A DNA stretch of 64,000 bases, from contig JADQCE010000002.1 in NCBI GenBank assembly GCA_016278265.1, positions 124,001-188,000 on the forward strand, read 5' to 3'. The notes beneath the pieces were generated by a model. That model was given only the letters and a program-made list of their open reading frames with translations. It had not been told where the DNA came from and did not search any database. Numbering within the stretch: position 1 is the stretch's first letter; each line of letters opens with the position of its first letter. This stretch comes from Halothiobacillus sp. (GTDB taxonomy: Bacteria > Pseudomonadota > Gammaproteobacteria > Halothiobacillales > Halothiobacillaceae). Below are positions 1-64,000 of the stretch, piece after piece. Both the position numbers and the translations under genes were made by a program.

Positions 1-2309
1 GAGTCGGCGATCTCGCGGCTGCCGCGGATCATCAGCGGCGTGCGCCGCATGCCCTCGTAGACCGTGCCGACGCGTTTACCCTCAAGTTGCGCGCGCAACA
101 CGGTCTGAAGCTCCTCAATGGCCAGCCCATAGCGTCCGGCGGCCTGGCGGTCGGCGGTGACCTTCAGGTACTGCACGCCCTCGTTGCTGGTATAGAAGAC
201 ATCCGAGGCGCCGTCGATGCCGCGCACGGTCTCGGCGATGGCCTGAGCCTTCTCGTTGAGCACGTCGAGGTCGGGGCCGTACAACTTGATCGCCAGATCC
301 CCGCGCACCCCGGTCAGCATCTCGGAGACGCGCATCTCGATCGGTTGGGTGAAGGCATGGGCCACGCCGGGGAAATCCGCGAGGACCAGCCGGATGGCGT
401 CGATCAGTTCCTCCTTGGTCTCGAAACGCCACTCCTCGCGGGGTTTGAGCACCAGGAAACTGTCGGTCTGATTGAGCCCCATCGGGTCCATGCCCAGTGC
501 ATCGGACCCCGTCCGGGCGATCACGCCGGTGACTTCGGGGACGCGCTCGATCAACTCCTGCTGGAAACGCTTGTCGATGCGGACCGATTGCTCAAGGGAG
601 ATCGACGGCAGCTTTTCCAACTGGACGATCACGTCGCCCTCGTTCATCGTCGGCATGAATATCTTGCCGATCTGGGTATAGGCCCCGGCCGTCGCCCCGA
701 GGGCCAGCAGGGCAGCCGCCCCGATGGTTTTCGGGTGGGCCAGTGACCACGCCAGTGCCGGGGTGTAGGCCTTGTGGAGTTGGCGCACCAGCCACGGCTC
801 ATCGTGCGGCACGTTGCGCAGCAGGAATGTGCTGATCACCGGGATTGCCGTCAGCGAGAGCAGCAGTGAACTACCCAGGGCGAAGACGATGGTCAGTGCC
901 ACCGGCTTGAACAGCTTGCCTTCCAGTCCCTGCAGGGTGAGCAGCGGCAGGAAGACGATCACGATGATCAGGATGCCCGCGGTCACTGGGGCGGCCACCT
1001 CGCGCACGGCGCGATAGATCACGTGCAGCCGGGGCAGGCGTTTGGCCTCCTTCTCCCGCGCCAGGTGGGCGACGATGTTCTCGACCACCACGACGGCGGC
1101 GTCAACCAGCATACCGATCGCGATGGCCAGCCCGCCCAGGCTCATCAGGTTGGCGGACATCCCCACCTGGTCCATGAGAATGAAGGTCAGGAGGGCGGAC
1201 AGCGGCAGGATCAGGGCCACGGTCACCGCCGCCCTCAGGTTGCCAAGGAAGATCACCAGGAGGATCAGCACCAGGATGATGGCTTCCTCGAGCGCCTTGG
1301 TCACGGTGTGCACGGCCTGGTCGACCAGCGTCCCACGGTTGTAGAAGACGTCGATGCTCACGCCTTCCGGCAGGGTGGAGGACAGTTCGTCGAGCTTGTC
1401 CTGCACGCCGGCGACGATCTCGCGAGCGTTCGCACCGCGCAGGCCCAGCACCAGTCCCTGGACGGCCTCCCGGTCACCGTTCTTGGTCACCGCGCCGTAG
1501 CGGGTGAGGCTGCCGATCTGGACATCGGCGACATCGGCGACGTGGATCGGCGCGCCGCCCGGCGTCATCGCCACTACGGTTTCACGTAGATCGTCCAGCT
1601 GCGTGACGGCGCCCTGGACGCGTACCAGAAGCGCCTCCTCGCCGTCCTCGACCCGGCCCGCGCCGTCGTTCTTGTTGTTTCTCGCCAGGGCGGCGCGCAG
1701 TTGCTCGAGCGTGACACCCCGGGCGCTCATCCTCGCCGTGTCGGGTTCGACTTCGAAGGTGCGGATGTGTCCGCCCAGGGCATTGACGTCGGCCACGCCC
1801 GGCACCGTCCTCAGGGCCGGGCGGATCACCCAGTCGAGCAGCGAGCGGCGTTCGGCCAGCGACAGATCGCCCCCGTCGATGGTGAACATGAACATCTCGC
1901 CCAGCGGGGTGGTGATCGGTGCCATGCCGCCGGTCGCGTCAGGCGGCAGATCCCCCCAGACGGCGGCGAGACGTTCGGACACCTGCTGGCGGGCCCAGTA
2001 GATGTCGGTGCCCTCGGCAAAGTCGATGGTGATTGCCGTCAGGCCGTACTTGGCCACGGAACGCAGCATGCTCTGGTCGGGAATGCCGAGCATCTCGACT
2101 TCCACCGGTGCGGTGATGCGCTGCTCGATCTCCTCGGGCGTCATGCCCGGTGCCTTGATGATGATCTTGACCTGCGTGTTCGATACGTCAGGGAAGGCAT
2201 CGATTGGCAGATTGAGGAAGGCGCGGGTGCCCAGCCCCGCCGTCAGGGCGACCAGCAACAGGATGAACAGGCGCTGGGTGAGGGAGAACCGGATCAGTGC
2301 GGCTAACAT
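1..2309 (-). CDS. Heavy-metal efflux RND permease, CusA/CzcA family (3' end outside window)
   Basis: Inner-membrane proton-driven pump of a tripartite metal efflux system. The first 769 codons are present, read leftward from an ATG at 2309; the C-terminus lies beyond base 1. The protein opens with LIRFSLTQRLFILLL, the usual first membrane helix, followed by the periplasmic porter region (NLPIDAFPDVSNTQV near residues 30-45). Around residue 400, in the central membrane helix, it reads AIG-MLV-DAA-VVV-VEN, with Asp403 as the likely proton-relay acid. From memory of the HME-RND classification, AIG-x3-DAA-x3-VEN is the pattern of the Cu(I)/Ag(I) branch, as opposed to the DFG...DGA pattern of Zn/Co/Cd pumps, so a monovalent-metal substrate is my inference. 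The start overlaps the adaptor stop by one base (TGATG), so translation is coupled. It is last of a three-gene operon with adaptor and outer-membrane channel. Confidence 0.9.
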   Translation of the reverse strand, partial: MLAALIRFSLTQRLFILLLVALTAGLGTRAFLNLPIDAFPDVSNTQVKIIIKAPGMTPEEIEQRITAPVEVEMLGIPDQSMLRSVAKYGLTAITIDFAEGTDIYWARQQVSERLAAVWGDLPPDATGGMAPITTPLGEMFMFTIDGGDLSLAERRSLLDWVIRPALRTVPGVADVNALGGHIRTFEVEPDTARMSARGVTLEQLRAALARNNKNDGAGRVEDGEEALLVRVQGAVTQLDDLRETVVAMTPGGAPIHVADVADVQIGSLTRYGAVTKNGDREAVQGLVLGLRGANAREIVAGVQDKLDELSSTLPEGVSIDVFYNRGTLVDQAVHTVTKALEEAIILVLILLVIFLGNLRAAVTVALILPLSALLTFILMDQVGMSANLMSLGGLAIAIGMLVDAAVVVVENIVAHLAREKEAKRLPRLHVIYRAVREVAAPVTAGILIIVIVFLPLLTLQGLEGKLFKPVALTIVFALGSSLLLSLTAIPVISTFLLRNVPHDEPWLVRQLHKAYTPALAWSLAHPKTIGAAALLALGATAGAYTQIGKIFMPTMNEGDVIVQLEKLPSISLEQSVRIDKRFQQELIERVPEVTGVIARTGSDALGMDPMGLNQTDSFLVLKPREEWRFETKEELIDAIRLVLADFPGVAHAFTQPIEMRVSEMLTGVRGDLAIKLYGPDLDVLNEKAQAIAETVRGIDGASDVFYTSNEGVQYLKVTADRQAAGRYGLAIEELQTVLRAQLEGKRVGTVYEGMRRTPLMIRGSREIAD

Positions 2310-3436
2310 CACTCACCGCCTCCCATGCCTTGCCAGGCACCCTTGATGGTGGCCACGCCGTCAACGGCCACCTGATCGCCGGCCGACAGTGGGGGGCGGT
2401 CACCCGTGTCGCTCACTCGAACGGTCAGCAGGCCATCGGCTTCGCCCAGTCGCTCGACGGGGTAGGCATCGAAGCCGCCGTCGGTTGCGACGAAGACGAA
2501 TGAATTCCCCCCTTGGCGGATGACCGCGTCGCCTGGCACGCGCAGCAAATTTGCCTGATCCCCACCTTCGAGACGGACGCGCAGGAATTGCCCCGGGCGC
2601 AACCGGCCATCGACCGCCTCTACCCGGGCGCGGATCATGACGGTCTGATCATCCGGGTCGATGCGGCTGCCGGTCAGGATGACCTCGGCCTGTATGCCGT
2701 TGTCCACGACGCTCACCCGGTCTCCCGGTTGCACGTCGGCGAGTCGTTCGACCGGGAGACGCACCTCCAGCCAGAGCGTGTCCAAGGTGCTGATGCGAAT
2801 CAGTGCGGAGGCGGCGGTGACGCGTTCGCCAGCGGTGATCATCTGTTCCATCACGGTGCCGTCTTGGGGGGCGACGAGATCAAGCACCGGGTCGATACGC
2901 CGGGTCTGGTCGAGTTTGTCCAGCGCGGCGTCGCTCATGCCGGCCAGTGACAGGCTCTGGCGCAGGGCGGACAGGCGGGCATCGGACTGGTTGTACGCAC
3001 CACGGGTCTCGTTGAGGCGGCGCTCGGCGATGATGCCTTCGGCCGCCAGGGACCGGTCGCGTTCCAGGGCCTGTGCCGCCACGCGATGGCTCGCCAGTGT
3101 CTCGAGGTAGTCGCTTTGCAGCGTGACCAGGCCCGAGCTCAGCAGGCTGGCGACGGGCTGGCCTTGCGTGACGGTCTCGCCCTCGGCCACCCGGACCTGT
3201 TGGATCATTCCGTCGACCGGCGCGGCGAGCACGGTCTCGTTGGCCGGTGGCACCCGGACCTCGGCGGGGTAGGCGTGTCCGGCAACATTGCTGGCCGGCT
3301 CGGCCGCCGCGGTTTGAATACCCAGTGCCTGAACCTGGGACGCGCTCATGTTGATATCCGCCGCCTGCACGCTCGCACTGGAGAGGAGAGCGGTTGCGAA
3401 GGCCCCAGTGAGCATTTTTTTCATCTGGCGATTCAC
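2309..3436 (-). CDS. Efflux RND periplasmic adaptor subunit (HlyD/CusB family)
   Basis: Membrane-fusion protein of 375 residues that links the RND pump to the outer-membrane channel. Residues 1-25 form a signal peptide (MKKMLTGAFATALLSSA then VQA-A). A lipoyl-like half motif (VLAAPVDGMIQQV, about residues 68-80), a coiled-coil hairpin (about 100-170), the second lipoyl half (LVAPQDGTVMEQM, about 188-200) and beta-barrel segments follow in the standard order. I chose the GTG at 3436: it overlaps the upstream stop as GTGA and has AGGGG seven bases upstream. The ATG four codons later has no good ribosome site. The N-terminal methionine-rich metal-binding extension of E. coli CusB is not evident. 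Substrate specificity cannot be read from this subunit. Confidence 0.9.
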   Translation of the reverse strand: MNRQMKKMLTGAFATALLSSASVQAADINMSASQVQALGIQTAAAEPASNVAGHAYPAEVRVPPANETVLAAPVDGMIQQVRVAEGETVTQGQPVASLLSSGLVTLQSDYLETLASHRVAAQALERDRSLAAEGIIAERRLNETRGAYNQSDARLSALRQSLSLAGMSDAALDKLDQTRRIDPVLDLVAPQDGTVMEQMITAGERVTAASALIRISTLDTLWLEVRLPVERLADVQPGDRVSVVDNGIQAEVILTGSRIDPDDQTVMIRARVEAVDGRLRPGQFLRVRLEGGDQANLLRVPGDAVIRQGGNSFVFVATDGGFDAYPVERLGEADGLLTVRVSDTGDRPPLSAGDQVAVDGVATIKGAWQGMGGGE

Positions 3437-4665
3437 GGCATGACCCCTTTGGCCTGGTTGTATTCGGCAATGCTGCGCTGCAGCCGGACCCGGCTCATCG
3501 CGGCGCGACGTTGTGCGGTGAGTTGACGCGTCTGGACGCGGAGTAGATCGGTAAGCCCGAATTCGCCCAGCGAGTAGCCCCGGCGGGCCAGGGCGAGGCT
3601 TTCGTCAGCAAGATCCCGGTGGGCGCGGGCCTGTTCGAGTTCCACCCGTGCTGCGGCGAGTGCCTCTTCGGCTTGGGCAACCGCGAGGCGGATCTGACGT
3701 TCCGTCAGGTGAGCAGTCGAACGGGCCTCAGCGAGATTTACATTGGCCCGACCCTGCTCGGGTGCGCGCAGAGACTGCAGCTGGATGGGCAGGGAAAGGG
3801 AGATACCCACGCTGTCAACGGCATCGCGGCCGTTTTCCTCCCGGCGGATGTTCATGCCCACGGTTGGTTGCGATCGGCCACGTTCACGCACCACCGCGCG
3901 GTCGGCCTCGGCGGCCTGCACTTCGGCCTGCGCGGCGAGGAGGGCGGGGTGTTGCTGGAAGGCAATGGCATCGGCCGGTGACTCGGTCCAGTCGGCGGGG
4001 CGGACGCTCAGGCCGGTGACGCGGCGGTATTCCTCGGCAACCTGGGCCCGGCCGAGTTCCGCCTGGCGCAGCTCCGCCTGTCGCTGGAGCGTTTCCTCCC
4101 GGGCCAGGATCAGGTGGGTGCGCGGCACATCGCCGTAATCGAGGCGTTTTTTGATCTGCGATTGCAGTTCCTCGGCGGTCGCGAGGGCCCGTTCTGCCAG
4201 TGTCACCTGCGCGTCGGCCTCGGCCAGGCGGGCGAGCAGATCCCGGACCTGGCCGGCGATCTGCAGTCGCCAGGCGGTGGATTGCTGCTCGGTGGCCGAG
4301 CGGCGCCCCTCGGCCTGGCGCTCGGCGGCCGCCTGCAGGCCCGGGCGGCGCAGCGGAAGCTCGACCGATCCCTCCCATTCGCGCATGCCGGTGTCGCTAC
4401 CCAGCGCGTCGCTCTGATGGGAGAAGCCCACCAACGGTGGACCGTCGAGTGGGTTTCCTGCGCGCTGGCCGAGCGCATCGGCATACGCATGCTGAGCCTC
4501 GAAGCGTTCGTTTTCCGGGCTGTGAGCCAAGGTAGCGGCCGTCACCTCGGCCAGGGTCAGGTCCGCGTCAACGGTCAAGGTCTCGATGGCGTGCGCGGAT
4601 GACATGAATCCCATGAAGGCGAGCAGAGCCAGGCCAGATTGCAGGGCAGATTGAAGGCGTCGCAT
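3433..4665 (-). CDS. TolC-family outer membrane efflux protein (CusC/CzcC type)
   Basis: Outer-membrane channel of the metal efflux complex, 410 residues. It starts with a signal peptide (MRRLQSALQSGLALLAFMGF, cleavage after SAHA) and then shows the long alanine/glutamate/glutamine-rich helical repeats of outer membrane efflux proteins, e.g. LAEVTAATLAHSPENERFEA near the start of the mature chain and SLGEFGLTDLLRVQTRQL near the end. The ATG at 4665 is preferred because GGAG lies six bases upstream; an in-frame ATG at 4707 would add a polar leader before the signal peptide. It is first in the operon and transcribed divergently from the DUF389 gene, so the 254-bp gap to 4920 should hold both promoters. 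I saw no metal-responsive regulator gene next to it. Confidence 0.88.
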   Translation of the reverse strand: MRRLQSALQSGLALLAFMGFMSSAHAIETLTVDADLTLAEVTAATLAHSPENERFEAQHAYADALGQRAGNPLDGPPLVGFSHQSDALGSDTGMREWEGSVELPLRRPGLQAAAERQAEGRRSATEQQSTAWRLQIAGQVRDLLARLAEADAQVTLAERALATAEELQSQIKKRLDYGDVPRTHLILAREETLQRQAELRQAELGRAQVAEEYRRVTGLSVRPADWTESPADAIAFQQHPALLAAQAEVQAAEADRAVVRERGRSQPTVGMNIRREENGRDAVDSVGISLSLPIQLQSLRAPEQGRANVNLAEARSTAHLTERQIRLAVAQAEEALAAARVELEQARAHRDLADESLALARRGYSLGEFGLTDLLRVQTRQLTAQRRAAMSRVRLQRSIAEYNQAKGVMP

Positions 4666-4919
4666 GACCATCTCCGGGTAAGGTATGCGTCGCATTGAAT
4701 CAGCCACGTCTGAATTCAGGCTGAACGCCTGTTTCCGATTGGATGAAACGGGAGGGGTGCCGATTGCCGTCGTCGCCGGGGCCGGAGTACGGCTGGAGGC
4801 TCGGATTCGACGAGACTTCCCTTATCATGGCCGCGGCCGGTGGGCCGGCCCGCCACGATCCTCGGAGGCGACGAATCGAGCTCGCTGCGTTGCGCGGGTT
4901 CACTTTTGGAGAGGCGTTG

Positions 4920-5906
4920 ATGGCGCTCAAGATCATTGAAATCGTCGCGCCGGCCGGCGAGAAGGCCGCGATCGCCCGCATTGCCGATTCGCACGAGGTG
5001 GTCGACTGGTGGCGCACCTCCTCGTTCGAGGACGAGCGTTTTTCCACCGAACTGGTGGTGCGGCCCGAGGGGCAGCAGGAGGTGCTCGATGATCTGCAGC
5101 AGATCCTCGATCGCTGCGAGGATGCGCGCATCATTATCCGTGGCGTGCAGGCGACCCTGCCGGCGGCCGGTGAGGAGGAAGGTGACGCCGAGTCCAGTCG
5201 TTCGACGGCCGCGCGCTCGCGCGAGGAGCTTTATGTCGAGGTGGCCGGCGGCGGCAGCATTACCTCGACCTACCTGCTGCTTTGCGGGCTATCGGCGGTC
5301 GTCGCCGCGATGGGCATGCTCGAGGACAGTGCGGCGGTGGTGATCGGGGCGATGGTGATCGCCCCATTGCTGGGGCCGAATCTCGCGCTGGCGCTGGGGA
5401 CCACGCTCGGCGACCCCGATCTGTCCCGTCGTGCGATCGCGGCCAACTTTGCCGGGTTGGTCCTTTCGATCGGCCTGGCCCTGTTGATGGGGCTGGTGCT
5501 CGACCCGGTCGCCAACAGTCAACTGCTCGATCGCACGGACGTCAGCTACCCGGCCATGGTCCTGGCGCTCGCCTCCGGGGCGGCAGCCGTGCTCTCGCTG
5601 ACTTCCGGGGCCGCGGCGGGTCTGGTCGGGGTGATGGTGGCCGTGGCCCTGATGCCGCCTGCGGCTGCCCTGGGGCTGTTCGCCGGTTGGGGGCAGTGGG
5701 ACAATGCGATCGCCGCCGGCCTGATGCTGGCGATCAACATCGCGGCCATCAATCTGTCGGCCAAGCTGGTGTTCGTGCTCAAGGGCATCTCGCCGCGGCA
5801 CTGGCCGGAGAAGACCCGCGCCCGTCGTTCGATGCGCTGGTCCTTCGCCTTCTGGGGCATCTCCTTGCTGGTGCTCGCCGGGCTTATTTGGCTGGCGAAG
5901 TATTAG
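4920..5906 (+). CDS. DUF389 / TIGR00341-type integral membrane protein
   Basis: Membrane protein of unknown function, 328 residues. The N-terminal ~95 residues are soluble (MALKIIEIVAPAGEKAAIARI), followed by an acidic, serine-rich linker. Residues ~110-328 form about six membrane helices containing the family block SAAVVIGAMVIAPLLGPN and a PPAAALG turn. The C-terminus ends in a tryptophan-rich helix. The ATG at 4920 was chosen because GGAGAG sits six bases upstream and because the family N-terminus begins with a short beta strand like ALKIIEI; an upstream in-frame ATG at 4743 lies inside the divergent promoter region. The gene stands alone, and its stop codon abuts a large palindromic repeat. 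No transport substrate is established for this family as far as I know. Confidence 0.8.
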   Translation: MALKIIEIVAPAGEKAAIARIADSHEVVDWWRTSSFEDERFSTELVVRPEGQQEVLDDLQQILDRCEDARIIIRGVQATLPAAGEEEGDAESSRSTAARSREELYVEVAGGGSITSTYLLLCGLSAVVAAMGMLEDSAAVVIGAMVIAPLLGPNLALALGTTLGDPDLSRRAIAANFAGLVLSIGLALLMGLVLDPVANSQLLDRTDVSYPAMVLALASGAAAVLSLTSGAAAGLVGVMVAVALMPPAAALGLFAGWGQWDNAIAAGLMLAINIAAINLSAKLVFVLKGISPRHWPEKTRARRSMRWSFAFWGISLLVLAGLIWLAKY

Positions 5907-6089
5907 GGGCCCTCTACGCACATCGGATACCCCTCCGCGCAGAAGGCGCGCCCTTCGGGGCCCAAGCGAGCCGTTCGTGCTCTGCGTTGCGTCGTTTTGA
6001 CGTGGCCGCCGGCACGCCGGCGACTCCGCGCCTTGATCACGAACGGCTCGCTGGGCCAGAGTGGTATCCAATGCGCCTAGAGCGCCCCT
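5905..6089. repeat. Nested imperfect palindrome (MITE/REP-like intergenic repeat)
   Basis: The outer arms 5905-5931 and 6063-6089 are inverted copies, 23 of 27 bases identical. Nested inside them, 5959-5979 and 6038-6057 are a second inverted pair (core AGCGAGCCGTTCGTG) differing by one extra A. A small hairpin GAAGG-CGCGC-CCTTC lies at 5942-5956. The element fills most of the gap between the DUF389 gene and pyrE and overlaps the DUF389 stop codon. It contains no plausible gene. Whether it is dispersed in the genome cannot be seen here. Confidence 0.65.
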
Positions 6090-6156
6090 TGGCTCCCTTT
6101 TGCAGTCCCTTACAGTTCATCACCCATCGTTCACGTATTACGAGGAAAACCGAGCC

Positions 6157-6804
6157 GTGCAGGATTATCGTCAGGCCTTCGTTCAGTTTGCCGTGGAGCA
6201 TCAGGCGCTTCGCTTCGGTGAGTTCACGCTCAAGTCCGGGCGTGTCAGTCCGTACTTCTTCAATGCCGGCGCGTTTGCCGACGGGCGGGCCCTAGCGGCC
6301 TTGGGCGGGTTCTATGCCGATGCGATCCTGGATGCCGGCATCCAGTTCGACGTGCTGTTCGGCCCGGCCTACAAGGGCATTCCGTTGGCCGCGGCCACGG
6401 CGATGGCCCTCGCCGAGCGTACCGGCGAGCCGGTGCCGTGGTGCTTCAATCGCAAGGAGGCCAAGGACCACGGTGAAGGCGGGAATCTGGTCGGTGCGCC
6501 GCTGGCAGGAAGGGTGCTGATCATCGACGACGTGATCACCGCCGGCACGGCGATCCGCGAGTCACTGGACCTGATCCGGGCGAACGACGCGACCGCGGTG
6601 GGGGTGGCCGTGATGATGGATCGACAGGAGCGTGGGCAGGGTGAGCTTTCGGCGATCGGCGAGCTCAAGCGCGACCACGCGCTCGACGTCGTGGCGATTG
6701 CCAACCTCGACGGGTTGATCGAGTTCTGTGCCAACGACGCCTCTCTGGCCGAGTCGGCCGAGGCAATGGCGGCCTATCGACGCGAGTTCGGTGTGGCCGA
6801 CTGA
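6157..6804 (+). CDS. pyrE: Orotate phosphoribosyltransferase
   Basis: Converts orotate and PRPP to orotidine 5'-phosphate in UMP synthesis; cytoplasmic. The 215-residue product carries the PyrE signature [17 protein letters not shown] near residue 22 and the PRPP-binding loop [15 protein letters not shown] around residue 118. The GTG start is inferred: it gives [15 protein letters not shown], aligning with the family N-terminus (E. coli PyrE is 213 residues), with GAGGA upstream. The in-frame ATG at 6061 falls inside the palindromic repeat. It is monocistronic, followed by a strong bidirectional terminator shared with rpsT. Confidence 0.96.
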
Positions 6805-6826
6805 GATCGATCGGTTGCCACCGCAC

Positions 6827-6858
6827 AAAAAAGGCCCCGCTGAAAAGCGGGGCCTTTT
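6827..6858. terminator. Bidirectional rho-independent terminator (pyrE / rpsT)
   Basis: A 13-bp perfect stem (AAAAGGCCCCGCT with its complement) around a GAAA loop, with A-run and T-run on either side, so it works for the convergent pyrE and rpsT transcripts. Confidence 0.93.
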
Positions 6859-6911
6859 GCGTTCCGTCGGTGGCACTGCGGTTAACCCCGCGTGCCCCTA
6901 AACGGACCAGA

Positions 6912-7172
6912 TCAGATCGACTTGATGCGATTGACCAGGGTCGACTTGCGACGTGCAGCGGTGTTGCGCTTGAGAATGCCCTTGTTCACCATCCGGTCGA
7001 GGACCGGCTGGGCAGCACTGTAGGCTTGTTGCGCCTTTTCCGCATCACCGTCCTTAACGGCCGTGATGACGGCCTTGTAGGCGGTGCGTACCTGCGAGCG
7101 CATTGCCATGTTGTGCTGGCGGGCTTTCTCCGCCTGGCGAACGCGCTTTTTGGCTTGAGCGGTATTGGCCAC
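6912..7172 (-). CDS. rpsT: 30S ribosomal protein S20
   Basis: Small-subunit ribosomal protein that binds 16S rRNA, 86 residues. The N-terminus VANTAQAKKRVRQAEK and the basic C-terminal helix (KGILKRNTAARRKSTLVNRI) are typical of S20, as is the length. The GTG start has GAGGAG seven bases upstream. A longer in-frame reading from 7226 adds a serine-rich leader foreign to the family. The gene is alone, divergent from priA, with a recognisable promoter just upstream and a shared terminator downstream. Confidence 0.97.
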   Translation of the reverse strand: MANTAQAKKRVRQAEKARQHNMAMRSQVRTAYKAVITAVKDGDAEKAQQAYSAAQPVLDRMVNKGILKRNTAARRKSTLVNRIKSI

Positions 7173-7239
7173 GGGTAAACTCCTCGATTCGGCTATAAGG
7201 TCGGATGAGCTTGATGTAAATATCAATTCAAGGCGCGGG

Positions 7240-7267
7240 AGTATGCCATACGGTCGGGGATAGTCAA
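7240..7267 (-). promoter_or_regulatory. Sigma-70-like promoter of rpsT
   Basis: On the minus strand, TTGACT (7267-7262) and CATACT (7245-7240) are separated by 16 bases, about 70 bases upstream of the GTG start. They match the -35 at 5/6 and the -10 at 4/6 positions. Confidence 0.5.
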
Positions 7268-7379
7268 GCCGTTGATGATTGAATGGATGGCACTGTCCCC
7301 TGGCTGATTGCTTGTCCTTTGCCGGTCTCGCCCATTCTTGGTCGACGGCGACCGCCGCGCCTGCGGTATCCTCCGCGTC

Positions 7380-10053
<2,674 letters not shown>

Positions 10054-10085
10054 CGCGTGACTTGGTTCTCATCTAGGGGCTGGCG

Positions 10086-11168
10086 TCAGCTCTCGATCAG
10101 GCGCTCTAGGCGATAGGGTGCCGGGTCCATGGATGTCGGGCGTCCGGCCATGCGGTGGGCGAGCAGTTCGGCGGTCGCCGGGGCCATGGCCAGCCCATTG
10201 CGAAAGCCGCCGGTATTGACCCACAAGCCGGCAATCGAGGGATGCTCTCCAAGCAGTGGGATCTCGTCGCTCGAACCGGGCCGCAGGCCGGCCCAGCGAT
10301 GCGTGATGCGGGCCCCGGCCAGCTGCGGCCAAAGCCGGCAGGCGTGGGTGTGTAGCCGGGCCTGGGCCTCGGCATCCACCGTCTTGTCAAAGCCCGCGTA
10401 TTCCACCGTCGAGCCCACCACCACCGAGCCGTCGCGTCGCGGGATCAGGTAAACACCATTTTCCATCAGGATGCGATCGAGCCCGTTCTCCGACCGGGGT
10501 TCCAGGCGCAGCATCTGCCCACGAACCGGGAACAGGCTGCCTGCCGGCAGGCCCGGGATCAGCGCCTCGCTCCAGGCACCGGCCGTAATCACCACTCGGT
10601 CGGCGTGCAGATCACCCTCGCTGGTCGACACCCCACTCACATGACCCTCGCTCAGCAACACCTTGTCGGCGGCGCATTGTTCGCGCAGCTCGATACCTCG
10701 GGCGATCAACGTGTCAACGAGCGCGTCCAGCAGATAGGGGTTGCGCACGTTGGCTACCTCGGACAGCCAAAGCGCATCACCGTCGTGCTTGCCTTGCGGT
10801 CGCCACTGGTGGGCGATGCCGGCCGATGCGAGTGTCACACTGATTGATTCGATGCTCTCGCCTTCGCCAACCGGATCGAGGATTTCCATGCCGGTGACCC
10901 AGTGCTCGGGATCGATGTTGGAGTCGAGCGAGGCGAGCAGGTCGGGGTAACGGCGCATGCCGTCAGCAGCGAGGGCCAGTACGGGCTGGGGGTAGCGCCA
11001 GGCGTACAGCGGGCAGAGGATGCCGCCGCCGGCCCAGGAAGCCTCGGTGCCTGAGCGATGCCGGTCGAGCACGGCCACCCTGGCGCCATCCCGTTGCAGC
11101 GAGAGTGCACTGGTCAGGCCGGCGATGCCGGCGCCGACGACGATGATGTCGAAGCGGGTCGATCTCAC
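10086..11168 (-). CDS. thiO: FAD-dependent glycine oxidase (ThiO-type)
   Basis: D-amino-acid-oxidase-fold flavoenzyme, probably oxidising glycine to the imine used for the thiazole ring of thiamine. It has 360 residues. An N-terminal Rossmann motif DIIVVGAGIAGLTSAL (about residues 6-21) binds FAD; AWAGGG-type residues appear in EASWAGGGILCPLY, and the C-terminal GLRPGSSDEIPLLG and NTGGFRNGLAMAPA blocks are typical of ThiO. The GTG at 11168 gives the family length. No strong ribosome site is visible, so this start is uncertain; longer readings run into the repeat element upstream. No other thiamine gene is adjacent. Confidence 0.85.
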   Translation of the reverse strand: MRSTRFDIIVVGAGIAGLTSALSLQRDGARVAVLDRHRSGTEASWAGGGILCPLYAWRYPQPVLALAADGMRRYPDLLASLDSNIDPEHWVTGMEILDPVGEGESIESISVTLASAGIAHQWRPQGKHDGDALWLSEVANVRNPYLLDALVDTLIARGIELREQCAADKVLLSEGHVSGVSTSEGDLHADRVVITAGAWSEALIPGLPAGSLFPVRGQMLRLEPRSENGLDRILMENGVYLIPRRDGSVVVGSTVEYAGFDKTVDAEAQARLHTHACRLWPQLAGARITHRWAGLRPGSSDEIPLLGEHPSIAGLWVNTGGFRNGLAMAPATAELLAHRMAGRPTSMDPAPYRLERLIES

Positions 11169-11557
11169 GGGAGGATCATGCCACCTAAGGAACCTTTGCA
11201 CGAATCGATAGTGTCTCTGCGGGACCGCCAAGGGGCCAGATGCAAGGCGCGGCGCGCAGTGAATGGCCGTAGCCATTGGCAAGCGCCGCAACGAAGCAGG
11301 TGGTCCCTTGGCGGCCCGCCCTGGCGGGGCTTTCGGGTTTGTCCACACTCGTCGTTACCGGCCCTCGACGGGCAAAGAGCCCGCCTTCGGGCCGGCGCCT
11401 CGATTGCGAACAAACCCGCAAGCCAGAGGCACCATCGATTCGTGCAGAGGTTCCGAAGGCCGCAGCCGGACACGGCCCGATTGCCGCCTTGGCGAAATCA
11501 GGCGGGGCCGCCGAGAGTCCCGTGGGGTAGGGAGCTGTCGGTGGCGTCCGGGAAAAC
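11169..11557. other. Gene-free stretch between thiO and tRNA-Gly
   Basis: This 389-bp gap is mostly the 266-bp inverted-repeat element. The remaining ~100 bases before the tRNA (11455-11557) show no gene, terminator or repeat that I can support. Open reading frames crossing the region on both strands have atypical, arginine-rich translations and are by-products of base composition. Confidence 0.6.
11189..11454. repeat. MITE-like element with 30-bp terminal inverted repeats
   Basis: Bases 11189-11218 and 11425-11454 are inverted copies with 27 of 30 identical (shared core TGCACGAATCGAT). Inside are further hairpins: GGGACCGCCAAGGG near 11221 pairs with its complement near 11303-11316, tipped by AATGGC-CGTA-GCCATT; and CGGGTTTGT near 11334 pairs with ACAAACCCG near 11410. 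No transposase or credible gene is inside. The 266-bp size, terminal repeats and internal structure fit a non-autonomous miniature transposable element. I saw no clear target-site duplication. Confidence 0.7.
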
Positions 11558-11631
11558 TGGAGCGGGTGAAGGGAATCGAACCCTCGTCTTAAGCTTGGGA
11601 AGCTTCTGCTCTACCATTGAGCTACACCCGC
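11558..11631 (-). tRNA. tRNA-Gly (anticodon CCC)
   Basis: Read leftward from 11631, the acceptor GCGGGTG pairs with CACCCGC before discriminator T and an encoded CCA. The D arm is GCTC...GAGC, the anticodon loop TTCCCAA (anticodon CCC, decoding GGG), and the T arm GAGGG-TTCGATT-CCCTT. It closely resembles E. coli glyU. The anticodon stem has one G-A mismatch at its outer end (positions 27-43). Confidence 0.95.
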
Positions 11632-11682
11632 GAGAGTTGGGGATTATCGTGGCCAGCCGGCGCAAACGCAAGCCACGTTGAA

Positions 11683-12837
11683 TCAGTCCAGCGGCGGCAG
11701 GTCGTCGCTGTCTGACTTGTCGCCCTTGATGCCGCTGGAGTCGGCCGCTGCGGCCTTGAGCTCGTCCTGGCCGCTGCCGAAACTCATCAGCCATTCCATG
11801 TTGCTGCGACTGTCGGCATTCTCCAACGCCTCGTCGCGCGAGATCAGTCCTTTCTTGAAGAGTTGCAGGATCGACATGTCGAATGTCATGGCGCCGCTGG
11901 AGGCATTCTTCTCCATCGATTCCTTGATCGCGTCGACCTCGCCGCGCTTGATCAGGTCGGAGACCAGCGGGGTGTTGACCAGGATTTCCACTGCCGGCAG
12001 CCGCTTGCCACCGCTGCCGATGATCAGGCGCTGCGAAATGATCGCCTTGAGGTTCATCGACAGGTCCATCAGCAACTGGTCGCGCGAATCGGAGGGGAAG
12101 AAGCGGATGATGCGATCGAGTGCCTGGTTGGCGTTGGTCGCGTGCAGGGTGCTGATGCACAGGTGGCCGGTGTCGGCATAGGCCAGCGCGTGTTCCATGG
12201 TCGCCCGATCGCGCACCTCGCCGATCATGATCACGTCCGGTGCCTCACGCAGGGCCTCCTTGAGTGCCGCCGCATACGACCGGGTGTCGACCCCCACCTC
12301 GCGTTGGTTGACCACCGAATTGCGGTGCTTGAAGGCGAATTCCATCGGGTCCTCGACGGTGAGGATGTGCCCGGGGCGCGCCTCGGCACGGTGGTCGATC
12401 ATGGCGGCCAGCGTGGTGGACTTGCCCGAGCCGGTCGCGCCGACCACCAGAATCAGGCCGCGGCGCTCGGTGATCAGCTCCTCGACTACCATCGGCAGAT
12501 TGAGGTCGGCCGCGCGCGGGATTTCCGCCTGGATGTAGCGGATCACCAGCGACCACTCGCCGCGCTGCATGAAGACGTTCATCCGGAAACGACCGATGCC
12601 CGGACGGGACAGGGCGACGTTGAGCTCGAGGTTCTCGAGAAAATCGTCGATCTGATGCTGGTTGAGCACCGAGCGGGCCAGTTCTTCGATCTGGCCAGTG
12701 CGCAACCGATCTTTGCCGATAAAGCGCATCTCGCCCTGGATCTTGATCGCGGGCGTGGTGCCGGTGGAGAAGTACAGGTCGGAGCCTTCCTTGTCGGCGA
12801 GCAGCTTCAGGTAGGGTTCGAGGCTCAGTTGACTCAT
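11683..12837 (-). CDS. PilT/PilU-family type IV pilus ATPase (paralog 1, PilU-like)
   Basis: Hexameric ATPase predicted to drive pilus retraction at the inner face of the cell membrane. In 384 residues it has the N-terminal PAS-like domain, Walker A VVGATGSGKST (about residues 131-141), the Asp box LTVEDPMEF, Walker B PDVIMIGEVRD and the His box HLCISTLHATNANQ. An acidic tail (GDKSDSDDLPPLD) extends past the core, as in PilU proteins. It resembles the next gene more than the third, pilT gene. All three lie in the same direction, this one last, about 105 bp downstream of the second. The start has AAAGGA ten bases upstream. Confidence 0.85.
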   Translation of the reverse strand: MSQLSLEPYLKLLADKEGSDLYFSTGTTPAIKIQGEMRFIGKDRLRTGQIEELARSVLNQHQIDDFLENLELNVALSRPGIGRFRMNVFMQRGEWSLVIRYIQAEIPRAADLNLPMVVEELITERRGLILVVGATGSGKSTTLAAMIDHRAEARPGHILTVEDPMEFAFKHRNSVVNQREVGVDTRSYAAALKEALREAPDVIMIGEVRDRATMEHALAYADTGHLCISTLHATNANQALDRIIRFFPSDSRDQLLMDLSMNLKAIISQRLIIGSGGKRLPAVEILVNTPLVSDLIKRGEVDAIKESMEKNASSGAMTFDMSILQLFKKGLISRDEALENADSRSNMEWLMSFGSGQDELKAAAADSSGIKGDKSDSDDLPPLD

Positions 12838-12942
12838 GGTGCGGGGGTCCTTTCAGGTCGCGGGTCGGGTTGCGGAACCGCGCCTTGTTTCTGGAGGCCG
12901 GGCAACCTGCCGAGGTCGTCGATCACGTGTGCAGTTATTCCC

Positions 12943-14088
12943 TCAGTCAGACTCGACCTTGAGATCGTCTTCGGAATCGTCTTGGCGGCTCTTGGGCAGG
13001 CCGCGCTTGCTCTCCAATTTGATGCGCAGGCGCAGGTCGTTGACCGAGTCAGCCTTGCTGATGACTTCGTCGTAGTCGGCCTGGTGGGTGTCGTAGAGGT
13101 CGAACAGGGCCTGGTCGAATGTCTGCATGCCGAGTTCGCGAGACCGCTTCATCACTTCCTTGATCTCGGAGACATCGCCCTTGAAGATCAGGTCGCCGAT
13201 CAGGGGGGTGTTGATCAGCACCTCGACGGCCGGAACCCGGCCGTCGCCGTCCGGCTTGCGCAACAGGCGCTGCGAGATCACCGACTTGAGGTTGAGCGAC
13301 AGGTCCATCAACAATTGCTGGCGCCGCTCTTCGGGGAAGAAGTTGATGATGCGGTCCAGTGCCTGGTTGGTGTTGTTCGCGTGCAGCGTGGCCAGGCACA
13401 GGTGACCGGTCTCGGCGAAGGCGATGGCGTGGTCCATGGTCTCGCGGTCGCGGATCTCGCCAATCAGGATCACGTCGGGGGCCTGGCGCAGGGTGTTCTT
13501 CAGCGCCGCGCCAAAGGACTCGGTGTCCACTCCCACCTCGCGCTGGGTGACCAGGCATCCCTTGTGCTTGTGGACGAATTCGATGGGGTCCTCAATGGTC
13601 ACGATGTGACCGCGCGAGTTCTCGTTGCGATAGTCGAGCATTGCGGCCAGCGAGGTGGATTTGCCTGAACTGGTGGCGCCGACGAAGATCACCAGGCCCC
13701 GGGCCGTCATCGCGATCTCGCCCAGTATGCCGGGGAGCTTGAGGTCATCGAAGTTGGGGATCTCCGAGCGGATCATCCGCAGGACCATGCCCTCGCTGCC
13801 ACGCTGCATGAACGCGTTGACACGAAAGCGCGCCACCCCGGGCAGGGCGATGGCGAAGTTCGCCTCGTGGGATTCCTCGAAGTGGGCCACCTGCTTGTCC
13901 GTCATGATCGAGCGGACGAGCATTTGGGTGTTTTCGACCGAGAGTTTCTGGTCGGTCAGGTGAACGACCTTGCCGTCGATCTTGGCCGAGGGCGGTGCGC
14001 CGACGGTGACGAACAGATCGGAGGCGTCGCGTTCAACGGCCCGTTTGAGGAGGGCTTGTACGTAGTTGGCTGCTTGCTGGCGGTCCAT
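12943..14088 (-). CDS. pilU: Type IV pilus retraction ATPase PilU
   Basis: Accessory retraction ATPase that works with PilT in twitching motility. The 381-residue protein matches Pseudomonas PilU closely through its middle: RGLVIFVGATSSGKSTSLAA (Walker A), HIVTIEDPIEFVH, QAPDVILIGEIRDRETMD (Walker B) and ETGHLCLATLHANNTNQAL (His box). An acidic C-terminal tail follows (RQDDSEDDLKVESD). Walker A reads GATSSGKS, with Ser where Gly is usual, still permitted by the motif. It lies between pilT upstream and another PilU-like paralog downstream, with a 161-bp gap to pilT. Confidence 0.9.
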   Translation of the reverse strand: MDRQQAANYVQALLKRAVERDASDLFVTVGAPPSAKIDGKVVHLTDQKLSVENTQMLVRSIMTDKQVAHFEESHEANFAIALPGVARFRVNAFMQRGSEGMVLRMIRSEIPNFDDLKLPGILGEIAMTARGLVIFVGATSSGKSTSLAAMLDYRNENSRGHIVTIEDPIEFVHKHKGCLVTQREVGVDTESFGAALKNTLRQAPDVILIGEIRDRETMDHAIAFAETGHLCLATLHANNTNQALDRIINFFPEERRQQLLMDLSLNLKSVISQRLLRKPDGDGRVPAVEVLINTPLIGDLIFKGDVSEIKEVMKRSRELGMQTFDQALFDLYDTHQADYDEVISKADSVNDLRLRIKLESKRGLPKSRQDDSEDDLKVESD

Positions 14089-14249
14089 CGAGAATTCCCG
14101 GCTTGCGTTGTCCGCCCGGTCGCCCTGGCTGACCGGCGTGGACGAGATTTAAGGTAAGGCGTGAGATGTCACGATCTACCGTTCGCGACGCCGGCGTGAG
14201 CTGCCGGATCGCCACACGATTGCCCGGTGAAGTGCCCCGGGCGTGAGTT

Positions 14250-15299
14250 CTATCTGAAGTCGTCCTTGTTCTTGGCCCGCCCGCGCGCGAGCTCCTTGGC
14301 GACGACGCCGCGGGTGACCAGCTGCTTGAGGTTCTGATCGAGCGTCTGCATCCCTTGTGCCTGGCCGGTCTGGATGGACGAGTACATCTGCGCCACCTTG
14401 TTCTCGCGGATCAGGTTGCGGATTGCCGGTGTGCCCAGCATGATCTCATGGGCCGCAACGCGCCCACCGCTGATCCTCTTGAGTAGTGTCTGCGAGATGA
14501 CCGCGCGCAGGGATTCGGAGAGCATCGCGCGCACCATGTCCTTCTCCGCCGAGGGGAAGACGTCGATGATTCGGTCGATGGTCTTGGCCGCCGAGTTGGT
14601 GTGCAGCGTGCCAAAGACCAGGTGGCCAGTCTCGGCGGCGGTCAGGGCCAGGCGGATGGTTTCGAGATCACGCAGCTCACCGACCAGGACCACGTCCGGG
14701 TCTTCGCGCAGCGCCGAGCGCAGAGCGGCGTTGAAGCTGTGGGTGTCGCGATGAACCTCGCGCTGGTTGACCAGGCATTTTTTTGATTCGTGGACGAATT
14801 CGATGGGGTCCTCGACCGTAAGGATATGGTCGTTGCGATGGTCGTTGACGTAGTCGATCATCGCCGCGAGCGTGGTCGACTTGCCCGAGCCGGTCGGTCC
14901 GGTGACCAGTACGATGCCGTTGGGGTAGTCGCACAGATCCTGGAAGACCTTCGGCGCGTCGAGCTGCTCGAGGGTGAGCACTTTGCTCGGGATGGTGCGA
15001 AAGACCGCGCTCGCGCCGCGGTTCTGGTTGAAGGCGTTGACCCGGAAGCGGGCATGGCCGCGCAGTTCGAAGGAGAAGTCGACCTCGAGGTTGTCTTCGT
15101 ACTCCTTACGCTGCCGGTCGTTCATGATGTCGTACACCATGGAATGGACCTGCTTGTGGTCCATTACCGGCACGTTGACCTTGCGGATGTCACCGTCAAT
15201 CCGCACCCGGGGTTGTTCACCGGCCGAAAGATGAAGGTCCGATGCCCCGTTCTTGACGGTGAACATCAGCAGGGAGTCGATATCTCGGGATTCGGCCAT
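14250..15299 (-). CDS. pilT: Type IV pilus twitching motility ATPase PilT
   Basis: Retraction motor of type IVa pili, 349 residues (Pseudomonas PilT 344). It shows SLLMFTVKNGASDLHLSAG at the N-terminus, Walker A VTGPTGSGKST near residue 136, the Asp box ILTVEDPIEFVH, Walker B PDVVLVGELRDLETI and the His box GHLVFGTLHTNSAAKTIDR, all as in PilT. The ATG at 15299 has AAGGA seven bases upstream; a longer frame to 15725 runs antisense through yggS and is rejected. It is transcribed divergently from yggS, the arrangement also found in Pseudomonas. Confidence 0.95.
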   Translation of the reverse strand: MAESRDIDSLLMFTVKNGASDLHLSAGEQPRVRIDGDIRKVNVPVMDHKQVHSMVYDIMNDRQRKEYEDNLEVDFSFELRGHARFRVNAFNQNRGASAVFRTIPSKVLTLEQLDAPKVFQDLCDYPNGIVLVTGPTGSGKSTTLAAMIDYVNDHRNDHILTVEDPIEFVHESKKCLVNQREVHRDTHSFNAALRSALREDPDVVLVGELRDLETIRLALTAAETGHLVFGTLHTNSAAKTIDRIIDVFPSAEKDMVRAMLSESLRAVISQTLLKRISGGRVAAHEIMLGTPAIRNLIRENKVAQMYSSIQTGQAQGMQTLDQNLKQLVTRGVVAKELARGRAKNKDDFR

Positions 15300-15431
15300 G
15301 CGATCGTCCTTTGCGGGGGAGGGCCCCGTGAATAGTCCATTGATGGTGCCTGCCGAGGGCCCGAATCGCCGCAGTGACGCGGCTTGGCCCTCGTTGCAGA
15401 CAAGGTAAAACGAACACGCACAAGGTGCAAG

Positions 15432-16091
15432 ATGGGAAATCGAGAAAGCGCATACCACGGCATCCGCGAGCGCATCGAGGTGGCGAATGCCGATCGTCCC
15501 GCCGGCTCGGGCGAGGTGACGTTGGTGGCCGTGAGCAAACGCCAACCGGTCGAGGCCATCCGCGCCCTGGCCGAACTGGGTCAGCAGGACTTCGGCGAGA
15601 ATTACCTGCAGGAGGCAATCGACAAGCAGCCGGAGCTGGCCGACCTGCCGCTGATCTGGCATTTCATCGGACCGATCCAGTCCAACAAGACCCGCGCCAT
15701 TGCCGCGCATTTCGACTGGGTGCACAGTGTTGATCGGGCCAAGATTGCCCGCCGCCTGGGCGAGCAGCGCGATCCGGCGTTGGGTCCGCTGAATCTGCTG
15801 ATCCAGGTCAATGTCGACGGCGAGGAGAGCAAATCTGGGGCCGAGCCGTGCGATGTGCCCGGCATCGTTGCCGCGTGTGCCGAGTATCCGACGCTGCGCT
15901 TGCGTGGACTGATGTGTATCCCGCGCCCGGGGAACACCGCGGCCTTCGGTCAGCTCGCGGCGCTCAACGCGTCACTGGCCGAACCGTTGCCCGACTTGTC
16001 GATGGGGATGAGTGGTGATTTCGAGGCAGCGATTGCCGAGGGCGCGACCATCGTGCGGGTCGGCACGGCCCTGTTCGGTCCGCGCGATTGA
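15432..16091 (+). CDS. yggS: Pyridoxal phosphate homeostasis protein (YggS family)
   Basis: PLP-binding protein without known catalysis that buffers pyridoxal phosphate and affects amino-acid metabolism. It has 219 residues with the alanine-racemase-like barrel; the PLP lysine is Lys36 in LVAVSKRQP, followed by FGENYLQEA and WHFIGPIQSNK, and the phosphate-binding end GMSGDFEAAIAEGATIVRVG. The ATG at 15432 has AAGGTG just upstream. It begins a run with proC and yggT, a conserved context across Gammaproteobacteria. Confidence 0.95.
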   Translation: MGNRESAYHGIRERIEVANADRPAGSGEVTLVAVSKRQPVEAIRALAELGQQDFGENYLQEAIDKQPELADLPLIWHFIGPIQSNKTRAIAAHFDWVHSVDRAKIARRLGEQRDPALGPLNLLIQVNVDGEESKSGAEPCDVPGIVAACAEYPTLRLRGLMCIPRPGNTAAFGQLAALNASLAEPLPDLSMGMSGDFEAAIAEGATIVRVGTALFGPRD

Positions 16092-16169
16092 TGAAGAGCG
16101 GCGGCTGGCGGTTGCCATTCGTGTTATTTTTCTGGGTCCGGGATTCACGCTTAAAGGGCAGGTGAGATA

Positions 16170-17009
16170 ATGAACGCCTCGCGGATAGCTTTCATCGGTG
16201 GCGGCAACATGGCCGCCGCACTTATTGGCGGCATGCTCAAGGACGCACCGGCCGGTGCCAAGCCATCGATCGTGGTGGCCGAGCCGGACGCCGATCGGCG
16301 ACGCGCCCTGGGCGAGCAGCTCGGGGCGGAGACGACCGAGGACAACCACGCGGCCATCGAGGGCGCACAGCTGGTGGTTCTGGCGGTCAAGCCGCAGGTG
16401 ATGCAGACGGTCGCCGAAGACCTGGCCCCTCATCTGGCGGCGGGGCAGCTGGTGGTCTCTATTGCTGCGGGCATCCCGGTCGCCGCGCTGGCCGGGTGGC
16501 TCAACGGTCATGCCGCGATCGTGCGTGCCATGCCCAATACCCCGTCGATGGTCGGTTGTGGTGCCACCGGGCTGTTCGCCGCCGAGGCGGTCAGTCGCGA
16601 GCAGCACAGTGACGCCGAATCGCTGATGCGGGCGGTCGGCGTGGTGCAGTGGCTCGAGGACGAATCGCAGATCGACGAGGTCACGGCGCTGTCGGGCAGT
16701 GGCCCCGCCTACGTCTTCTACCTGATGGAGTCGATGCAGGCAGCGGCCGAGGGTATGGGCATGGCGCCGGACGTGGCGCGCCTGCTGACCCTGGAGACCG
16801 TCTTCGGTGCGGCCAAGCTGGCGCTGGCGGCGGACGATTCGCCGGCCGAGTTGCGGCGCCGGGTCAGTTCGCCGGGTGGTACCACCGAGCGGGCCATTGC
16901 GGCGCTGGACGAGGCGGGCGTACGCGATGCCTTCGCCCGGGCGATTCGTGCCTCGCGTGACCGTAGCCGGGAGCTGGCGGCCGACGTCAGTGATCGCGCG
17001 GCCGATTGA
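16170..17009 (+). CDS. proC: Pyrroline-5-carboxylate reductase
   Basis: Last step of proline synthesis: NAD(P)H-dependent reduction of pyrroline-5-carboxylate. 279 residues; N-terminal Rossmann motif FIGGGNMAAALIGG, the substrate-binding motif VTALSGSGPAYVFYLMESM around residue 170, and the C-terminal SSPGGTTERAI signature are all present. Start codon preceded by GCAGGTGAG. It follows yggS by 78 bp and precedes yggT by 64 bp. Confidence 0.96.
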   Translation: MNASRIAFIGGGNMAAALIGGMLKDAPAGAKPSIVVAEPDADRRRALGEQLGAETTEDNHAAIEGAQLVVLAVKPQVMQTVAEDLAPHLAAGQLVVSIAAGIPVAALAGWLNGHAAIVRAMPNTPSMVGCGATGLFAAEAVSREQHSDAESLMRAVGVVQWLEDESQIDEVTALSGSGPAYVFYLMESMQAAAEGMGMAPDVARLLTLETVFGAAKLALAADDSPAELRRRVSSPGGTTERAIAALDEAGVRDAFARAIRASRDRSRELAADVSDRAAD

Positions 17010-17073
17010 GCCGGCCGTTTTCTCGGGCTGGCCTGCCGGCCCAAACCATTAATAATTTGTCGAGTAGTTCTGA

Positions 17074-17625
17074 ATGAGCGGTAGCTTCGGGGATCCGAGC
17101 GTTTTTCTGGTCCGGGTGCTTTTCGAACTGGTGGCGTTCGTCGCCTTCATCCGGTACTTCCTGCAACTGTTCCGGGCGAACTTCTACAACCCGGTGAGCC
17201 AGGCGATCGTCAAGATCACCGATCCGGTGCTCAACCCGCTGCGCACGGTGATCAAGCCGGTCGGCCGCCACGATTTGGCTGCGCTGCTGTTCGGCGTCGT
17301 GATGGTGGCCCTGATGGTCTGGGCGATCACCGCGATGCAGGGTGTCGGCATGACCGGCACTGGCGTGTTGATCGGCACGATCTACTTCACGTTCCTGGCG
17401 GTGACCAACCTGTTCTTCTGGACGGTGTTGCTGCGAGCGGTGGCCTCCTGGCTGGGTAATGACCGCTCGCCCGGCGTGGCCTTCCTCGCCGATCTCACCG
17501 ACCCGGTGGTCGACCCCGTCCGGCGCATACTGCCGCCGATCGGCGGGATCGATCTCTCGCCCCTGGCCGTGCTGCTGATCATCCAGGTCGCCCAGATGGT
17601 GGTCGGCAACCTGCTGATGGGCTGA
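17074..17625 (+). CDS. yggT: YggT family membrane protein
   Basis: Integral membrane protein, 183 residues, with two copies of the YggT repeat: [19 protein letters not shown] in the first half and the matching [21 protein letters not shown] in the second. About four membrane helices flank these. The role is unclear; family members are linked to osmotic stress and the divisome-adjacent locus of many bacteria. The proC-yggT-metX order is conserved in Pseudomonas and relatives. Confidence 0.88.
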
Positions 17626-17651
17626 ATGCCAACCAGGCCAAGAGGACGTTG

Positions 17652-18845
17652 ATGAGCGAATCCACCGCAAAAAATCCGCCGGTTGGCGGCGCGACGCACC
17701 AGCCGGGTTCGGTCGGGTTGGTCGAGCCGCAGACCGCGCACATCGACACGCCGCTGCTGCTCGACTGTGGTCGCCGGATCGAGGAATACGACCTGGTCTA
17801 CGAGACCTACGGCGAGCTCAACGCGCGTGCCGACAACGCCGTGCTCATCTGTCACGCGCTGTCGGGCGATCATCACGCTGCCGGTCGTCATCGCCCCGAG
17901 GACCGCAAGCCGGGCTGGTGGGATACCGCCATCGGCCCGGGCAAGCCGATCGATACCGATCGGTTTTTCGTCGTCTGCGTGAACAATTTGGGCGGCTGCA
18001 AGGGCTCGACCGGGCCATTGTCGGATAACCCGGAGACGGGGCGACCTTACGGCCCGGACTTTCCCATCCTCACGGTGCGCGACTGGGTCAACAGCCAGCA
18101 CGCGCTGATGCGCCGGCTGGGTATTTCCCGTTGGGCGGCGGTTACCGGCGGCAGTCTCGGTGGCATGCAGGTAATGCAGTGGGCGATCAGCTATCCCGAG
18201 GCGATCGCCCACGCGGTCGTGATCGCCGCGGCGCCGAAGCTCTCGGCGCAGAATATCGCCTTCAACGAAGTCGCTCGCCAGGCGATCATCACCGACCCGG
18301 ATTTCCACGACGGGCGCTACGCCGAGCACGGCGCGATCCCGCGGCGGGGCCTGATGCTCGCGCGCATGCTTGGTCACATCACCTATCTGTCCGACGACGC
18401 CATGCGGGCGAAGTTCGGCCGCGAGCTGCGTTCGGGCAAGGTGCAGTACGGCTTCGATGTCGAGTTCCAGGTGGAGTCCTACCTGCGCTACCAGGGTACG
18501 AGCTTCGTCGACCGCTTCGACGCCAACACCTACCTGTTGATGACCAAGGCGTTGGACTACTTCGACCCGGCCGCCGAGGCCGACGACGACCTTGCCACCG
18601 CGCTGGCGCCAGCGACCGCCCGTTTCCTGGTGGTGTCGTTCACCTCCGACTGGCGCTTCTCGCCGGTGCGCTCGAAGGAGATCGTCCGGGCGCTGCTGGC
18701 CACCGGCAAGTCGGTCTCCTATGCCGAGGTCGAGGCGCACCAGGGGCACGATGCCTTCCTGATGCCGATTCCCTATTACCACCAGGTACTGCGCGGCTAC
18801 TTCGACAATATCGCCCGCACCATGACCGAGGAGGGTGTCGAATGA
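17652..18845 (+). CDS. metX: Homoserine O-acyltransferase MetX
   Basis: First committed step of methionine synthesis, acylating homoserine. The 397-residue alpha/beta hydrolase-fold protein has the nucleophile elbow [13 protein letters not shown], the catalytic Asp in FTSDWRFSP and the His in [10 protein letters not shown]. MetX proteins of Gammaproteobacteria can use succinyl- rather than acetyl-CoA; I cannot decide which from motifs alone. The ATG at 17652 follows AGAGGACG; a TTG one codon earlier is less likely. The stop overlaps metW as ATGA, marking a coupled pair. Confidence 0.94.
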
Positions 18846-19447
18846 ACCGTCCCGACTGGGATATTGTCACTGGTTGGATTCGCGAGGACGCTCGCGTGCT
18901 CGACCTGGGTTGCGGCGACGGGGCGCTCCTTCGTCACCTGATCGCCAAGCGCTCGGTGCGCGGGGTGGGCATGGAGGTCGACGACGAGCGCGTCGCCCGC
19001 GGCGTGGCGGCCGACCTGAACATCATTCAGGCGGATCTCGACGATGGCATCCGCGACTGGTTCGGCCAGCACAGCTTTGATTACGTGCTGGTCAGCCAGA
19101 CGATTCAGGCCATTCGGCGTCCCGAGCGCCTGCTCGGGGAAATGCTGGATATCGCCTCGGAGGGCATCGTTACCTTCCCCAATATGGGCTACTGGCGCAA
19201 TCGCTGGCAGTTGGGGGTGCAGGGCATGATGCCGACCACCAAGGCGCTGCCCAATCCCTGGTACAACACGCCCAACATTCACCTCTGCACGCTGCGCGAC
19301 TTCGAGTCGCTTTGCGAGGGGCTGGGCATCGAGATCCTCGACCGGGCCGTGGTCGACCAGAATCGCCGCAGCTCACCGCTGCTGCGGGCGCTGCCCAACT
19401 GGTTCGGCGAGCACGCGATCTATCGCATTCGCAAGCGGGTGGTCTGA
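18842..19447 (+). CDS. metW: Methionine biosynthesis protein MetW
   Basis: Methyltransferase-fold partner of MetX, 201 residues. The SAM-binding motif [15 protein letters not shown] is near residue 20; family blocks [14 protein letters not shown] and [16 protein letters not shown] follow, together with [13 protein letters not shown]. MetW has been shown in some Proteobacteria to be needed for MetX activity, which fits the four-base overlap with metX here. The start ATG lies inside the metX stop. Confidence 0.94.
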
Positions 19448-19543
19448 TAGCGCCCCGGCAAACGGCTTGGAGCCACCCGATTGCCGCAATGCGTGCGGAC
19501 TCGGGACATCCTTGTCCGTCGCGAGCGCAAGCGGAACTTGCAT

Positions 19544-19560
19544 CCGGGATGGCATCCCGG
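19544..19560. repeat. Short hairpin between convergent metW and methyltransferase genes
   Basis: CCGGGATG-G-CATCCCGG is a perfect 8-bp inverted repeat; a second small one (GGACA-TCCT-TGTCC) lies at about 19504-19517. No T-run follows, so I do not call a terminator. Confidence 0.4.
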
Positions 19561-19594
19561 CCTTTCCGTCGTTGTCGCTAGCTGGCGTCAGCCC

Positions 19595-20194
19595 TCATGC
19601 CTTCACGGCGCGGTGCACGGTGTAGGTCTTGCCCTGCTTGATCTTCTCGTAGTTGCCGAACTGTTCCTTCATCGTGCGCTTGAAGTATTCGCGCAGGCCA
19701 TTGATCGACACGAACCAGACCTCGCCGCCGCGGTTGAGGCCCCGCCAGGTGTCGAACAACATGATCTGCCACATCTCCTTGCCTACCTTGGCCGGTACGT
19801 TCGAGTAGAGCCGATCGAATTTCTCGCCATCCACGGCCGACAGGCCGTTCGACAACCGGGCCTCGGCGTTCTCCAGCCGATTGCGGCCCAGATTGCCCTG
19901 GGCGTAGTCGATCGCGACAAAATCCTTGTCCAGCAAGATGACGTGGCCATCCGGGCAGGCCTTGGCCATGGTGGCCCCGATGGGGCCGTAGCCGCATCCG
20001 AGGTCGATAATGGTGCTGCCAGCCGGCGGAATCGGGGTGTGCTCGAGCAGCAGGCGGGTGCCGGCGTCGATCTCGCGCGGGGAGAACAGGCCCCAGGTGG
20101 AGTGAAGGGTCAGACGTTGGCCGAGCAGTTCGCAGTCGAGAATCTGGTCGCGACGCAGGGCGGCGATAGTTTTGGCGTTGGGCGCTGGCTTCAT
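19595..20194 (-). CDS. Class I SAM-dependent methyltransferase, RsmC/RlmG-like fold
   Basis: Predicted small-domain methyltransferase (MTS type) of 199 residues. Motif I is IIDLGCGYGPIGATMAK (about residues 62-78) and the acidic residue after strand 2 is in ILLDKDFVAIDYAQ. Where rRNA guanine N2-methyltransferases have NPPF, this protein reads SNVPAKVG (residues 131-138), so the target may differ. The ATG at 20194 overlaps the zur stop as ATGA, so it is translated with zur. Substrate unknown. The C-terminus is rich in lysine and aromatic residues (KQGKTYTVHRAVKA). Confidence 0.75.
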   Translation of the reverse strand: MKPAPNAKTIAALRRDQILDCELLGQRLTLHSTWGLFSPREIDAGTRLLLEHTPIPPAGSTIIDLGCGYGPIGATMAKACPDGHVILLDKDFVAIDYAQGNLGRNRLENAEARLSNGLSAVDGEKFDRLYSNVPAKVGKEMWQIMLFDTWRGLNRGGEVWFVSINGLREYFKRTMKEQFGNYEKIKQGKTYTVHRAVKA

Positions 20195-20688
20195 GCGGTG
20201 TGATCGCTTGACGTGGTGGAGGGGGGTGTTGGGGCGGTCCGACAGGCTCGGCACAGGCCGCGCAGTTCAATCACCGCCGAGCGGGGCGCAAAGCCCGACT
20301 GGTGGGCGAGATCGTCGAGGGCGTCATGCACGGCCGGGTTGTCGTCCTCGAGGATGTCGCCGCATTGATCGCAGATCAGCAGGATGGCTTGGTGCGGCTC
20401 CTGCGGGTGTTCGCAGCCGACGAAGGCATTGAGGCTCTCGATGCGGTGGATCAGGCCCTGTTCGAGCAGGAAGTCGAGCGCTCGGTAGACGGTGGGGGGC
20501 TTTACCTGTTCGCCGTGTCTGGAGAGACGTTCGATCAGGTCATAGGCCTTGGTGGCCTCGTGGCTGGACCAGACCTCGCGCAGTACATGGCGCCGAATGG
20601 GCGTCAGGCGCGCGCCGGAACGGGCGCAGATTGCCTCGGCGCGGGCGAGGGCATCGTCGATGCACTGGTCGTGATGGGCGCAAGACAT
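20191..20688 (-). CDS. zur: Fur-family transcriptional regulator, Zur-like
   Basis: DNA-binding metal sensor, 165 residues, most like zinc uptake regulator Zur. The winged helix includes LTPIRRHVLREVWSSHEATKAYDLIERL and PPTVYRALDFLLEQGLIHRIES. The structural zinc site is two CxxC pairs: CDQC in the middle and CRAC near the end. The N-terminus is His/Cys-rich (MSCAHHDQC). The ATG at 20688 is preferred over an upstream TTG. It is coupled to the methyltransferase gene. I saw no clear Zur box in its upstream region. Confidence 0.85.
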   Translation of the reverse strand: MSCAHHDQCIDDALARAEAICARSGARLTPIRRHVLREVWSSHEATKAYDLIERLSRHGEQVKPPTVYRALDFLLEQGLIHRIESLNAFVGCEHPQEPHQAILLICDQCGDILEDDNPAVHDALDDLAHQSGFAPRSAVIELRGLCRACRTAPTPPSTTSSDHTA

Positions 20689-20933
20689 GAATTCGCCGCT
20701 ATCCGGAATCAATGAGGCATCATAGTGTAGTTGCCCGGCCTCATGGACAGAAGAAAACCTGACGTCGGATCAACAATGTCGATCGCCACAACGTTGAAAT
20801 TTCGGGACACGGCGATCATTATTTAGAGACAGCTAATAAACGTGGCCTGCTCGCCCCCGAAACGGTCTCGTCGAACGGCCGGTTCGGCGTGGAGTCCCCG
20901 ATGGCGAAAGCGGGCACACCGGAGGAGAAAGCA

Positions 20934-21959
20934 ATGGAATTCAAAGAGCAGTTCCTGGCAACGCGCCGCCGCTTTTTGCGCAACATCGGGGTCACCGCCG
21001 GCCTGGCTGCCGCGCCCCTGTCGTGGTCCTCGCGTGTGTTCGCCGAGGAAAAGCTGGTGATCGAAGGCCCGCCGATGCCGGACATCCCGGCCACCGAGAT
21101 CACCGAGAACGTCTACGTGATCGTCTCGCCTTGGGGTTTCCCCTCCGAGGAAAACCAGGGGATGATGAGCAACGTCACCTTCGCGATTACGGAAAAGGGC
21201 GTCGTGGTGATCGACAGCGGCGCATCCCTGCAGATTGGTCGCATGGCCTTGCGCCAAATCCGCGAAATCACCGAAAAGCCCATTGCGGCGGTCTTCAATA
21301 CGCACTACCACGGTGACCACTGGCTGGGTAACCACGCCTTCGTCAACGAGAATCCGGACGTGCCGATCTACGCGCACGAGAAGACCGCCTCGGCCATTCG
21401 CACCAACCAGGGCGCATTCTGGGTCAGCCTGATGGAGCGCTCCACGGGCAACGCGATCGAGGGCACCGTGGTGACGCCGCCGAACAAGGTGGTCGGCCAT
21501 GGCGACGAGATTGATTTCGGCGACCTCACGATTCGGGTGCACTTCTACGGCACCGCGCATACCCCGTCGGATATCAGCCTCGAGCTGGTGGAAGAGGGGA
21601 TTGTTCATGTCGGCGACATCGCGATGAACAACCGCATCGCCTACATGGACGACGGCAGCTTCCTCGGGACCTTCAAGGCGTTCGATGCCCTCGAGCAGAA
21701 CGTGCCGGATGCGTTCTGGATTCCGGCGCACGGCTTTCCTGCCTACGATCTGCTCAAGCACAACCGCATCTTCTTTCAGGGCATCTACGAGTCTGCCGAG
21801 AAGGCCGTCGAGGAGATGGCCGGCCCGAGTCAGGCGAAAGTGTATGCACTGGAGGACGAGCGGGTGCAGTACTACGCCCCGTTTACGAACGGTTTCGACC
21901 AGAATATCGGCAAGTACGCGTCGCTGGCGTTTCTCGAGGCCGAAGCAGCTGCCTTCTAA
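20934..21959 (+). CDS. Tat-exported metallo-beta-lactamase-fold hydrolase
   Basis: Periplasmic metallo-hydrolase of 341 residues. A twin-arginine signal (RRRFLRNIGVTAGLAAAP, cleavage near VFAEE) precedes the domain with the metal motif FNTHYHGDHWLGNH (HxHxDH), a later His in HTPSDIS and the Asp in VHVGDIAMNN. The ATG at 20934 has GGAGGAG six bases upstream, a near-perfect site; an ATG 45 bases earlier lacks one. The family includes SoxH-like proteins and quinoprotein-relay hydrolases; its place ahead of YeeE/YedE and rhodanese genes suggests a role in periplasmic sulfur chemistry (inference). Substrate unknown. Confidence 0.82.
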   Translation: MEFKEQFLATRRRFLRNIGVTAGLAAAPLSWSSRVFAEEKLVIEGPPMPDIPATEITENVYVIVSPWGFPSEENQGMMSNVTFAITEKGVVVIDSGASLQIGRMALRQIREITEKPIAAVFNTHYHGDHWLGNHAFVNENPDVPIYAHEKTASAIRTNQGAFWVSLMERSTGNAIEGTVVTPPNKVVGHGDEIDFGDLTIRVHFYGTAHTPSDISLELVEEGIVHVGDIAMNNRIAYMDDGSFLGTFKAFDALEQNVPDAFWIPAHGFPAYDLLKHNRIFFQGIYESAEKAVEEMAGPSQAKVYALEDERVQYYAPFTNGFDQNIGKYASLAFLEAEAAAF

Positions 21960-22086
21960 GGTTTAGGGGGAGTCGCCCGGGCGGGGTGACCCATCCACCG
22001 ACAGCAGATGTCGATAGGCCCACCGGATTGGCGGGCCTTCAAGGAATGTTTTCTTCAATTGCTGATTCCAGGAGGTCCAGCAAGGA

Positions 22087-22599
22087 ATGTCTTGCCAAGT
22101 TAGGCCGTTATGGCCCCCCTTCGTCGCCGGCATCGTGCTCGGCCTGGTCGTCTTGCTCACCTTCGTGCTGGTAGGCAACGGTATGGGTTCGTCCGGTGCC
22201 TTCGCCCGTGTGGCCACCGAGGTCGGTTTGCAGGTTGCGCCCGAAGCTACTCGTGAGAATGCCTACCTCGGTGGTATGGCCCAGGGCAATCCGCTTGCGG
22301 CATGGATCGTGGTCGCCGCTATCGGCACCCTGGTCGGCGCCATCCTCGCGGCGGTCTCCTCCGGGCGCTTTCGGGTCAAGGTCGACCGTGGTTCCGGTCG
22401 CATCGGTGTTGCGCCGCGCCTGTTGCTCGCCCTGGGTGGCGGTCTGCTGGCCGGGTTCGGCTCGCGGCTGGCGGCCGGGTGCACCAGCGGCGTCGGCCTG
22501 TCCAATACCGCTATGCTGGGCGTGGCCGGTTTTGTCTTCCTGATCGTATTCTTCGTGGTCGGGATTCTGGTCAGTCTGTTGATGCGGAGGGTTTGGTAA
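22087..22599 (+). CDS. YeeE/YedE family transporter, first half-protein
   Basis: Membrane protein of 170 residues, four to five helices, representing one half of the two-part YeeE/YedE (TsuA-like) sulfur-compound transporters. The diagnostic cysteine is Cys132 in RLAAGCTSGVGLSN. A second partner gene follows, its start overlapping this stop by one base (TAATG), so the two are surely made together. Family members import thiosulfate or related sulfur species; thiosulfate is therefore the leading guess. A strong purine run (CCAGGAGGTCC and AAGGA) precedes the ATG. Confidence 0.85.
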   Translation: MSCQVRPLWPPFVAGIVLGLVVLLTFVLVGNGMGSSGAFARVATEVGLQVAPEATRENAYLGGMAQGNPLAAWIVVAAIGTLVGAILAAVSSGRFRVKVDRGSGRIGVAPRLLLALGGGLLAGFGSRLAAGCTSGVGLSNTAMLGVAGFVFLIVFFVVGILVSLLMRRVW

Positions 22600-23264
22600 T
22601 GGATTACGGCACCGCGGGTACCGCACTGGCCACCGGCCTGCTGTTCGGCTTCGTGCTCGAGCAGGCCGGCTTTGGCTCTCCCTGCAAACTCACCGCCCAG
22701 TTTCGCCTCACCGACTGGTCGGTGTTCAAGGTCATGTTCTCGGCCATCATTGTCGCGGCGATCGGCATCCTGTTGCTGCAGGTGAACAACACCTTCGGCG
22801 CACAGGGGTTCTATGTCGCCGAAATGTATCTCTGGGGCACCGTGCTGGGCGCGGTGCTGATCGGGGCCGGTTTCGCCATTGGTGGCTACTGTCCCGGCAC
22901 GTCCGTGGTCGGGTTCGGTAGTGGTCGGATCGACGGGCTGGTGTTCATGCTCGGCATGGTCATCGGTGTCTGGGCCTTCGCCGGCGTCTATGACAGCGAC
23001 TTCATTCAGGCCGCGGTCACTGGGGCGCAGGTATCGGCCCGCACCGTGCCGGAACTGCTGGGCGTCTCGCCATGGCTGGTAGTGGCGGCGATGCTGCTAG
23101 TGCTGGCGGGCGGTTTCTTTGCCGGTCGCGCCCTCGAGCAGCGCAGTCACGGTGTCTACACCGCCGAGGACATCACCGAAGGGCGAGATCCCGGCGAGAG
23201 TGACGAGCTCGGTCGCGACCTGGGTCGAGAAGCCAGCGCCGCGCGCCGCACCGACGCCGATTGA
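22599..23264 (+). CDS. YeeE/YedE family transporter, second half-protein
   Basis: Partner of the preceding gene, 221 residues with about five membrane helices. It has the two other family cysteine motifs: Cys29 in GFGSPCKLTAQFRL and Cys98 in GGYCPGTSVVGFGSG. A hydrophilic, acidic C-terminal tail of ~40 residues (TEGRDPGESDELGRD) lies after the last helix and should be cytoplasmic or periplasmic. GGAGG lies nine bases before the ATG. Together the two halves would equal one full-length transporter, with the conserved Cys residues thought in this family to pass the sulfur substrate through the membrane. Confidence 0.85.
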   Translation: MDYGTAGTALATGLLFGFVLEQAGFGSPCKLTAQFRLTDWSVFKVMFSAIIVAAIGILLLQVNNTFGAQGFYVAEMYLWGTVLGAVLIGAGFAIGGYCPGTSVVGFGSGRIDGLVFMLGMVIGVWAFAGVYDSDFIQAAVTGAQVSARTVPELLGVSPWLVVAAMLLVLAGGFFAGRALEQRSHGVYTAEDITEGRDPGESDELGRDLGREASAARRTDAD

Positions 23265-23335
23265 GCGGATAGCACCGCGTGATTTTGCGGGATGGCTGTC
23301 CGGTCGCCCGCCCTTGTTAGAGGAGAGTGGATTAG

Positions 23336-23836
23336 ATGGAATCGAAGAAGATCGCCCGACAGGCGCGCGCGCGCCGCGCGCTCAAGTTGTCCATGCCGGC
23401 AATGGCGTTCACCGTGGGCGCGTCGCTTGCCGCAACCACCATGTTGCCGCTATCGGTGGCGGCGCAGACCCGGGGCGGTAATCCCTGCGCCCCGTCTTCC
23501 CGCGGTGGAAACCCCTGTGCGCCCTCTGCCCGTGGTGGCAACCCGTGCGCACCATCGGCTCGCGGCGGTAATCCGTGTGCGCCGTCGGCCCGGGGTGGCA
23601 ATCCATGCGCACCCTCGGCTCGTGGGGGTAATCCCTGTGCGCCGTCGGCCCGGGGCGGCAACCCCTGCGCACCCTCGGCCCGCGGTGGCAACCCCTGTGC
23701 GCCGTCAAGCCGGGGTGGCAATCCTTGCGCCCCGGACGCTCGCGGTGGCAATCCCTGTGCACCCGCTGCCCGTGGTGGCAACCCGTGCGCGCCGTCGGGG
23801 CGTGGCGGCAATCCCTGTGCGCCGGGCGGTCAGTAA
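23336..23836 (+). CDS. Exported cysteine-repeat protein (12 x RGGNPCAPSA)
   Basis: I do not recognise this 166-residue protein as a named family. Residues 1-45 are a basic leader plus hydrophobic segment (MAFTVGASLAATTMLPLS) ending AAQT, a likely signal peptide. Residues 46-165 are exactly twelve decapeptides with invariant R-G-G-N-P-C-A-P and variable last two residues (SS, SA x6, SS, DA, AA, SG, GG), then a final Gln. Each unit has one Cys, ten residues apart, so the mature protein is about 7% Cys and has no other domain. It is low in hydrophobics and probably disordered. GAGGAGAG precedes the ATG. It lies between the sulfur transporter pair and a periplasmic rhodanese; a thiol-based sulfur or metal carrier is a guess. 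Confidence 0.8.
   Translation: MESKKIARQARARRALKLSMPAMAFTVGASLAATTMLPLSVAAQTRGGNPCAPSSRGGNPCAPSARGGNPCAPSARGGNPCAPSARGGNPCAPSARGGNPCAPSARGGNPCAPSARGGNPCAPSSRGGNPCAPDARGGNPCAPAARGGNPCAPSGRGGNPCAPGGQ
23471..23830 (+). repeat. Twelve in-frame 30-bp tandem repeats
   Basis: Each 30-bp unit encodes one RGGNPCAPxx decapeptide. Units are not identical at DNA level: third-codon positions vary (GGC/GGT/GGG glycines, TGC/TGT cysteines) while the first eight amino acids never change. Confidence 0.95.
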
Positions 23837-23867
23837 CCGAGTGTCCGTCACGGGCTGAGTTGTCTCG

Positions 23868-24566
23868 ATGAGTGACGCACCAAACCACGCCTTGCCCGAT
23901 GATTGGCTCGATGCCGGTCTGGCGGCCGGTGACGAATGGCGCTCGATTCAGTCGGCCCTGGCCGCTGATAACCAGACCGTGCTCACCGAATTGTTCCGGG
24001 ACCACCCGGAAGAGGGCTTCGACTACTGGGCGCACTTTCCACAGGACGACGCCCGGGATCCGGTCAGTGGGGCGCGTTTCTACTATCACGCACATGACCC
24101 GGCCGAGTGGGCATCCAGCGAGCACGGCCACTTCCACTTGTTCGTTGCCGACGAGGACGAGCCGGGCTTTGCCCACGTGGCCGCGGTGTCGATGGACCGC
24201 CAAGGGCGTGCGCAACGCCTGTTTACTACCAACGGCTGGGTGACCGGTGAAACGGTTCGTCCCGCGGCGGAGTTGCTGGCCCTGTTGCCGAATGGCTTCG
24301 AGATCAACCGGGCTCGCCCGTCGTGGCTGGTGGGGCGGTGGTTGACCGCCCTGGTGGCGCTGTTGATGCCACAGATCCGCGAGTTGCTCGAGTTGCGGGA
24401 TCGTGCCTTGACGGCCGATTCCGACGACTGGCCCGATCCGGAGGTGCTGGCCGATCGGGACCGGCATGTCCTGAGCGAGTGTCCGCTGGACATGGAGGCG
24501 GTGTTGGCCGATTGGTCGCGGCGACTCGAGGCCCTGCAAGCGCAACTGATTTCCCCGCCCCGCTGA
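23868..24566 (+). CDS. Conserved hypothetical cytoplasmic protein
   Basis: Protein of 232 residues without signal peptide or membrane helix. The central part has a His-rich stretch, FYYHAHDPAEWASSEHGHFHLF (residues 69-90), which could bind metal, followed by HVAAVSMDRQGRAQRLFTTNGWVTGE, a beta-rich segment. The C-terminal half is helical and acidic. It may belong to a DUF family (I recall DUF6969 as having this HGHFHLF pattern, unverified). It starts 31 bp after the repeat-protein stop and ends 63 bp before the rhodanese gene, in the same direction, so co-expression with the sulfur cluster is likely. Function unknown. Confidence 0.75.
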   Translation: MSDAPNHALPDDWLDAGLAAGDEWRSIQSALAADNQTVLTELFRDHPEEGFDYWAHFPQDDARDPVSGARFYYHAHDPAEWASSEHGHFHLFVADEDEPGFAHVAAVSMDRQGRAQRLFTTNGWVTGETVRPAAELLALLPNGFEINRARPSWLVGRWLTALVALLMPQIRELLELRDRALTADSDDWPDPEVLADRDRHVLSECPLDMEAVLADWSRRLEALQAQLISPPR

Positions 24567-24578
24567 GGGCGGCTTTTC

Positions 24579-24603
24579 CGGCGCCGGCTGGCGCCGTTTG
24601 TTG
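24579..24603 (+). terminator. Hairpin, possible weak terminator
   Basis: CGGCGCC-GGCT-GGCGCCG is a 7-bp GC stem followed by TTTGTTG. The broken T-run suggests partial termination before the rhodanese gene. Confidence 0.4.
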
Positions 24604-24629
24604 ATGCACGAAGAAGGAGTTGAGTCATT

Positions 24630-25625
24630 ATGGATTTCAAACGGTTTCTCGCTGTTCCCACCGGGGCGGCTGCCCTGGCCATCGCGCAAGGGGCCTGGGC
24701 ACTGGATGTGCCGGGTCCGGTGGTTGACCCGCAGTGGCTGAATGACAACCTGGAACAGGTCACCGTTCTGCAGATTGCCGGGTCGGAAAAGGCGTTTGCC
24801 ATGGCGCCGAAGTACGAGACCGTCGAGGGAAAGAAAGTCGTTTCCGTCGTCTCCGGTCACGTGCCGGGTGCCCAGTTCGTCGACTGGGGCAAGGTGCGCG
24901 TCGAGCGCATGGAGAACGGCAAGAAGGTCGGCAAGCTGATCCCGGAAAAGGCCGACTTCGAATCCTTGGTGCAGGCCCTGGGCGTGGACAAGAACGACAC
25001 GGTGGTGATCGTGCCGCTGGGCCTGTCCGGCTCGGATTACACCAAGGCCACCCGCCTGTACTGGCAGATGAAGTACTTCGGCCACGACGACATGGCCCTG
25101 CTCGACGGTGGCTTGGCCAACTGGCTGGCGGCAGGCTTTGACGCCGGTACTGGTCAGCCGGGGAAGGTCGAGGCCGGTGACTGGGTCGCGACCGACGAGC
25201 GTGACGAGATCCTGGCGACCTACGCCGAGGTTCGCGACGCGGTCGATTCCAACGGCAAGGTCCAGCTGCTGGATGCCCGCCCGCCGAATCAGTATCTGGG
25301 CGTGTTCAGCAAGTCCAAGACCGTGCCCGGTCACCTGCCTGGCGCCAAGAACCTGCCGACCGACGTGCTCGTGCGTGCGGACGGGGCGGCGGCCACTTTC
25401 CTGCCGGCGTCGAGCTATCGTTCGATCATGGAGTTCAAGGACATCGATCCGAGCGGTGCGGCCATCGCGTACTGCAACTCGGGCAACCTGGCGTCAGGTG
25501 TGTGGTTCGTTGCGAGCGAGATCATGGGCAACGGTGACGTCGCCTTGTACGACGGCTCCATGAAGGAATACGGCATGTATGTCGACGACGGGGCGACCTC
25601 GGTCAACCCGGCGCAGCTCTACTGA
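24630..25625 (+). CDS. Periplasmic two-domain sulfurtransferase (rhodanese)
   Basis: Transfers sulfane sulfur, for example from thiosulfate to a thiol acceptor. The 331-residue protein has a signal peptide (KRFLAVPTGAAALAIAQGAWA, cleavage about residue 25) and two rhodanese domains. The N-terminal domain lacks the catalytic Cys (VIVPLGLSGSDYTKATR in the loop region), as usual for two-domain enzymes. The C-terminal domain has Cys282 in IAYCNSGNLASG, an active-site loop with CNSGNLAS. GAAGGAG lies upstream of the ATG. It is last in the sulfur cluster and is followed by a strong terminator. Confidence 0.9.
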   Translation: MDFKRFLAVPTGAAALAIAQGAWALDVPGPVVDPQWLNDNLEQVTVLQIAGSEKAFAMAPKYETVEGKKVVSVVSGHVPGAQFVDWGKVRVERMENGKKVGKLIPEKADFESLVQALGVDKNDTVVIVPLGLSGSDYTKATRLYWQMKYFGHDDMALLDGGLANWLAAGFDAGTGQPGKVEAGDWVATDERDEILATYAEVRDAVDSNGKVQLLDARPPNQYLGVFSKSKTVPGHLPGAKNLPTDVLVRADGAAATFLPASSYRSIMEFKDIDPSGAAIAYCNSGNLASGVWFVASEIMGNGDVALYDGSMKEYGMYVDDGATSVNPAQLY

Positions 25626-25649
25626 CTCGGCAATGCCTTGCGGCCCCAC

Positions 25650-25676
25650 AACCCCGCCATCCGGCGGGGTTTTTTG
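25650..25676 (+). terminator. Rho-independent terminator after the sulfurtransferase gene
   Basis: AACCCCGCC-ATCC-GGCGGGGTT followed by a run of T; strong 9-bp stem. Confidence 0.92.
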
Positions 25677-25843
25677 CGTTGCGCAAGGGCATCGAGAGAC
25701 GGGGCTTTGATCATGCGTATGTGATCGGCGTCCGCTTATTCCACCATGGACGAGATCTTGTTGCCGGTGGTGCCCGCGGCAGGTTGCGAGATCAGCGCCT
25801 ACACTCGTCAAGGCCAACACGACATAGCAAGGAGGTCGGGTCT

Positions 25844-26329
25844 ATGAGTACTTGGGTAGTGGTTGCCGATGAGGCTCGGGCGCGTTTTCTCGCGGTCCGT
25901 GACAACAGTGGGGCCTTTCGCGGCAGTGAGATGCATCCCTCCAGTCGTCCCGCGCCCAAGGGCGCGCTCGAGGAGGTGGTCTCGTTGTCCAATTCCGCGG
26001 CCCGATTGTCGGACGCGGACCTTGAGACCGACCGGCCGGGGTCGACCACCGACCGCAAGGGCGATGCCATGCATGCCTACGAACCGGCCAATAGCGTGCG
26101 TGACGTCGAGGCAAAGCGCTTTGCCCGTGAGGTAATCGCCCAACTCGAAGAAGTGTTGCAGAAGGGGCGGATGGAGCGGTTCTACCTGATGGCCGCGCCC
26201 AGCTTTCTCGGTTTGCTGCGCGAGGAGATGGGCCAGGGGCTCCAGGACGCGCTGGTTGCCGATCAGGCCAAGGATTTCTCGGCTCGGTCGCCGGAGGAAA
26301 TTCGTGCCGCCTTGCCAGAACGCCTGTGA
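25844..26329 (+). CDS. Host attachment family protein
   Basis: 161-residue protein of the family annotated as required for attachment to host cells (PF10116). It starts TWVVVADEARARFLAV, a beta strand typical of the eRF1-like/Vlr fold, has the conserved middle THAYEP-like MHAYEPANSVRDVEAKRFAREVIAQL split by variable loop, and ends FYLMAAPSFLGLLREEM and AKDFSARSPEEIRAALP. The start has AAGGAGG nine bases upstream. The family name is historical (Agrobacterium); the biochemical function is not settled. It stands alone with the next small gene 51 bp downstream. Confidence 0.85.
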   Translation: MSTWVVVADEARARFLAVRDNSGAFRGSEMHPSSRPAPKGALEEVVSLSNSAARLSDADLETDRPGSTTDRKGDAMHAYEPANSVRDVEAKRFAREVIAQLEEVLQKGRMERFYLMAAPSFLGLLREEMGQGLQDALVADQAKDFSARSPEEIRAALPERL

Positions 26330-26380
26330 GTTGGGTTCGCACCGGTTTACAGACAATTTTCCGAACCAGGAGATCGGCGC

Positions 26381-26590
26381 ATGTTTCTCAAGCGCAAGGA
26401 CAACGACAACATGATCGAGATCATCGATCTGGAAACCCTCGCTGACCCCGCCCTACCGAGCGTGATGGGCCGGCAGCATGCGGGCGAGGAGATGCAGGAC
26501 GAGGAAAGCTTCGAGAAAGAGGATCTGGAATTTCCGTCCGGTGAGCCACTGCCGCGCTGCTGGATGGACCTTCATTGGCGAGAAGACTGA
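26381..26590 (+). CDS. Conserved small acidic protein
   Basis: 69 residues, beginning FLKRKDNDNMIEIIDLETLADP and containing GRQHAGEEMQDEE and FPSGEPLPRCWMD. I recall this pattern (GR.H.GEE.QD.E.F.K..L.FPSGE.LP.CW) as a widespread small protein in Gammaproteobacteria that is often, without support, annotated as an acetyltransferase; it is far too short for that. GGAGATCGGCGC precedes the ATG. A hairpin terminator follows. Function unknown. Confidence 0.75.
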   Translation: MFLKRKDNDNMIEIIDLETLADPALPSVMGRQHAGEEMQDEESFEKEDLEFPSGEPLPRCWMDLHWRED

Positions 26591-26612
26591 TCCGCTCACC
26601 CGCTGCAGATCA

Positions 26613-26652
26613 AGAAGGCCGCCGATCCTGGATTTGGCGGCCTTCGCCTTTC
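26613..26652. terminator. Bidirectional hairpin terminator
   Basis: GAAGGCCGCC and GGCGGCCTTC form a 10-bp stem between the convergent small acidic protein gene and the membrane protein gene; T-rich sequence follows in the plus direction (GCCTTTCT). Confidence 0.7.
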
Positions 26653-26674
26653 TGGAGTGCCGGTTCGCGGTGCT

Positions 26675-27136
26675 TCAGGGTAGGACCCAAAGCGTCAGTG
26701 ACAGCAGCATGCTGGCAATCGCGCTGCCGATCACCGGCAGCATCATCAGCCCGGCAAGCGCTTCGCGACGGGCGAGTTGCCAACCGGTCCAGATCAATGT
26801 CGCCAACCAGGCAATCGCAAGCAGCAGGGCAATCAGGGACTGGCCGGCCCCGAGCAACACCACGACGGCCAGCGGCAGGAGGAGCGATGCCCACAGCCCG
26901 ACGTGTTCGGCTCCCCGGTGGGGTGTGGTGATCGACGCGGCGTAGGCAAAGGCTGCCCAGGCGAGCAGGAAGGCAAACCCCATGGCGCCGGTGAGGGGTG
27001 AGGCGGGCAGTGTGCGGGCGCTGGCGGCGCCCGGTGGATGCAGATCGGCGCCGAACCAGATCAGCAGGATGGCCACGGTCAGGCTGGCGATCATCCATAG
27101 CGCAAGGGCGGGGCGGTTGACGGCCGGTTCGCTCAT
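26675..27136 (-). CDS. Small membrane protein of unknown function
   Basis: 153 residues with about five hydrophobic helices (e.g. LALWMIASLTVAILLIWFG near the start, GAMGFAFLLAWAAFAYAAS, LLLPLAVVVLLGAGQ, and MMLPVIGSAIASMLLSLTLW at the end). I do not recognise the family. The ATG has GGGAGG eight bases upstream, which supports it being a real gene. It is transcribed away from the SulP gene, across a 413-bp gap, and converges on the small acidic protein gene. Confidence 0.65.
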   Translation of the reverse strand: MSEPAVNRPALALWMIASLTVAILLIWFGADLHPPGAASARTLPASPLTGAMGFAFLLAWAAFAYAASITTPHRGAEHVGLWASLLLPLAVVVLLGAGQSLIALLLAIAWLATLIWTGWQLARREALAGLMMLPVIGSAIASMLLSLTLWVLP

Positions 27137-27549
27137 TGGGTGTTCCTCCCGTTAAGACAAGAAAGATGGAGACGCTGCGGGAGCGCCGACGTGGCTCCCG
27201 GACCCGATCACTCGCCGGAAAGCTTAGCAGGGCGATGTGCCCTCGATGTGCCCGGTATAACGTTTGCCGGAAGAAGCCAACCACCTGATCTGGTAAAATC
27301 GTGCCCTTGTCTGCAGGACTGCGCCGCCTTCCGGTCTGCCCGCGAAGGCGTTCCCGCCGTTCGTCCGACTCGTCCTCACGAACCCGATTGCGCTACGGAA
27401 TGGTTGCCTGCTGCCCGGTCTGTCGGGCGGGCAGCGTTTCCCGTCGATGGCGGGATCAGGGCATCGTATTGTCATCACGAAAGGTGAACCGGGCGAGTCT
27501 GGCGGCGGGCGTGCCTGCCCAAACCGAATCCGCTGGACAGAGAGTCACG
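27137..27549. other. 413-bp gap upstream of the SulP gene
   Basis: Divergent promoter region with an unusually long SulP leader. A hairpin CTGCCCG/CGGGCAG lies at 27411-27434, without a T-run. AT-rich stretches CGGTATAACG (~27256) and GGTAAAATCG (~27292) could contain -10 elements, but no convincing -35 partner was found. An open frame in phase with SulP crosses it from 27301, yet its translation is arginine/serine-rich and unlike SulP proteins, so I treat it as noncoding. Confidence 0.5.
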
Positions 27550-29040
27550 ATGAACTGGTACCGCATCAAGCAGGAATGGTTTTCCAATATCCGGGGAGAC
27601 CTGCTCTCCGGGCTGGTGGTGGCCCTGGCGCTGATCCCGGAGGCGATCGCCTTCTCGATCATCGCCGGCGTCGATCCCAAGGTGGGCCTGTACGCCTCGT
27701 TCGCCATCGCCGTGGTGATCGCCTTCACCGGCGGCCGGCCGGGCATGATCTCGGCGGCCACCGCGGCCACGGCGCTGCTGATGATCACCCTGGTCAAGGA
27801 CCACGGGCTGGAGTATCTGCTGGCCGCCTCGATACTCGCGGGGGTGCTGCAGATCGCGGCGGGCTACATCCGCCTGGACCGACTGATGCGGTTTATCTCC
27901 AATTCGGTGATGACCGGCTTCGTCAACGCGTTGGCCATCCTGATCTTCATGGCGCAGTTGCCCGAGCTGACCAACGTCACCTGGCACGTCTACGCGATGA
28001 CCGCGGCGGGCCTGGTGATCATCTACGGCCTGCCCAAGATCACCAACGTGATCCCCTCGCCGCTGGTCACCATCGTGGTGCTCACGCTGATTGCCTGGTA
28101 CATGGACATCGACGTGCGCACCGTGGGTGACATGGGCGAGATGCCCGACACCCTGCCGGTGTTCCTGTTCCCGGACATCCCGCTGAACCTCGAGACGCTG
28201 ATGACCATCCTGCCGTACTCGGCGGCGATCGCGGTGGTCGGCCTGCTCGAATCCCTGATGACGCAGAACCTGCTCGATACGCTGACCGACACCAAGACCA
28301 GCAAGGCGCGTGAGTGCAAGGGGCAGGGCATCGCCAACATCGTCTCCGGCTCGATGGGCGGCATGGCCGGCTGCGCGATGGTTGGTCAGTCCGTGATCAA
28401 CATCAAGTCGGGTGGTCGGGGACGCCTGTCGACCCTTCTCGCTGGCGTTTACCTGCTGATCCTGGTGGTCTTCCTGGCGCCGGTGCTCACCATGATCCCG
28501 ATGGCGGCATTGGTCGCGGTAATGATCATGGTCTCGATCGGCACGTTCAGCTGGACCTCGATCCGGGATCTCAAGAAGCACCCGATGAGCACCAACGTGG
28601 TGATGCTGATGACCGTGATCGTCACCGTGGCGACCCACAACCTTGCCTACGGCGTGCTCACCGGCGTGCTGCTGGCGGCGATGTTTTTCGCCAACAAGGT
28701 CGGCCGGTTCATGCACGTTTCCTCGCGCCTGTCCGAGGACGAGAACGACCCGCGTCATCGCACCTACGAGGTGATCGGGCAGGTGTTCTTCGCCTCGACC
28801 GAGAAATTCCTCGAGTCGTTTGATTTCAAGGACGACGTAGATAAGGTGTCGATCGACCTGTCCAAGGCGCACTTCTGGGATATCACCTCGGTGGGCGCGC
28901 TGGACAAGGTGGTGGTCGATTTCCGCCGGGAAGGTATCGAGGTGGAGGTCATCGGCATGAACCAGGCCACCGCCACGATCGTCGACAAGCACGCGGTGCA
29001 TAATGATCCGGATGCCGCCGAGAAGCTGATGGGGCACTGA
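27550..29040 (+). CDS. SulP family inorganic anion transporter
   Basis: Membrane transporter of 496 residues for sulfate, bicarbonate or a similar anion. It has the first-helix block [22 protein letters not shown], SulP core motifs ([30 protein letters not shown] region, residues ~55-80), a further eight or more helices, and a C-terminal STAS domain (about residues 395-490) with the loop [14 protein letters not shown]. The ATG at 27550 fits the family start. The universal-stress gene follows one base after its stop. In an autotrophic sulfur oxidiser either sulfate export/import or BicA-like bicarbonate uptake would make sense; motifs do not decide. Confidence 0.9.
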
Positions 29041-29041
29041 C

Positions 29042-29920
29042 ATGGGAACCGAGAACATGACCGACAACAAGGACCAGGTGCTCGCCTGCATCGACGGCTC
29101 GCGCTCCACCGAGGCTGTCACCGACTACGCCGTGTGGGCCGCGCAGGCACTCGCCGCGCCGCTGACCTTCCTGCACGCAATCAGCAACCCGCACGCCCCG
29201 TCGAAGACCGATCTGTCCGGAAACATGACCCTCGGCGGGCGCGAGAAGCTGCTCGAGGAGATGGTCGAGCTGGAGGAAAAGCGTGGGCGGCTCGAGCGCG
29301 AGCGCGGCCGCGCGCTGCTGGCGGACGTGCTCTCGCGGGCGCGTGATCGCGGTTTTGATGCCCCCGCCGAACTGCTGAGAAACGGCGACATCACCGAGGT
29401 GATCCTGGAGCTCCAGGACGCCATGCAGATGCTGGTGCTCGGCAAGCAGGGCAAGGACGGCGACGCGGTGGCCATGCACGTGGGCAGCCATCTCGCCGGC
29501 ATCCTGTCGATGATCCACAAGCCGACCCTGGTCACCCCGCTCGAGTTCAAGCGCCCCGAGAGCTTCCTGATCGCCTACGATGGCAGCCCGACGGCCTACA
29601 AGCTCGTGGAGATGGCGGCTAACACCCCCTTGCTGCAGGGCCTGCCGGTGCACCTCCTGATGGTGGGCGAGGAGAAGCAGGCCAACTGGGACAAGATCCA
29701 GACGGCCAATACCCGGCTGCAGAAGGCCGGCTTTTCCACGCAGGTGGCCATTCGCCAGGGCAAGGTCGACGAGGCGGTGTCGATGTACATCGAGGAAAAG
29801 AACATCGATCTCTTGGCCATGGGTGCCTATGGCCACAGCCCGATCCGCTATCTCGTGCTGGGCAGCACCACCACCAAGATGATCATGAAGGCCAACGTGC
29901 CGTTGCTGGTGGTGCGCTGA
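29042..29920 (+). CDS. Tandem-domain universal stress protein
   Basis: 292 residues with two Usp domains. The first (about residues 10-160) starts QVLACIDGSRSTEAV and has LVLGKQGKDG...HVGSHLAGI. The second (about 170-292) starts FLIAYDGSPTAYKLVE and ends with the full nucleotide-binding signature MGAYGHSPIRYLVLGSTT (G-x2-G-x9-G-S/T), so ATP binding is likely there. It begins one base after the SulP stop, so the two are made together; the Usp protein may regulate the transporter (inference). A strong terminator follows. Confidence 0.92.
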   Translation: MGTENMTDNKDQVLACIDGSRSTEAVTDYAVWAAQALAAPLTFLHAISNPHAPSKTDLSGNMTLGGREKLLEEMVELEEKRGRLERERGRALLADVLSRARDRGFDAPAELLRNGDITEVILELQDAMQMLVLGKQGKDGDAVAMHVGSHLAGILSMIHKPTLVTPLEFKRPESFLIAYDGSPTAYKLVEMAANTPLLQGLPVHLLMVGEEKQANWDKIQTANTRLQKAGFSTQVAIRQGKVDEAVSMYIEEKNIDLLAMGAYGHSPIRYLVLGSTTTKMIMKANVPLLVVR

Positions 29921-29954
29921 CGCGCGTGGCGCGCCGCTTTGGCGTTGCATGAAA

Positions 29955-29993
29955 GAAAGGCCGTGCCGACGTCGGGCACGGCCTTTCGTTTTT
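29955..29993 (+). terminator. Rho-independent terminator after the Usp gene
   Basis: AAAGGCCGTGCC-GACGTC-GGGCACGGCCTTT then CGTTTTTA. It can also serve the convergent bioD transcript through the upstream A-rich side. Confidence 0.92.
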
Positions 29994-30010
29994 AGGCGGC
30001 TTTGACGTGC

Positions 30011-30721
30011 TTACGCGCCTCCGTCGACCAGTGGAGCGAGGCACTGCTGATCACGGCCAAAACGCAGCACCGGCGGCGGGTGCGCCACCAGTCGGGGCAG
30101 CCATTCGGCAAGAGAGGCGTGGTTGTCCGGCGCGTCGGCATCGTCTGGATCCTGAGGGCGCCGGTTCAGGATGATCGCGGCCACCGGGATGCCGCGATGT
30201 TCGAGGGATTCGGCAGCTGCCAGGGTGCTCGACAGGGTGCCCAGCCGGTCGGGGGTGACCAGGATCGCCGGCAGCCGCGTGTATTCGGCCAGGCGCACGT
30301 TCAGCGCATCGTCAGCCAGCGGCGAGAGCAGGCCGCCGGCGCTCTCGATGATCACACGTTCCCGGGAGGTCAGTTTGGCCAGCGAGCCGTCGAGAACCGG
30401 GGTCAGGTCGCGCTTGAAGCTCAGCGTTTCGCCCTCGCGTCGGGCGGCCTCCGGCGCGGCAACCGGGGTGAGGTAGCGGATCGGGCAGACGGTCTCGAGT
30501 GATTCGCGGTTGCCGGCGGCCTCGCGCAGGGCGATGCCGTCGGCCGGCTGTCGTTCCCCGTCACGGACCTCGCAGCCGGTTTCCACGGGCTTTCGCACGC
30601 GCGGCAGCAGGCCGTGGTCGATCAGCAGGCGGGCGAGCGCGCAGGAAACCACGGTCTTGCCGACGCCGGTGTCGGTAGCCAGCACTACCCAGCCGCGCGG
30701 ATCGTGCTCTCGCCTGCTCAT
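30011..30721 (-). CDS. bioD: Dethiobiotin synthetase
   Basis: ATP-dependent carboxylation of diaminopelargonate to dethiobiotin, 236 residues. The P-loop is [19 protein letters not shown] at residue ~12; KPVETGC (substrate lysine region), PEAARREGE and [10 protein letters not shown] motifs match BioD. The start overlaps the purC stop as ATGA. The rest of the biotin genes are not here, so it sits as an orphan coupled to purine synthesis, which is unusual but could be incidental. Confidence 0.93.
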
Positions 30722-31635
30722 GCGATGCCGGGCAGGTCCTCGCCGGTCAGGCGGCGGTAGGCGGTCAGGTAGCGTTCGCGGGTCTGGGCGATGATCTCGT
30801 CGGGGATGGCCGGCCCCGGGGCGGTCTTGTCCCAGTCGAGGGTCTCCAGCCAGTCGCGGATGAACTGCTTGTCGAACGACGGCGGGCTGATGCCCGGGCG
30901 GTATTCGTCCGCCGGCCAGAATCGCGAGGAGTCCGGTGTCAGCGCCTCGTCGATCAGGTGGAGCGTGCCGTACTCGTCGAGGCCGAACTCGAACTTGGTG
31001 TCGGCGATGATGATGCCGCGCTTGGCGGCGTAGTCGGCCGCCAGGCGATACAGCCGCATGGCCGTGTCGCGCACCTGGGCGGCCATCTCCGGGCCGATCA
31101 GACGTTCGGTCTCGGCGAAATCGATGTTCTCGTCGTGATCGCCGACGTCGGCCTTGGTCGCCGGGGTGTAGATGGGTTCGGGCAGCTTGTCGGCCAGTTG
31201 CAGCCCCTCGGGCAGCGTGATGCCGCAGACCGCGCCGGTCGCCTGATAGTCCTTGTAGCCCGAGCCGATCAGGTAGCCGCGCACCACTGCCTCGATCGGC
31301 AGGGCCTTGAGATTGCGCACGATCACGCTGCGGCCCTCGAGCTGGGCGCGTTGTGCCTCGTCCGGCACGATGGCGGCGAGGTCCTGTGCCTCGCAGAGAT
31401 GGTTGGGCACCAGGTCAGAGCTCTTCTCGAACCAGAAGCGCGAGATCTCGGTGAGCACCCGACCCTTGTCGGGAATCGGCGTGGGGAGGATCACGTCGAA
31501 GGCCGAGACCCGGTCGGTGGTGACGATCAGCATCCGCTCGTCGTCGATGCGGTAGAGATCGCGCACCTTGCCGCGATGGATCAGTTCCAGGGCGTCGATT
31601 TGCGTTTCGAAAACGGCGGGGGCCGAGTGTGTCAT
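30718..31635 (-). CDS. purC: Phosphoribosylaminoimidazole-succinocarboxamide synthase (SAICAR synthetase)
   Basis: Purine synthesis step joining CAIR and aspartate with ATP. The 305-residue enzyme is of the longer, yeast-like form rather than the ~237-residue E. coli form: [27 protein letters not shown] at the start, [14 protein letters not shown] in the middle, and the signature [14 protein letters not shown] followed by [15 protein letters not shown]. It is the first gene of a coupled pair with bioD. It is divergent from the TlpA-fusion gene, 114 bp apart. Confidence 0.95.
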
Positions 31636-31749
31636 GGGCGCTCAACTGCTAGCATGCTAAGGATTTGCCGCCCGTTGGGTATTCGGGCCGTTGGCTATTG
31701 TACGAGAGCGCGCCGCGCGATGCGATGCGCAATGACCCGGAGTATGAGT

Positions 31750-33075
31750 ATGACGTGGGGTGTTCGCATGGGGTGGCAAGGGGCGCTTGTTGCGGTGCTG
31801 CTGATGGCGTTGATCGGCGAGTCTCGGGCCGAACTGGCGATTCCCCTGGGCGAGAGCGGCGAGCAGCTTGACGTGCGAGTGATCGAGCCGCCGGGGGGCG
31901 CGTCCGCCGACAGCCCGCTGGTGCTCTGGGTCGTCAACCAGTACGGCGACACGGCTGGTCCCGACAGCGTCGCCCATGCCCTGGCACGGCGCGGCGCGAC
32001 CGTCTGGATGGTGGACGTGATGGATTCGCTATTCCTGCCGCGCACGGACGTCAATGTCCGTAACGTCGATGGCAAACCGGTCGGCTCGCTGATTCAACGC
32101 GCCGTCGAGGAAGACCGCCCCACCGTGGTGGTGGCGGCCGACCGGATGGCCGTGCCGACCCTGCGCGGGATGCGCTGGTGGCAGCAACGCACGAATGACC
32201 CCGACGCGCTGGCAGGCACCGTGCTGATCTTCCCGAGCCTGTACCGAGGCGCGCCGGTGGCGGGCGAAGAGCCGGAGCTGTTCTCGATCATCGATGCCAC
32301 CAACCTGCCGGTGATGCTGTTCCAGCCCGAGCGGGGGGTGTATCGGCATCGGCTGCTCGACCTGCGTGAACGTTTCCTTCGGGCGGGCAGCGATTTGTTC
32401 GTCCAGGTGATCCCCGGGGTGCGGGACTATTACCACATGCACCTCGAGGAGCCGCAGCTCGATTCGCTCGATCAGCTTGAGACCGTCATGGAGGACCCGG
32501 CCGAGGCCCGTGCCGTCCAGGCGCTGCCCAACGACATCCTGCGGTCGATCCCACTGCTGGCCGGGGCCGATCATCCGAGCAAGGTGCTTCCGATCGACCC
32601 GGAGCGCACCACACCCGTGGATCGTCAGACCGGGCTGCAGCCGGTCGAGCCGCAGGAGGCACCGGACTTTGAGCTAACGGATCTCGAGGGCAATCCTCAG
32701 AGCCTCGATCCCGACTTCGACGGCGTGCAGATCGTGAACTTCTGGGCGACCTGGTGCCCGGCCTGCGTCGAGGAGATCCCGTCGATGGAACGACTGGCCA
32801 GTCGGTATCCCGATCAACTGAAGATATACGCGATCGCGTTTAAGCAATCGCCCGAGCACCTGCGCGAGTTCATGCAGGACTTCGATGTCTCCTTCCCGGT
32901 GCCGGTCGATCCGGACGGCAAGGTGGCCGCAAAGTACGATGCCTTCGCCTTCCCGTCCTCGTTCCTGGTGGCCGCCGACGGCCGCATTCACTACTCGGTC
33001 AACGCCGGCATTATCTGGGATACCGAGGAGGTCGATGCGATCGTGCGGGAAATGCTGGCGATCGAGCCGGAGTGA
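31750..33075 (+). CDS. Exported fusion: alpha/beta-hydrolase-like domain plus TlpA-type thioredoxin domain
   Basis: 441-residue periplasmic protein. A signal peptide (WQGALVAVLLMALIGESRAE) is followed by a ~230-residue N-terminal domain with a hydrolase-like layout (VLWVVNQYGDTAGPDSVAHAL, TVVVAADRMAV, TVLIFPSLYRG, VMLFQPERG), somewhat like DUF3530 proteins. The nucleophile-elbow position reads AADRM instead of GxSxG, so hydrolase activity is doubtful. Residues ~303-441 form a TlpA/ResA-like thioredoxin domain with the redox motif FWATWCPAC (Cys336, Cys339) and the cis-Pro in AFPSSFLV. The ATG at 31750 has GGAG seven bases upstream; other in-frame ATGs at 31720, 31732 and 31768 are possible. 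Likely role: thiol-disulfide exchange in the periplasm; partner unknown. Confidence 0.75.
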   Translation: MTWGVRMGWQGALVAVLLMALIGESRAELAIPLGESGEQLDVRVIEPPGGASADSPLVLWVVNQYGDTAGPDSVAHALARRGATVWMVDVMDSLFLPRTDVNVRNVDGKPVGSLIQRAVEEDRPTVVVAADRMAVPTLRGMRWWQQRTNDPDALAGTVLIFPSLYRGAPVAGEEPELFSIIDATNLPVMLFQPERGVYRHRLLDLRERFLRAGSDLFVQVIPGVRDYYHMHLEEPQLDSLDQLETVMEDPAEARAVQALPNDILRSIPLLAGADHPSKVLPIDPERTTPVDRQTGLQPVEPQEAPDFELTDLEGNPQSLDPDFDGVQIVNFWATWCPACVEEIPSMERLASRYPDQLKIYAIAFKQSPEHLREFMQDFDVSFPVPVDPDGKVAAKYDAFAFPSSFLVAADGRIHYSVNAGIIWDTEEVDAIVREMLAIEPE

Positions 33076-33179
33076 GACTGGAGCAGGGAACTGAAAGCTT
33101 GAAGAGGTCAGAGGTCAGAGGTCTTTTGCGGGGCTTGAGGCCCCTGGATGCGCTGCCGGCGATCTCTTCCCGCTTTGAG

Positions 33180-34004
33180 TTAATCGCGGGGCGGCTGACA
33201 GGCCGGGCAGAACCAGGTCGATCGCTGACCGAGGAGGGTGCGCTCGACCGCGGTGCCGCAACGCCGGCACGGCTGGTCCGTGCGCTCGTAGACGTTGAGT
33301 GTCTGGCGGAAGTAGCCGGGGTTGCCCGAGGGGGCGAGAAAGTCGCGCAGTGTCGTGCCGCCCTGTTCGATGGCCGCGGCGAGCACCTGCCGGATCGCAG
33401 CGGCAAGGGCGTGACACTCGTCGCGGTCGAGCCGGCCTGCCGGGGTCATGGGGTGTATGCCGGCGAGAAACAACGCCTCGGAGGCGTAGATATTGCCCAC
33501 GCCCACCACGATGCCGGCGTTCATGATTGCCTGCTTGACGGCCACGCGCCGGCCGGCGAACCGGGTGGCGAGGTAGGCGCCATCGAAGGTCGGGCCAAGC
33601 GGCTCGGGGCCGAGCTTTTCTAGGCGCTTGTGAGGCGCATCCACCCGGTCGGTCAGCACGGCGCCGAATCGCCTCGGGTCATGCAGGCGCAAGGCCCGGC
33701 CGTTGTCGAGACGCCATTCGACGTGATCGTGCTTGCGCGGCGGATTGCGCGGGTCGTCCAGTCGCAGGCTGCCCGACATGCCCAGGTGGATCAGTGTCCG
33801 GTCGCCGCCATCGAGGCACAGCAGCAGGTATTTGGCGCGTCGCTCGACCGCCTCCACCGGGCGACCCGCGAGGAACGCAGCCAGGTCCGCGCGCACCGGC
33901 CAGCGCAAGCGGGCGTCACGCACGGTGACGCCGCTGATGCGTTGACCGACGACGAATGGCTCGATGCCGCGGCGAGTGGTCTCGACTTCGGGAAGTTCGG
34001 GCAT
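33180..34004 (-). CDS. mutM: Formamidopyrimidine-DNA glycosylase
   Basis: Removes oxidised purines such as 8-oxoguanine and nicks the abasic site. 274 residues (E. coli 269). The mature enzyme must begin at Pro2: the start chosen gives PELPEVETTRRG with catalytic Pro2 and Glu3, and Lys in RRAKYLLL. The C-terminal zinc finger is CRRC-x16-CPAC. An upstream in-frame ATG at 34013 would bury Pro2 and is rejected. It lies downstream of rpmG behind a terminator. Confidence 0.96.
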   Translation of the reverse strand: MPELPEVETTRRGIEPFVVGQRISGVTVRDARLRWPVRADLAAFLAGRPVEAVERRAKYLLLCLDGGDRTLIHLGMSGSLRLDDPRNPPRKHDHVEWRLDNGRALRLHDPRRFGAVLTDRVDAPHKRLEKLGPEPLGPTFDGAYLATRFAGRRVAVKQAIMNAGIVVGVGNIYASEALFLAGIHPMTPAGRLDRDECHALAAAIRQVLAAAIEQGGTTLRDFLAPSGNPGYFRQTLNVYERTDQPCRRCGTAVERTLLGQRSTWFCPACQPPRD

Positions 34005-34016
34005 GGTCGGCACGAA

Positions 34017-34044
34017 GAAACCCCGCGAGGTATCCTCGCGGGGT
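34017..34044 (-). terminator. Rho-independent terminator after rpmG
   Basis: Minus strand CCCCGCGAGG-ATA-CCTCGCGGGG then TTTCTT, between rpmG and mutM. Confidence 0.9.
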
Positions 34045-34096
34045 CCGTCAGGGGCCGATCAAGAGGAGCTGGCCGTCTAGTTGACGGCCGGGCGCC

Positions 34097-34252
34097 TTAC
34101 TTGATCTTGGCTTCCTTGTACATGACGTGCTTGCGTACTACCGGATCGTACTTCTTGATTTGCATCTTTTCCGGCATGTTCCGCTTGTTCTTGTCGGTGG
34201 TATAGAAGTGGCCGGTGCCGGCACTGGATACCAGTCGGATCTTGTCGCGCAT
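34097..34252 (-). CDS. rpmG: 50S ribosomal protein L33
   Basis: 51-residue large-subunit protein, read as [20 protein letters not shown]... ending [10 protein letters not shown]. It contains no cysteine, so it is the zinc-independent (C-minus) form. It is the second gene of the rpmB-rpmG pair, 38 bp after rpmB, and ends in a clear terminator. Confidence 0.96.
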
Positions 34253-34290
34253 GTCGTGTTACCTGTCGATATATGGTGGTGAGCGGTGTT

Positions 34291-34527
34291 TCAGACCTTC
34301 TCGCCGCGCGCACGCATCTCGGCGATGACCGTCTCGATGCCGATCTTGTCGATCGTGCGCAGGCCGTGGCTGGAAACACGCAGGCTGATGAAGCGCTGCT
34401 CGCTCTCTACCCAGAACCGCTTCTTGTGCAGGTTCGGCAGGAAGCGACGCCGGGTCTTGTTGTTCGCGTGCGATACGTTGTTACCGACCGCCGGGCGCTT
34501 CCCGGTTACTTGGCAAACTCGGGCCAT
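34291..34527 (-). CDS. rpmB: 50S ribosomal protein L28
   Basis: 78-residue large-subunit protein, the same length as in E. coli. It begins [20 protein letters not shown] and includes [14 protein letters not shown]. The ATG at 34527 has AGGAGA six bases upstream; a longer frame to 34611 is not supported. It is first in the rpmB-rpmG operon, with a good promoter about 100 bp upstream. Confidence 0.97.
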
Positions 34528-34625
34528 GATTGTCTCCTGAGCGACTCGTCTGTTTGCGCGCGTACCGAGGGGATCGGAGCCATTCCGGCGGCCGGCACGC
34601 GGGCGGGTCAATTCAAAGGCCGCGT

Positions 34626-34654
34626 AGGATAAAAGAACCGTGCCGGCTTGGCAA
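34626..34654 (-). promoter_or_regulatory. Sigma-70-like promoter of rpmB-rpmG
   Basis: On the minus strand TTGCCA (34654-34649) and TATCCT (34631-34626) are separated by exactly 17 bases, about 100 bp before the rpmB start. Matches: -35 5/6, -10 4/6. Confidence 0.55.
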
Positions 34655-34795
34655 GGGCATCTGTTCGGTAATCGACAGCCTCGTCGTTGTGGCGGTGCTG
34701 TCGGGTGTCGAGTGGATGATTATGCGCCCCCGCCGATGGCCTTGGCCAGGTTTGAGACGAGATGATCGTATTGGCTGCCCGGCGAGCGGGGAGTT

Positions 34796-36613
34796 TCAGC
34801 CGGCCATTGGCCACACCCACAGGATCACGGGAACGGCAACGATCACCACCAGCAGCGACAGTGGCAATCCCATGCGCCAGTAATCACCGAACTGGTAGCC
34901 GCCCGGTGCCATGACCAGGGTGTTGGATTGGTGGCCGATCGGCGTGAGGAAGGCGCAGGAGGCGCCGATGGCCACCGCCATCAGGAACGGATCGGGCGAG
35001 GCGTTCATCCCCTGGGCGATCTGGATGCCGATCGGAGCGGCAAGCACCGCGGCGGCCGCGTTGTTGACGATGTTCGAGAGCAGCATGACCGCCACCATCA
35101 GCAGGGCGAGCATCATGAAGGCGGGCAGGTAATCGGCCATGCCGAGGAGGGCCTCGGCGATCATGGCCGAGCCGCCGGTGGTTTCCAGGGCCTGACCGAC
35201 TGGCAGCATGGCAGCGAGCAGGACGATCACCGGCATGTCGATTGCCCGGTAGGCGTCATCGGAGGGCAGCAGGCCCGCGATCACCATCGCCACGGCGGCA
35301 CCCACGAGCGCCGTGGCGACCGGCAGTAGGTCGAAGGCCACCAGCGCCAGCCCGGCCGCGAAGATGCTGGCGCCCAGTGCCACCCGGCGGGGACGGGCAA
35401 TCTGGAAGCCGCGTGAGGCCAGCGGCAGGCAGCCGAGTCGGCTCATCGCATCGGGTAGGCTTCCCTCGCGTCCCTGCAGCAGCAGGATGTCGCCGGGAAG
35501 AAAGCGGATATGGCTGATGCGCTGTTTCAGTCGCTTGCCCTGTCGGGCGACGGCCAGCACGTTCACTCCATAGCGCTCGCGTAGGTCCAGCGCGCCCGCC
35601 GACGTTCCAATGAGTCGCGAGTTGGGGGCGACGATCGCCTCCGCCATGGTCAACTCGCCGGCCGTTTTGTCCGTTTCCTCTGATGATTCGCTCGATTCAC
35701 CGGCGGCGAGCTCCAATCCGGTGACATCGATCAGGGCCTCGAGTCCTTCGGAGTCGGCCTCGATCAGCAGGATGTCGCCGGGCTTGAGCACCTCGTAGGT
35801 CGAGGGCAGGCGTCGGCGTTCGTCCTCGCGCAGCAGGGCGGTGACCATCACGTCGGTTTCGTCGGCGACCGATTCGATCAGTTCGTGCACGCTCCGCCCG
35901 GCGTAGGCGCTCGATTCGGGCACGCGCAATTCGGTGAGGTAGTTCTCGATCTCGAACAGTTCCTCGCCATCGGTTGGCTGGTCGCGCTGTGGCGTCAGGC
36001 GCCAGCCGATCAACGCGATGAAGGCGACCCCGACGAGCGTGATGGCCAGCCCGACCGGCAGAAAATCGAACATGCCGAAGGCCAGCGCGCCGGTGTCGGA
36101 CCGGTAGGCGGCGATGATGATGTTGGGTGGGGTGCCGATCAGGGTCAGGGTGCCACCGAGCAACGAGCCGAAGGCCAAGGGCATCAGCAGGAACGACGGC
36201 GAGCGCCCGGCGTGTCGCGCCATCCACACGGCCACCGGCATGAACAGCGCCAGGGCGCCAACGTTGTTGATGAATCCCGAGCTCAGGGCGACGACGCTGG
36301 TCAACGTAATCACCTGGACCACCGGGCGGTCGCCGACCCGGATCAATCGCCGGGCCAGTACGTCGATGACGCCCGCGTTCAGCAGCGCCCGGCTCAGGAT
36401 GAGCACCGCCGCCACGGTGATGACGGCCGGGTGGGATAGCCCGCTGAACATCGCCCCGGGCGGGACGAGTCCGGTCAGCCCGGTCGCCAGCAGCGCGAGC
36501 AGCGCGACGACGTCGTAACGCAGCCGTCCCCACACGAAGCCGGCCAGCGTCAGACCGAGAATGACAAACAGCAGTATCTGGTCACCGGTCATCGGTTCGA
36601 CTCGTGCTCCCAT
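34796..36613 (-). CDS. SLC13-family permease with two internal RCK_C (TrkA-C) domains
   Basis: 605-residue inner-membrane anion transporter of the divalent-anion/sodium symporter type. Residues 1-215 hold the first membrane half with GFINNVGALALFMP and LGGTLTLIGTPPNIIIA. Two soluble RCK_C domains follow (about 225-295, with YEVLKPGDILLIEAD; and 320-395, with HIRFLPGDILLLQG). The second membrane half (405-605) repeats the motif as LSNIVNNAAAAVLAAP and FLTPIGHQSNTLVMAP. The start is uncertain: ATG 36613 overlaps the HAD stop as TGATG, while ATG 36592 is also possible. Substrate may be sulfate or a dicarboxylate; in this lineage sulfate is attractive, but unproven. Confidence 0.87.
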   Translation of the reverse strand: MGARVEPMTGDQILLFVILGLTLAGFVWGRLRYDVVALLALLATGLTGLVPPGAMFSGLSHPAVITVAAVLILSRALLNAGVIDVLARRLIRVGDRPVVQVITLTSVVALSSGFINNVGALALFMPVAVWMARHAGRSPSFLLMPLAFGSLLGGTLTLIGTPPNIIIAAYRSDTGALAFGMFDFLPVGLAITLVGVAFIALIGWRLTPQRDQPTDGEELFEIENYLTELRVPESSAYAGRSVHELIESVADETDVMVTALLREDERRRLPSTYEVLKPGDILLIEADSEGLEALIDVTGLELAAGESSESSEETDKTAGELTMAEAIVAPNSRLIGTSAGALDLRERYGVNVLAVARQGKRLKQRISHIRFLPGDILLLQGREGSLPDAMSRLGCLPLASRGFQIARPRRVALGASIFAAGLALVAFDLLPVATALVGAAVAMVIAGLLPSDDAYRAIDMPVIVLLAAMLPVGQALETTGGSAMIAEALLGMADYLPAFMMLALLMVAVMLLSNIVNNAAAAVLAAPIGIQIAQGMNASPDPFLMAVAIGASCAFLTPIGHQSNTLVMAPGGYQFGDYWRMGLPLSLLVVIVAVPVILWVWPMAG

Positions 36614-37388
36614 CACGCTGGCAGGTCCGCGATCGAGTCGAGCACCCCGTCGGGCGAGATGCCTCGGTCGAGGTCCTCCGGGCGGAACTTGCCGGTGCGT
36701 ACCTGCACCGCGCGCAGTCCGGCCCGCTGGGCGCCATCGATGTCGCCCATGATGTCGTCACCGATCATCCATGCCTGATCGACACGGCTGTCCATGTCTT
36801 CGACGGCCAACCGGAAGAACGAGGCGCTGGGTTTGCGGAGCACGACCGCCTGCCGGTCGAGCGCGTACTCGAGCCCGCGCACGAACGGCCCGACGTCCAG
36901 CCGGGGGCCGTCCTCGGCTTCCCAGAAGCGCGTCATGCCCAGCGCCACCAATGCCGCGTCCGGATTTTGTTTGAGCCAGCGGAAGGCGCGATTGTAGGTG
37001 GCGAAATCCCAGCCTTCGCCCAGATCCCCCAGGACGACGGCCGAGACGGGATCGCCTTCCGAACTGGCCCGCCGGAGCGATCTGAAATCCTCCTCGGTTG
37101 CCGGGGGCACAACAGGCCGACGGGCCCGTCGGCCTGTTGTGCCAGCCACTGTCTGGCGACGACCGGTGGCGTGATGATCTCGTCTTCGCTCGCCTCGATG
37201 CCCATTTTCTGAAGTTTCTCGACCAGCGCGGCCCGAGGTCGGGACGTGGTGTTCGTGACGAAACGGAATGGCATGGCGTTGCGACGACACCACTCGAGGG
37301 TCGCGGTCGCGCCGTCGATGGGCCGGCCGCCGACGTAGAGCACGCCGTCCATGTCGAAGAGGATCGTCTGCATCGTGGATCTATCCAT
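36613..37388 (-). pseudogene. HAD-IIA family phosphatase, broken by a -1 frameshift
   Basis: Two frames together encode one HAD phosphatase (LHPP/NagD-like). The 5' part from 37388 (or 37373) reads [20 protein letters not shown] (HAD motif I), [17 protein letters not shown] and QQADGPVGLL. The correct sequence then continues in another frame as VPPATEEDFRSLRR...VVLGDLGEGWDF...LRKPSASFFRLA...WMIGDDIMGDIDGAQRAG (motifs III/IV) to 36613. One base is missing at about 37110-37112, inside a perfect 38-bp palindrome. Adding it gives about 258 residues, the normal length. Only one lesion is visible, so this is a fresh mutation or a sequence error. The gene ends overlapping the SLC13 start. Confidence 0.82.
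37106..37143. repeat. Perfect 38-bp palindrome inside the HAD gene
   Basis: Two 19-base arms, beginning GGCACAACAGGCC, meet at GGG|CCC with no mismatch and no loop. The frameshift in the HAD gene maps to one arm. Confidence 0.95.
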
Positions 37389-37549
37389 TGCCTTCTGCCC
37401 GTGGCTTGTCTCTCTGTATAGCAGGGGTGGCGCCCGATGACCCTCGCCGGGGCTTTGCTATGATGATCCGCCTTTGCCCGGCCGGGCGGATGGATTCTCC
37501 CGCCCGGCCCGGAACATGCCGTATTCACCCGCTTCAAGAAGTCACATTT

Positions 37550-38572
37550 ATGTCCAAGAACGACAAGCCGCCGGTGGTGCTCTCCGGCATCCAGCCCTCC
37601 GGTCAGTTGCTCATCAGTCACTACGTCGGCGCGATCCGCAACTGGGTGACCATGCAGGACACGCACGACGCGCTGTTCATGCTGGTCGATCTGCACGCGA
37701 TCACCGTGCGCCAGGACCCGGCCGAGTTCCGCTCGCGCTGCTACGACTTCCTCGCCCTGTATCTCGCCTGCGGGCTCGACCCGGACAAGAGCACGCTGTT
37801 CGTCCAGTCGCATGTGCCGGCCCATGCCGAGCTCGGCTGGGTGCTCAACTGCTACACCTACATGGGTGAGCTCGAGCGCATGACCCAGTTCAAGGACAAG
37901 TCGCAGCGCCACCAGGCCAACATCAACGCCGGGCTGTTCGACTACCCCGTGCTGATGGCCGCCGACATCCTGCTCTACCAGGCCACCCACGTGCCGGTGG
38001 GCGCCGACCAGAAGCAGCACCTCGAGCTCACCCGCGATCTGGCCATGCGCTTCAATAAGCTCTACGGCGACATCTTCACCGTGCCCGAGCCGTTCATCCC
38101 CAAGGCGGGCGCGCGCGTGATGTCATTGCAGGACCCCACCGCCAAGATGTCGAAGTCCGATCCCAGCGAGGCCAGCTACGTGGCCATGCTCGACGAGCCG
38201 AAGAAGATCCTCAAGAAGTTCAAGAAGGCGGTGACCGACTCGGACATGGACATCCGCTTCGACCCGGAGAACAAGCCGGGGGTCTCCAACCTGTTGACGC
38301 TGCTGTCGATCTTCGGTGACGAGTCGATCGAGTCGATCGAGGGGCGTCTGGCAGGCGAGGGCTACGGCAAGCTCAAGGTCGAGACCGGCGAGGCGGTGAT
38401 TGCCCACCTCGAGCCGATCACCGCGCGCTATCGCGAGATCCGGGCCGACGAGGCGGGGCTGGATGCCATCTTGGCGAAGGGTGCCGAGCGCGCCGCCGAG
38501 CGGGCCCGGCCAACGCTTCAGCGCGCCTTCGATGCACTCGGTTTTCTGCCGCGCCCCGACATCCTCGGCTGA
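37550..38572 (+). CDS. trpS: Tryptophanyl-tRNA synthetase
   Basis: Charges tRNA-Trp; class I synthetase of 340 residues. It begins [21 protein letters not shown] (the HIGH-like signature is SHYVGA), has [28 protein letters not shown], and the KMSKS loop as [11 protein letters not shown]. The ATG at 37550 matches the family N-terminus, though only AAGAAG is seen upstream. It lies 17 bp before nnr, and the two could share a transcript. Confidence 0.96.
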
Positions 38573-38589
38573 TCACCCCGGACTGAACC

Positions 38590-40197
38590 ATGTCAATCGC
38601 CGCCCCGCAGTTGATTCGCCCCACCGTCGACCCGGCCCTGGCGCAAGCCTGGTCGGTGGAGGCGATCCAGGCCCACGAGCAAGCGTTGTTCGCCGGTGGG
38701 GTGGATGCCTACGGGCTGATGGAGCGGGCCGGCGCGGCAGCGTTCGCCGAGTTGCGCGACCGCTGGCCGGCCGCCCGGCGCGTCGCCGTGCTGGTCGGGC
38801 CGGGGCAGAACGGTGGTGACGGGCTGGTGATTGCCCGGCTGGCGCAACAGGCCGGTCTGGCGATCGATCTGCTCGGCTGGAGTCGGCCGACATTCCACGA
38901 CAGTGCCGCGCATGCCTGGGCGGCGCTGTCGGCGGCCGCGCCGGCCATCGAGGTGCAGGCCGAGCCGGCAGCCGCCGACGCGGCGCTGCGAGCGGCCGAC
39001 GTGGTGGTCGATGCTCTGTTCGGCATCGGGCTGTCCCGGGCGATCGAGGGCAAGGCGGCGGAGTTCCTGCGTCGCGCGCAGGCGGCGCTCTCCGCTTGCG
39101 TCGAGCGGCCCGGGGTGCTGGCGGTGGACCTGCCCTCCGGCGTCGATGCCGATACCGGCGCGGTCGATCCGCTCACGCTGGCGGCCGACCGCACGGTGAC
39201 CTTTCTCGGCATCAAGCGGGGATTGACGACCGGGCCCGCCGTGGCCGCCTGCGGTGAACGGGTGCTGGCCGATCTCGGTTGCCCGCCGGGCGCGGACCAG
39301 GCGGCCATCGAGCTGCTGCACGGTGGCCTGCGGTTTGCCCCGCGTGCCCGTGACGGCCACAAGGGCCGATACGGCACGGTGCTGGTCGCCGCCGGCAATC
39401 GCGGTATGTCCGGTGCTGCGCGGCTGGCGGCGGAGGCGGCCTTGCGTGCCGGGGCGGGCAAGGTGATCGTCGCCACCCATCCCGATCATGCCGCCACGCT
39501 CAATATCGGTCGGCCCGAGCTGATCGTGCACGGGGTCGAGACGGCCCACGACCTGCTGCGCCTGGCGGCCCAGGCGACGAGCGTGGTGGTCGGGCCGGGG
39601 CTGGGGCGCGACGCCTGGGCGGTAACGGTCTGGCGTGCCCTGCGCGACTGCCCGCTGCCGCTGGTGGTGGATGCCGATGCCCTGCGCCTGCTCGGCCCGA
39701 ACTCGTTGCGCGAGCGCGACGCGGTGATCACGCCGCACCCGGGCGAGGCGGCCACGCTGCTCGAGTGCGATGCCGCCGCGATCAACGCCGACCGGCTTGG
39801 CGCGGCCGGTTCGCTCGCCGAGCGGCTCGGTTGCGGCGTGGTGCTCAAGGGGGGCGGCAGCGTGCTGGCCGATGCCGATCGCCTGGTGGTCTGCCAGCGA
39901 GGGAGCCCGGCACTGGCCACGGCCGGCACGGGCGACGTGCTGGCCGGTCTGCTCGGGGCCCTGCTGGGCATGGGCTTGCCGCGCTTTGCGGCCATGGAGT
40001 TCGGGGTCTGCCTGCATGCCGAGGCCGGCGAGTTCGAGGCCGAGGCGCGCGGCGAGTGGGGCATGGCGGCCAGTGATCTGTTCGGGGCGATTCGCGCCCG
40101 GCTCAACGGCCAGGGCGAGCCGGGCGGCACGGGGTGGCGTCGGGCCAGTCCTCCCAGCGATGATTCCTTGCGGGGGCAGGATGATGGCGGGCGCTGA
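38590..40197 (+). CDS. nnr: Bifunctional NAD(P)H-hydrate epimerase / dehydratase
   Basis: Repairs damaged NAD(P)H: the N-terminal YjeF domain (about residues 1-235; VLVGPGQNGGDGLVIARL, VVVDALFGIGLSR, AVDLPSGVDADTG) epimerises the hydrates, and the C-terminal ribokinase-like domain (about 245-500; VLVAAGNRGMSGAARLAAEA, VITPHPGEAATLL, TAGTGDVLAGLLGALL) dehydrates the S form using ADP. 535 residues, typical of Nnr. It overlaps tsaE by 17 bases and opens the conserved nnr-tsaE-amiC-mutL-miaA-hfq order. Confidence 0.95.
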   Translation: MSIAAPQLIRPTVDPALAQAWSVEAIQAHEQALFAGGVDAYGLMERAGAAAFAELRDRWPAARRVAVLVGPGQNGGDGLVIARLAQQAGLAIDLLGWSRPTFHDSAAHAWAALSAAAPAIEVQAEPAAADAALRAADVVVDALFGIGLSRAIEGKAAEFLRRAQAALSACVERPGVLAVDLPSGVDADTGAVDPLTLAADRTVTFLGIKRGLTTGPAVAACGERVLADLGCPPGADQAAIELLHGGLRFAPRARDGHKGRYGTVLVAAGNRGMSGAARLAAEAALRAGAGKVIVATHPDHAATLNIGRPELIVHGVETAHDLLRLAAQATSVVVGPGLGRDAWAVTVWRALRDCPLPLVVDADALRLLGPNSLRERDAVITPHPGEAATLLECDAAAINADRLGAAGSLAERLGCGVVLKGGGSVLADADRLVVCQRGSPALATAGTGDVLAGLLGALLGMGLPRFAAMEFGVCLHAEAGEFEAEARGEWGMAASDLFGAIRARLNGQGEPGGTGWRRASPPSDDSLRGQDDGGR

Positions 40198-40678
40198 GAC
40201 GGAACGCCGCCATCGCGACCTCGATCAGGCGGCGGTCGAGTCGCAGGCCGCGGCCTTGGCTGCCGTGGCGCCGGCGGCCGGCCTATTGTCGCTCCGTGGC
40301 GAGCTGGGGGCGGGCAAGTCCACCTTCGCGCGGGCGTTTCTGCGTTCCCTGGGCGTGACCGGCACCATTCGCAGCCCGACTTACACGCTGGTCGAACCCT
40401 ACGACGTGACCGCCCCGCCGGGCGGCCCGAGTCGCGTCCTGCATCTCGATCTCTATCGACTCGCCGACCCCGAGGAGCTCGACTATCTCGGTGTGCGCGA
40501 CGAGGCGGATCACGCGCTGTTCCTGGTGGAGTGGTTGAGTCAGGCCCATGGCGAGCTGGTCGCCGATCTCGAAATCTCGCTGGCGGGATGCGCCGATCGG
40601 CCGGAGCAGCGCGATCTCATCTGTCGGGCCTCTAGTCCGTTGGGCGAGGCCTGGTTGGCGCGTCTTGCCGCCACCTGA
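40181..40678 (+). CDS. tsaE: tRNA threonylcarbamoyladenosine biosynthesis ATPase TsaE
   Basis: ATPase that partners TsaB/TsaD in making t6A on tRNA. About 165 residues. The P-loop is LRGELGAGKSTFARAFL; switch residues lie in IRSPTYTLVEPYD, and the LHLDLYRLADPEELDYLG and FLVEWLSQA blocks are diagnostic. Two ATGs (40181, 40184) lie within the end of nnr; GGGGG upstream suits either. It precedes amiC, with a 227-bp gap that likely carries the amiC promoter. Confidence 0.93.
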   Translation: MMAGAETERRHRDLDQAAVESQAAALAAVAPAAGLLSLRGELGAGKSTFARAFLRSLGVTGTIRSPTYTLVEPYDVTAPPGGPSRVLHLDLYRLADPEELDYLGVRDEADHALFLVEWLSQAHGELVADLEISLAGCADRPEQRDLICRASSPLGEAWLARLAAT

Positions 40679-40905
40679 GCGCCTTGCCCGACCTGGTGTG
40701 GTGTTTTTCCAACGCCCGCCCAAACCACATCATCTTGTGCGTTCCCCTGTCATTAGCCGCCATACTTGGTAATCTCGCTTCTCGTATCGGGTTAAGAAGT
40801 CCGCGCTATCTTCTTGCAATTGTTGAAAAAATACCCTTTTGGTCCACACTGTAGGTCAAGTGTCGCAATGACACATTCTTGGGGCTGTGTTGCCAGAGGT
40901 GGTGC

Positions 40906-42162
40906 ATGAACAATTCATCCCAATCTGCCCGTGACGCGCTTACCTTGCTGAGCGCCGAGCGCCGCCGCTTTTTGCGCACGGCGGTCGGTACCGGGGTGGC
41001 GGCCTTCGGTCTTCCCCTGGCCGGGCCGGCGCTGGCCGGTCGGGCCGTCAATGTCTCCCGTGTCGAGGCGGGGCGCCACGACGGCTTTACCCGCTATGTC
41101 TTCGCCATCTCCGATCCGGTCGATTTCGACACCCTGTTGCTGGACAACCCGGCGCGCGCGGTCATCGACATCCGTTCGACGCGGTTGAAGGATGTCTCCC
41201 TGCCGTCGACACCGGATTCGCCGGTGGTCAAGGGGTTGCGTGTCGGCGTGCGCAACGGCCATGACCTGCGCCTGGTGTTCGACCTCAAGAAGCGGGCGCG
41301 CCCGCAGATCATCATCCTGCCGCCCACCGGCGGTGGCTCCTATCGGCTGGTGATCGACCTGCCCCACGGCGGCGGCGCGGACACCGTCATCGCCGAACGC
41401 CCCGACGTGCCGCGACAGGAGTCCGCGTTGCAATCCGCTTCGAGCGCATTTCGCGACCTCGTGGTGGCGATTGACCCCGGTCACGGCGGCAAGGATCCGG
41501 GGGCCATCGGTCGTCGCGGGACGCGTGAGAAGGACATCGTGCTCAATATCGGTCTGCAGCTGCGCGACCTGATCGCCGCCACGCCGGGGCTCACGCCGGT
41601 GATGACCCGCGACGATGACCGCTTCATCCCGCTGCGCCAGCGCACCGAGATCGCGCGTCGCCACGAGGCGGATCTGTTCATCTCGATACACGCCGATGCC
41701 TTCCGGCTTGCCTCGGCGAAGGGCGCATCGGTCTACTGCCTGAGCCAGAACGGCGCCAGTTCCGAGGCCGCTCGCTGGCTGGCGGCCAAGGAAAACAGCG
41801 CCGACTTCGTCGGTGGTGCCTCGCTTTCCGGTCACGACGAGGATGTCGCCTCCGTGTTGCTCGACCTTGCTCAGACCAAGACCCTGGAGACGAGCCTCGA
41901 CTTCGCCGACCGCGTGCTGCAGCGGATCGGCGGTATCGCCAAGCTGCACAAGCGCGATGTGCAGCAGGCGGGTTTCGCCGTGCTCAAGTCACCGGACATC
42001 CCCTCGATCCTGGTCGAGAGTGCCTTCATCAGTAACCCGCAAGAAGAGCAGCGCCTGCGCTCCTCGAGCTACCAGCGTCAGATCGCCCAGTCGATCCTCG
42101 CGGGCGTGCACAGCTACTACACGGCGCACGCCCCGCAGGGCACCCGCTACGCGATGCTCTGA
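40906..42162 (+). CDS. amiC: N-acetylmuramoyl-L-alanine amidase (AmiB/AmiC type)
   Basis: Splits septal peptidoglycan during daughter-cell separation. 418 residues: a twin-arginine signal (AERRRFLRTAVGTGVAAFG, export by Tat as for AmiA/AmiC), an AMIN domain (about residues 45-150; TRYVFAISDPVDFDT, PPTGGGSYRLVIDL) that targets the septum, and an Amidase_3 catalytic domain (about 180-405) with the zinc residues in AIDPGHGGKDPGAIG, the conserved Glu in HEADLFISIHAD context, and ILVESAFISNP near the end. The ATG at 40906 has AGAGGTGG upstream. The 93-bp gap to mutL suggests co-transcription. Confidence 0.92.
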   Translation: MNNSSQSARDALTLLSAERRRFLRTAVGTGVAAFGLPLAGPALAGRAVNVSRVEAGRHDGFTRYVFAISDPVDFDTLLLDNPARAVIDIRSTRLKDVSLPSTPDSPVVKGLRVGVRNGHDLRLVFDLKKRARPQIIILPPTGGGSYRLVIDLPHGGGADTVIAERPDVPRQESALQSASSAFRDLVVAIDPGHGGKDPGAIGRRGTREKDIVLNIGLQLRDLIAATPGLTPVMTRDDDRFIPLRQRTEIARRHEADLFISIHADAFRLASAKGASVYCLSQNGASSEAARWLAAKENSADFVGGASLSGHDEDVASVLLDLAQTKTLETSLDFADRVLQRIGGIAKLHKRDVQQAGFAVLKSPDIPSILVESAFISNPQEEQRLRSSSYQRQIAQSILAGVHSYYTAHAPQGTRYAML

Positions 42163-42255
42163 TTCCGTTCGGGCCCTGACGAGGCCGGTCGTCGCCGCGC
42201 TTGTTTCTTGAATGGCCGGCGGGCGACAATCACGGTTTTTCTGTCTCGGAATCCC

Positions 42256-44061
42256 ATGCCCGAAATCCGTGCCCTCCCGCAATCCCTTGTCAACCAGATC
42301 GCCGCCGGCGAGGTGGTCGAACGCCCGGCCAGCGTGATCAAGGAATTGGTCGAGAATGCCCTCGATGCCGGTGCCGACCGGATCGAGGTGCAAGTGGTTG
42401 CCGGCGGGGTCAAGCAGTTGTCCGTGCGTGACAACGGCCACGGGATGTCGCCCGAACAGCTCCCCCTGGCAATCGCGCCGCACGCGACCAGCAAGATCCG
42501 CGACCTGGATGACCTCGAGGCGGTGGCGAGCTTCGGTTTTCGCGGCGAGGCCCTGGCCAGCATCCAGTCGATCTCCCGCCTGCGGCTGGTCTCCCGGACC
42601 GCCGATACCGATCACGGCTGGGAGCTTGCCCCCGGCGTGTTCGACGAGCCGCGACCCACGCCGGCAAAGCCCGGCACCCTGGTCGACGTGCGTGACCTGT
42701 TCTTCAACGTGCCCGCGCGGCGCAAGTTCCTGCGCACCGAGCGCACCGAATTCGGCCATGTCGACCAGCTGATGCGCAAGCTCGCCTTGGCCAACCCGGA
42801 CGTGGCCTTCCGCCTGACCCACAACGACCGGCCGGTGCTCGACCTGCCCGCCGTGACCCTCGAGACGGTCGAGCAGCGCATCGCCGCCGTGCTCGGTCAG
42901 GGTTTCCTGGAGCAGGCGCGCGAGATCGACGCGTCGGCCTCGGGCTTTGCCCTGCAGGGTTTGGTGGCCAGTCCGCAGTACGCCCGCGCCTCCACCGATC
43001 AGCAGCTGTTCTTCGTCAACGGCCGGGTGGTGCGCGATCGGCTGGTCGCCCACGCGATTCGCCGGGCGTACAGCGACGTGCTGCATCACGCGCGGCACCC
43101 CGCCTACGTGCTCTCGTTGCGCCTCGACCCGGCGACGGTCGACGTCAATGTCCATCCCACCAAGGCCGAGGTGCGCTTTCGCGACGCCCGCGGGGTGCAT
43201 GATTTTCTGTTCCAGTCGGTGCATCGGGCCCTGGCGGCGCCGGGCGGTGTCTCGTCGTCAGGCCTCGCCGAGGCGGAGTCGAGCGGGATGGGGGCGCCCG
43301 GCATGCCGTTCGGTGGCGAGGCGGCCCGGCCTCCCATGGGCGTACCGATGACGGGAGGCGGGCGCTCGGCGCAGGGTTACTTCTCACTGCTCGAACAGGG
43401 TCGGGCCGGGGAGGGCGATGGTGGCCGGGTCGCCGAGCCACTGCCCGAGGATGCTGAAATTCCCCCGCTGGGGTATGCCATCGCTCACCTGGGCGAGATC
43501 TACGTCCTGGCGCGTAATCGAGACGGGCTGGTGATCGTGGACGCCCACGCTGCCGCCGAGCGGGTCACCTACGAACGCCTCAAGCAGAGTTATCGCCAGC
43601 AGGCGCTTTCGGCCGCGCCGCTGCTGTTGCCGGTGGACATCGGGGTATCGCCCGTCGAGGCGGAGGCCTTTGAGACCTGGCAGGAGGCCTTTGCCGCGGC
43701 CGGGGTGGTGCTGGATCGGATCGGCCCCGAGCGGGTGCGGGTGCGCGAGGTGCCGGTGATGCTGCGCGAGGCGGACATCGAGACGCTGGTGCGCGAGATG
43801 CTGGCCGAAATGCGGCGCGTGCCATTGGCCGGTGGCGACGTCCCCCGCGCGGTGGTGGATGATCGTATCGACGAGATCCTTTCCACCATGGCCTGTCATG
43901 GCTCGGTGCGGGCGAATCGCCGCCTGACGGTGGCCGAAATGAATGCCCTGTTGCGCGACATGGAACGCACCGAGCGTAGTGACCAGTGCAATCACGGTCG
44001 GCCGACCTGGCGCCGACTGACGATCGAGGAGCTCGATCGCTGGTTCATGCGGGGGCAGTGA
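42256..44061 (+). CDS. mutL: DNA mismatch repair protein MutL
   Basis: Couples mismatch recognition by MutS to strand incision. 601 residues. The N-terminal GHKL ATPase has KELVENALDAGADRIEVQV, RDNGHGM and GFRGEALASI; a variable glycine-rich linker follows (about residues 335-395); the C-terminal dimerisation domain includes DAHAAAERVTYERL starting at Asp429. This matches the DxHAx2Ex4E endonuclease signature of organisms lacking MutH, and CxxSxR-like ACHGSVRANR also appears, so the protein is probably a nuclease itself. The start gives PEIRALPQSLVNQIAAGEVV as in the family. The stop overlaps the miaA start region. Confidence 0.96.
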   Translation: MPEIRALPQSLVNQIAAGEVVERPASVIKELVENALDAGADRIEVQVVAGGVKQLSVRDNGHGMSPEQLPLAIAPHATSKIRDLDDLEAVASFGFRGEALASIQSISRLRLVSRTADTDHGWELAPGVFDEPRPTPAKPGTLVDVRDLFFNVPARRKFLRTERTEFGHVDQLMRKLALANPDVAFRLTHNDRPVLDLPAVTLETVEQRIAAVLGQGFLEQAREIDASASGFALQGLVASPQYARASTDQQLFFVNGRVVRDRLVAHAIRRAYSDVLHHARHPAYVLSLRLDPATVDVNVHPTKAEVRFRDARGVHDFLFQSVHRALAAPGGVSSSGLAEAESSGMGAPGMPFGGEAARPPMGVPMTGGGRSAQGYFSLLEQGRAGEGDGGRVAEPLPEDAEIPPLGYAIAHLGEIYVLARNRDGLVIVDAHAAAERVTYERLKQSYRQQALSAAPLLLPVDIGVSPVEAEAFETWQEAFAAAGVVLDRIGPERVRVREVPVMLREADIETLVREMLAEMRRVPLAGGDVPRAVVDDRIDEILSTMACHGSVRANRRLTVAEMNALLRDMERTERSDQCNHGRPTWRRLTIEELDRWFMRGQ

Positions 44062-44063
44062 CG

Positions 44064-45011
44064 GTGGCCTCGACCGAACTGCCCATCGTGGCCATCGCCG
44101 GGCCGACGGCCTCGGGCAAGACGGCGCTTGCCATGCGGCTCGCCGATCGGCTGCCGGCGTCGATCATCTCGGTGGACTCGGTGATGATCTACCGCGGCAT
44201 GGATATCGGCACCGCCAAGCCGCCTGCCGACCTGCTGGCGCGCTATCCGCATGCCCTGGTCGATATCCGTGATCCGGCCGAGACCTACAGCGTCGAGCAA
44301 TTCTGCCGCGATGCCCTGGCGGCGATCACCGCGGCGCGCGCCAGCGGGCGGGTGCCACTGCTGGTCGGCGGGACGATGATGTATTTTCAGGCCCTCTTGC
44401 AGGGCATTTCCCGCCTGCCGCCGACCGATGTGGCCGTCCGCGAGGCGGTCCAGGCCGAGGCAGGCGAGGTTGGCTGGCCGGCGATGCATCGGCAGCTGGC
44501 CGAGGTCGACCCGGCGGCGGCCGCCCGCATCCACGCCACCGACCCGCAGCGCATCGGGCGGGCGCTCGAGGTCTTTCGTGCCACCGGCAAGAGCCTGAGC
44601 GATTGGCAGCGCGAGCATCCCCCGGTTTCCCCGTTGGCCGGCGAGCGGTTGCTGGCGGTGGCACTCTGGCCGCGCAGCACCGCGCACACCCGTCAGGCAG
44701 TCGCCGAACGGTTCGATGCGATGCTCGAGGCGGGTTTTCTTGACGAGGTCGAGGCGCTCTACGCCCGGGGCGACCTGCACCCCGGGCTGCCATCGATGCG
44801 CGCGGTCGGTTATCGACAGGCCTGGGCGAACCTGGCCGGTGACTGGGATTTCAACACCATGCGCGAGCGGGCCATTACGGCCACACGCCAACTGGCCAAG
44901 CGTCAACGCACCTGGCTGCGCTCGGCCCCGAACTGGGAGGCGATGGATGCCCAGGCGGCCGATCGGATCGAATCGCGCATAATGAACTTTGTCGACGTCT
45001 CGGCATCTTGA
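44064..45011 (+). CDS. miaA: tRNA dimethylallyltransferase
   Basis: Adds a dimethylallyl group to A37 of tRNAs reading UNN codons. 315 residues (E. coli 316). P-loop AIAGPTASGKTALA near the N-terminus, then ISVDSVMIYRGMDIGTAKP and LLVGGTMMYFQALLQG, and SMRAVGYRQAW with QLAKRQRTWLR at the C-terminus. Start choice is between GTG 44058 (GTGA overlap with mutL) and GTG 44064 (GGGGG eight bases upstream); I favour the latter. No ATG is available in a sensible place. Confidence 0.94.
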   Translation: MASTELPIVAIAGPTASGKTALAMRLADRLPASIISVDSVMIYRGMDIGTAKPPADLLARYPHALVDIRDPAETYSVEQFCRDALAAITAARASGRVPLLVGGTMMYFQALLQGISRLPPTDVAVREAVQAEAGEVGWPAMHRQLAEVDPAAAARIHATDPQRIGRALEVFRATGKSLSDWQREHPPVSPLAGERLLAVALWPRSTAHTRQAVAERFDAMLEAGFLDEVEALYARGDLHPGLPSMRAVGYRQAWANLAGDWDFNTMRERAITATRQLAKRQRTWLRSAPNWEAMDAQAADRIESRIMNFVDVSAS

Positions 45012-45242
45012 ATAAGTCGTGCGTCTGGCACGGGAGGCTGGGGCGTCGATCGGAGCTGTGAGTGGGGCTGCCGCTAACGGGTCATTGCCCTACACTCCCC
45101 ACAGATTGAATTGCCGACAGGCGTCCCCATTGTTTTGGCCATTGCCCGCTCGTCGCGGTGGTCGTATCAGCGGGGCCCACAGGCCGCCGAGAATGGCCGA
45201 CCGGCCCGAAATCGGCCGGATAACCAATAAAGAGGAATCACC

Positions 45243-45500
45243 ATGGCCAAAAGCCAGTCACTGCAAGAACCGTTTCTCAACACCCTGCGTCGCGAGCACA
45301 TCCCGGTCTCCATTTACCTGCGCAATGGCATCAAGCTGCAGGGGCAGATCGACTCGTTCGACAATTTCGTCGTCCTGCTGAAGAACAATGTCAGCCAGTT
45401 GGTCTACAAGCACGCGATCAGCACGATCGTGCCGACCCGACCGGTGAATATCGAGCCCGAGCCCAAGGGTGAGGCACGCGACGGCGGGGGCGACGAATAA
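45243..45500 (+). CDS. hfq: RNA chaperone Hfq
   Basis: Hexameric Sm-like RNA chaperone acting in small-RNA regulation, 85 residues. Sm1 motif [25 protein letters not shown]-type core and Sm2 [10 protein letters not shown] are intact, including proximal-face residues around Gln8 (SLQEPFLN) and Lys-His in the YKHAI segment. AGAGGA lies six bases before the ATG. A short hairpin (CCGGCC...GGCCGG at about 45207-45225) sits in the leader. The C-terminal tail is short. hflX starts five bases after the stop. Confidence 0.97.
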
Positions 45501-45505
45501 CCGCG

Positions 45506-46858
45506 ATGGAGTTTTTCGAGCGCCACCAGGGCGGGGAGCGGGCCGTGCTGCTGCATGTCGAACAGCGGTCGGTGGATTCCAACGAGGACCTGGCCGAGTT
45601 CCGCGAACTGGCCCGCTCGGCCGGCGCGGAGATACTCGCCGAAAGCGAGGTCAAGCGCCAGACGCCTGATCCCCGGCTGTTTATCGGCAAGGGCAAGGCC
45701 GAGGAGCTGGCAGAACTGGTTGCCGCGCACGAGGCCGAGCTGGTGATCGTCAACGCCCAGCTCTCGCCCTCGCAAGAGCGCAACCTCGAGAGGCTGGTCA
45801 AGTGCCGCGTGCTGGATCGCACCGGGCTGATCCTCGATATATTTGCGCAGCGCGCCCGTTCGCACGAGGGCAAGCTGCAGGTCGAGCTGGCCCAGTTGAA
45901 TCACCTCGCGACCCGGCTCGTACGCGGTTGGACGCACCTCGAGCGCCAGCGCGGCGGCTCGATCGGCCTGCGTGGCCCAGGTGAGACCCAGCTCGAGATG
46001 GACCGGCGCCTGCTGGGTGGGCGGATCAAGCAGCTCAAGGAACGCATTGCCCGGGTGCGTCGTCAGCGGGCCGAGGGCCGCAAGGGGCGCCAGCAGTCCG
46101 ACGTGCCCACCGTGGCCCTGGTCGGCTACACCAACGCCGGTAAATCGACCCTCTTCAACGCCCTGACCGTGGCCGAGTCCTTCACCGCGGATCAGCTGTT
46201 CGCCACGCTGGATACCACGCTGCGGCGCGTCGAGATGACGCCGCAGTTGACCGTGGTCTTTGCCGACACCGTTGGTTTCATTCGTCACCTGCCGCACGAA
46301 CTGGTGTCGGCGTTCCGTTCCACGTTGGAAGAGACGCTCGAGGCCGACCTGCTGCTGCACGTGGTGGATGCCGCCTCCCCGGAACGGGACCGGCAGATCG
46401 AGGATGTCGAGGTGGTGCTCGAAGAGATCGGCGCGGGGAAGATGCCGCGCCTGACCGTCATGAACAAGATCGACCAGCTCGAGGACGGGGCGGTGCGCGT
46501 CGACCGCGATGCCAGCGAGTTGCCCGCCCGCGTGTGGGTCTCGGCGAAGGATGCCCGTGGCCTGGACGAGTTGCGCGAGGCGCTCGGTGAACGACTCGAA
46601 CCGAGCAGCGTCACGCGTCGGCTGTTCATCCCCATGGCCGACGGGCGACTTTACGCCCAGTTGCAGGGTGAGGGCGCCGTGCTGGAGGAAGAGGTCGACG
46701 AAAGCGGCTGGCACCTGGAGATCAACCTGCCGGTGGCCCGCTGGGGGCAGTTGCTGAAAAACGAGCCGTCACTGGCCGACATGGTGGTCGACGGTCCTGA
46801 GCCGACCCCGCTCGAGCCCTTCGAAGAGATCCTCGCCGCGCGTCCCTCTCGTCACTGA
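45506..46858 (+). CDS. hflX: GTPase HflX
   Basis: Ribosome-associated GTPase that splits stalled 70S ribosomes, 450 residues. N-terminal HflX domain (DPRLFIGKGKAEEL, VIVNAQLSPSQERNLE), linker RGPGETQLEMDRRLL, and the G domain with G1 VGYTNAGKSTLFNAL, G3 DTVGFIRHLPHEL and G4 NKID. Slightly longer than the E. coli protein (426). It follows hfq closely, as in many Gammaproteobacteria, and precedes hflK after 145 bp. Confidence 0.95.
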   Translation: MEFFERHQGGERAVLLHVEQRSVDSNEDLAEFRELARSAGAEILAESEVKRQTPDPRLFIGKGKAEELAELVAAHEAELVIVNAQLSPSQERNLERLVKCRVLDRTGLILDIFAQRARSHEGKLQVELAQLNHLATRLVRGWTHLERQRGGSIGLRGPGETQLEMDRRLLGGRIKQLKERIARVRRQRAEGRKGRQQSDVPTVALVGYTNAGKSTLFNALTVAESFTADQLFATLDTTLRRVEMTPQLTVVFADTVGFIRHLPHELVSAFRSTLEETLEADLLLHVVDAASPERDRQIEDVEVVLEEIGAGKMPRLTVMNKIDQLEDGAVRVDRDASELPARVWVSAKDARGLDELREALGERLEPSSVTRRLFIPMADGRLYAQLQGEGAVLEEEVDESGWHLEINLPVARWGQLLKNEPSLADMVVDGPEPTPLEPFEEILAARPSRH

Positions 46859-47003
46859 CTGCAAGCGCCACGGCGGTTGCCACACCCGTCCCCGGCCACT
46901 ACACTTTGGCGCTGCTTTCCGTCCGTCGGGCGGAATGGATGTCCCGAACGAAATGAATACCCATGTCCGCCGGGTTCTCCGGCGGCAATTACTGGAGAAG
47001 CCC

Positions 47004-48137
47004 ATGGCCTGGAACGAGCCGGGTGGCGGTAAAGATCCCTGGTCGAATCCGCGCGGCCGGGGCGGAAAGCCGCCCAACATCGACGATGCCCTTGGACGCC
47101 TGAAGGACCGCTTCGGCGGTGGTGGCGGCATGGGTAACGCCGGTGGGTCGAAGGGGATTCTGGCGATCATCGGCATCGTGCTGATCGGTTGGCTGATTTC
47201 CGGTATCTACATCGTTGACGAAGGTCAGCGTGGCATCGTGCTGACCTTCGGCAAGTACACCAGTACCGCCGGCCCAGGTCCGCATTGGCACCCGCCGTAT
47301 CCGATCTCGGACGTGATCACCGTCAATGTCGATCAATACCGTGATCGCGAGCTCAGCATGACCGTGCTGACCAACGACGAGAACATCGTCGACGTCGATC
47401 TGTCCAGCCAGTTCACCGTTCGTGACCCGGTCGAGTTCCTGTTCAACGTCCGTGACCCGAACGGTACGCTGCAGGACGTCATGCAGAGCGCGATTCGCGA
47501 AGTCATCGGCTCGAGCCGCATGGACTACGTCCTCACCGACGGCCGTGTCGAGATTGTCGACGCGGTGCGTACCCGGATGCAGGAGCTACTCAATTTTTAC
47601 AACACGGGCTTGAACGTCCGCTCGGTCAACCTGCAGGACGTGCAGCCGCCGGAGCCGGTGCAGCCGGCCTTCGAGGACGCGATCCGGGCACGTGAGGATG
47701 AGCAGCGCTACATCAACGAGGCGCTGGCTTACGCCAACCAGGTCGTGCCGCGCGCCCGCGGTGAGGCCGCCCAGATCCTCGAGCAGGCCAAGGGTTACCA
47801 GTCCCGCGTGATCAACCAGGCCCAGGGTGAGGCCGCGCGTTTCGATGCGTTGCTCGCATCCTACAAGCTTGCCCCGTCGATCATCCGCGAGCGGATGTAT
47901 ATCGACACGCTCGGCGAGATCTACGCCAAGGGCAACAAAATCCTGGTCGACCCGGACAATGCCAACAACATCCTGAATCTCCCGTCGGGCACCGCGGGTA
48001 ACGTCACGCAGGACGCCGACCTGCGCGCCGGCGCGCCCCTGGCGGTGCCGTCGCTTTCGACGAGCACATCGTTCGAAGGTAATTCGGGCGGCTCCAACAA
48101 CAACCGTTCCGGTCTGCGCACCAGGGGGTCCGAATGA
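47004..48137 (+). CDS. hflK: FtsH protease modulator HflK
   Basis: Membrane-anchored SPFH protein that with HflC encloses the FtsH protease. 377 residues: a cytoplasmic Gly-rich N-terminus (AWNEPGGGKDPWSNPRGRG), one membrane helix (LAIIGIVLIGWLISGIYIV, about residues 54-72), and the periplasmic SPFH/band-7 domain (DEGQRGIVLTFGKY, DVDLSSQFTVRDPVEFLFNV, RARGEAAQILEQAKGY coiled coil). The ATG at 47004 has GGAGAAG upstream. The stop overlaps hflC as ATGA. Confidence 0.95.
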   Translation: MAWNEPGGGKDPWSNPRGRGGKPPNIDDALGRLKDRFGGGGGMGNAGGSKGILAIIGIVLIGWLISGIYIVDEGQRGIVLTFGKYTSTAGPGPHWHPPYPISDVITVNVDQYRDRELSMTVLTNDENIVDVDLSSQFTVRDPVEFLFNVRDPNGTLQDVMQSAIREVIGSSRMDYVLTDGRVEIVDAVRTRMQELLNFYNTGLNVRSVNLQDVQPPEPVQPAFEDAIRAREDEQRYINEALAYANQVVPRARGEAAQILEQAKGYQSRVINQAQGEAARFDALLASYKLAPSIIRERMYIDTLGEIYAKGNKILVDPDNANNILNLPSGTAGNVTQDADLRAGAPLAVPSLSTSTSFEGNSGGSNNNRSGLRTRGSE

Positions 48138-49066
48138 ACTGGGTGACGCGCCTGCTACTGCCGATCATCGTCGTGATCGTGTTCCTTTACGCGACCGCGA
48201 CCTTCCAGGTAGCCGAATACCAGGAGGGCGTGAAGTTCCGTCTGGGTGAAATCGTCGAGACCGACTTCGAGCCCGGGTTGCACTTCAAACTGCCGTTCGT
48301 CAACTCCGTGCGCCTGTTCGACACGCGGATTCTCTCGCTGTCCACGCCGCCGGAGCGGTTTCTGACCAGCGAGAAGAAAAACCTGATCATCGATTACTAC
48401 ATCAAGTGGCGCATCACCCAGCCGGCGGACTTCTACCGGGCGACGGGCGGTCGGGAATCCGTGGCCGAGAGTCGGCTCGGCCAGATCGTCAAAGACAGCA
48501 TGAAGAGCCAGATTTCCAGTCGGACCATCGCCGAGGTGGTCTCGGGGGATCGTGATCTCTTCATGCGCAACGTCATCGAGACCACCAACGAGGACATCTC
48601 GGGGCTGGGTCTGGAGATTGTCGACGTGCGCATCATGCGCATCGAGCTGCCGCAGGAAGTGCGCGAATCGGTCTACTCGCGCATGGAGAAGGAGCGTTCG
48701 ACGGTAGCCAAGGCGATCCGTTCGCGTGGTGAAGAGCAGGCCAAGCGCATCTCCTCCGATGCCGATCGCCAGCGTGTGGTGATCGTCTCCGAGGCCGAGC
48801 GCGAGGCCGACGAGATCCGCGGTGAGGGTGATGCTCGGGCGGCGAAAATCTATGCCGAGTCCTTCGGCCAGGACGAGGAGTTCTTCGCCTTCTATCGCAG
48901 CATTCAGGCCTACCAGAAGGCCTTTGCCAACGGAGGCGACACCTTCGTGCTCAGCCCGGATAGCCCGTTCTTCCGCTACTTCCAGTCGCCGGATGGCCAA
49001 TCGTCGGATGGCAAGGGCGAATCGGCAAATGGCTCGGTAGGTGGCAACACGCTGCCGGCGCGATAG
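48134..49066 (+). CDS. hflC: FtsH protease modulator HflC
   Basis: Partner of HflK, 310 residues. N-terminal membrane anchor (WVTRLLLPIIVVIVFLYATA) and SPFH domain (EYQEGVKFRLGEIVE, IDYYIKWRITQPADFYRAT, SRMEKERSTVAKAIRSRGEEQAKRI region), then FYRSIQAYQKAF and LSPDSPFFRYF near the end. A Ser/Gly/Asp-rich tail of about 20 residues follows. Coupled to hflK; the DUF2065 gene comes 12 bp later. Confidence 0.95.
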   Translation: MNWVTRLLLPIIVVIVFLYATATFQVAEYQEGVKFRLGEIVETDFEPGLHFKLPFVNSVRLFDTRILSLSTPPERFLTSEKKNLIIDYYIKWRITQPADFYRATGGRESVAESRLGQIVKDSMKSQISSRTIAEVVSGDRDLFMRNVIETTNEDISGLGLEIVDVRIMRIELPQEVRESVYSRMEKERSTVAKAIRSRGEEQAKRISSDADRQRVVIVSEAEREADEIRGEGDARAAKIYAESFGQDEEFFAFYRSIQAYQKAFANGGDTFVLSPDSPFFRYFQSPDGQSSDGKGESANGSVGGNTLPAR

Positions 49067-49078
49067 GGGCCGCCCGGT

Positions 49079-49261
49079 ATGATGGACGACCTGCTGCGGG
49101 TGCTCGGCCTGGTGTTGATCATCGAGGCGCTGCTGCCGTTCATCAGCCCGCGCACCTACCGCCAGGCGGTCGCCCAGATCGCCCTGACTCCCGACTCGCG
49201 CATGCGGAGCATTGCCCTGGTGATGCTGTTGATCGGTCTGGCGCTCTGGGTCTGGGGCTAG
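49079..49261 (+). CDS. yjeT: DUF2065 family small membrane protein (YjeT)
   Basis: 60 residues with two helices (LRVLGLVLIIEALLPFI and SIALVMLLIGLALWVWG) around a polar turn (SPRTYRQAVAQIA). Matches the YjeT/DUF2065 pattern and its usual place between hflC and hisZ/purA. Function unknown; a strong terminator follows. Confidence 0.88.
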   Translation: MMDDLLRVLGLVLIIEALLPFISPRTYRQAVAQIALTPDSRMRSIALVMLLIGLALWVWG

Positions 49262-49287
49262 CGTTGCCCACTGCCTGATCTTGAGGA

Positions 49288-49313
49288 AACCCCAGCCCGG
49301 GCTGGGGTTTTTT
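49288..49313 (+). terminator. Rho-independent terminator after the hfq-hflXKC-yjeT run
   Basis: AACCCCAGCC-CG-GGCTGGGGTT then TTTT; perfect 10-bp stem. Confidence 0.93.
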
Positions 49314-49402
49314 GTGTGCCGCGTTTACACTACGCGGGTTTTGCCCCGTGCCGTGCCCGCCTCGGCCTTCCGTTCACGACACACGCGTATACCTGCAACA
49401 AC

Positions 49403-51881
<2,479 letters not shown>

Positions 51882-52085
51882 GCATCAGTCGCGGTGCGCA
51901 TACGAACTGCCCGCTGATAAATCGGTGGGTCGCAGGTCTTTATTTCTGCGCAAAAATCCGTAAAATCGCGCCACTTGAATTTCCCTCGGTGAATTGCCGA
52001 GGCTGCGAGATCGACCAAGTGCATGGTCGGCGTCGTTTTCGACGCAGTCTGGCAGTCATTACTCCAACAGGAATCGTTAAGCGTT

Positions 52086-52352
52086 ATGGTCAAGATCCGC
52101 CTGGCTCGTACTGGTGCCAAAAAGAAGCCCTTCTACCACGTCGTTGTTACCGACAAGCGCAACGCGCGTGACAGCGGTTCATACGTCGAGCGCCTCGGGT
52201 TCTTCAACCCGGTAGCCCGCGGTCAAGAAGAGCGCCTGCGCCTGGACCTCGATCGCCTGGCCTTCTGGCAGGAGCGTGGTGCTCAGACCAGCGAGCGCGT
52301 CGCTTCCCTGGTCCGCCAGAGCAAGAAGCAGACGACTGCTGCCGCCGAGTAA
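52086..52352 (+). CDS. rpsP: 30S ribosomal protein S16
   Basis: Small-subunit protein, 88 residues: [20 protein letters not shown] and [10 protein letters not shown] are diagnostic. It opens the rpsP-rimM-trmD-rplS operon. The leader (51882-52085) contains GTAAAATCG near 51960, a possible -10, but the matching -35 is weak, so I do not annotate it. Confidence 0.97.
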
Positions 52353-52355
52353 TCG

Positions 52356-52877
52356 GTGACGGCGTCGACGGGACCGGTCGATCCGGTCGTCATCGCCCAG
52401 TTCGGCCGTCCCTACGGGATCAAGGGCTGGGTATGGCTGCAGGTGTTCACGCGACCGATTGAGAACATCGAGCGATACCGTGACGTCTATCTGCGCACCG
52501 AGCGCGGCGGAACGCGGCCGGTGAAGATCGAGAAACTGACGGTTCATCCCAAGGGCGTGGCCATCAAGCTGGCCGGGGTCGATGACCGTACGGGAATCGA
52601 GTCGTTGGGACGGGCCGAGGTCCTGGTGGGGCGTGACGCGCTGCCGCCGGCCGGTCCGAATGAATACTACTGGCGCGACCTGATGGGTTGCGAGGTGGTG
52701 CACCTCTCCGGCCAGGTGCTGGGCGAGGTGCGAGACATCATGGAGACCGGGGCGAATGACGTGCTGGTCGTGCAGGGAGATCGGGAGCGCTTGATCCCCT
52801 TCCTCCCTGACGAGGTGATCCGGGCGGTCGATCTCGACGCTCGTCGAATCGAGGTCGACTGGGACCCCGATTTTTGA
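52356..52877 (+). CDS. rimM: Ribosome maturation factor RimM
   Basis: Assists 30S head assembly, binding S19. 173 residues; N-terminal barrel with AQFGRPYGIKGWVWLQVFT, and PRC domain with EYYWRDLMGCEVV and GANDVLVVQGDRERLIPFLPDEV split across the middle and end. The start is GTG, three bases after the rpsP stop. Its stop overlaps the trmD ATG by one base (TGATG). Confidence 0.95.
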   Translation: MTASTGPVDPVVIAQFGRPYGIKGWVWLQVFTRPIENIERYRDVYLRTERGGTRPVKIEKLTVHPKGVAIKLAGVDDRTGIESLGRAEVLVGRDALPPAGPNEYYWRDLMGCEVVHLSGQVLGEVRDIMETGANDVLVVQGDRERLIPFLPDEVIRAVDLDARRIEVDWDPDF

Positions 52878-53653
52878 TGCGGATTTCGGTGGTGACCCTG
52901 TTCCCCGAATTGGTGGACGCGGGGAACCGCTGCGGTATGGTCCGCGCCGCGATCGAGAAAAGTCGCCTGACCGTTGCCGGTTTCAACCCGCGCGACTGGT
53001 CGGCCGATCGCAACCGTCGGGTCGATGATCGTCCCTTCGGCGGCGGTCCCGGAATGCTGCTGCAGCCCGGTCCGATCAGCGGCGCGATCGATGCGGCCAT
53101 CGACGAGGCCGGGGTGAGTCGCCCGCTGGTGGTGGCCCTCTCGCCGCAGGGTCAAAGGCTCGATCGGCACGTGATCGCCGACTGGGCCGAACGTGAACAG
53201 CCGCTGGTGCTGGTGTGTGGCCGGTACGAAGGCTTCGACCAGCGCCTGCTCGACTCCCGGGTGGATGTCGAGTATTCCCTCGGGGACCTGGTGCTTTCCG
53301 GGGGTGAGCTGGCGGCGATGGTGGTCGTCGATGCGATCGCCAGGCGCCTGCCCGATGTGGTCGGGGATGCCCAATCGGTGGTCGAGGACTCCTTCGAGGC
53401 CGACCGGTTGGATCACCCGCACTACACGCGGCCGCCAGAGTGGGAAGGCCGCGGGGTGCCGACGGTGCTTTCGAGCGGCGACCATCGCCGGATTGCCGAG
53501 TGGCGATCGGAGCAGGCGCTGTTGACCACGGCCCGGCGACGACCGGATCTATTTTTGCAACACGGGCCGACCGACAACGAGCGGGCGGCACTGGAAAGAC
53601 ACTGGCTCGCGGGTAGCGATGACAACCCGGGTAGCCAACAGACACGCGATTGA
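52877..53653 (+). CDS. trmD: tRNA (guanine-N1)-methyltransferase
   Basis: Methylates G37 of tRNAs with G36, guarding the reading frame. 258 residues; knotted SPOUT fold with [41 protein letters not shown] and [15 protein letters not shown]. The ATG at 52877 is used rather than the TTG one codon earlier. rplS follows 16 bp later. Confidence 0.97.
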
Positions 53654-53669
53654 TAACAGGTGGCGGAAA

Positions 53670-54017
53670 ATGAGCGAGATCATCCAGAAAATCGAAGCCG
53701 ATCAAATGACCCGCGAGGTGCCGGAGTTCGGCCCCGGCGACACGGTTTCCGTCGACGTACGGGTAAAGGAAGGCGACCGCGAGCGTCTGCAGGCGTTCGA
53801 GGGTGTCGTGATTGCTAAGCGCAACCGCGGCCTGAACTCCTCGTTCACCCTGCGCAAGATCTCCTACGGCGAGGGCTTGGAGCGTGTCTTCCAGACCTAC
53901 AGCCCGCAGATCGCCGCGATCAACGTCAAGCGTCGCGGTGACGTCCGTCGCGCCAAGTTGTACTACCTGCGTGGTCGTACCGGCAAGGCCGCACGTATCC
54001 GCGAGCGCCTGGGCTGA
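53670..54017 (+). CDS. rplS: 50S ribosomal protein L19
   Basis: Large-subunit protein at the 30S-50S interface, 115 residues as in E. coli. It begins [12 protein letters not shown] and includes [22 protein letters not shown]-type core (residues ~45-66) and [15 protein letters not shown] at the end. The ATG at 53670 has a purine-rich GGCGGAAA immediately before it. Last gene of its operon, followed by a terminator. Confidence 0.97.
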
Positions 54018-54037
54018 TTCGGCCCCGGTCGAGGAAA

Positions 54038-54077
54038 CGAACCCCCGCACCTTCGGTGACGGGGGTTTCGCTTTTTC
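54038..54077 (+). terminator. Rho-independent terminator after rplS
   Basis: GAACCCCCG-CACC-TTCG-GGTG-like inner stem and CGGGGGTTTC outer arm, then GCTTTTTC. Confidence 0.85.
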
Positions 54078-54141
54078 TGGAGACGGGTTTTATGTGTCTC
54101 GATGACCTGTCGATCATTACCCTTTGCCCCGATTCCAAGGC

Positions 54142-54773
54142 ATGAAGGGGCGTTGGATGGTCGGTGTCGATGGCTGCCCTGGCGGCTGGGTGCGCCCCTA
54201 CCGACAACGTGCTCGCCGTGGTCGCTGCGCGGCTTGATGAATTGCTGGCAGGATTCGAGGGTGTGGGTCTCGTCGCCATCGATATGCCGATCGGGCTCTC
54301 GGAGAGCGCCCCGCGCGAGTGTGATCGAGCCGCTCGGGCGCGTCTGGGTGCGCGGGGCTCGTCGGTCTTTTCTGCCCCGTTGCGACCGGCCCTGTTGGCA
54401 GCGACGCATTCCGAGGCCTGCACTCTTTCGCGACGACCTGCTGCGGGCACGTCCCGAGTGGCGAGATCGTCTCGCCGAGGTCCACCCGGAGCTTTCGTTT
54501 CTTGCCCTGAATGGCGCTGCGCCGCTGCCCGCTTCCAAGCATCGCATCGACTGCATCTACCGGCGACGCACGCTGATTGCCGCGGCGTTCAGCATGGCCG
54601 CGATCGAATCGGTGGTGGCGCAGTTGGCCGGCACGCGGGTGAAAGAAGACGACATGCTCGATGCCTTCGCCGCGCTCTGGAGCGCTCGCCGCTGGATCGT
54701 CGGCACCGCCGAAACCCTGCCGCCCGAGCCACCGAAGGATGCCTGCGGTCTGCCGATGCAGATCGTCATCTGA
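54142..54773 (+). pseudogene. DUF429 family gene, decayed by frameshifts and deletions
   Basis: Fragments of one DUF429 protein occur in three successive frames. From 54142: MKGRWMVGVDGCPGGWV, the family N-terminus. From about 54190 in the next frame: LLAGFEGVGLVAIDMPIGLS and RECDRAARARLGARGSSVFS followed by PLRPALLAA. From about 54430 in the third: DDLLRARPEWRDRLAEVHPE, LSFLALNGA, and the family end GTRVKEDDMLDAFAALWS and EPPKDACGLPMQIV. Segments expected between these blocks (e.g. the LSKQ-type stretch after EAC) are missing, so there are deletions as well as frame changes. At least two lesions make a real pseudogene more likely than a sequencing slip. Confidence 0.8.
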
Positions 54774-54817
54774 AAAACCGGCGGTTGCCGCCGCGCCCGC
54801 CGGTTGAGCCTCTTTGA

Positions 54818-54845
54818 CTTGAAATCCCCGTATACGTCCCTATCT
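54818..54845 (+). promoter_or_regulatory. Sigma-32 heat-shock promoter of htpG
   Basis: CTTGAAA (54818-54824), 13 bases, CCCTATCT (54838-54845). This is close to the RpoH consensus CTTGAAA-N13-14-CCCCATnT and lies about 77 bp before the htpG start. Confidence 0.82.
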
Positions 54846-54921
54846 CGACGGCGTCCATGGCGGACGCGGCGCCGCCAGATCGAATTCGAAACCCCGAGCG
54901 ACAACACGGAGACCCGCTTAC

Positions 54922-56805
54922 ATGAGTCAAGCCCAGACGCATGCCTTCCAGACCGAGGTGAAGCAGCTGCTTCGCCTGATGATCCATTCGCTGTACTCCA
55001 ACCCGGAGGTCTTCCTCCGCGAACTGATCTCCAATGGCTCGGATGCCTGTGACAAGCTGCGCTTCGAGGCGCTGGCCGACGACGGGCTCTACGAGGATGA
55101 CAAGGACCTGCGGGTTCGGGTGTCCTTCGATAGCGAGGCCAAGACCGTCACCATCGACGACAACGGCGTCGGCATGAATCACGAGGAGGTGGTCGAGCAC
55201 ATCGGCACCATCGCCCACTCGGGTACCAAGGCCTTCCTCGAGCAGCTCGAGGCCGACAAGCAGAAGGATGCCAACCAGATCGGCCAGTTCGGCGTGGGTT
55301 TCTACTCGGCCTTCATCGTTGCCGACCAGGTCGAACTGATCACGCGCCGTGCCGGCGTGGGTGCCGAGCACGGCGTGCGCTGGACCTCGGACGGCGAGGG
55401 CGAGTACACCATCGAGACGGTCGACAAGCCTGAGCGCGGCACCCGCATCGTCCTGCACCTGCGCGAGGACCAGCAGGAGTTCGCCGACGACTTCCGCCTG
55501 CACTCGGTGATCCGCAAGTACTCCGACCACATCAACTTCCCGGTCCAGATGTGGGTGCCACCCAAGACCGACAAGGACGACCAGGGCAACGAGACCGAGA
55601 CCCCGGGGCGTTGGGAGACCGTCAACGACGCCAACGCGTTGTGGACCCGGTCGAAGAGCGAGATCACGGATGAGGAATACATCGAGTTCTACAAGCACGT
55701 CTCGCACGACTGGGAGCCGCCGCTGGCCTGGGCGCACAACCAGGTTGAGGGCAAGGTCGAGTACACATCCTTGCTCTACATCCCCAAGCGCGCGCCGTTC
55801 GACCTGTTCGAGCCGGAGCAGAGCCATGGCGTCAAGCTGTACGTCAAGCGGGTGTTCATCATGGACGACGCCGACAAGCTGATGCCGCGCTACCTGCGTT
55901 TCGTGCGCGGCGTGATCGACTCGGCCGACCTGCCGTTGAACGTCTCGCGCGAGATCCTGCAGTCCAACCGCGTGCTCGACACCATCCGCTCCGGCTCGGT
56001 CAAGCGGGTGCTCTCGATGCTCGAGCAGATGGCCAAGAACGAACCGGAGAAGTTCGCCGACTTCTGGCAGACCTTCGGTCGCGTGCTGAAAGAGGGCATC
56101 GGCGAGGATTTCGCCAACAAGGAAAAGATCGCCGGCCTGCTGCGCTTTGCCTCCACGAAAGGCGAGGGGAGCGAGGAGACCGTTTCGCTCGCCGACTACA
56201 TCGAGCGAATGCCTGAGGACCAGGACGAGATCTACTACATCATTGCCGACTCCTACCAGGCGGCGATCGCCTCGCCGCACCTGGAGATCTTCCGCAAGAA
56301 GGGCATCGAGGTGTTGCTGCTCTCCGATCGGGTCGACGAATGGGTGATGGCGCACCTGACCGAGTTCGACGGCAAGACCCTGAAATCGGTCACCAAGGCG
56401 AAGATCGACGTCGACGAGGAAGACGAGGACGAGTCCGATGAGGAAAAGGCCGAGCACGAGGCGCTGATCAAGCGACTCAAGGAGACCCTCGGCGACGAGG
56501 TGAAGGACGTGCGTCGTTCACGGCGGCTGGTCGACTCCCCGGCTTGTCTGGTGACCGATGAAGGCGATGTCAGCCTCCACCTGCAGCGCATCCTCGAGCA
56601 GGCCGGCCAGTCGATGCCCGAAAGCAAGCCGATCCTCGAGATCAATCCGGACCACCGCCTGCTCCAGCAGGCCGAGGGCGAATCCGACGAGTCGCGCTTC
56701 GCCGACATCGCCCATGTCCTCTACGGGCAGGCGATGCTCGCCGAGGGCGGCAAGCTGGCCGATTCGGCCGACTTCGTCAGCCGGTTGAACCGCCTGCTCG
56801 CCTGA
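54922..56805 (+). CDS. htpG: Molecular chaperone HtpG (Hsp90)
   Basis: ATP-dependent cytoplasmic chaperone, 627 residues. GHKL ATPase domain with TEVKQLLRLMIHSLYSN, IFLREL-like VFLRELISNGSDACDKLR, DDNGVGM and GQFGVGFYSAFIV; middle domain with LLYIPKRAPFDLF and RFVRGVIDSADLPLNVSRE; acidic stretch EEDEDESDEEKAEHE (about residue 500) before the C-terminal dimerisation domain. GGAG lies upstream of the ATG. A heat-shock promoter and a following terminator show it is a single-gene unit. Confidence 0.97.
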   Translation: MSQAQTHAFQTEVKQLLRLMIHSLYSNPEVFLRELISNGSDACDKLRFEALADDGLYEDDKDLRVRVSFDSEAKTVTIDDNGVGMNHEEVVEHIGTIAHSGTKAFLEQLEADKQKDANQIGQFGVGFYSAFIVADQVELITRRAGVGAEHGVRWTSDGEGEYTIETVDKPERGTRIVLHLREDQQEFADDFRLHSVIRKYSDHINFPVQMWVPPKTDKDDQGNETETPGRWETVNDANALWTRSKSEITDEEYIEFYKHVSHDWEPPLAWAHNQVEGKVEYTSLLYIPKRAPFDLFEPEQSHGVKLYVKRVFIMDDADKLMPRYLRFVRGVIDSADLPLNVSREILQSNRVLDTIRSGSVKRVLSMLEQMAKNEPEKFADFWQTFGRVLKEGIGEDFANKEKIAGLLRFASTKGEGSEETVSLADYIERMPEDQDEIYYIIADSYQAAIASPHLEIFRKKGIEVLLLSDRVDEWVMAHLTEFDGKTLKSVTKAKIDVDEEDEDESDEEKAEHEALIKRLKETLGDEVKDVRRSRRLVDSPACLVTDEGDVSLHLQRILEQAGQSMPESKPILEINPDHRLLQQAEGESDESRFADIAHVLYGQAMLAEGGKLADSADFVSRLNRLLA

Positions 56806-56834
56806 CGGTCTAGAACTGTCAGTGCTCCGTGACG

Positions 56835-56869
56835 GACCCCCGGCAACCCCGGGGGTTCTTTCTTTTTGG
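56835..56869 (+). terminator. Rho-independent terminator after htpG
   Basis: ACCCCCGG-CAACC-CCGGGGGT then TCTTTCTTTTT. Confidence 0.9.
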
Positions 56870-57016
56870 GGCGACGGGTCGATGTGGACGCAGCTTCCTG
56901 GAGCTATATCTGGTCCACGCTTGGCCAGTTCCAGGTAATTCCCCAGCAATGTTCGGTTTTTCTGCGTCCAGTAGCATGCGATAATTATCCGATTTACCGG
57001 CTTGGGTTCTTCGATC

Positions 57017-57934
57017 TTGGTTCAGCAACGCACACTCCGAAATACCATCCGCGCCACGGGGATCGGTCTGCACACCGGCGAGCAGGTCCGTTTGACCCTG
57101 CGGCCGGCGCCTGTCGGCACCGGTATCGTCTTTCACCGGGTTGACCTCGGCAACGATGCGACGATCCCGGGTCACGCCTTCAATGTCGGCGAAACCCAGC
57201 TGTCCACCACGCTGGTTCAGGATGGGGTGAAGATCTCCACGGTCGAGCACCTGATGTCGGCGCTTGCCGGCCTGGGCATCGACAACTGCGTGGTCGAGAT
57301 CGACGGGCCGGAAATGCCGATCATGGACGGCAGCGCCAGCCCGTTCGTTTTCTTGATCCAGTCGGCAGGCATCGAGGAGCAGGACGCCCATAAGCGTTTC
57401 ATTCGCATCCTCGAGCCGGTCGAGGTGGTCGACGGCGATCGCTGGGTGCGCTTCGACCCGCACGAGGGCTTTCGCGTGGCGATGTCGATCGACTTCAACC
57501 ACCCGGTGCTCGACAAATCGGCGCGCCTGGCGGAGATCGACTTCTCCTCGACCAGCTTCGTCAAGGAAGTCGCCCGCGCACGCACCTTCGGCTTCATGAG
57601 CGATCTCGAGATGATGCGCTCGCGCAATCTGGCGCTGGGCGGCTCGGTGGACAACGCCATCGTGGTCGGCGAGGAACATATCCTCAACGAGGACGGCCTG
57701 CGTTACGGTGACGAGTTCGTCAAGCACAAGATCCTCGACGCCATCGGCGATCTCTATCTGCTCGGTTGCAGCGTGATCGGCAGCTTCACCGGTCACAAGT
57801 CGGGGCATGCCCTCAACAACCAGCTGCTGCGTGCGCTGCTGGCCCGGGAGTCGGCCTACGAGGTGGTGACCTTCGAGAACGAGGAGCCGCCCCCCGTGTC
57901 ATTCTCCCGCCCGGCGGCGCAGATCGCCGAGTGA
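57017..57934 (+). CDS. lpxC: UDP-3-O-acyl-N-acetylglucosamine deacetylase
   Basis: Zinc enzyme of the committed step of lipid A synthesis. From TTG 57017 the product is 305 residues, exactly the E. coli length, and starts [20 protein letters not shown] in register with the family. Zinc ligands are His in [10 protein letters not shown], and His/Asp in [16 protein letters not shown]; catalytic His in [10 protein letters not shown]. No ATG or GTG fits; a TTG at 57002 is an alternative. No good ribosome site is visible, so initiation may be weak or leaderless. A terminator lies at 57961. Confidence 0.93.
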
Positions 57935-57960
57935 GAACAGCGGAAGTCGGTTGAGTAAAC

Positions 57961-57996
57961 GAGAAGGCCTGGCCATGCGCCGGGTCTTCTTTTTGC
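57961..57996 (+). terminator. Probable rho-independent terminator after lpxC
   Basis: AGAAGGCCTGGC-CAT-GCGCCGGGTCTTCT forms a stem with G-T pairs, then TTTTGC. Confidence 0.65.
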
Positions 57997-58130
57997 TGTC
58001 CATTGACGCAGGTTGCCGGGTGGACAGCGCGATCGGCTTGGGTAACACTGCCGACTCGTTTCGACAGGATCGTCGAGCGCGGGCCGGTCGGGAAGGCTGG
58101 TGCGATCATCTAACCACAAGGAGAAGTGAC

Positions 58131-58634
58131 ATGGGCTACATGCGCCGCATGAGCGGCCTGTTGGGGCTGCGCAAGTCTGGGGATCGCCGTCGTGGGCGCC
58201 GTTACGAGGCACCGCGAGGATGCCGGATCTTGGTGATCGATGATTCCAAGACCGTGGTCAAGATCCTGAGTCGGATGCTCAGTCAGAACGAGTACGAGCC
58301 GATCGCCGCCGGCGATGCCGAATCCGGTCTGGAACTGGCGCGTAAGTACCCGCCGGACCTGATCTTCCTCGATATCCTGCTTCCCGGCATGAACGGTTTT
58401 GCCGCCCTGCGCCGCCTGCGCCAGGACCCGGCGACCGCCGAGGTGCCCGTCATCATGATCAGCGGCGACGAGCAGTCGATGGCGCGCATGGTGCTCGACC
58501 GACTCGGCTCTGACGATTTCATGAGAAAGCCCTTTGGCCGCGCCGACGTCTTCACTCGTATCGAGGGCTTGGTGCGCAACGGGCGGCTGCCGCCCCGATC
58601 CCAGCCCTCGGCCTTCGACTGGAACGCCCTCTGA
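58131..58634 (+). CDS. Single-domain response regulator (CheY/PilG-like)
   Basis: 167 residues: a basic N-terminal extension of about 30 residues (RKSGDRRRGRRYEAPRG) and a receiver domain (32-155) with acidic pocket Asp37-Asp38, phosphoacceptor Asp81 in LIFLDILLPGMNG, Ser111 in MISGDEQS and Lys133 in FMRKPFG. The GSDDFMRKPF end resembles PilG of the twitching-motility system, which would fit the pilT/pilU genes elsewhere in the window, though no pil chemosensory gene is adjacent. AGGAGAAGTGAC precedes the ATG. No output domain, so it acts by protein contact. Confidence 0.87.
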   Translation: MGYMRRMSGLLGLRKSGDRRRGRRYEAPRGCRILVIDDSKTVVKILSRMLSQNEYEPIAAGDAESGLELARKYPPDLIFLDILLPGMNGFAALRRLRQDPATAEVPVIMISGDEQSMARMVLDRLGSDDFMRKPFGRADVFTRIEGLVRNGRLPPRSQPSAFDWNAL

Positions 58635-58687
58635 AGGTCTCGGGCGGGCGTGGCGCATGCGCCTCGGGCCTGATCTAAGCTCCGGGC

Positions 58688-59245
58688 ATGAGCCGGCAGA
58701 AGAAAGTCGATTTCCCGGTGGAAAAGGTCCGCCGCTACCTCGAACCCGGTCCGGTCGTACTGGTCTCCTCCGCCTGTGATGGCGAGCGCGACATCATGAC
58801 CATGGGCTGGCATACGGTGATGGCGTTCTCGCCGTCGCTGGTCGGCTGCGTGATCTCTGCGGGCAACCACAGTTTCGACCTGGTCCGCCGCTCGGGCGAG
58901 TGCGTGATCAACCTGCCGACGACGGATCTGATCGACGAGGTCATCGGCATCGGTAACACCAGCGGTGAGGCGCTCGACAAGTTCGAGCGTTTCAAGCTGA
59001 CCGCCGAACCGGGGCAGGCGGTGTCCGCGCCCTGTCTGGCCGAATGCCATGCCCATTTCGAATGCCGGCTGGTCGACGATCGTCTGGTGGAGGATTACAA
59101 CTTCTTTGTCTTCGAGGTCGTCCGCGCCCGCGTCGCCCCCGAGCCGGTTTACCCCGAGACCCTTCACTACACCGGTGATGGCGTGTTCATGGTCTCCGGC
59201 CAGACCGTCGATCGCAGTGAGCAGTTCTTGCCGCAGATGCTCTGA
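58688..59245 (+). CDS. Flavin reductase-like, FMN-binding split-barrel protein
   Basis: 185 residues with the flavin-reductase pattern: GPVVLVSSACDGERDIMTMGWHTVMAFSPSLVG (residues ~21-53), SAGNHSFDLVRRSGECVINLP and FERFKLTAEPGQAVSAPCLAECHAHFECRL. Family members use FMN to reduce partners or are of unknown substrate. No oxygenase partner is nearby. It has only a weak ribosome site and lies 53 bp after the response regulator. Confidence 0.8.
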   Translation: MSRQKKVDFPVEKVRRYLEPGPVVLVSSACDGERDIMTMGWHTVMAFSPSLVGCVISAGNHSFDLVRRSGECVINLPTTDLIDEVIGIGNTSGEALDKFERFKLTAEPGQAVSAPCLAECHAHFECRLVDDRLVEDYNFFVFEVVRARVAPEPVYPETLHYTGDGVFMVSGQTVDRSEQFLPQML

Positions 59246-59312
59246 ACGCCGTCTGCCTTGACTACCGTCCCGCGGGGACAGGGCGGCCGCGCGCGCCCGT
59301 TGCCGCAGTGGA

Positions 59313-59765
59313 TCAGTCCTGTGGCGGCTTGAGCGCCCGAGAAAGCCGCTCCAATGCCCGCGCGAGGTCACTCCCCGGTTGCGCCTCGGCCAAGTAGTGC
59401 AGTGCCTGGCTGCCCGCTTGCGAGGCCGGTCGATCACGGTCACGAGGTTTGGGCCTCGCCGGGGCCCGGCTCGAGGTGATCCGCACTCGAATGCCCGCCG
59501 GTCGCGGCGCGCCGGGGTGTGCCTCGAGCGCCTTGTGCAGCCGCGCAAGTAGGTCGGGGGCCTCGAAACGCAGCCGGCTGGCGACCGCCGCGCTGGGCAC
59601 GCCGATGGTCAGCGTCTGTTCGTTGACATTGAGCACCTGCACGCTTATTCCCGAGCGGCTCGGCACCAGTCCATCGACGATGGCCTGGTAGCCCCGGATC
59701 AGTGCCACCCGGTCGAGAATGCCGGCCAGTGTGGGGTTGTTCAGGCGGTAGCGTTCCAGATTCAT
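59313..59765 (-). CDS. dciA: DciA-like protein (DUF721)
   Basis: 150 residues. The C-terminal two-thirds match DUF721: LLARLH, GIRVRITS and similar short blocks, with NVNEQTLTIGVPSAAVASRLRF forming the KH-like core (residues ~47-68). DciA loads the replicative helicase in bacteria lacking DnaC. The position between lpxC and secA, opposite in strand to secA, is the conserved one in Pseudomonas relatives. The ATG at 59765 has AAAGG seven bases upstream; longer frames are not supported. Confidence 0.82.
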   Translation of the reverse strand: MNLERYRLNNPTLAGILDRVALIRGYQAIVDGLVPSRSGISVQVLNVNEQTLTIGVPSAAVASRLRFEAPDLLARLHKALEAHPGAPRPAGIRVRITSSRAPARPKPRDRDRPASQAGSQALHYLAEAQPGSDLARALERLSRALKPPQD

Positions 59766-60018
59766 CGCGCGGCCTTTCGTGACGGGGTTGTGACGGGCGT
59801 GAGGCATGGCCCGCCGCCTATCATTATCCACGCATCTGCCGTAAGATTCAGCGCATTTGCCAAGGAACTGCCCGCGGATTCGGTCCGCCACTTTTTCGGT
59901 CCGGCGGGCCCTCAGGCCGGTCGCGTTTCTCGCGGCCGCCGGGGCGCTTGACGAACTCGGTGGTTCCTTCCTTTTCGCGCGCCGTATCGGCGTGGTTTGT
60001 CGAAACACGGGATAGGAC

Positions 60019-62817
<2,799 letters not shown>

Positions 62818-62863
62818 GGGCGGCTGCTACCCGCCTCGAAACAGTCTGATCAGGAGACAGGGA

Positions 62864-64000
62864 ATGAAACGTCTGATTCTTGCCGTGGTGTTCGTGGTGG
62901 CGGTCATCCTGGCCGCCGCCCCGTTCGTTACCGGGCACGTCATGGAGAGCACGCTGGCCGAGGTCGAGCGATTCCCGGGCACGCGTGATGCGCTGGAACT
63001 GGAGGTGACCGACTACCAGCGCGGTTATCTCGAGTCCACGGCCGAGTCCGAGTTGCTGCTGCGCCTGCCCGAGCAGGAGCCGGTGCGCTTGACGCTCACG
63101 CATCGCATCGACCAGATGCCCGGCATTGACGGGCGGTATGCCACCGTTCACACCACCTGGGAGCCGACCAACCCCGAGCTGCGTGATGAGCTGGCCGAGG
63201 TGTTCGGTGACGATGCCGAGTTCACCCTCGCTACCGCGCTCTACCCGACCGGCGCCAGTCATTCGACCGGCCGCATCCCGGCGGTCGAGCGTGATGGTGT
63301 CGACTTCTCCGGGGCGGACATCGAACTCGACACGACGGCCAGTGGTCACTTCGACTATCGCCTCGAGGGCGCGCGGCTGGCCGTTGACGACACGGCCGAG
63401 GGCGTCGAGTCCGGCTCGGCCGTGGTCACCGAGGGGATTCGCCTGATTGCCTCCGGGCAGGTCGCCGAGGATGGCTTTGTCTGGGACAGTGACGGTCGTT
63501 TCGAGATTGATCACCTCGAGATTGCCGAGGCGAGCGGGCAGGGTCGGGTCGAGGATTTCGTCCTGCGGTTCGATTCGGCGCGTGACGAGGATCAGTGGGG
63601 CTTCGCCGTTGCCTACGAGGTCGGTGAGGCGGTCATCGAAGACGAAACATTCCGTGATGCCGAGATGCGGCTTGCTGTTGATCGGCTCGATGCTGCCGCG
63701 GTGCGCGCGCTGGTCGAGCGCATGGAAACCTTGCAGGAGCTCTCGGCACGTGGTGCGTCGATCGATCAGGCCCTCACCGATGCCGTGGTCGCAGAATTGC
63801 CCGCCCTGATGAGCCACGGGCCGCGTATTGCCATCGAGCCGTTGCGCGCCACCACCGCCGAGGGCGACACCGAGATCACGCTTGCCGCCGAACTGCCGGC
63901 CGGCGTGAGCGAGGGCGAGCCCAACCCGATGATGTGGATGGCGATGCTCAGTGCGTTGGTGATCGAGGGCAGCCTCGAGATGCCGATCGCCCTGCTGGAG
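62864..64000 (+). CDS. DUF945 (YdgA family) protein, truncated by the window edge
   Basis: The first 379 codons are present. The N-terminus is a signal anchor (KRLILAVVFVVAVILAAAP), followed by the YdgA-like pattern: DYQRGYLESTAESELLLRLP near residue 45-65, then repeated beta-rich stretches with acidic composition (ESGSAVVTEGIRLIASG, FDSARDEDQWGFAVAYEVGEA). CAGGAGACAGGGA precedes the ATG. It should lie on the periplasmic face of the inner membrane. Function unknown. Confidence 0.8.
   Translation, partial: MKRLILAVVFVVAVILAAAPFVTGHVMESTLAEVERFPGTRDALELEVTDYQRGYLESTAESELLLRLPEQEPVRLTLTHRIDQMPGIDGRYATVHTTWEPTNPELRDELAEVFGDDAEFTLATALYPTGASHSTGRIPAVERDGVDFSGADIELDTTASGHFDYRLEGARLAVDDTAEGVESGSAVVTEGIRLIASGQVAEDGFVWDSDGRFEIDHLEIAEASGQGRVEDFVLRFDSARDEDQWGFAVAYEVGEAVIEDETFRDAEMRLAVDRLDAAAVRALVERMETLQELSARGASIDQALTDAVVAELPALMSHGPRIAIEPLRATTAEGDTEITLAAELPAGVSEGEPNPMMWMAMLSALVIEGSLEMPIALLE

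Follow-up and report, generated by a model that had tools for sequence, protein, structure and literature searches.

An exported protein that consists of little more than one cysteine-bearing decapeptide, repeated twelve times amid genes of sulfur type, raises the question of what such a chain of thiols is for and which neighbouring gene, if any, it works with. We address this question for a locus of Halothiobacillus sp., starting from a stretch of 64,000 nucleotides of one contig (the window) and extending the comparison to other Pseudomonadota. The gene and its parts lie as follows.

23336-23836, + strand: exported-looking repeat protein of 166 amino acids (ORF list; signal-like N-terminus and 12 single-cysteine decapeptides)
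23336-23467, + strand: signal-peptide-like region, residues 1-44 (cleavage near VAA/QT by eye; aligned with 7 relatives)
23471-23830, + strand: 12 tandem RGGNPCAPxx units of 30 bp each (sequence and TRF)

The earlier note on this DNA had described twelve RGGNPCAPxx units with one cysteine per ten residues, and they are present as described: RGGNPCAP occurs twelve times at residues 46-165 with a spacing of exactly 10, and TRF calls the tandem array at 23469-23824. The mature part (122 aa) is composed of G27 P24 A21 R12 N12 C12 S11 T1 D1 Q1, and the repeat ORF is alone among the ORFs of the window in having at least two NPC motifs. Its AF2 model has a mean pLDDT of 40.6 and no fold, the protein matches no family in Pfam, NCBIfam or PADLOC, and tblastn against plasmid records yielded no match.

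That the peptide is conserved rather than the DNA, as had also been suggested, is borne out by comparison of the units with one another. Residues 1-8 of the unit are invariant in all 12 while third codon positions vary, so all nonsynonymous differences fall in the two linker residues, and unit-to-unit comparison within 23471-23830 gives a pS of 0.70 and a pN of 0.07 (ratio 0.10); the repeat array of 23336-23836 is under purifying selection. Loss of the cysteine, which the earlier note had proposed to look for among relatives, was not found: all 146 of 146 NPxAP units keep it in 16 sequence rows of close relatives, a set in which L004 and L053 are one sequence and several rows end at contig ends. 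Copy number, in arrays not cut by a contig end, ranges from 4 (L012) to 14 (L002). The array at 23471-23830 is also partly a 60-bp higher-order repeat, in that cysteine codons alternate strictly between TGC and TGT through all 12 units and third-position agreement between units is 0.50 at even versus 0.32 at odd separation (10 of 5000 shuffles as high). This even/odd gap is absent from all 7 relatives checked, so the arrays seem to have been reshaped independently with the peptide sequence held. The 60-bp periodicity points to past slippage, and would favour reading the repeats as chance or a slippage artefact without peptide-level selection; set against it are the pN/pS ratio, the unbroken cysteine retention and the occurrence of the same motif in distant genomes, which leave that reading a negligible probability, and the first two refute a pure slippage artefact.

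The repeat gene is surrounded by the following genes.

20889-21959, + strand: MBL-fold hydrolase with a signal-like N-terminus (by eye), resembling SoxH/quinoprotein-relay hydrolases (PF00753, 2e-23)
22087-22599, + strand: short YeeE/YedE half of PmpA-like layout, with one AGC motif (PF04143, 6e-19, profile 176-308, the C-terminal half of Sulf_transp)
22599-23264, + strand: short YeeE/YedE half of PmpB-like layout, also DUF6691 (PF04143, 4e-17, profile 3-148, the N-terminal half)
23868-24566, + strand: DUF6969 protein of 232 aa (PF22308, 2e-58), 31 bp after the repeat gene
24630-25625, + strand: rhodanese with a signal-like N-terminus (by eye) and a YCNSGNLASG loop (PF00581, two stretches, 1e-18)

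The YeeE pair and the rhodanese flank the repeat gene as the earlier note stated, and the DUF6969 gene between repeat and rhodanese had been missed there. The layout of the two YeeE halves matches that of PmpA and PmpB, which hold the C- and N-terminal Sulf_transp half, respectively (PMC11582611). The MBL hydrolase scores 148 bits against TIGR04559, below its cut-off of 280. The repeat protein has 15 close relatives in genomes with a name; 13 of these genomes bear the title Guyparkeria, Halothiobacillus or Halothiobacillaceae, and the other two are a Rhodoblastus MAG and a MAG titled just Proteobacteria. Where the contig reaches, the Halothiobacillaceae gene order is FUR, MBL hydrolase, YeeE half, YeeE half, repeat, DUF6969, rhodanese, and the Rhodoblastus MAG retains the YeeE halves, repeat and DUF6969. 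The MBL hydrolase, present in 9 of the 15 close loci, is conserved in the Halothiobacillaceae cluster; as a query against the 71 DUF6969 loci described below, the window's copy matches only the window's own locus. Only L015, on a 12.6 kb contig with no YeeE, DUF6969 or rhodanese match, lacks DUF6969 on a long enough contig, and a DUF6969 gene lies elsewhere in its genome. A 69-aa protein without a Pfam match (26381-26590, + strand) follows a baeRF/Host_attach gene in four Guyparkeria loci, where it is 92-97% identical.

The DUF6969 protein (23868-24566) scores 197.8 bits against PF22308, for which the gathering cut-off is 27. An alignment of 38 members has 10 invariant columns (H74, H76, E85, G87, H88, F89, H90, H103, N122 and V125), six of which are His or Glu, and H86 is nearly invariant in the same sequences. 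The HxH...E...H arrangement resembles a cupin motif; the protein has no cupin match in Pfam, and no row labelled cupin stands among the PDB hits listed. In the AF2 model (pLDDT 86.8, pTM 0.86) five central strands contain most of the invariant residues, some of them at strand ends, and strand pairing suggests that H74, H76, H86, H88, H90 and H103 may share one face of the sheet in the manner of a metal site. No signal peptide is visible by eye in the window's DUF6969 or in the aligned set, so its expected place of action is the cytoplasm, at a stage when the peptide has yet to be exported. Searches for relatives of known structure gave nothing convincing: the best E of the DUF6969 profile against PDB sequences was 1.9 (FAD:protein FMN transferase, a chance-like match), Foldseek with the model gave no convincing relative (best E 1.1), and VIA-align on 758 Foldseek candidates reached a best Z of 3.6 (rmsd 5.3 over 86 residues), a result by which a new fold is not proven. 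The window protein has no match to PF05114 (MNIO). No function of DUF6969 (PF22308) is on record in the libraries and literature searched, and literature naming it was not found.

DUF6969 was detected in 11 of 299 genomes of a phylum sample, 30 of 369 of the window's class, 61 of 289 of the class of genome G087 (taken by inference to be Alphaproteobacteria) and 0 of 14 control genomes. From 71 of the 97 genomes with a match, 71 DUF6969 loci of up to 18 kb each (1.01 Mb in total) were collected; three genomes of the window's genus and 23 of the 57 new genomes of the G087-class search were left out, those kept from that search standing mostly at the top of the score list, and some loci end at contig ends (e.g. 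L032, L105, L118, L155). As controls, 20 kb were taken from elsewhere in each of 40 of these genomes (0.80 Mb); the 40 control regions start at round coordinates chosen by hand, not at random. ORFs were read from stop to stop under simple motif and hydrophobicity rules.

Repeats of the xPC type accompany DUF6969 in most of these loci. ORFs with at least three NPC number 42 in 32 of the 71 loci versus 0 in the 40 controls, and exported-looking ORFs with at least three close PC motifs occur in 41 of 71 loci versus 0 of 40; the latter rule missed five loci with NPC repeats, the window's own included, and all five are in the union of the two tests, which finds xPC repeats in 46 of 71 loci versus 0 of 40 control regions. 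Of 45 measured repeat-DUF6969 distances, 43 are at most 2.5 kb and 32 at most 200 bp; in 27 of those 32 the two genes share a strand. A looser test for at least five close cysteines behind a hydrophobic N-terminus finds 43 of 71 loci and 7 of 40 controls, so the separating feature is the PC motif more than cysteine itself. At the level of whole genomes, 32 of the 61 members of the 289-genome sample that carry DUF6969, and 7 of the 228 that lack it, contain a DNA pattern encoding NPCxxxNPC (Fisher p 4e-19). The DNA of six of those seven was inspected (G032 is the seventh): G654 has, on a short contig, an open frame with three NPC that may be real, and in the five others no frame contains more than two NPC. 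The correspondence is incomplete in the other direction, with no xPC repeat in the fetched stretch of 25 of the 71 loci and no exact NPCxxxNPC pattern in 29 of the 61 DUF6969-bearing genomes; some genomes without a linked repeat carry one elsewhere (e.g. G016). Three of the 25 loci have cysteine repeats of other kinds (GCCAAEGC, CAATC, GCCGCC), at L034:8682-9020, L108:8483-8716 and L109:8425-8628, all on the - strand. xPC-repeat proteins and DUF6969 thus form a genetic pair across the sampled Pseudomonadota, and the two are very probably functional partners.

Among 85 peptides of this exported-looking, unnamed Pseudomonadota class, a set that holds near relatives, PC follows N (0.78) or S (0.14), a preference partly built in by keeping only peptides with at least two PC preceded by N or S; the cysteine is followed by A, G, N or S and then by A, P or L, and the spacers are free. 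A separate list, which served for viewing only, has a few rows that are out-of-frame readings. Motif variants include NPCAP, NPCAAK, NPCNPC and SPCGL, and spacers vary by lineage, with RGG...xx in the window, AAK in many members and NPCNPC arrays elsewhere. In part of the taxonomic class to which the window belongs, the repeats are acidic SPCGL/SPCSL units behind a conserved leader of a hydrophobic segment plus DHTRHxLP; rhizobial members are mostly APC, and their leader is comparable, with DHHNHPVP in S. meliloti 1021 and DHASH in Ciceribacter. A hydrophobic segment with a DHTRHxLP-like stretch was seen in L110, L112, L115-L119, L122 and others, with rhizobial forms in L227 and L230, and is perhaps a membrane anchor or recognition leader.

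Some xPC arrays are fused to haem domains, for example cytochrome P460 (PF16694), and the cysteine array is therefore a module. P460-like domains stand behind 12-21 xPC motifs at L132:2881-4044, L141:8986-10293 and L140:9132-10265, all on the - strand (Pfam on L132 only). In four loci (L031, L097, L098, L107) a SoxA/TsdA-like domain (PF21342) has repeats on both flanks, scoring 39.3, 27.6, 39.3 and 27.9 bits against a cut-off of 27, which two barely exceed; CCP_MauG also matches these domains, and the L031 fusion reaches 31 bits against TIGR04484, below the cut-off of 110. Aligned by eye, all four have the haem-ligand cysteine at the expected place and Met in place of Arg four residues before it. 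This Arg is invariant in TsdA and SoxA (Arg119 and Cys123 of TsdA; PMC4423706). Since this Arg is missing, we do not claim firmly that the fused domains have SoxA/TsdA activity. These fusions, along with the coupling to DUF6969, YeeE and rhodanese, also speak against a disulfide-linked extracellular or surface material, an option in the earlier note that gained no support here; a low-complexity, G/P/A-rich chain with one cysteine per unit and a variable copy number would suit such a material, which we regard as highly improbable.

Plasmid records with DUF6969 number 168, and a PC peptide stands beside DUF6969 in three of the four looked at. On pSymA of Sinorhizobium meliloti 1021, a peptide with five PC motifs immediately precedes an open DUF6969 frame (Pfam 4e-71); in Ciceribacter thiooxidans, a Sulf_transp gene (3e-29), the PC peptide and DUF6969 follow one another; and Skermanella mucosa pSM-3 (L229) has DUF6969, an NPC peptide, DUF302, an ECF sigma factor and NrsF. 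In Azospirillum sp. B510 no PC peptide lies within 6 kb of DUF6969, which adjoins Mla-type transport genes; the only PC run is antisense to DUF6969. In L229:6816-8641 the NPC peptide adjoins the DUF302, ECF sigma and NrsF genes, and DUF302 homologues occur in L097 and L098 as well.

The company kept by the pair varies among lineages. Within 4 kb of DUF6969, YeeE genes occur at 19 of 71 loci, rhodanese at 16, both at 15, the SoxA/TsdA-like fused cytochrome at 4, FGE-like proteins at 16 and P460 at 13, and each of these is at 0 of 40 controls. The earlier note had placed the repeat protein among sulfur genes, and this stands for close homologues, 14 of 15 of which have YeeE and/or rhodanese adjoining the repeat gene; it fails for the wider xPC class, where sulfur-type genes are at only 23 of 71 loci, FGE-like/P460 genes at 22, both at 2 and neither at 28, and a general sulfur role for the class is rejected. 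On the DUF6969 tree, a quick tree in which many forks are weak and several branches long, the sulfur context takes 9 changes, at least 5 of them forced, versus a shuffled mean of 19.7 (0 of 500 as low), so the context has been gained or lost several times. The sulfur link holds for the window's lineage and several others, not for the whole class. An FGE-sulfatase-domain protein (PF03781) is near DUF6969 in L139:514-1410 and 15 other loci, 15 of the 16 being in the G087 class, and that of L139 has a signal-like start and a GCGVC motif.

Four kinds of known system bear comparison. Metallothioneins are small cysteine-rich chains, and the repeat protein is like them in this; unlike them, it looks exported, bears regular single cysteines in an invariant frame and has a regular partner gene. 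SoxYZ presents one reactive cysteine on a folded carrier, unlike the 12 cysteines here on a chain without predicted fold, and the repeat protein has no match to SoxY or SoxZ families in Pfam or NCBIfam. Like SoxYZ (PMC5336275, PMC4423706), it would have accessible periplasmic cysteines near sulfur-related genes, with some xPC repeats fused to a SoxA/TsdA-like haem domain. The window also resembles the PmpAB/SoxT/TsuA group of YeeE transporters in its short YeeE halves, of the PmpA and PmpB kind, with a sulfur transferase (rhodanese) in the cluster (PMC11582611); unlike these, the window's cluster adds the repeat protein and DUF6969, and no TusA/YeeD-like gene is among the cluster genes scanned with Pfam and NCBIfam.

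The closest likeness in architecture is to MNIO RiPP systems of Pseudomonadota (bufferins, EGKCG oxazolins, captophorins), in which an iron enzyme modifies cysteines of a Sec-exported precursor with repeated cysteine motifs and the metal-type partner is clustered with it (PMC12452194, PMC12668002). The window's protein likewise looks exported, as judged from sequence and hydrophobicity, and has a repeated cysteine motif. Unlike those systems, its partner is DUF6969 and not MNIO/DUF692, its motif is xPC and not EGKCG, no copper link was seen, and modification is a proposal. MNIO membership is ruled out by gene content: no PF05114 gene lies in the cluster or elsewhere in the window, the single one in the genome being on another contig, and MNIO is near 1 of the 71 DUF6969 loci versus 1 of the 40 controls. 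That one match is in L100 (G427), where the less than 3 kb of 7395-10240 hold an MNIO gene together with DUF6969 and two NPC peptides.

This likeness suggests the chief rival to a sulfur carrier, namely that the cysteine array, modified by DUF6969 or not, is a periplasmic metal buffer, probably for Cu(I), like the MNIO thiooxazole peptides (bufferins/captophorins). We rate it as doubtful taken alone and nearly as likely as the sulfur carrier; with the same reserve, the sulfur genes would lie nearby as sulfur oxidisers need such a buffer or cuproenzymes are involved. GKCG/GACG motifs mixed with NPC in some NPC proteins (L031, L107) speak for it, as does the FGE family, whose members are copper enzymes. 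The architecture equals that of MNIO systems, with a Sec-exported precursor of repeated Glu-Gly-Lys-Cys-Gly and a dedicated metalloenzyme, and Skermanella pSM-3 has an ECF sigma factor and NrsF beside its DUF6969 and NPC peptide, sigma factors and NrsF being reported in bufferin clusters (PMC12452194). Against a copper buffer, no recognisable copper gene was seen by eye in the neighbour clusters present at 5 or more of the 71 loci, homologues of the Skermanella sigma factor were at 2 of 71 and of NrsF at 0 of 71 (a weak test, with a 51-residue query), MNIO is as rare near DUF6969 as given above, and the mature repeat of the window protein has no Met or His.

The overall explanation to which we tentatively incline, at somewhat less than even odds, is that the repeat protein is an exported, thiol-bearing partner of DUF6969. 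DUF6969 would be a cytoplasmic metalloenzyme, as the absence of a visible signal peptide and the nearly invariant His/Glu set suggest, that reads xPC and alters each cysteine, or readies it in some other way, before export; whether it acts on the cysteines of the repeats we put at an even chance. This maturation step is proposed by analogy with MNIO systems (PMC12452194, PMC12668002). The peptide would then be exported and stay unfolded with all 12 cysteines accessible, given its signal-like N-terminus and lack of predicted fold. In the window's cluster the periplasmic array may serve as a multivalent carrier, or as a buffer, for sulfane sulfur, which the YeeE halves and the rhodanese suggest as natural cargo; the rhodanese would load or unload the array, and the array would feed the short YeeE (PmpAB-like) pair. 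Such a sulfane-sulfur role is plausible at rather less than an even chance. Periplasmic cysteine can carry sulfur cargo in SoxYZ (PMC5336275, PMC4423706). Points against a sulfur role are the Arg missing from the fused domain, the occurrence of Hyphomicrobium pmpAB in a PQQ alcohol-oxidation cluster, not linked there to sulfur oxidation (PMC11582611), and the leaning of the window's MBL gene to the PQQ-relay family.

DUF6969 could instead be a chaperone or regulator and not an enzyme. One such account leaves the repeats unmodified and has DUF6969 bind metal and serve as chaperone, export factor or redox guard, so that the cysteines stay reduced or metal-free until export; the same pairing data fit it, as does the lack of a known enzyme fold for DUF6969, and the strict conservation of His/Glu and of the repeated motif, which looks catalytic and substrate-like without being proof, makes it unlikely in our estimate. 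For the preferred reading, that of an exported partner prepared by DUF6969, other lineages have the same module wired to P460 or SoxA/TsdA-like c-type cytochromes or to FGE-like proteins, and this varied wiring indicates that the common denominator is the cysteine array with DUF6969, not one substrate. In its fullest form, to which we give a roughly one-in-three standing, DUF6969 is a new cysteine-modifying metalloenzyme family, with a fold not yet in the PDB, that acts on xPC motifs, and its product is a periplasmic multi-site carrier plugged by different lineages into thiosulfate/sulfane-sulfur handling, SoxA/TsdA-like or P460 cytochromes, or FGE-like proteins.

In the libraries searched, no described relative exists for the repeat protein or for DUF6969, and no printed account of the two together was found; literature on NPC-repeat peptides was, judged from titles, only unrelated work, and motifs shown in figures are not searchable, so an earlier notice is possible. 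Should DUF6969 make a known modification, the system would be a variant of the exported cysteine-repeat peptide kind. If the proposal is true, exported cysteine arrays matured by a metalloenzyme would have a second widespread class next to the MNIO products, and this class would be the first to be built as a polymer-like sulfur relay. The pairing suggests that arrays of reactive cysteines are made and put to use in a manner not yet described, and through a defined peptide motif it gives DUF6969, widespread and without recorded function, a testable candidate substrate. The cytochrome fusions offer a second handle on the role of the arrays, and an intact-looking pair is present in a laboratory strain, Sinorhizobium meliloti 1021. 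For sulfur oxidisers, the array is a candidate for a missing step, the buffering of sulfane sulfur and its handover to YeeE-type importers.
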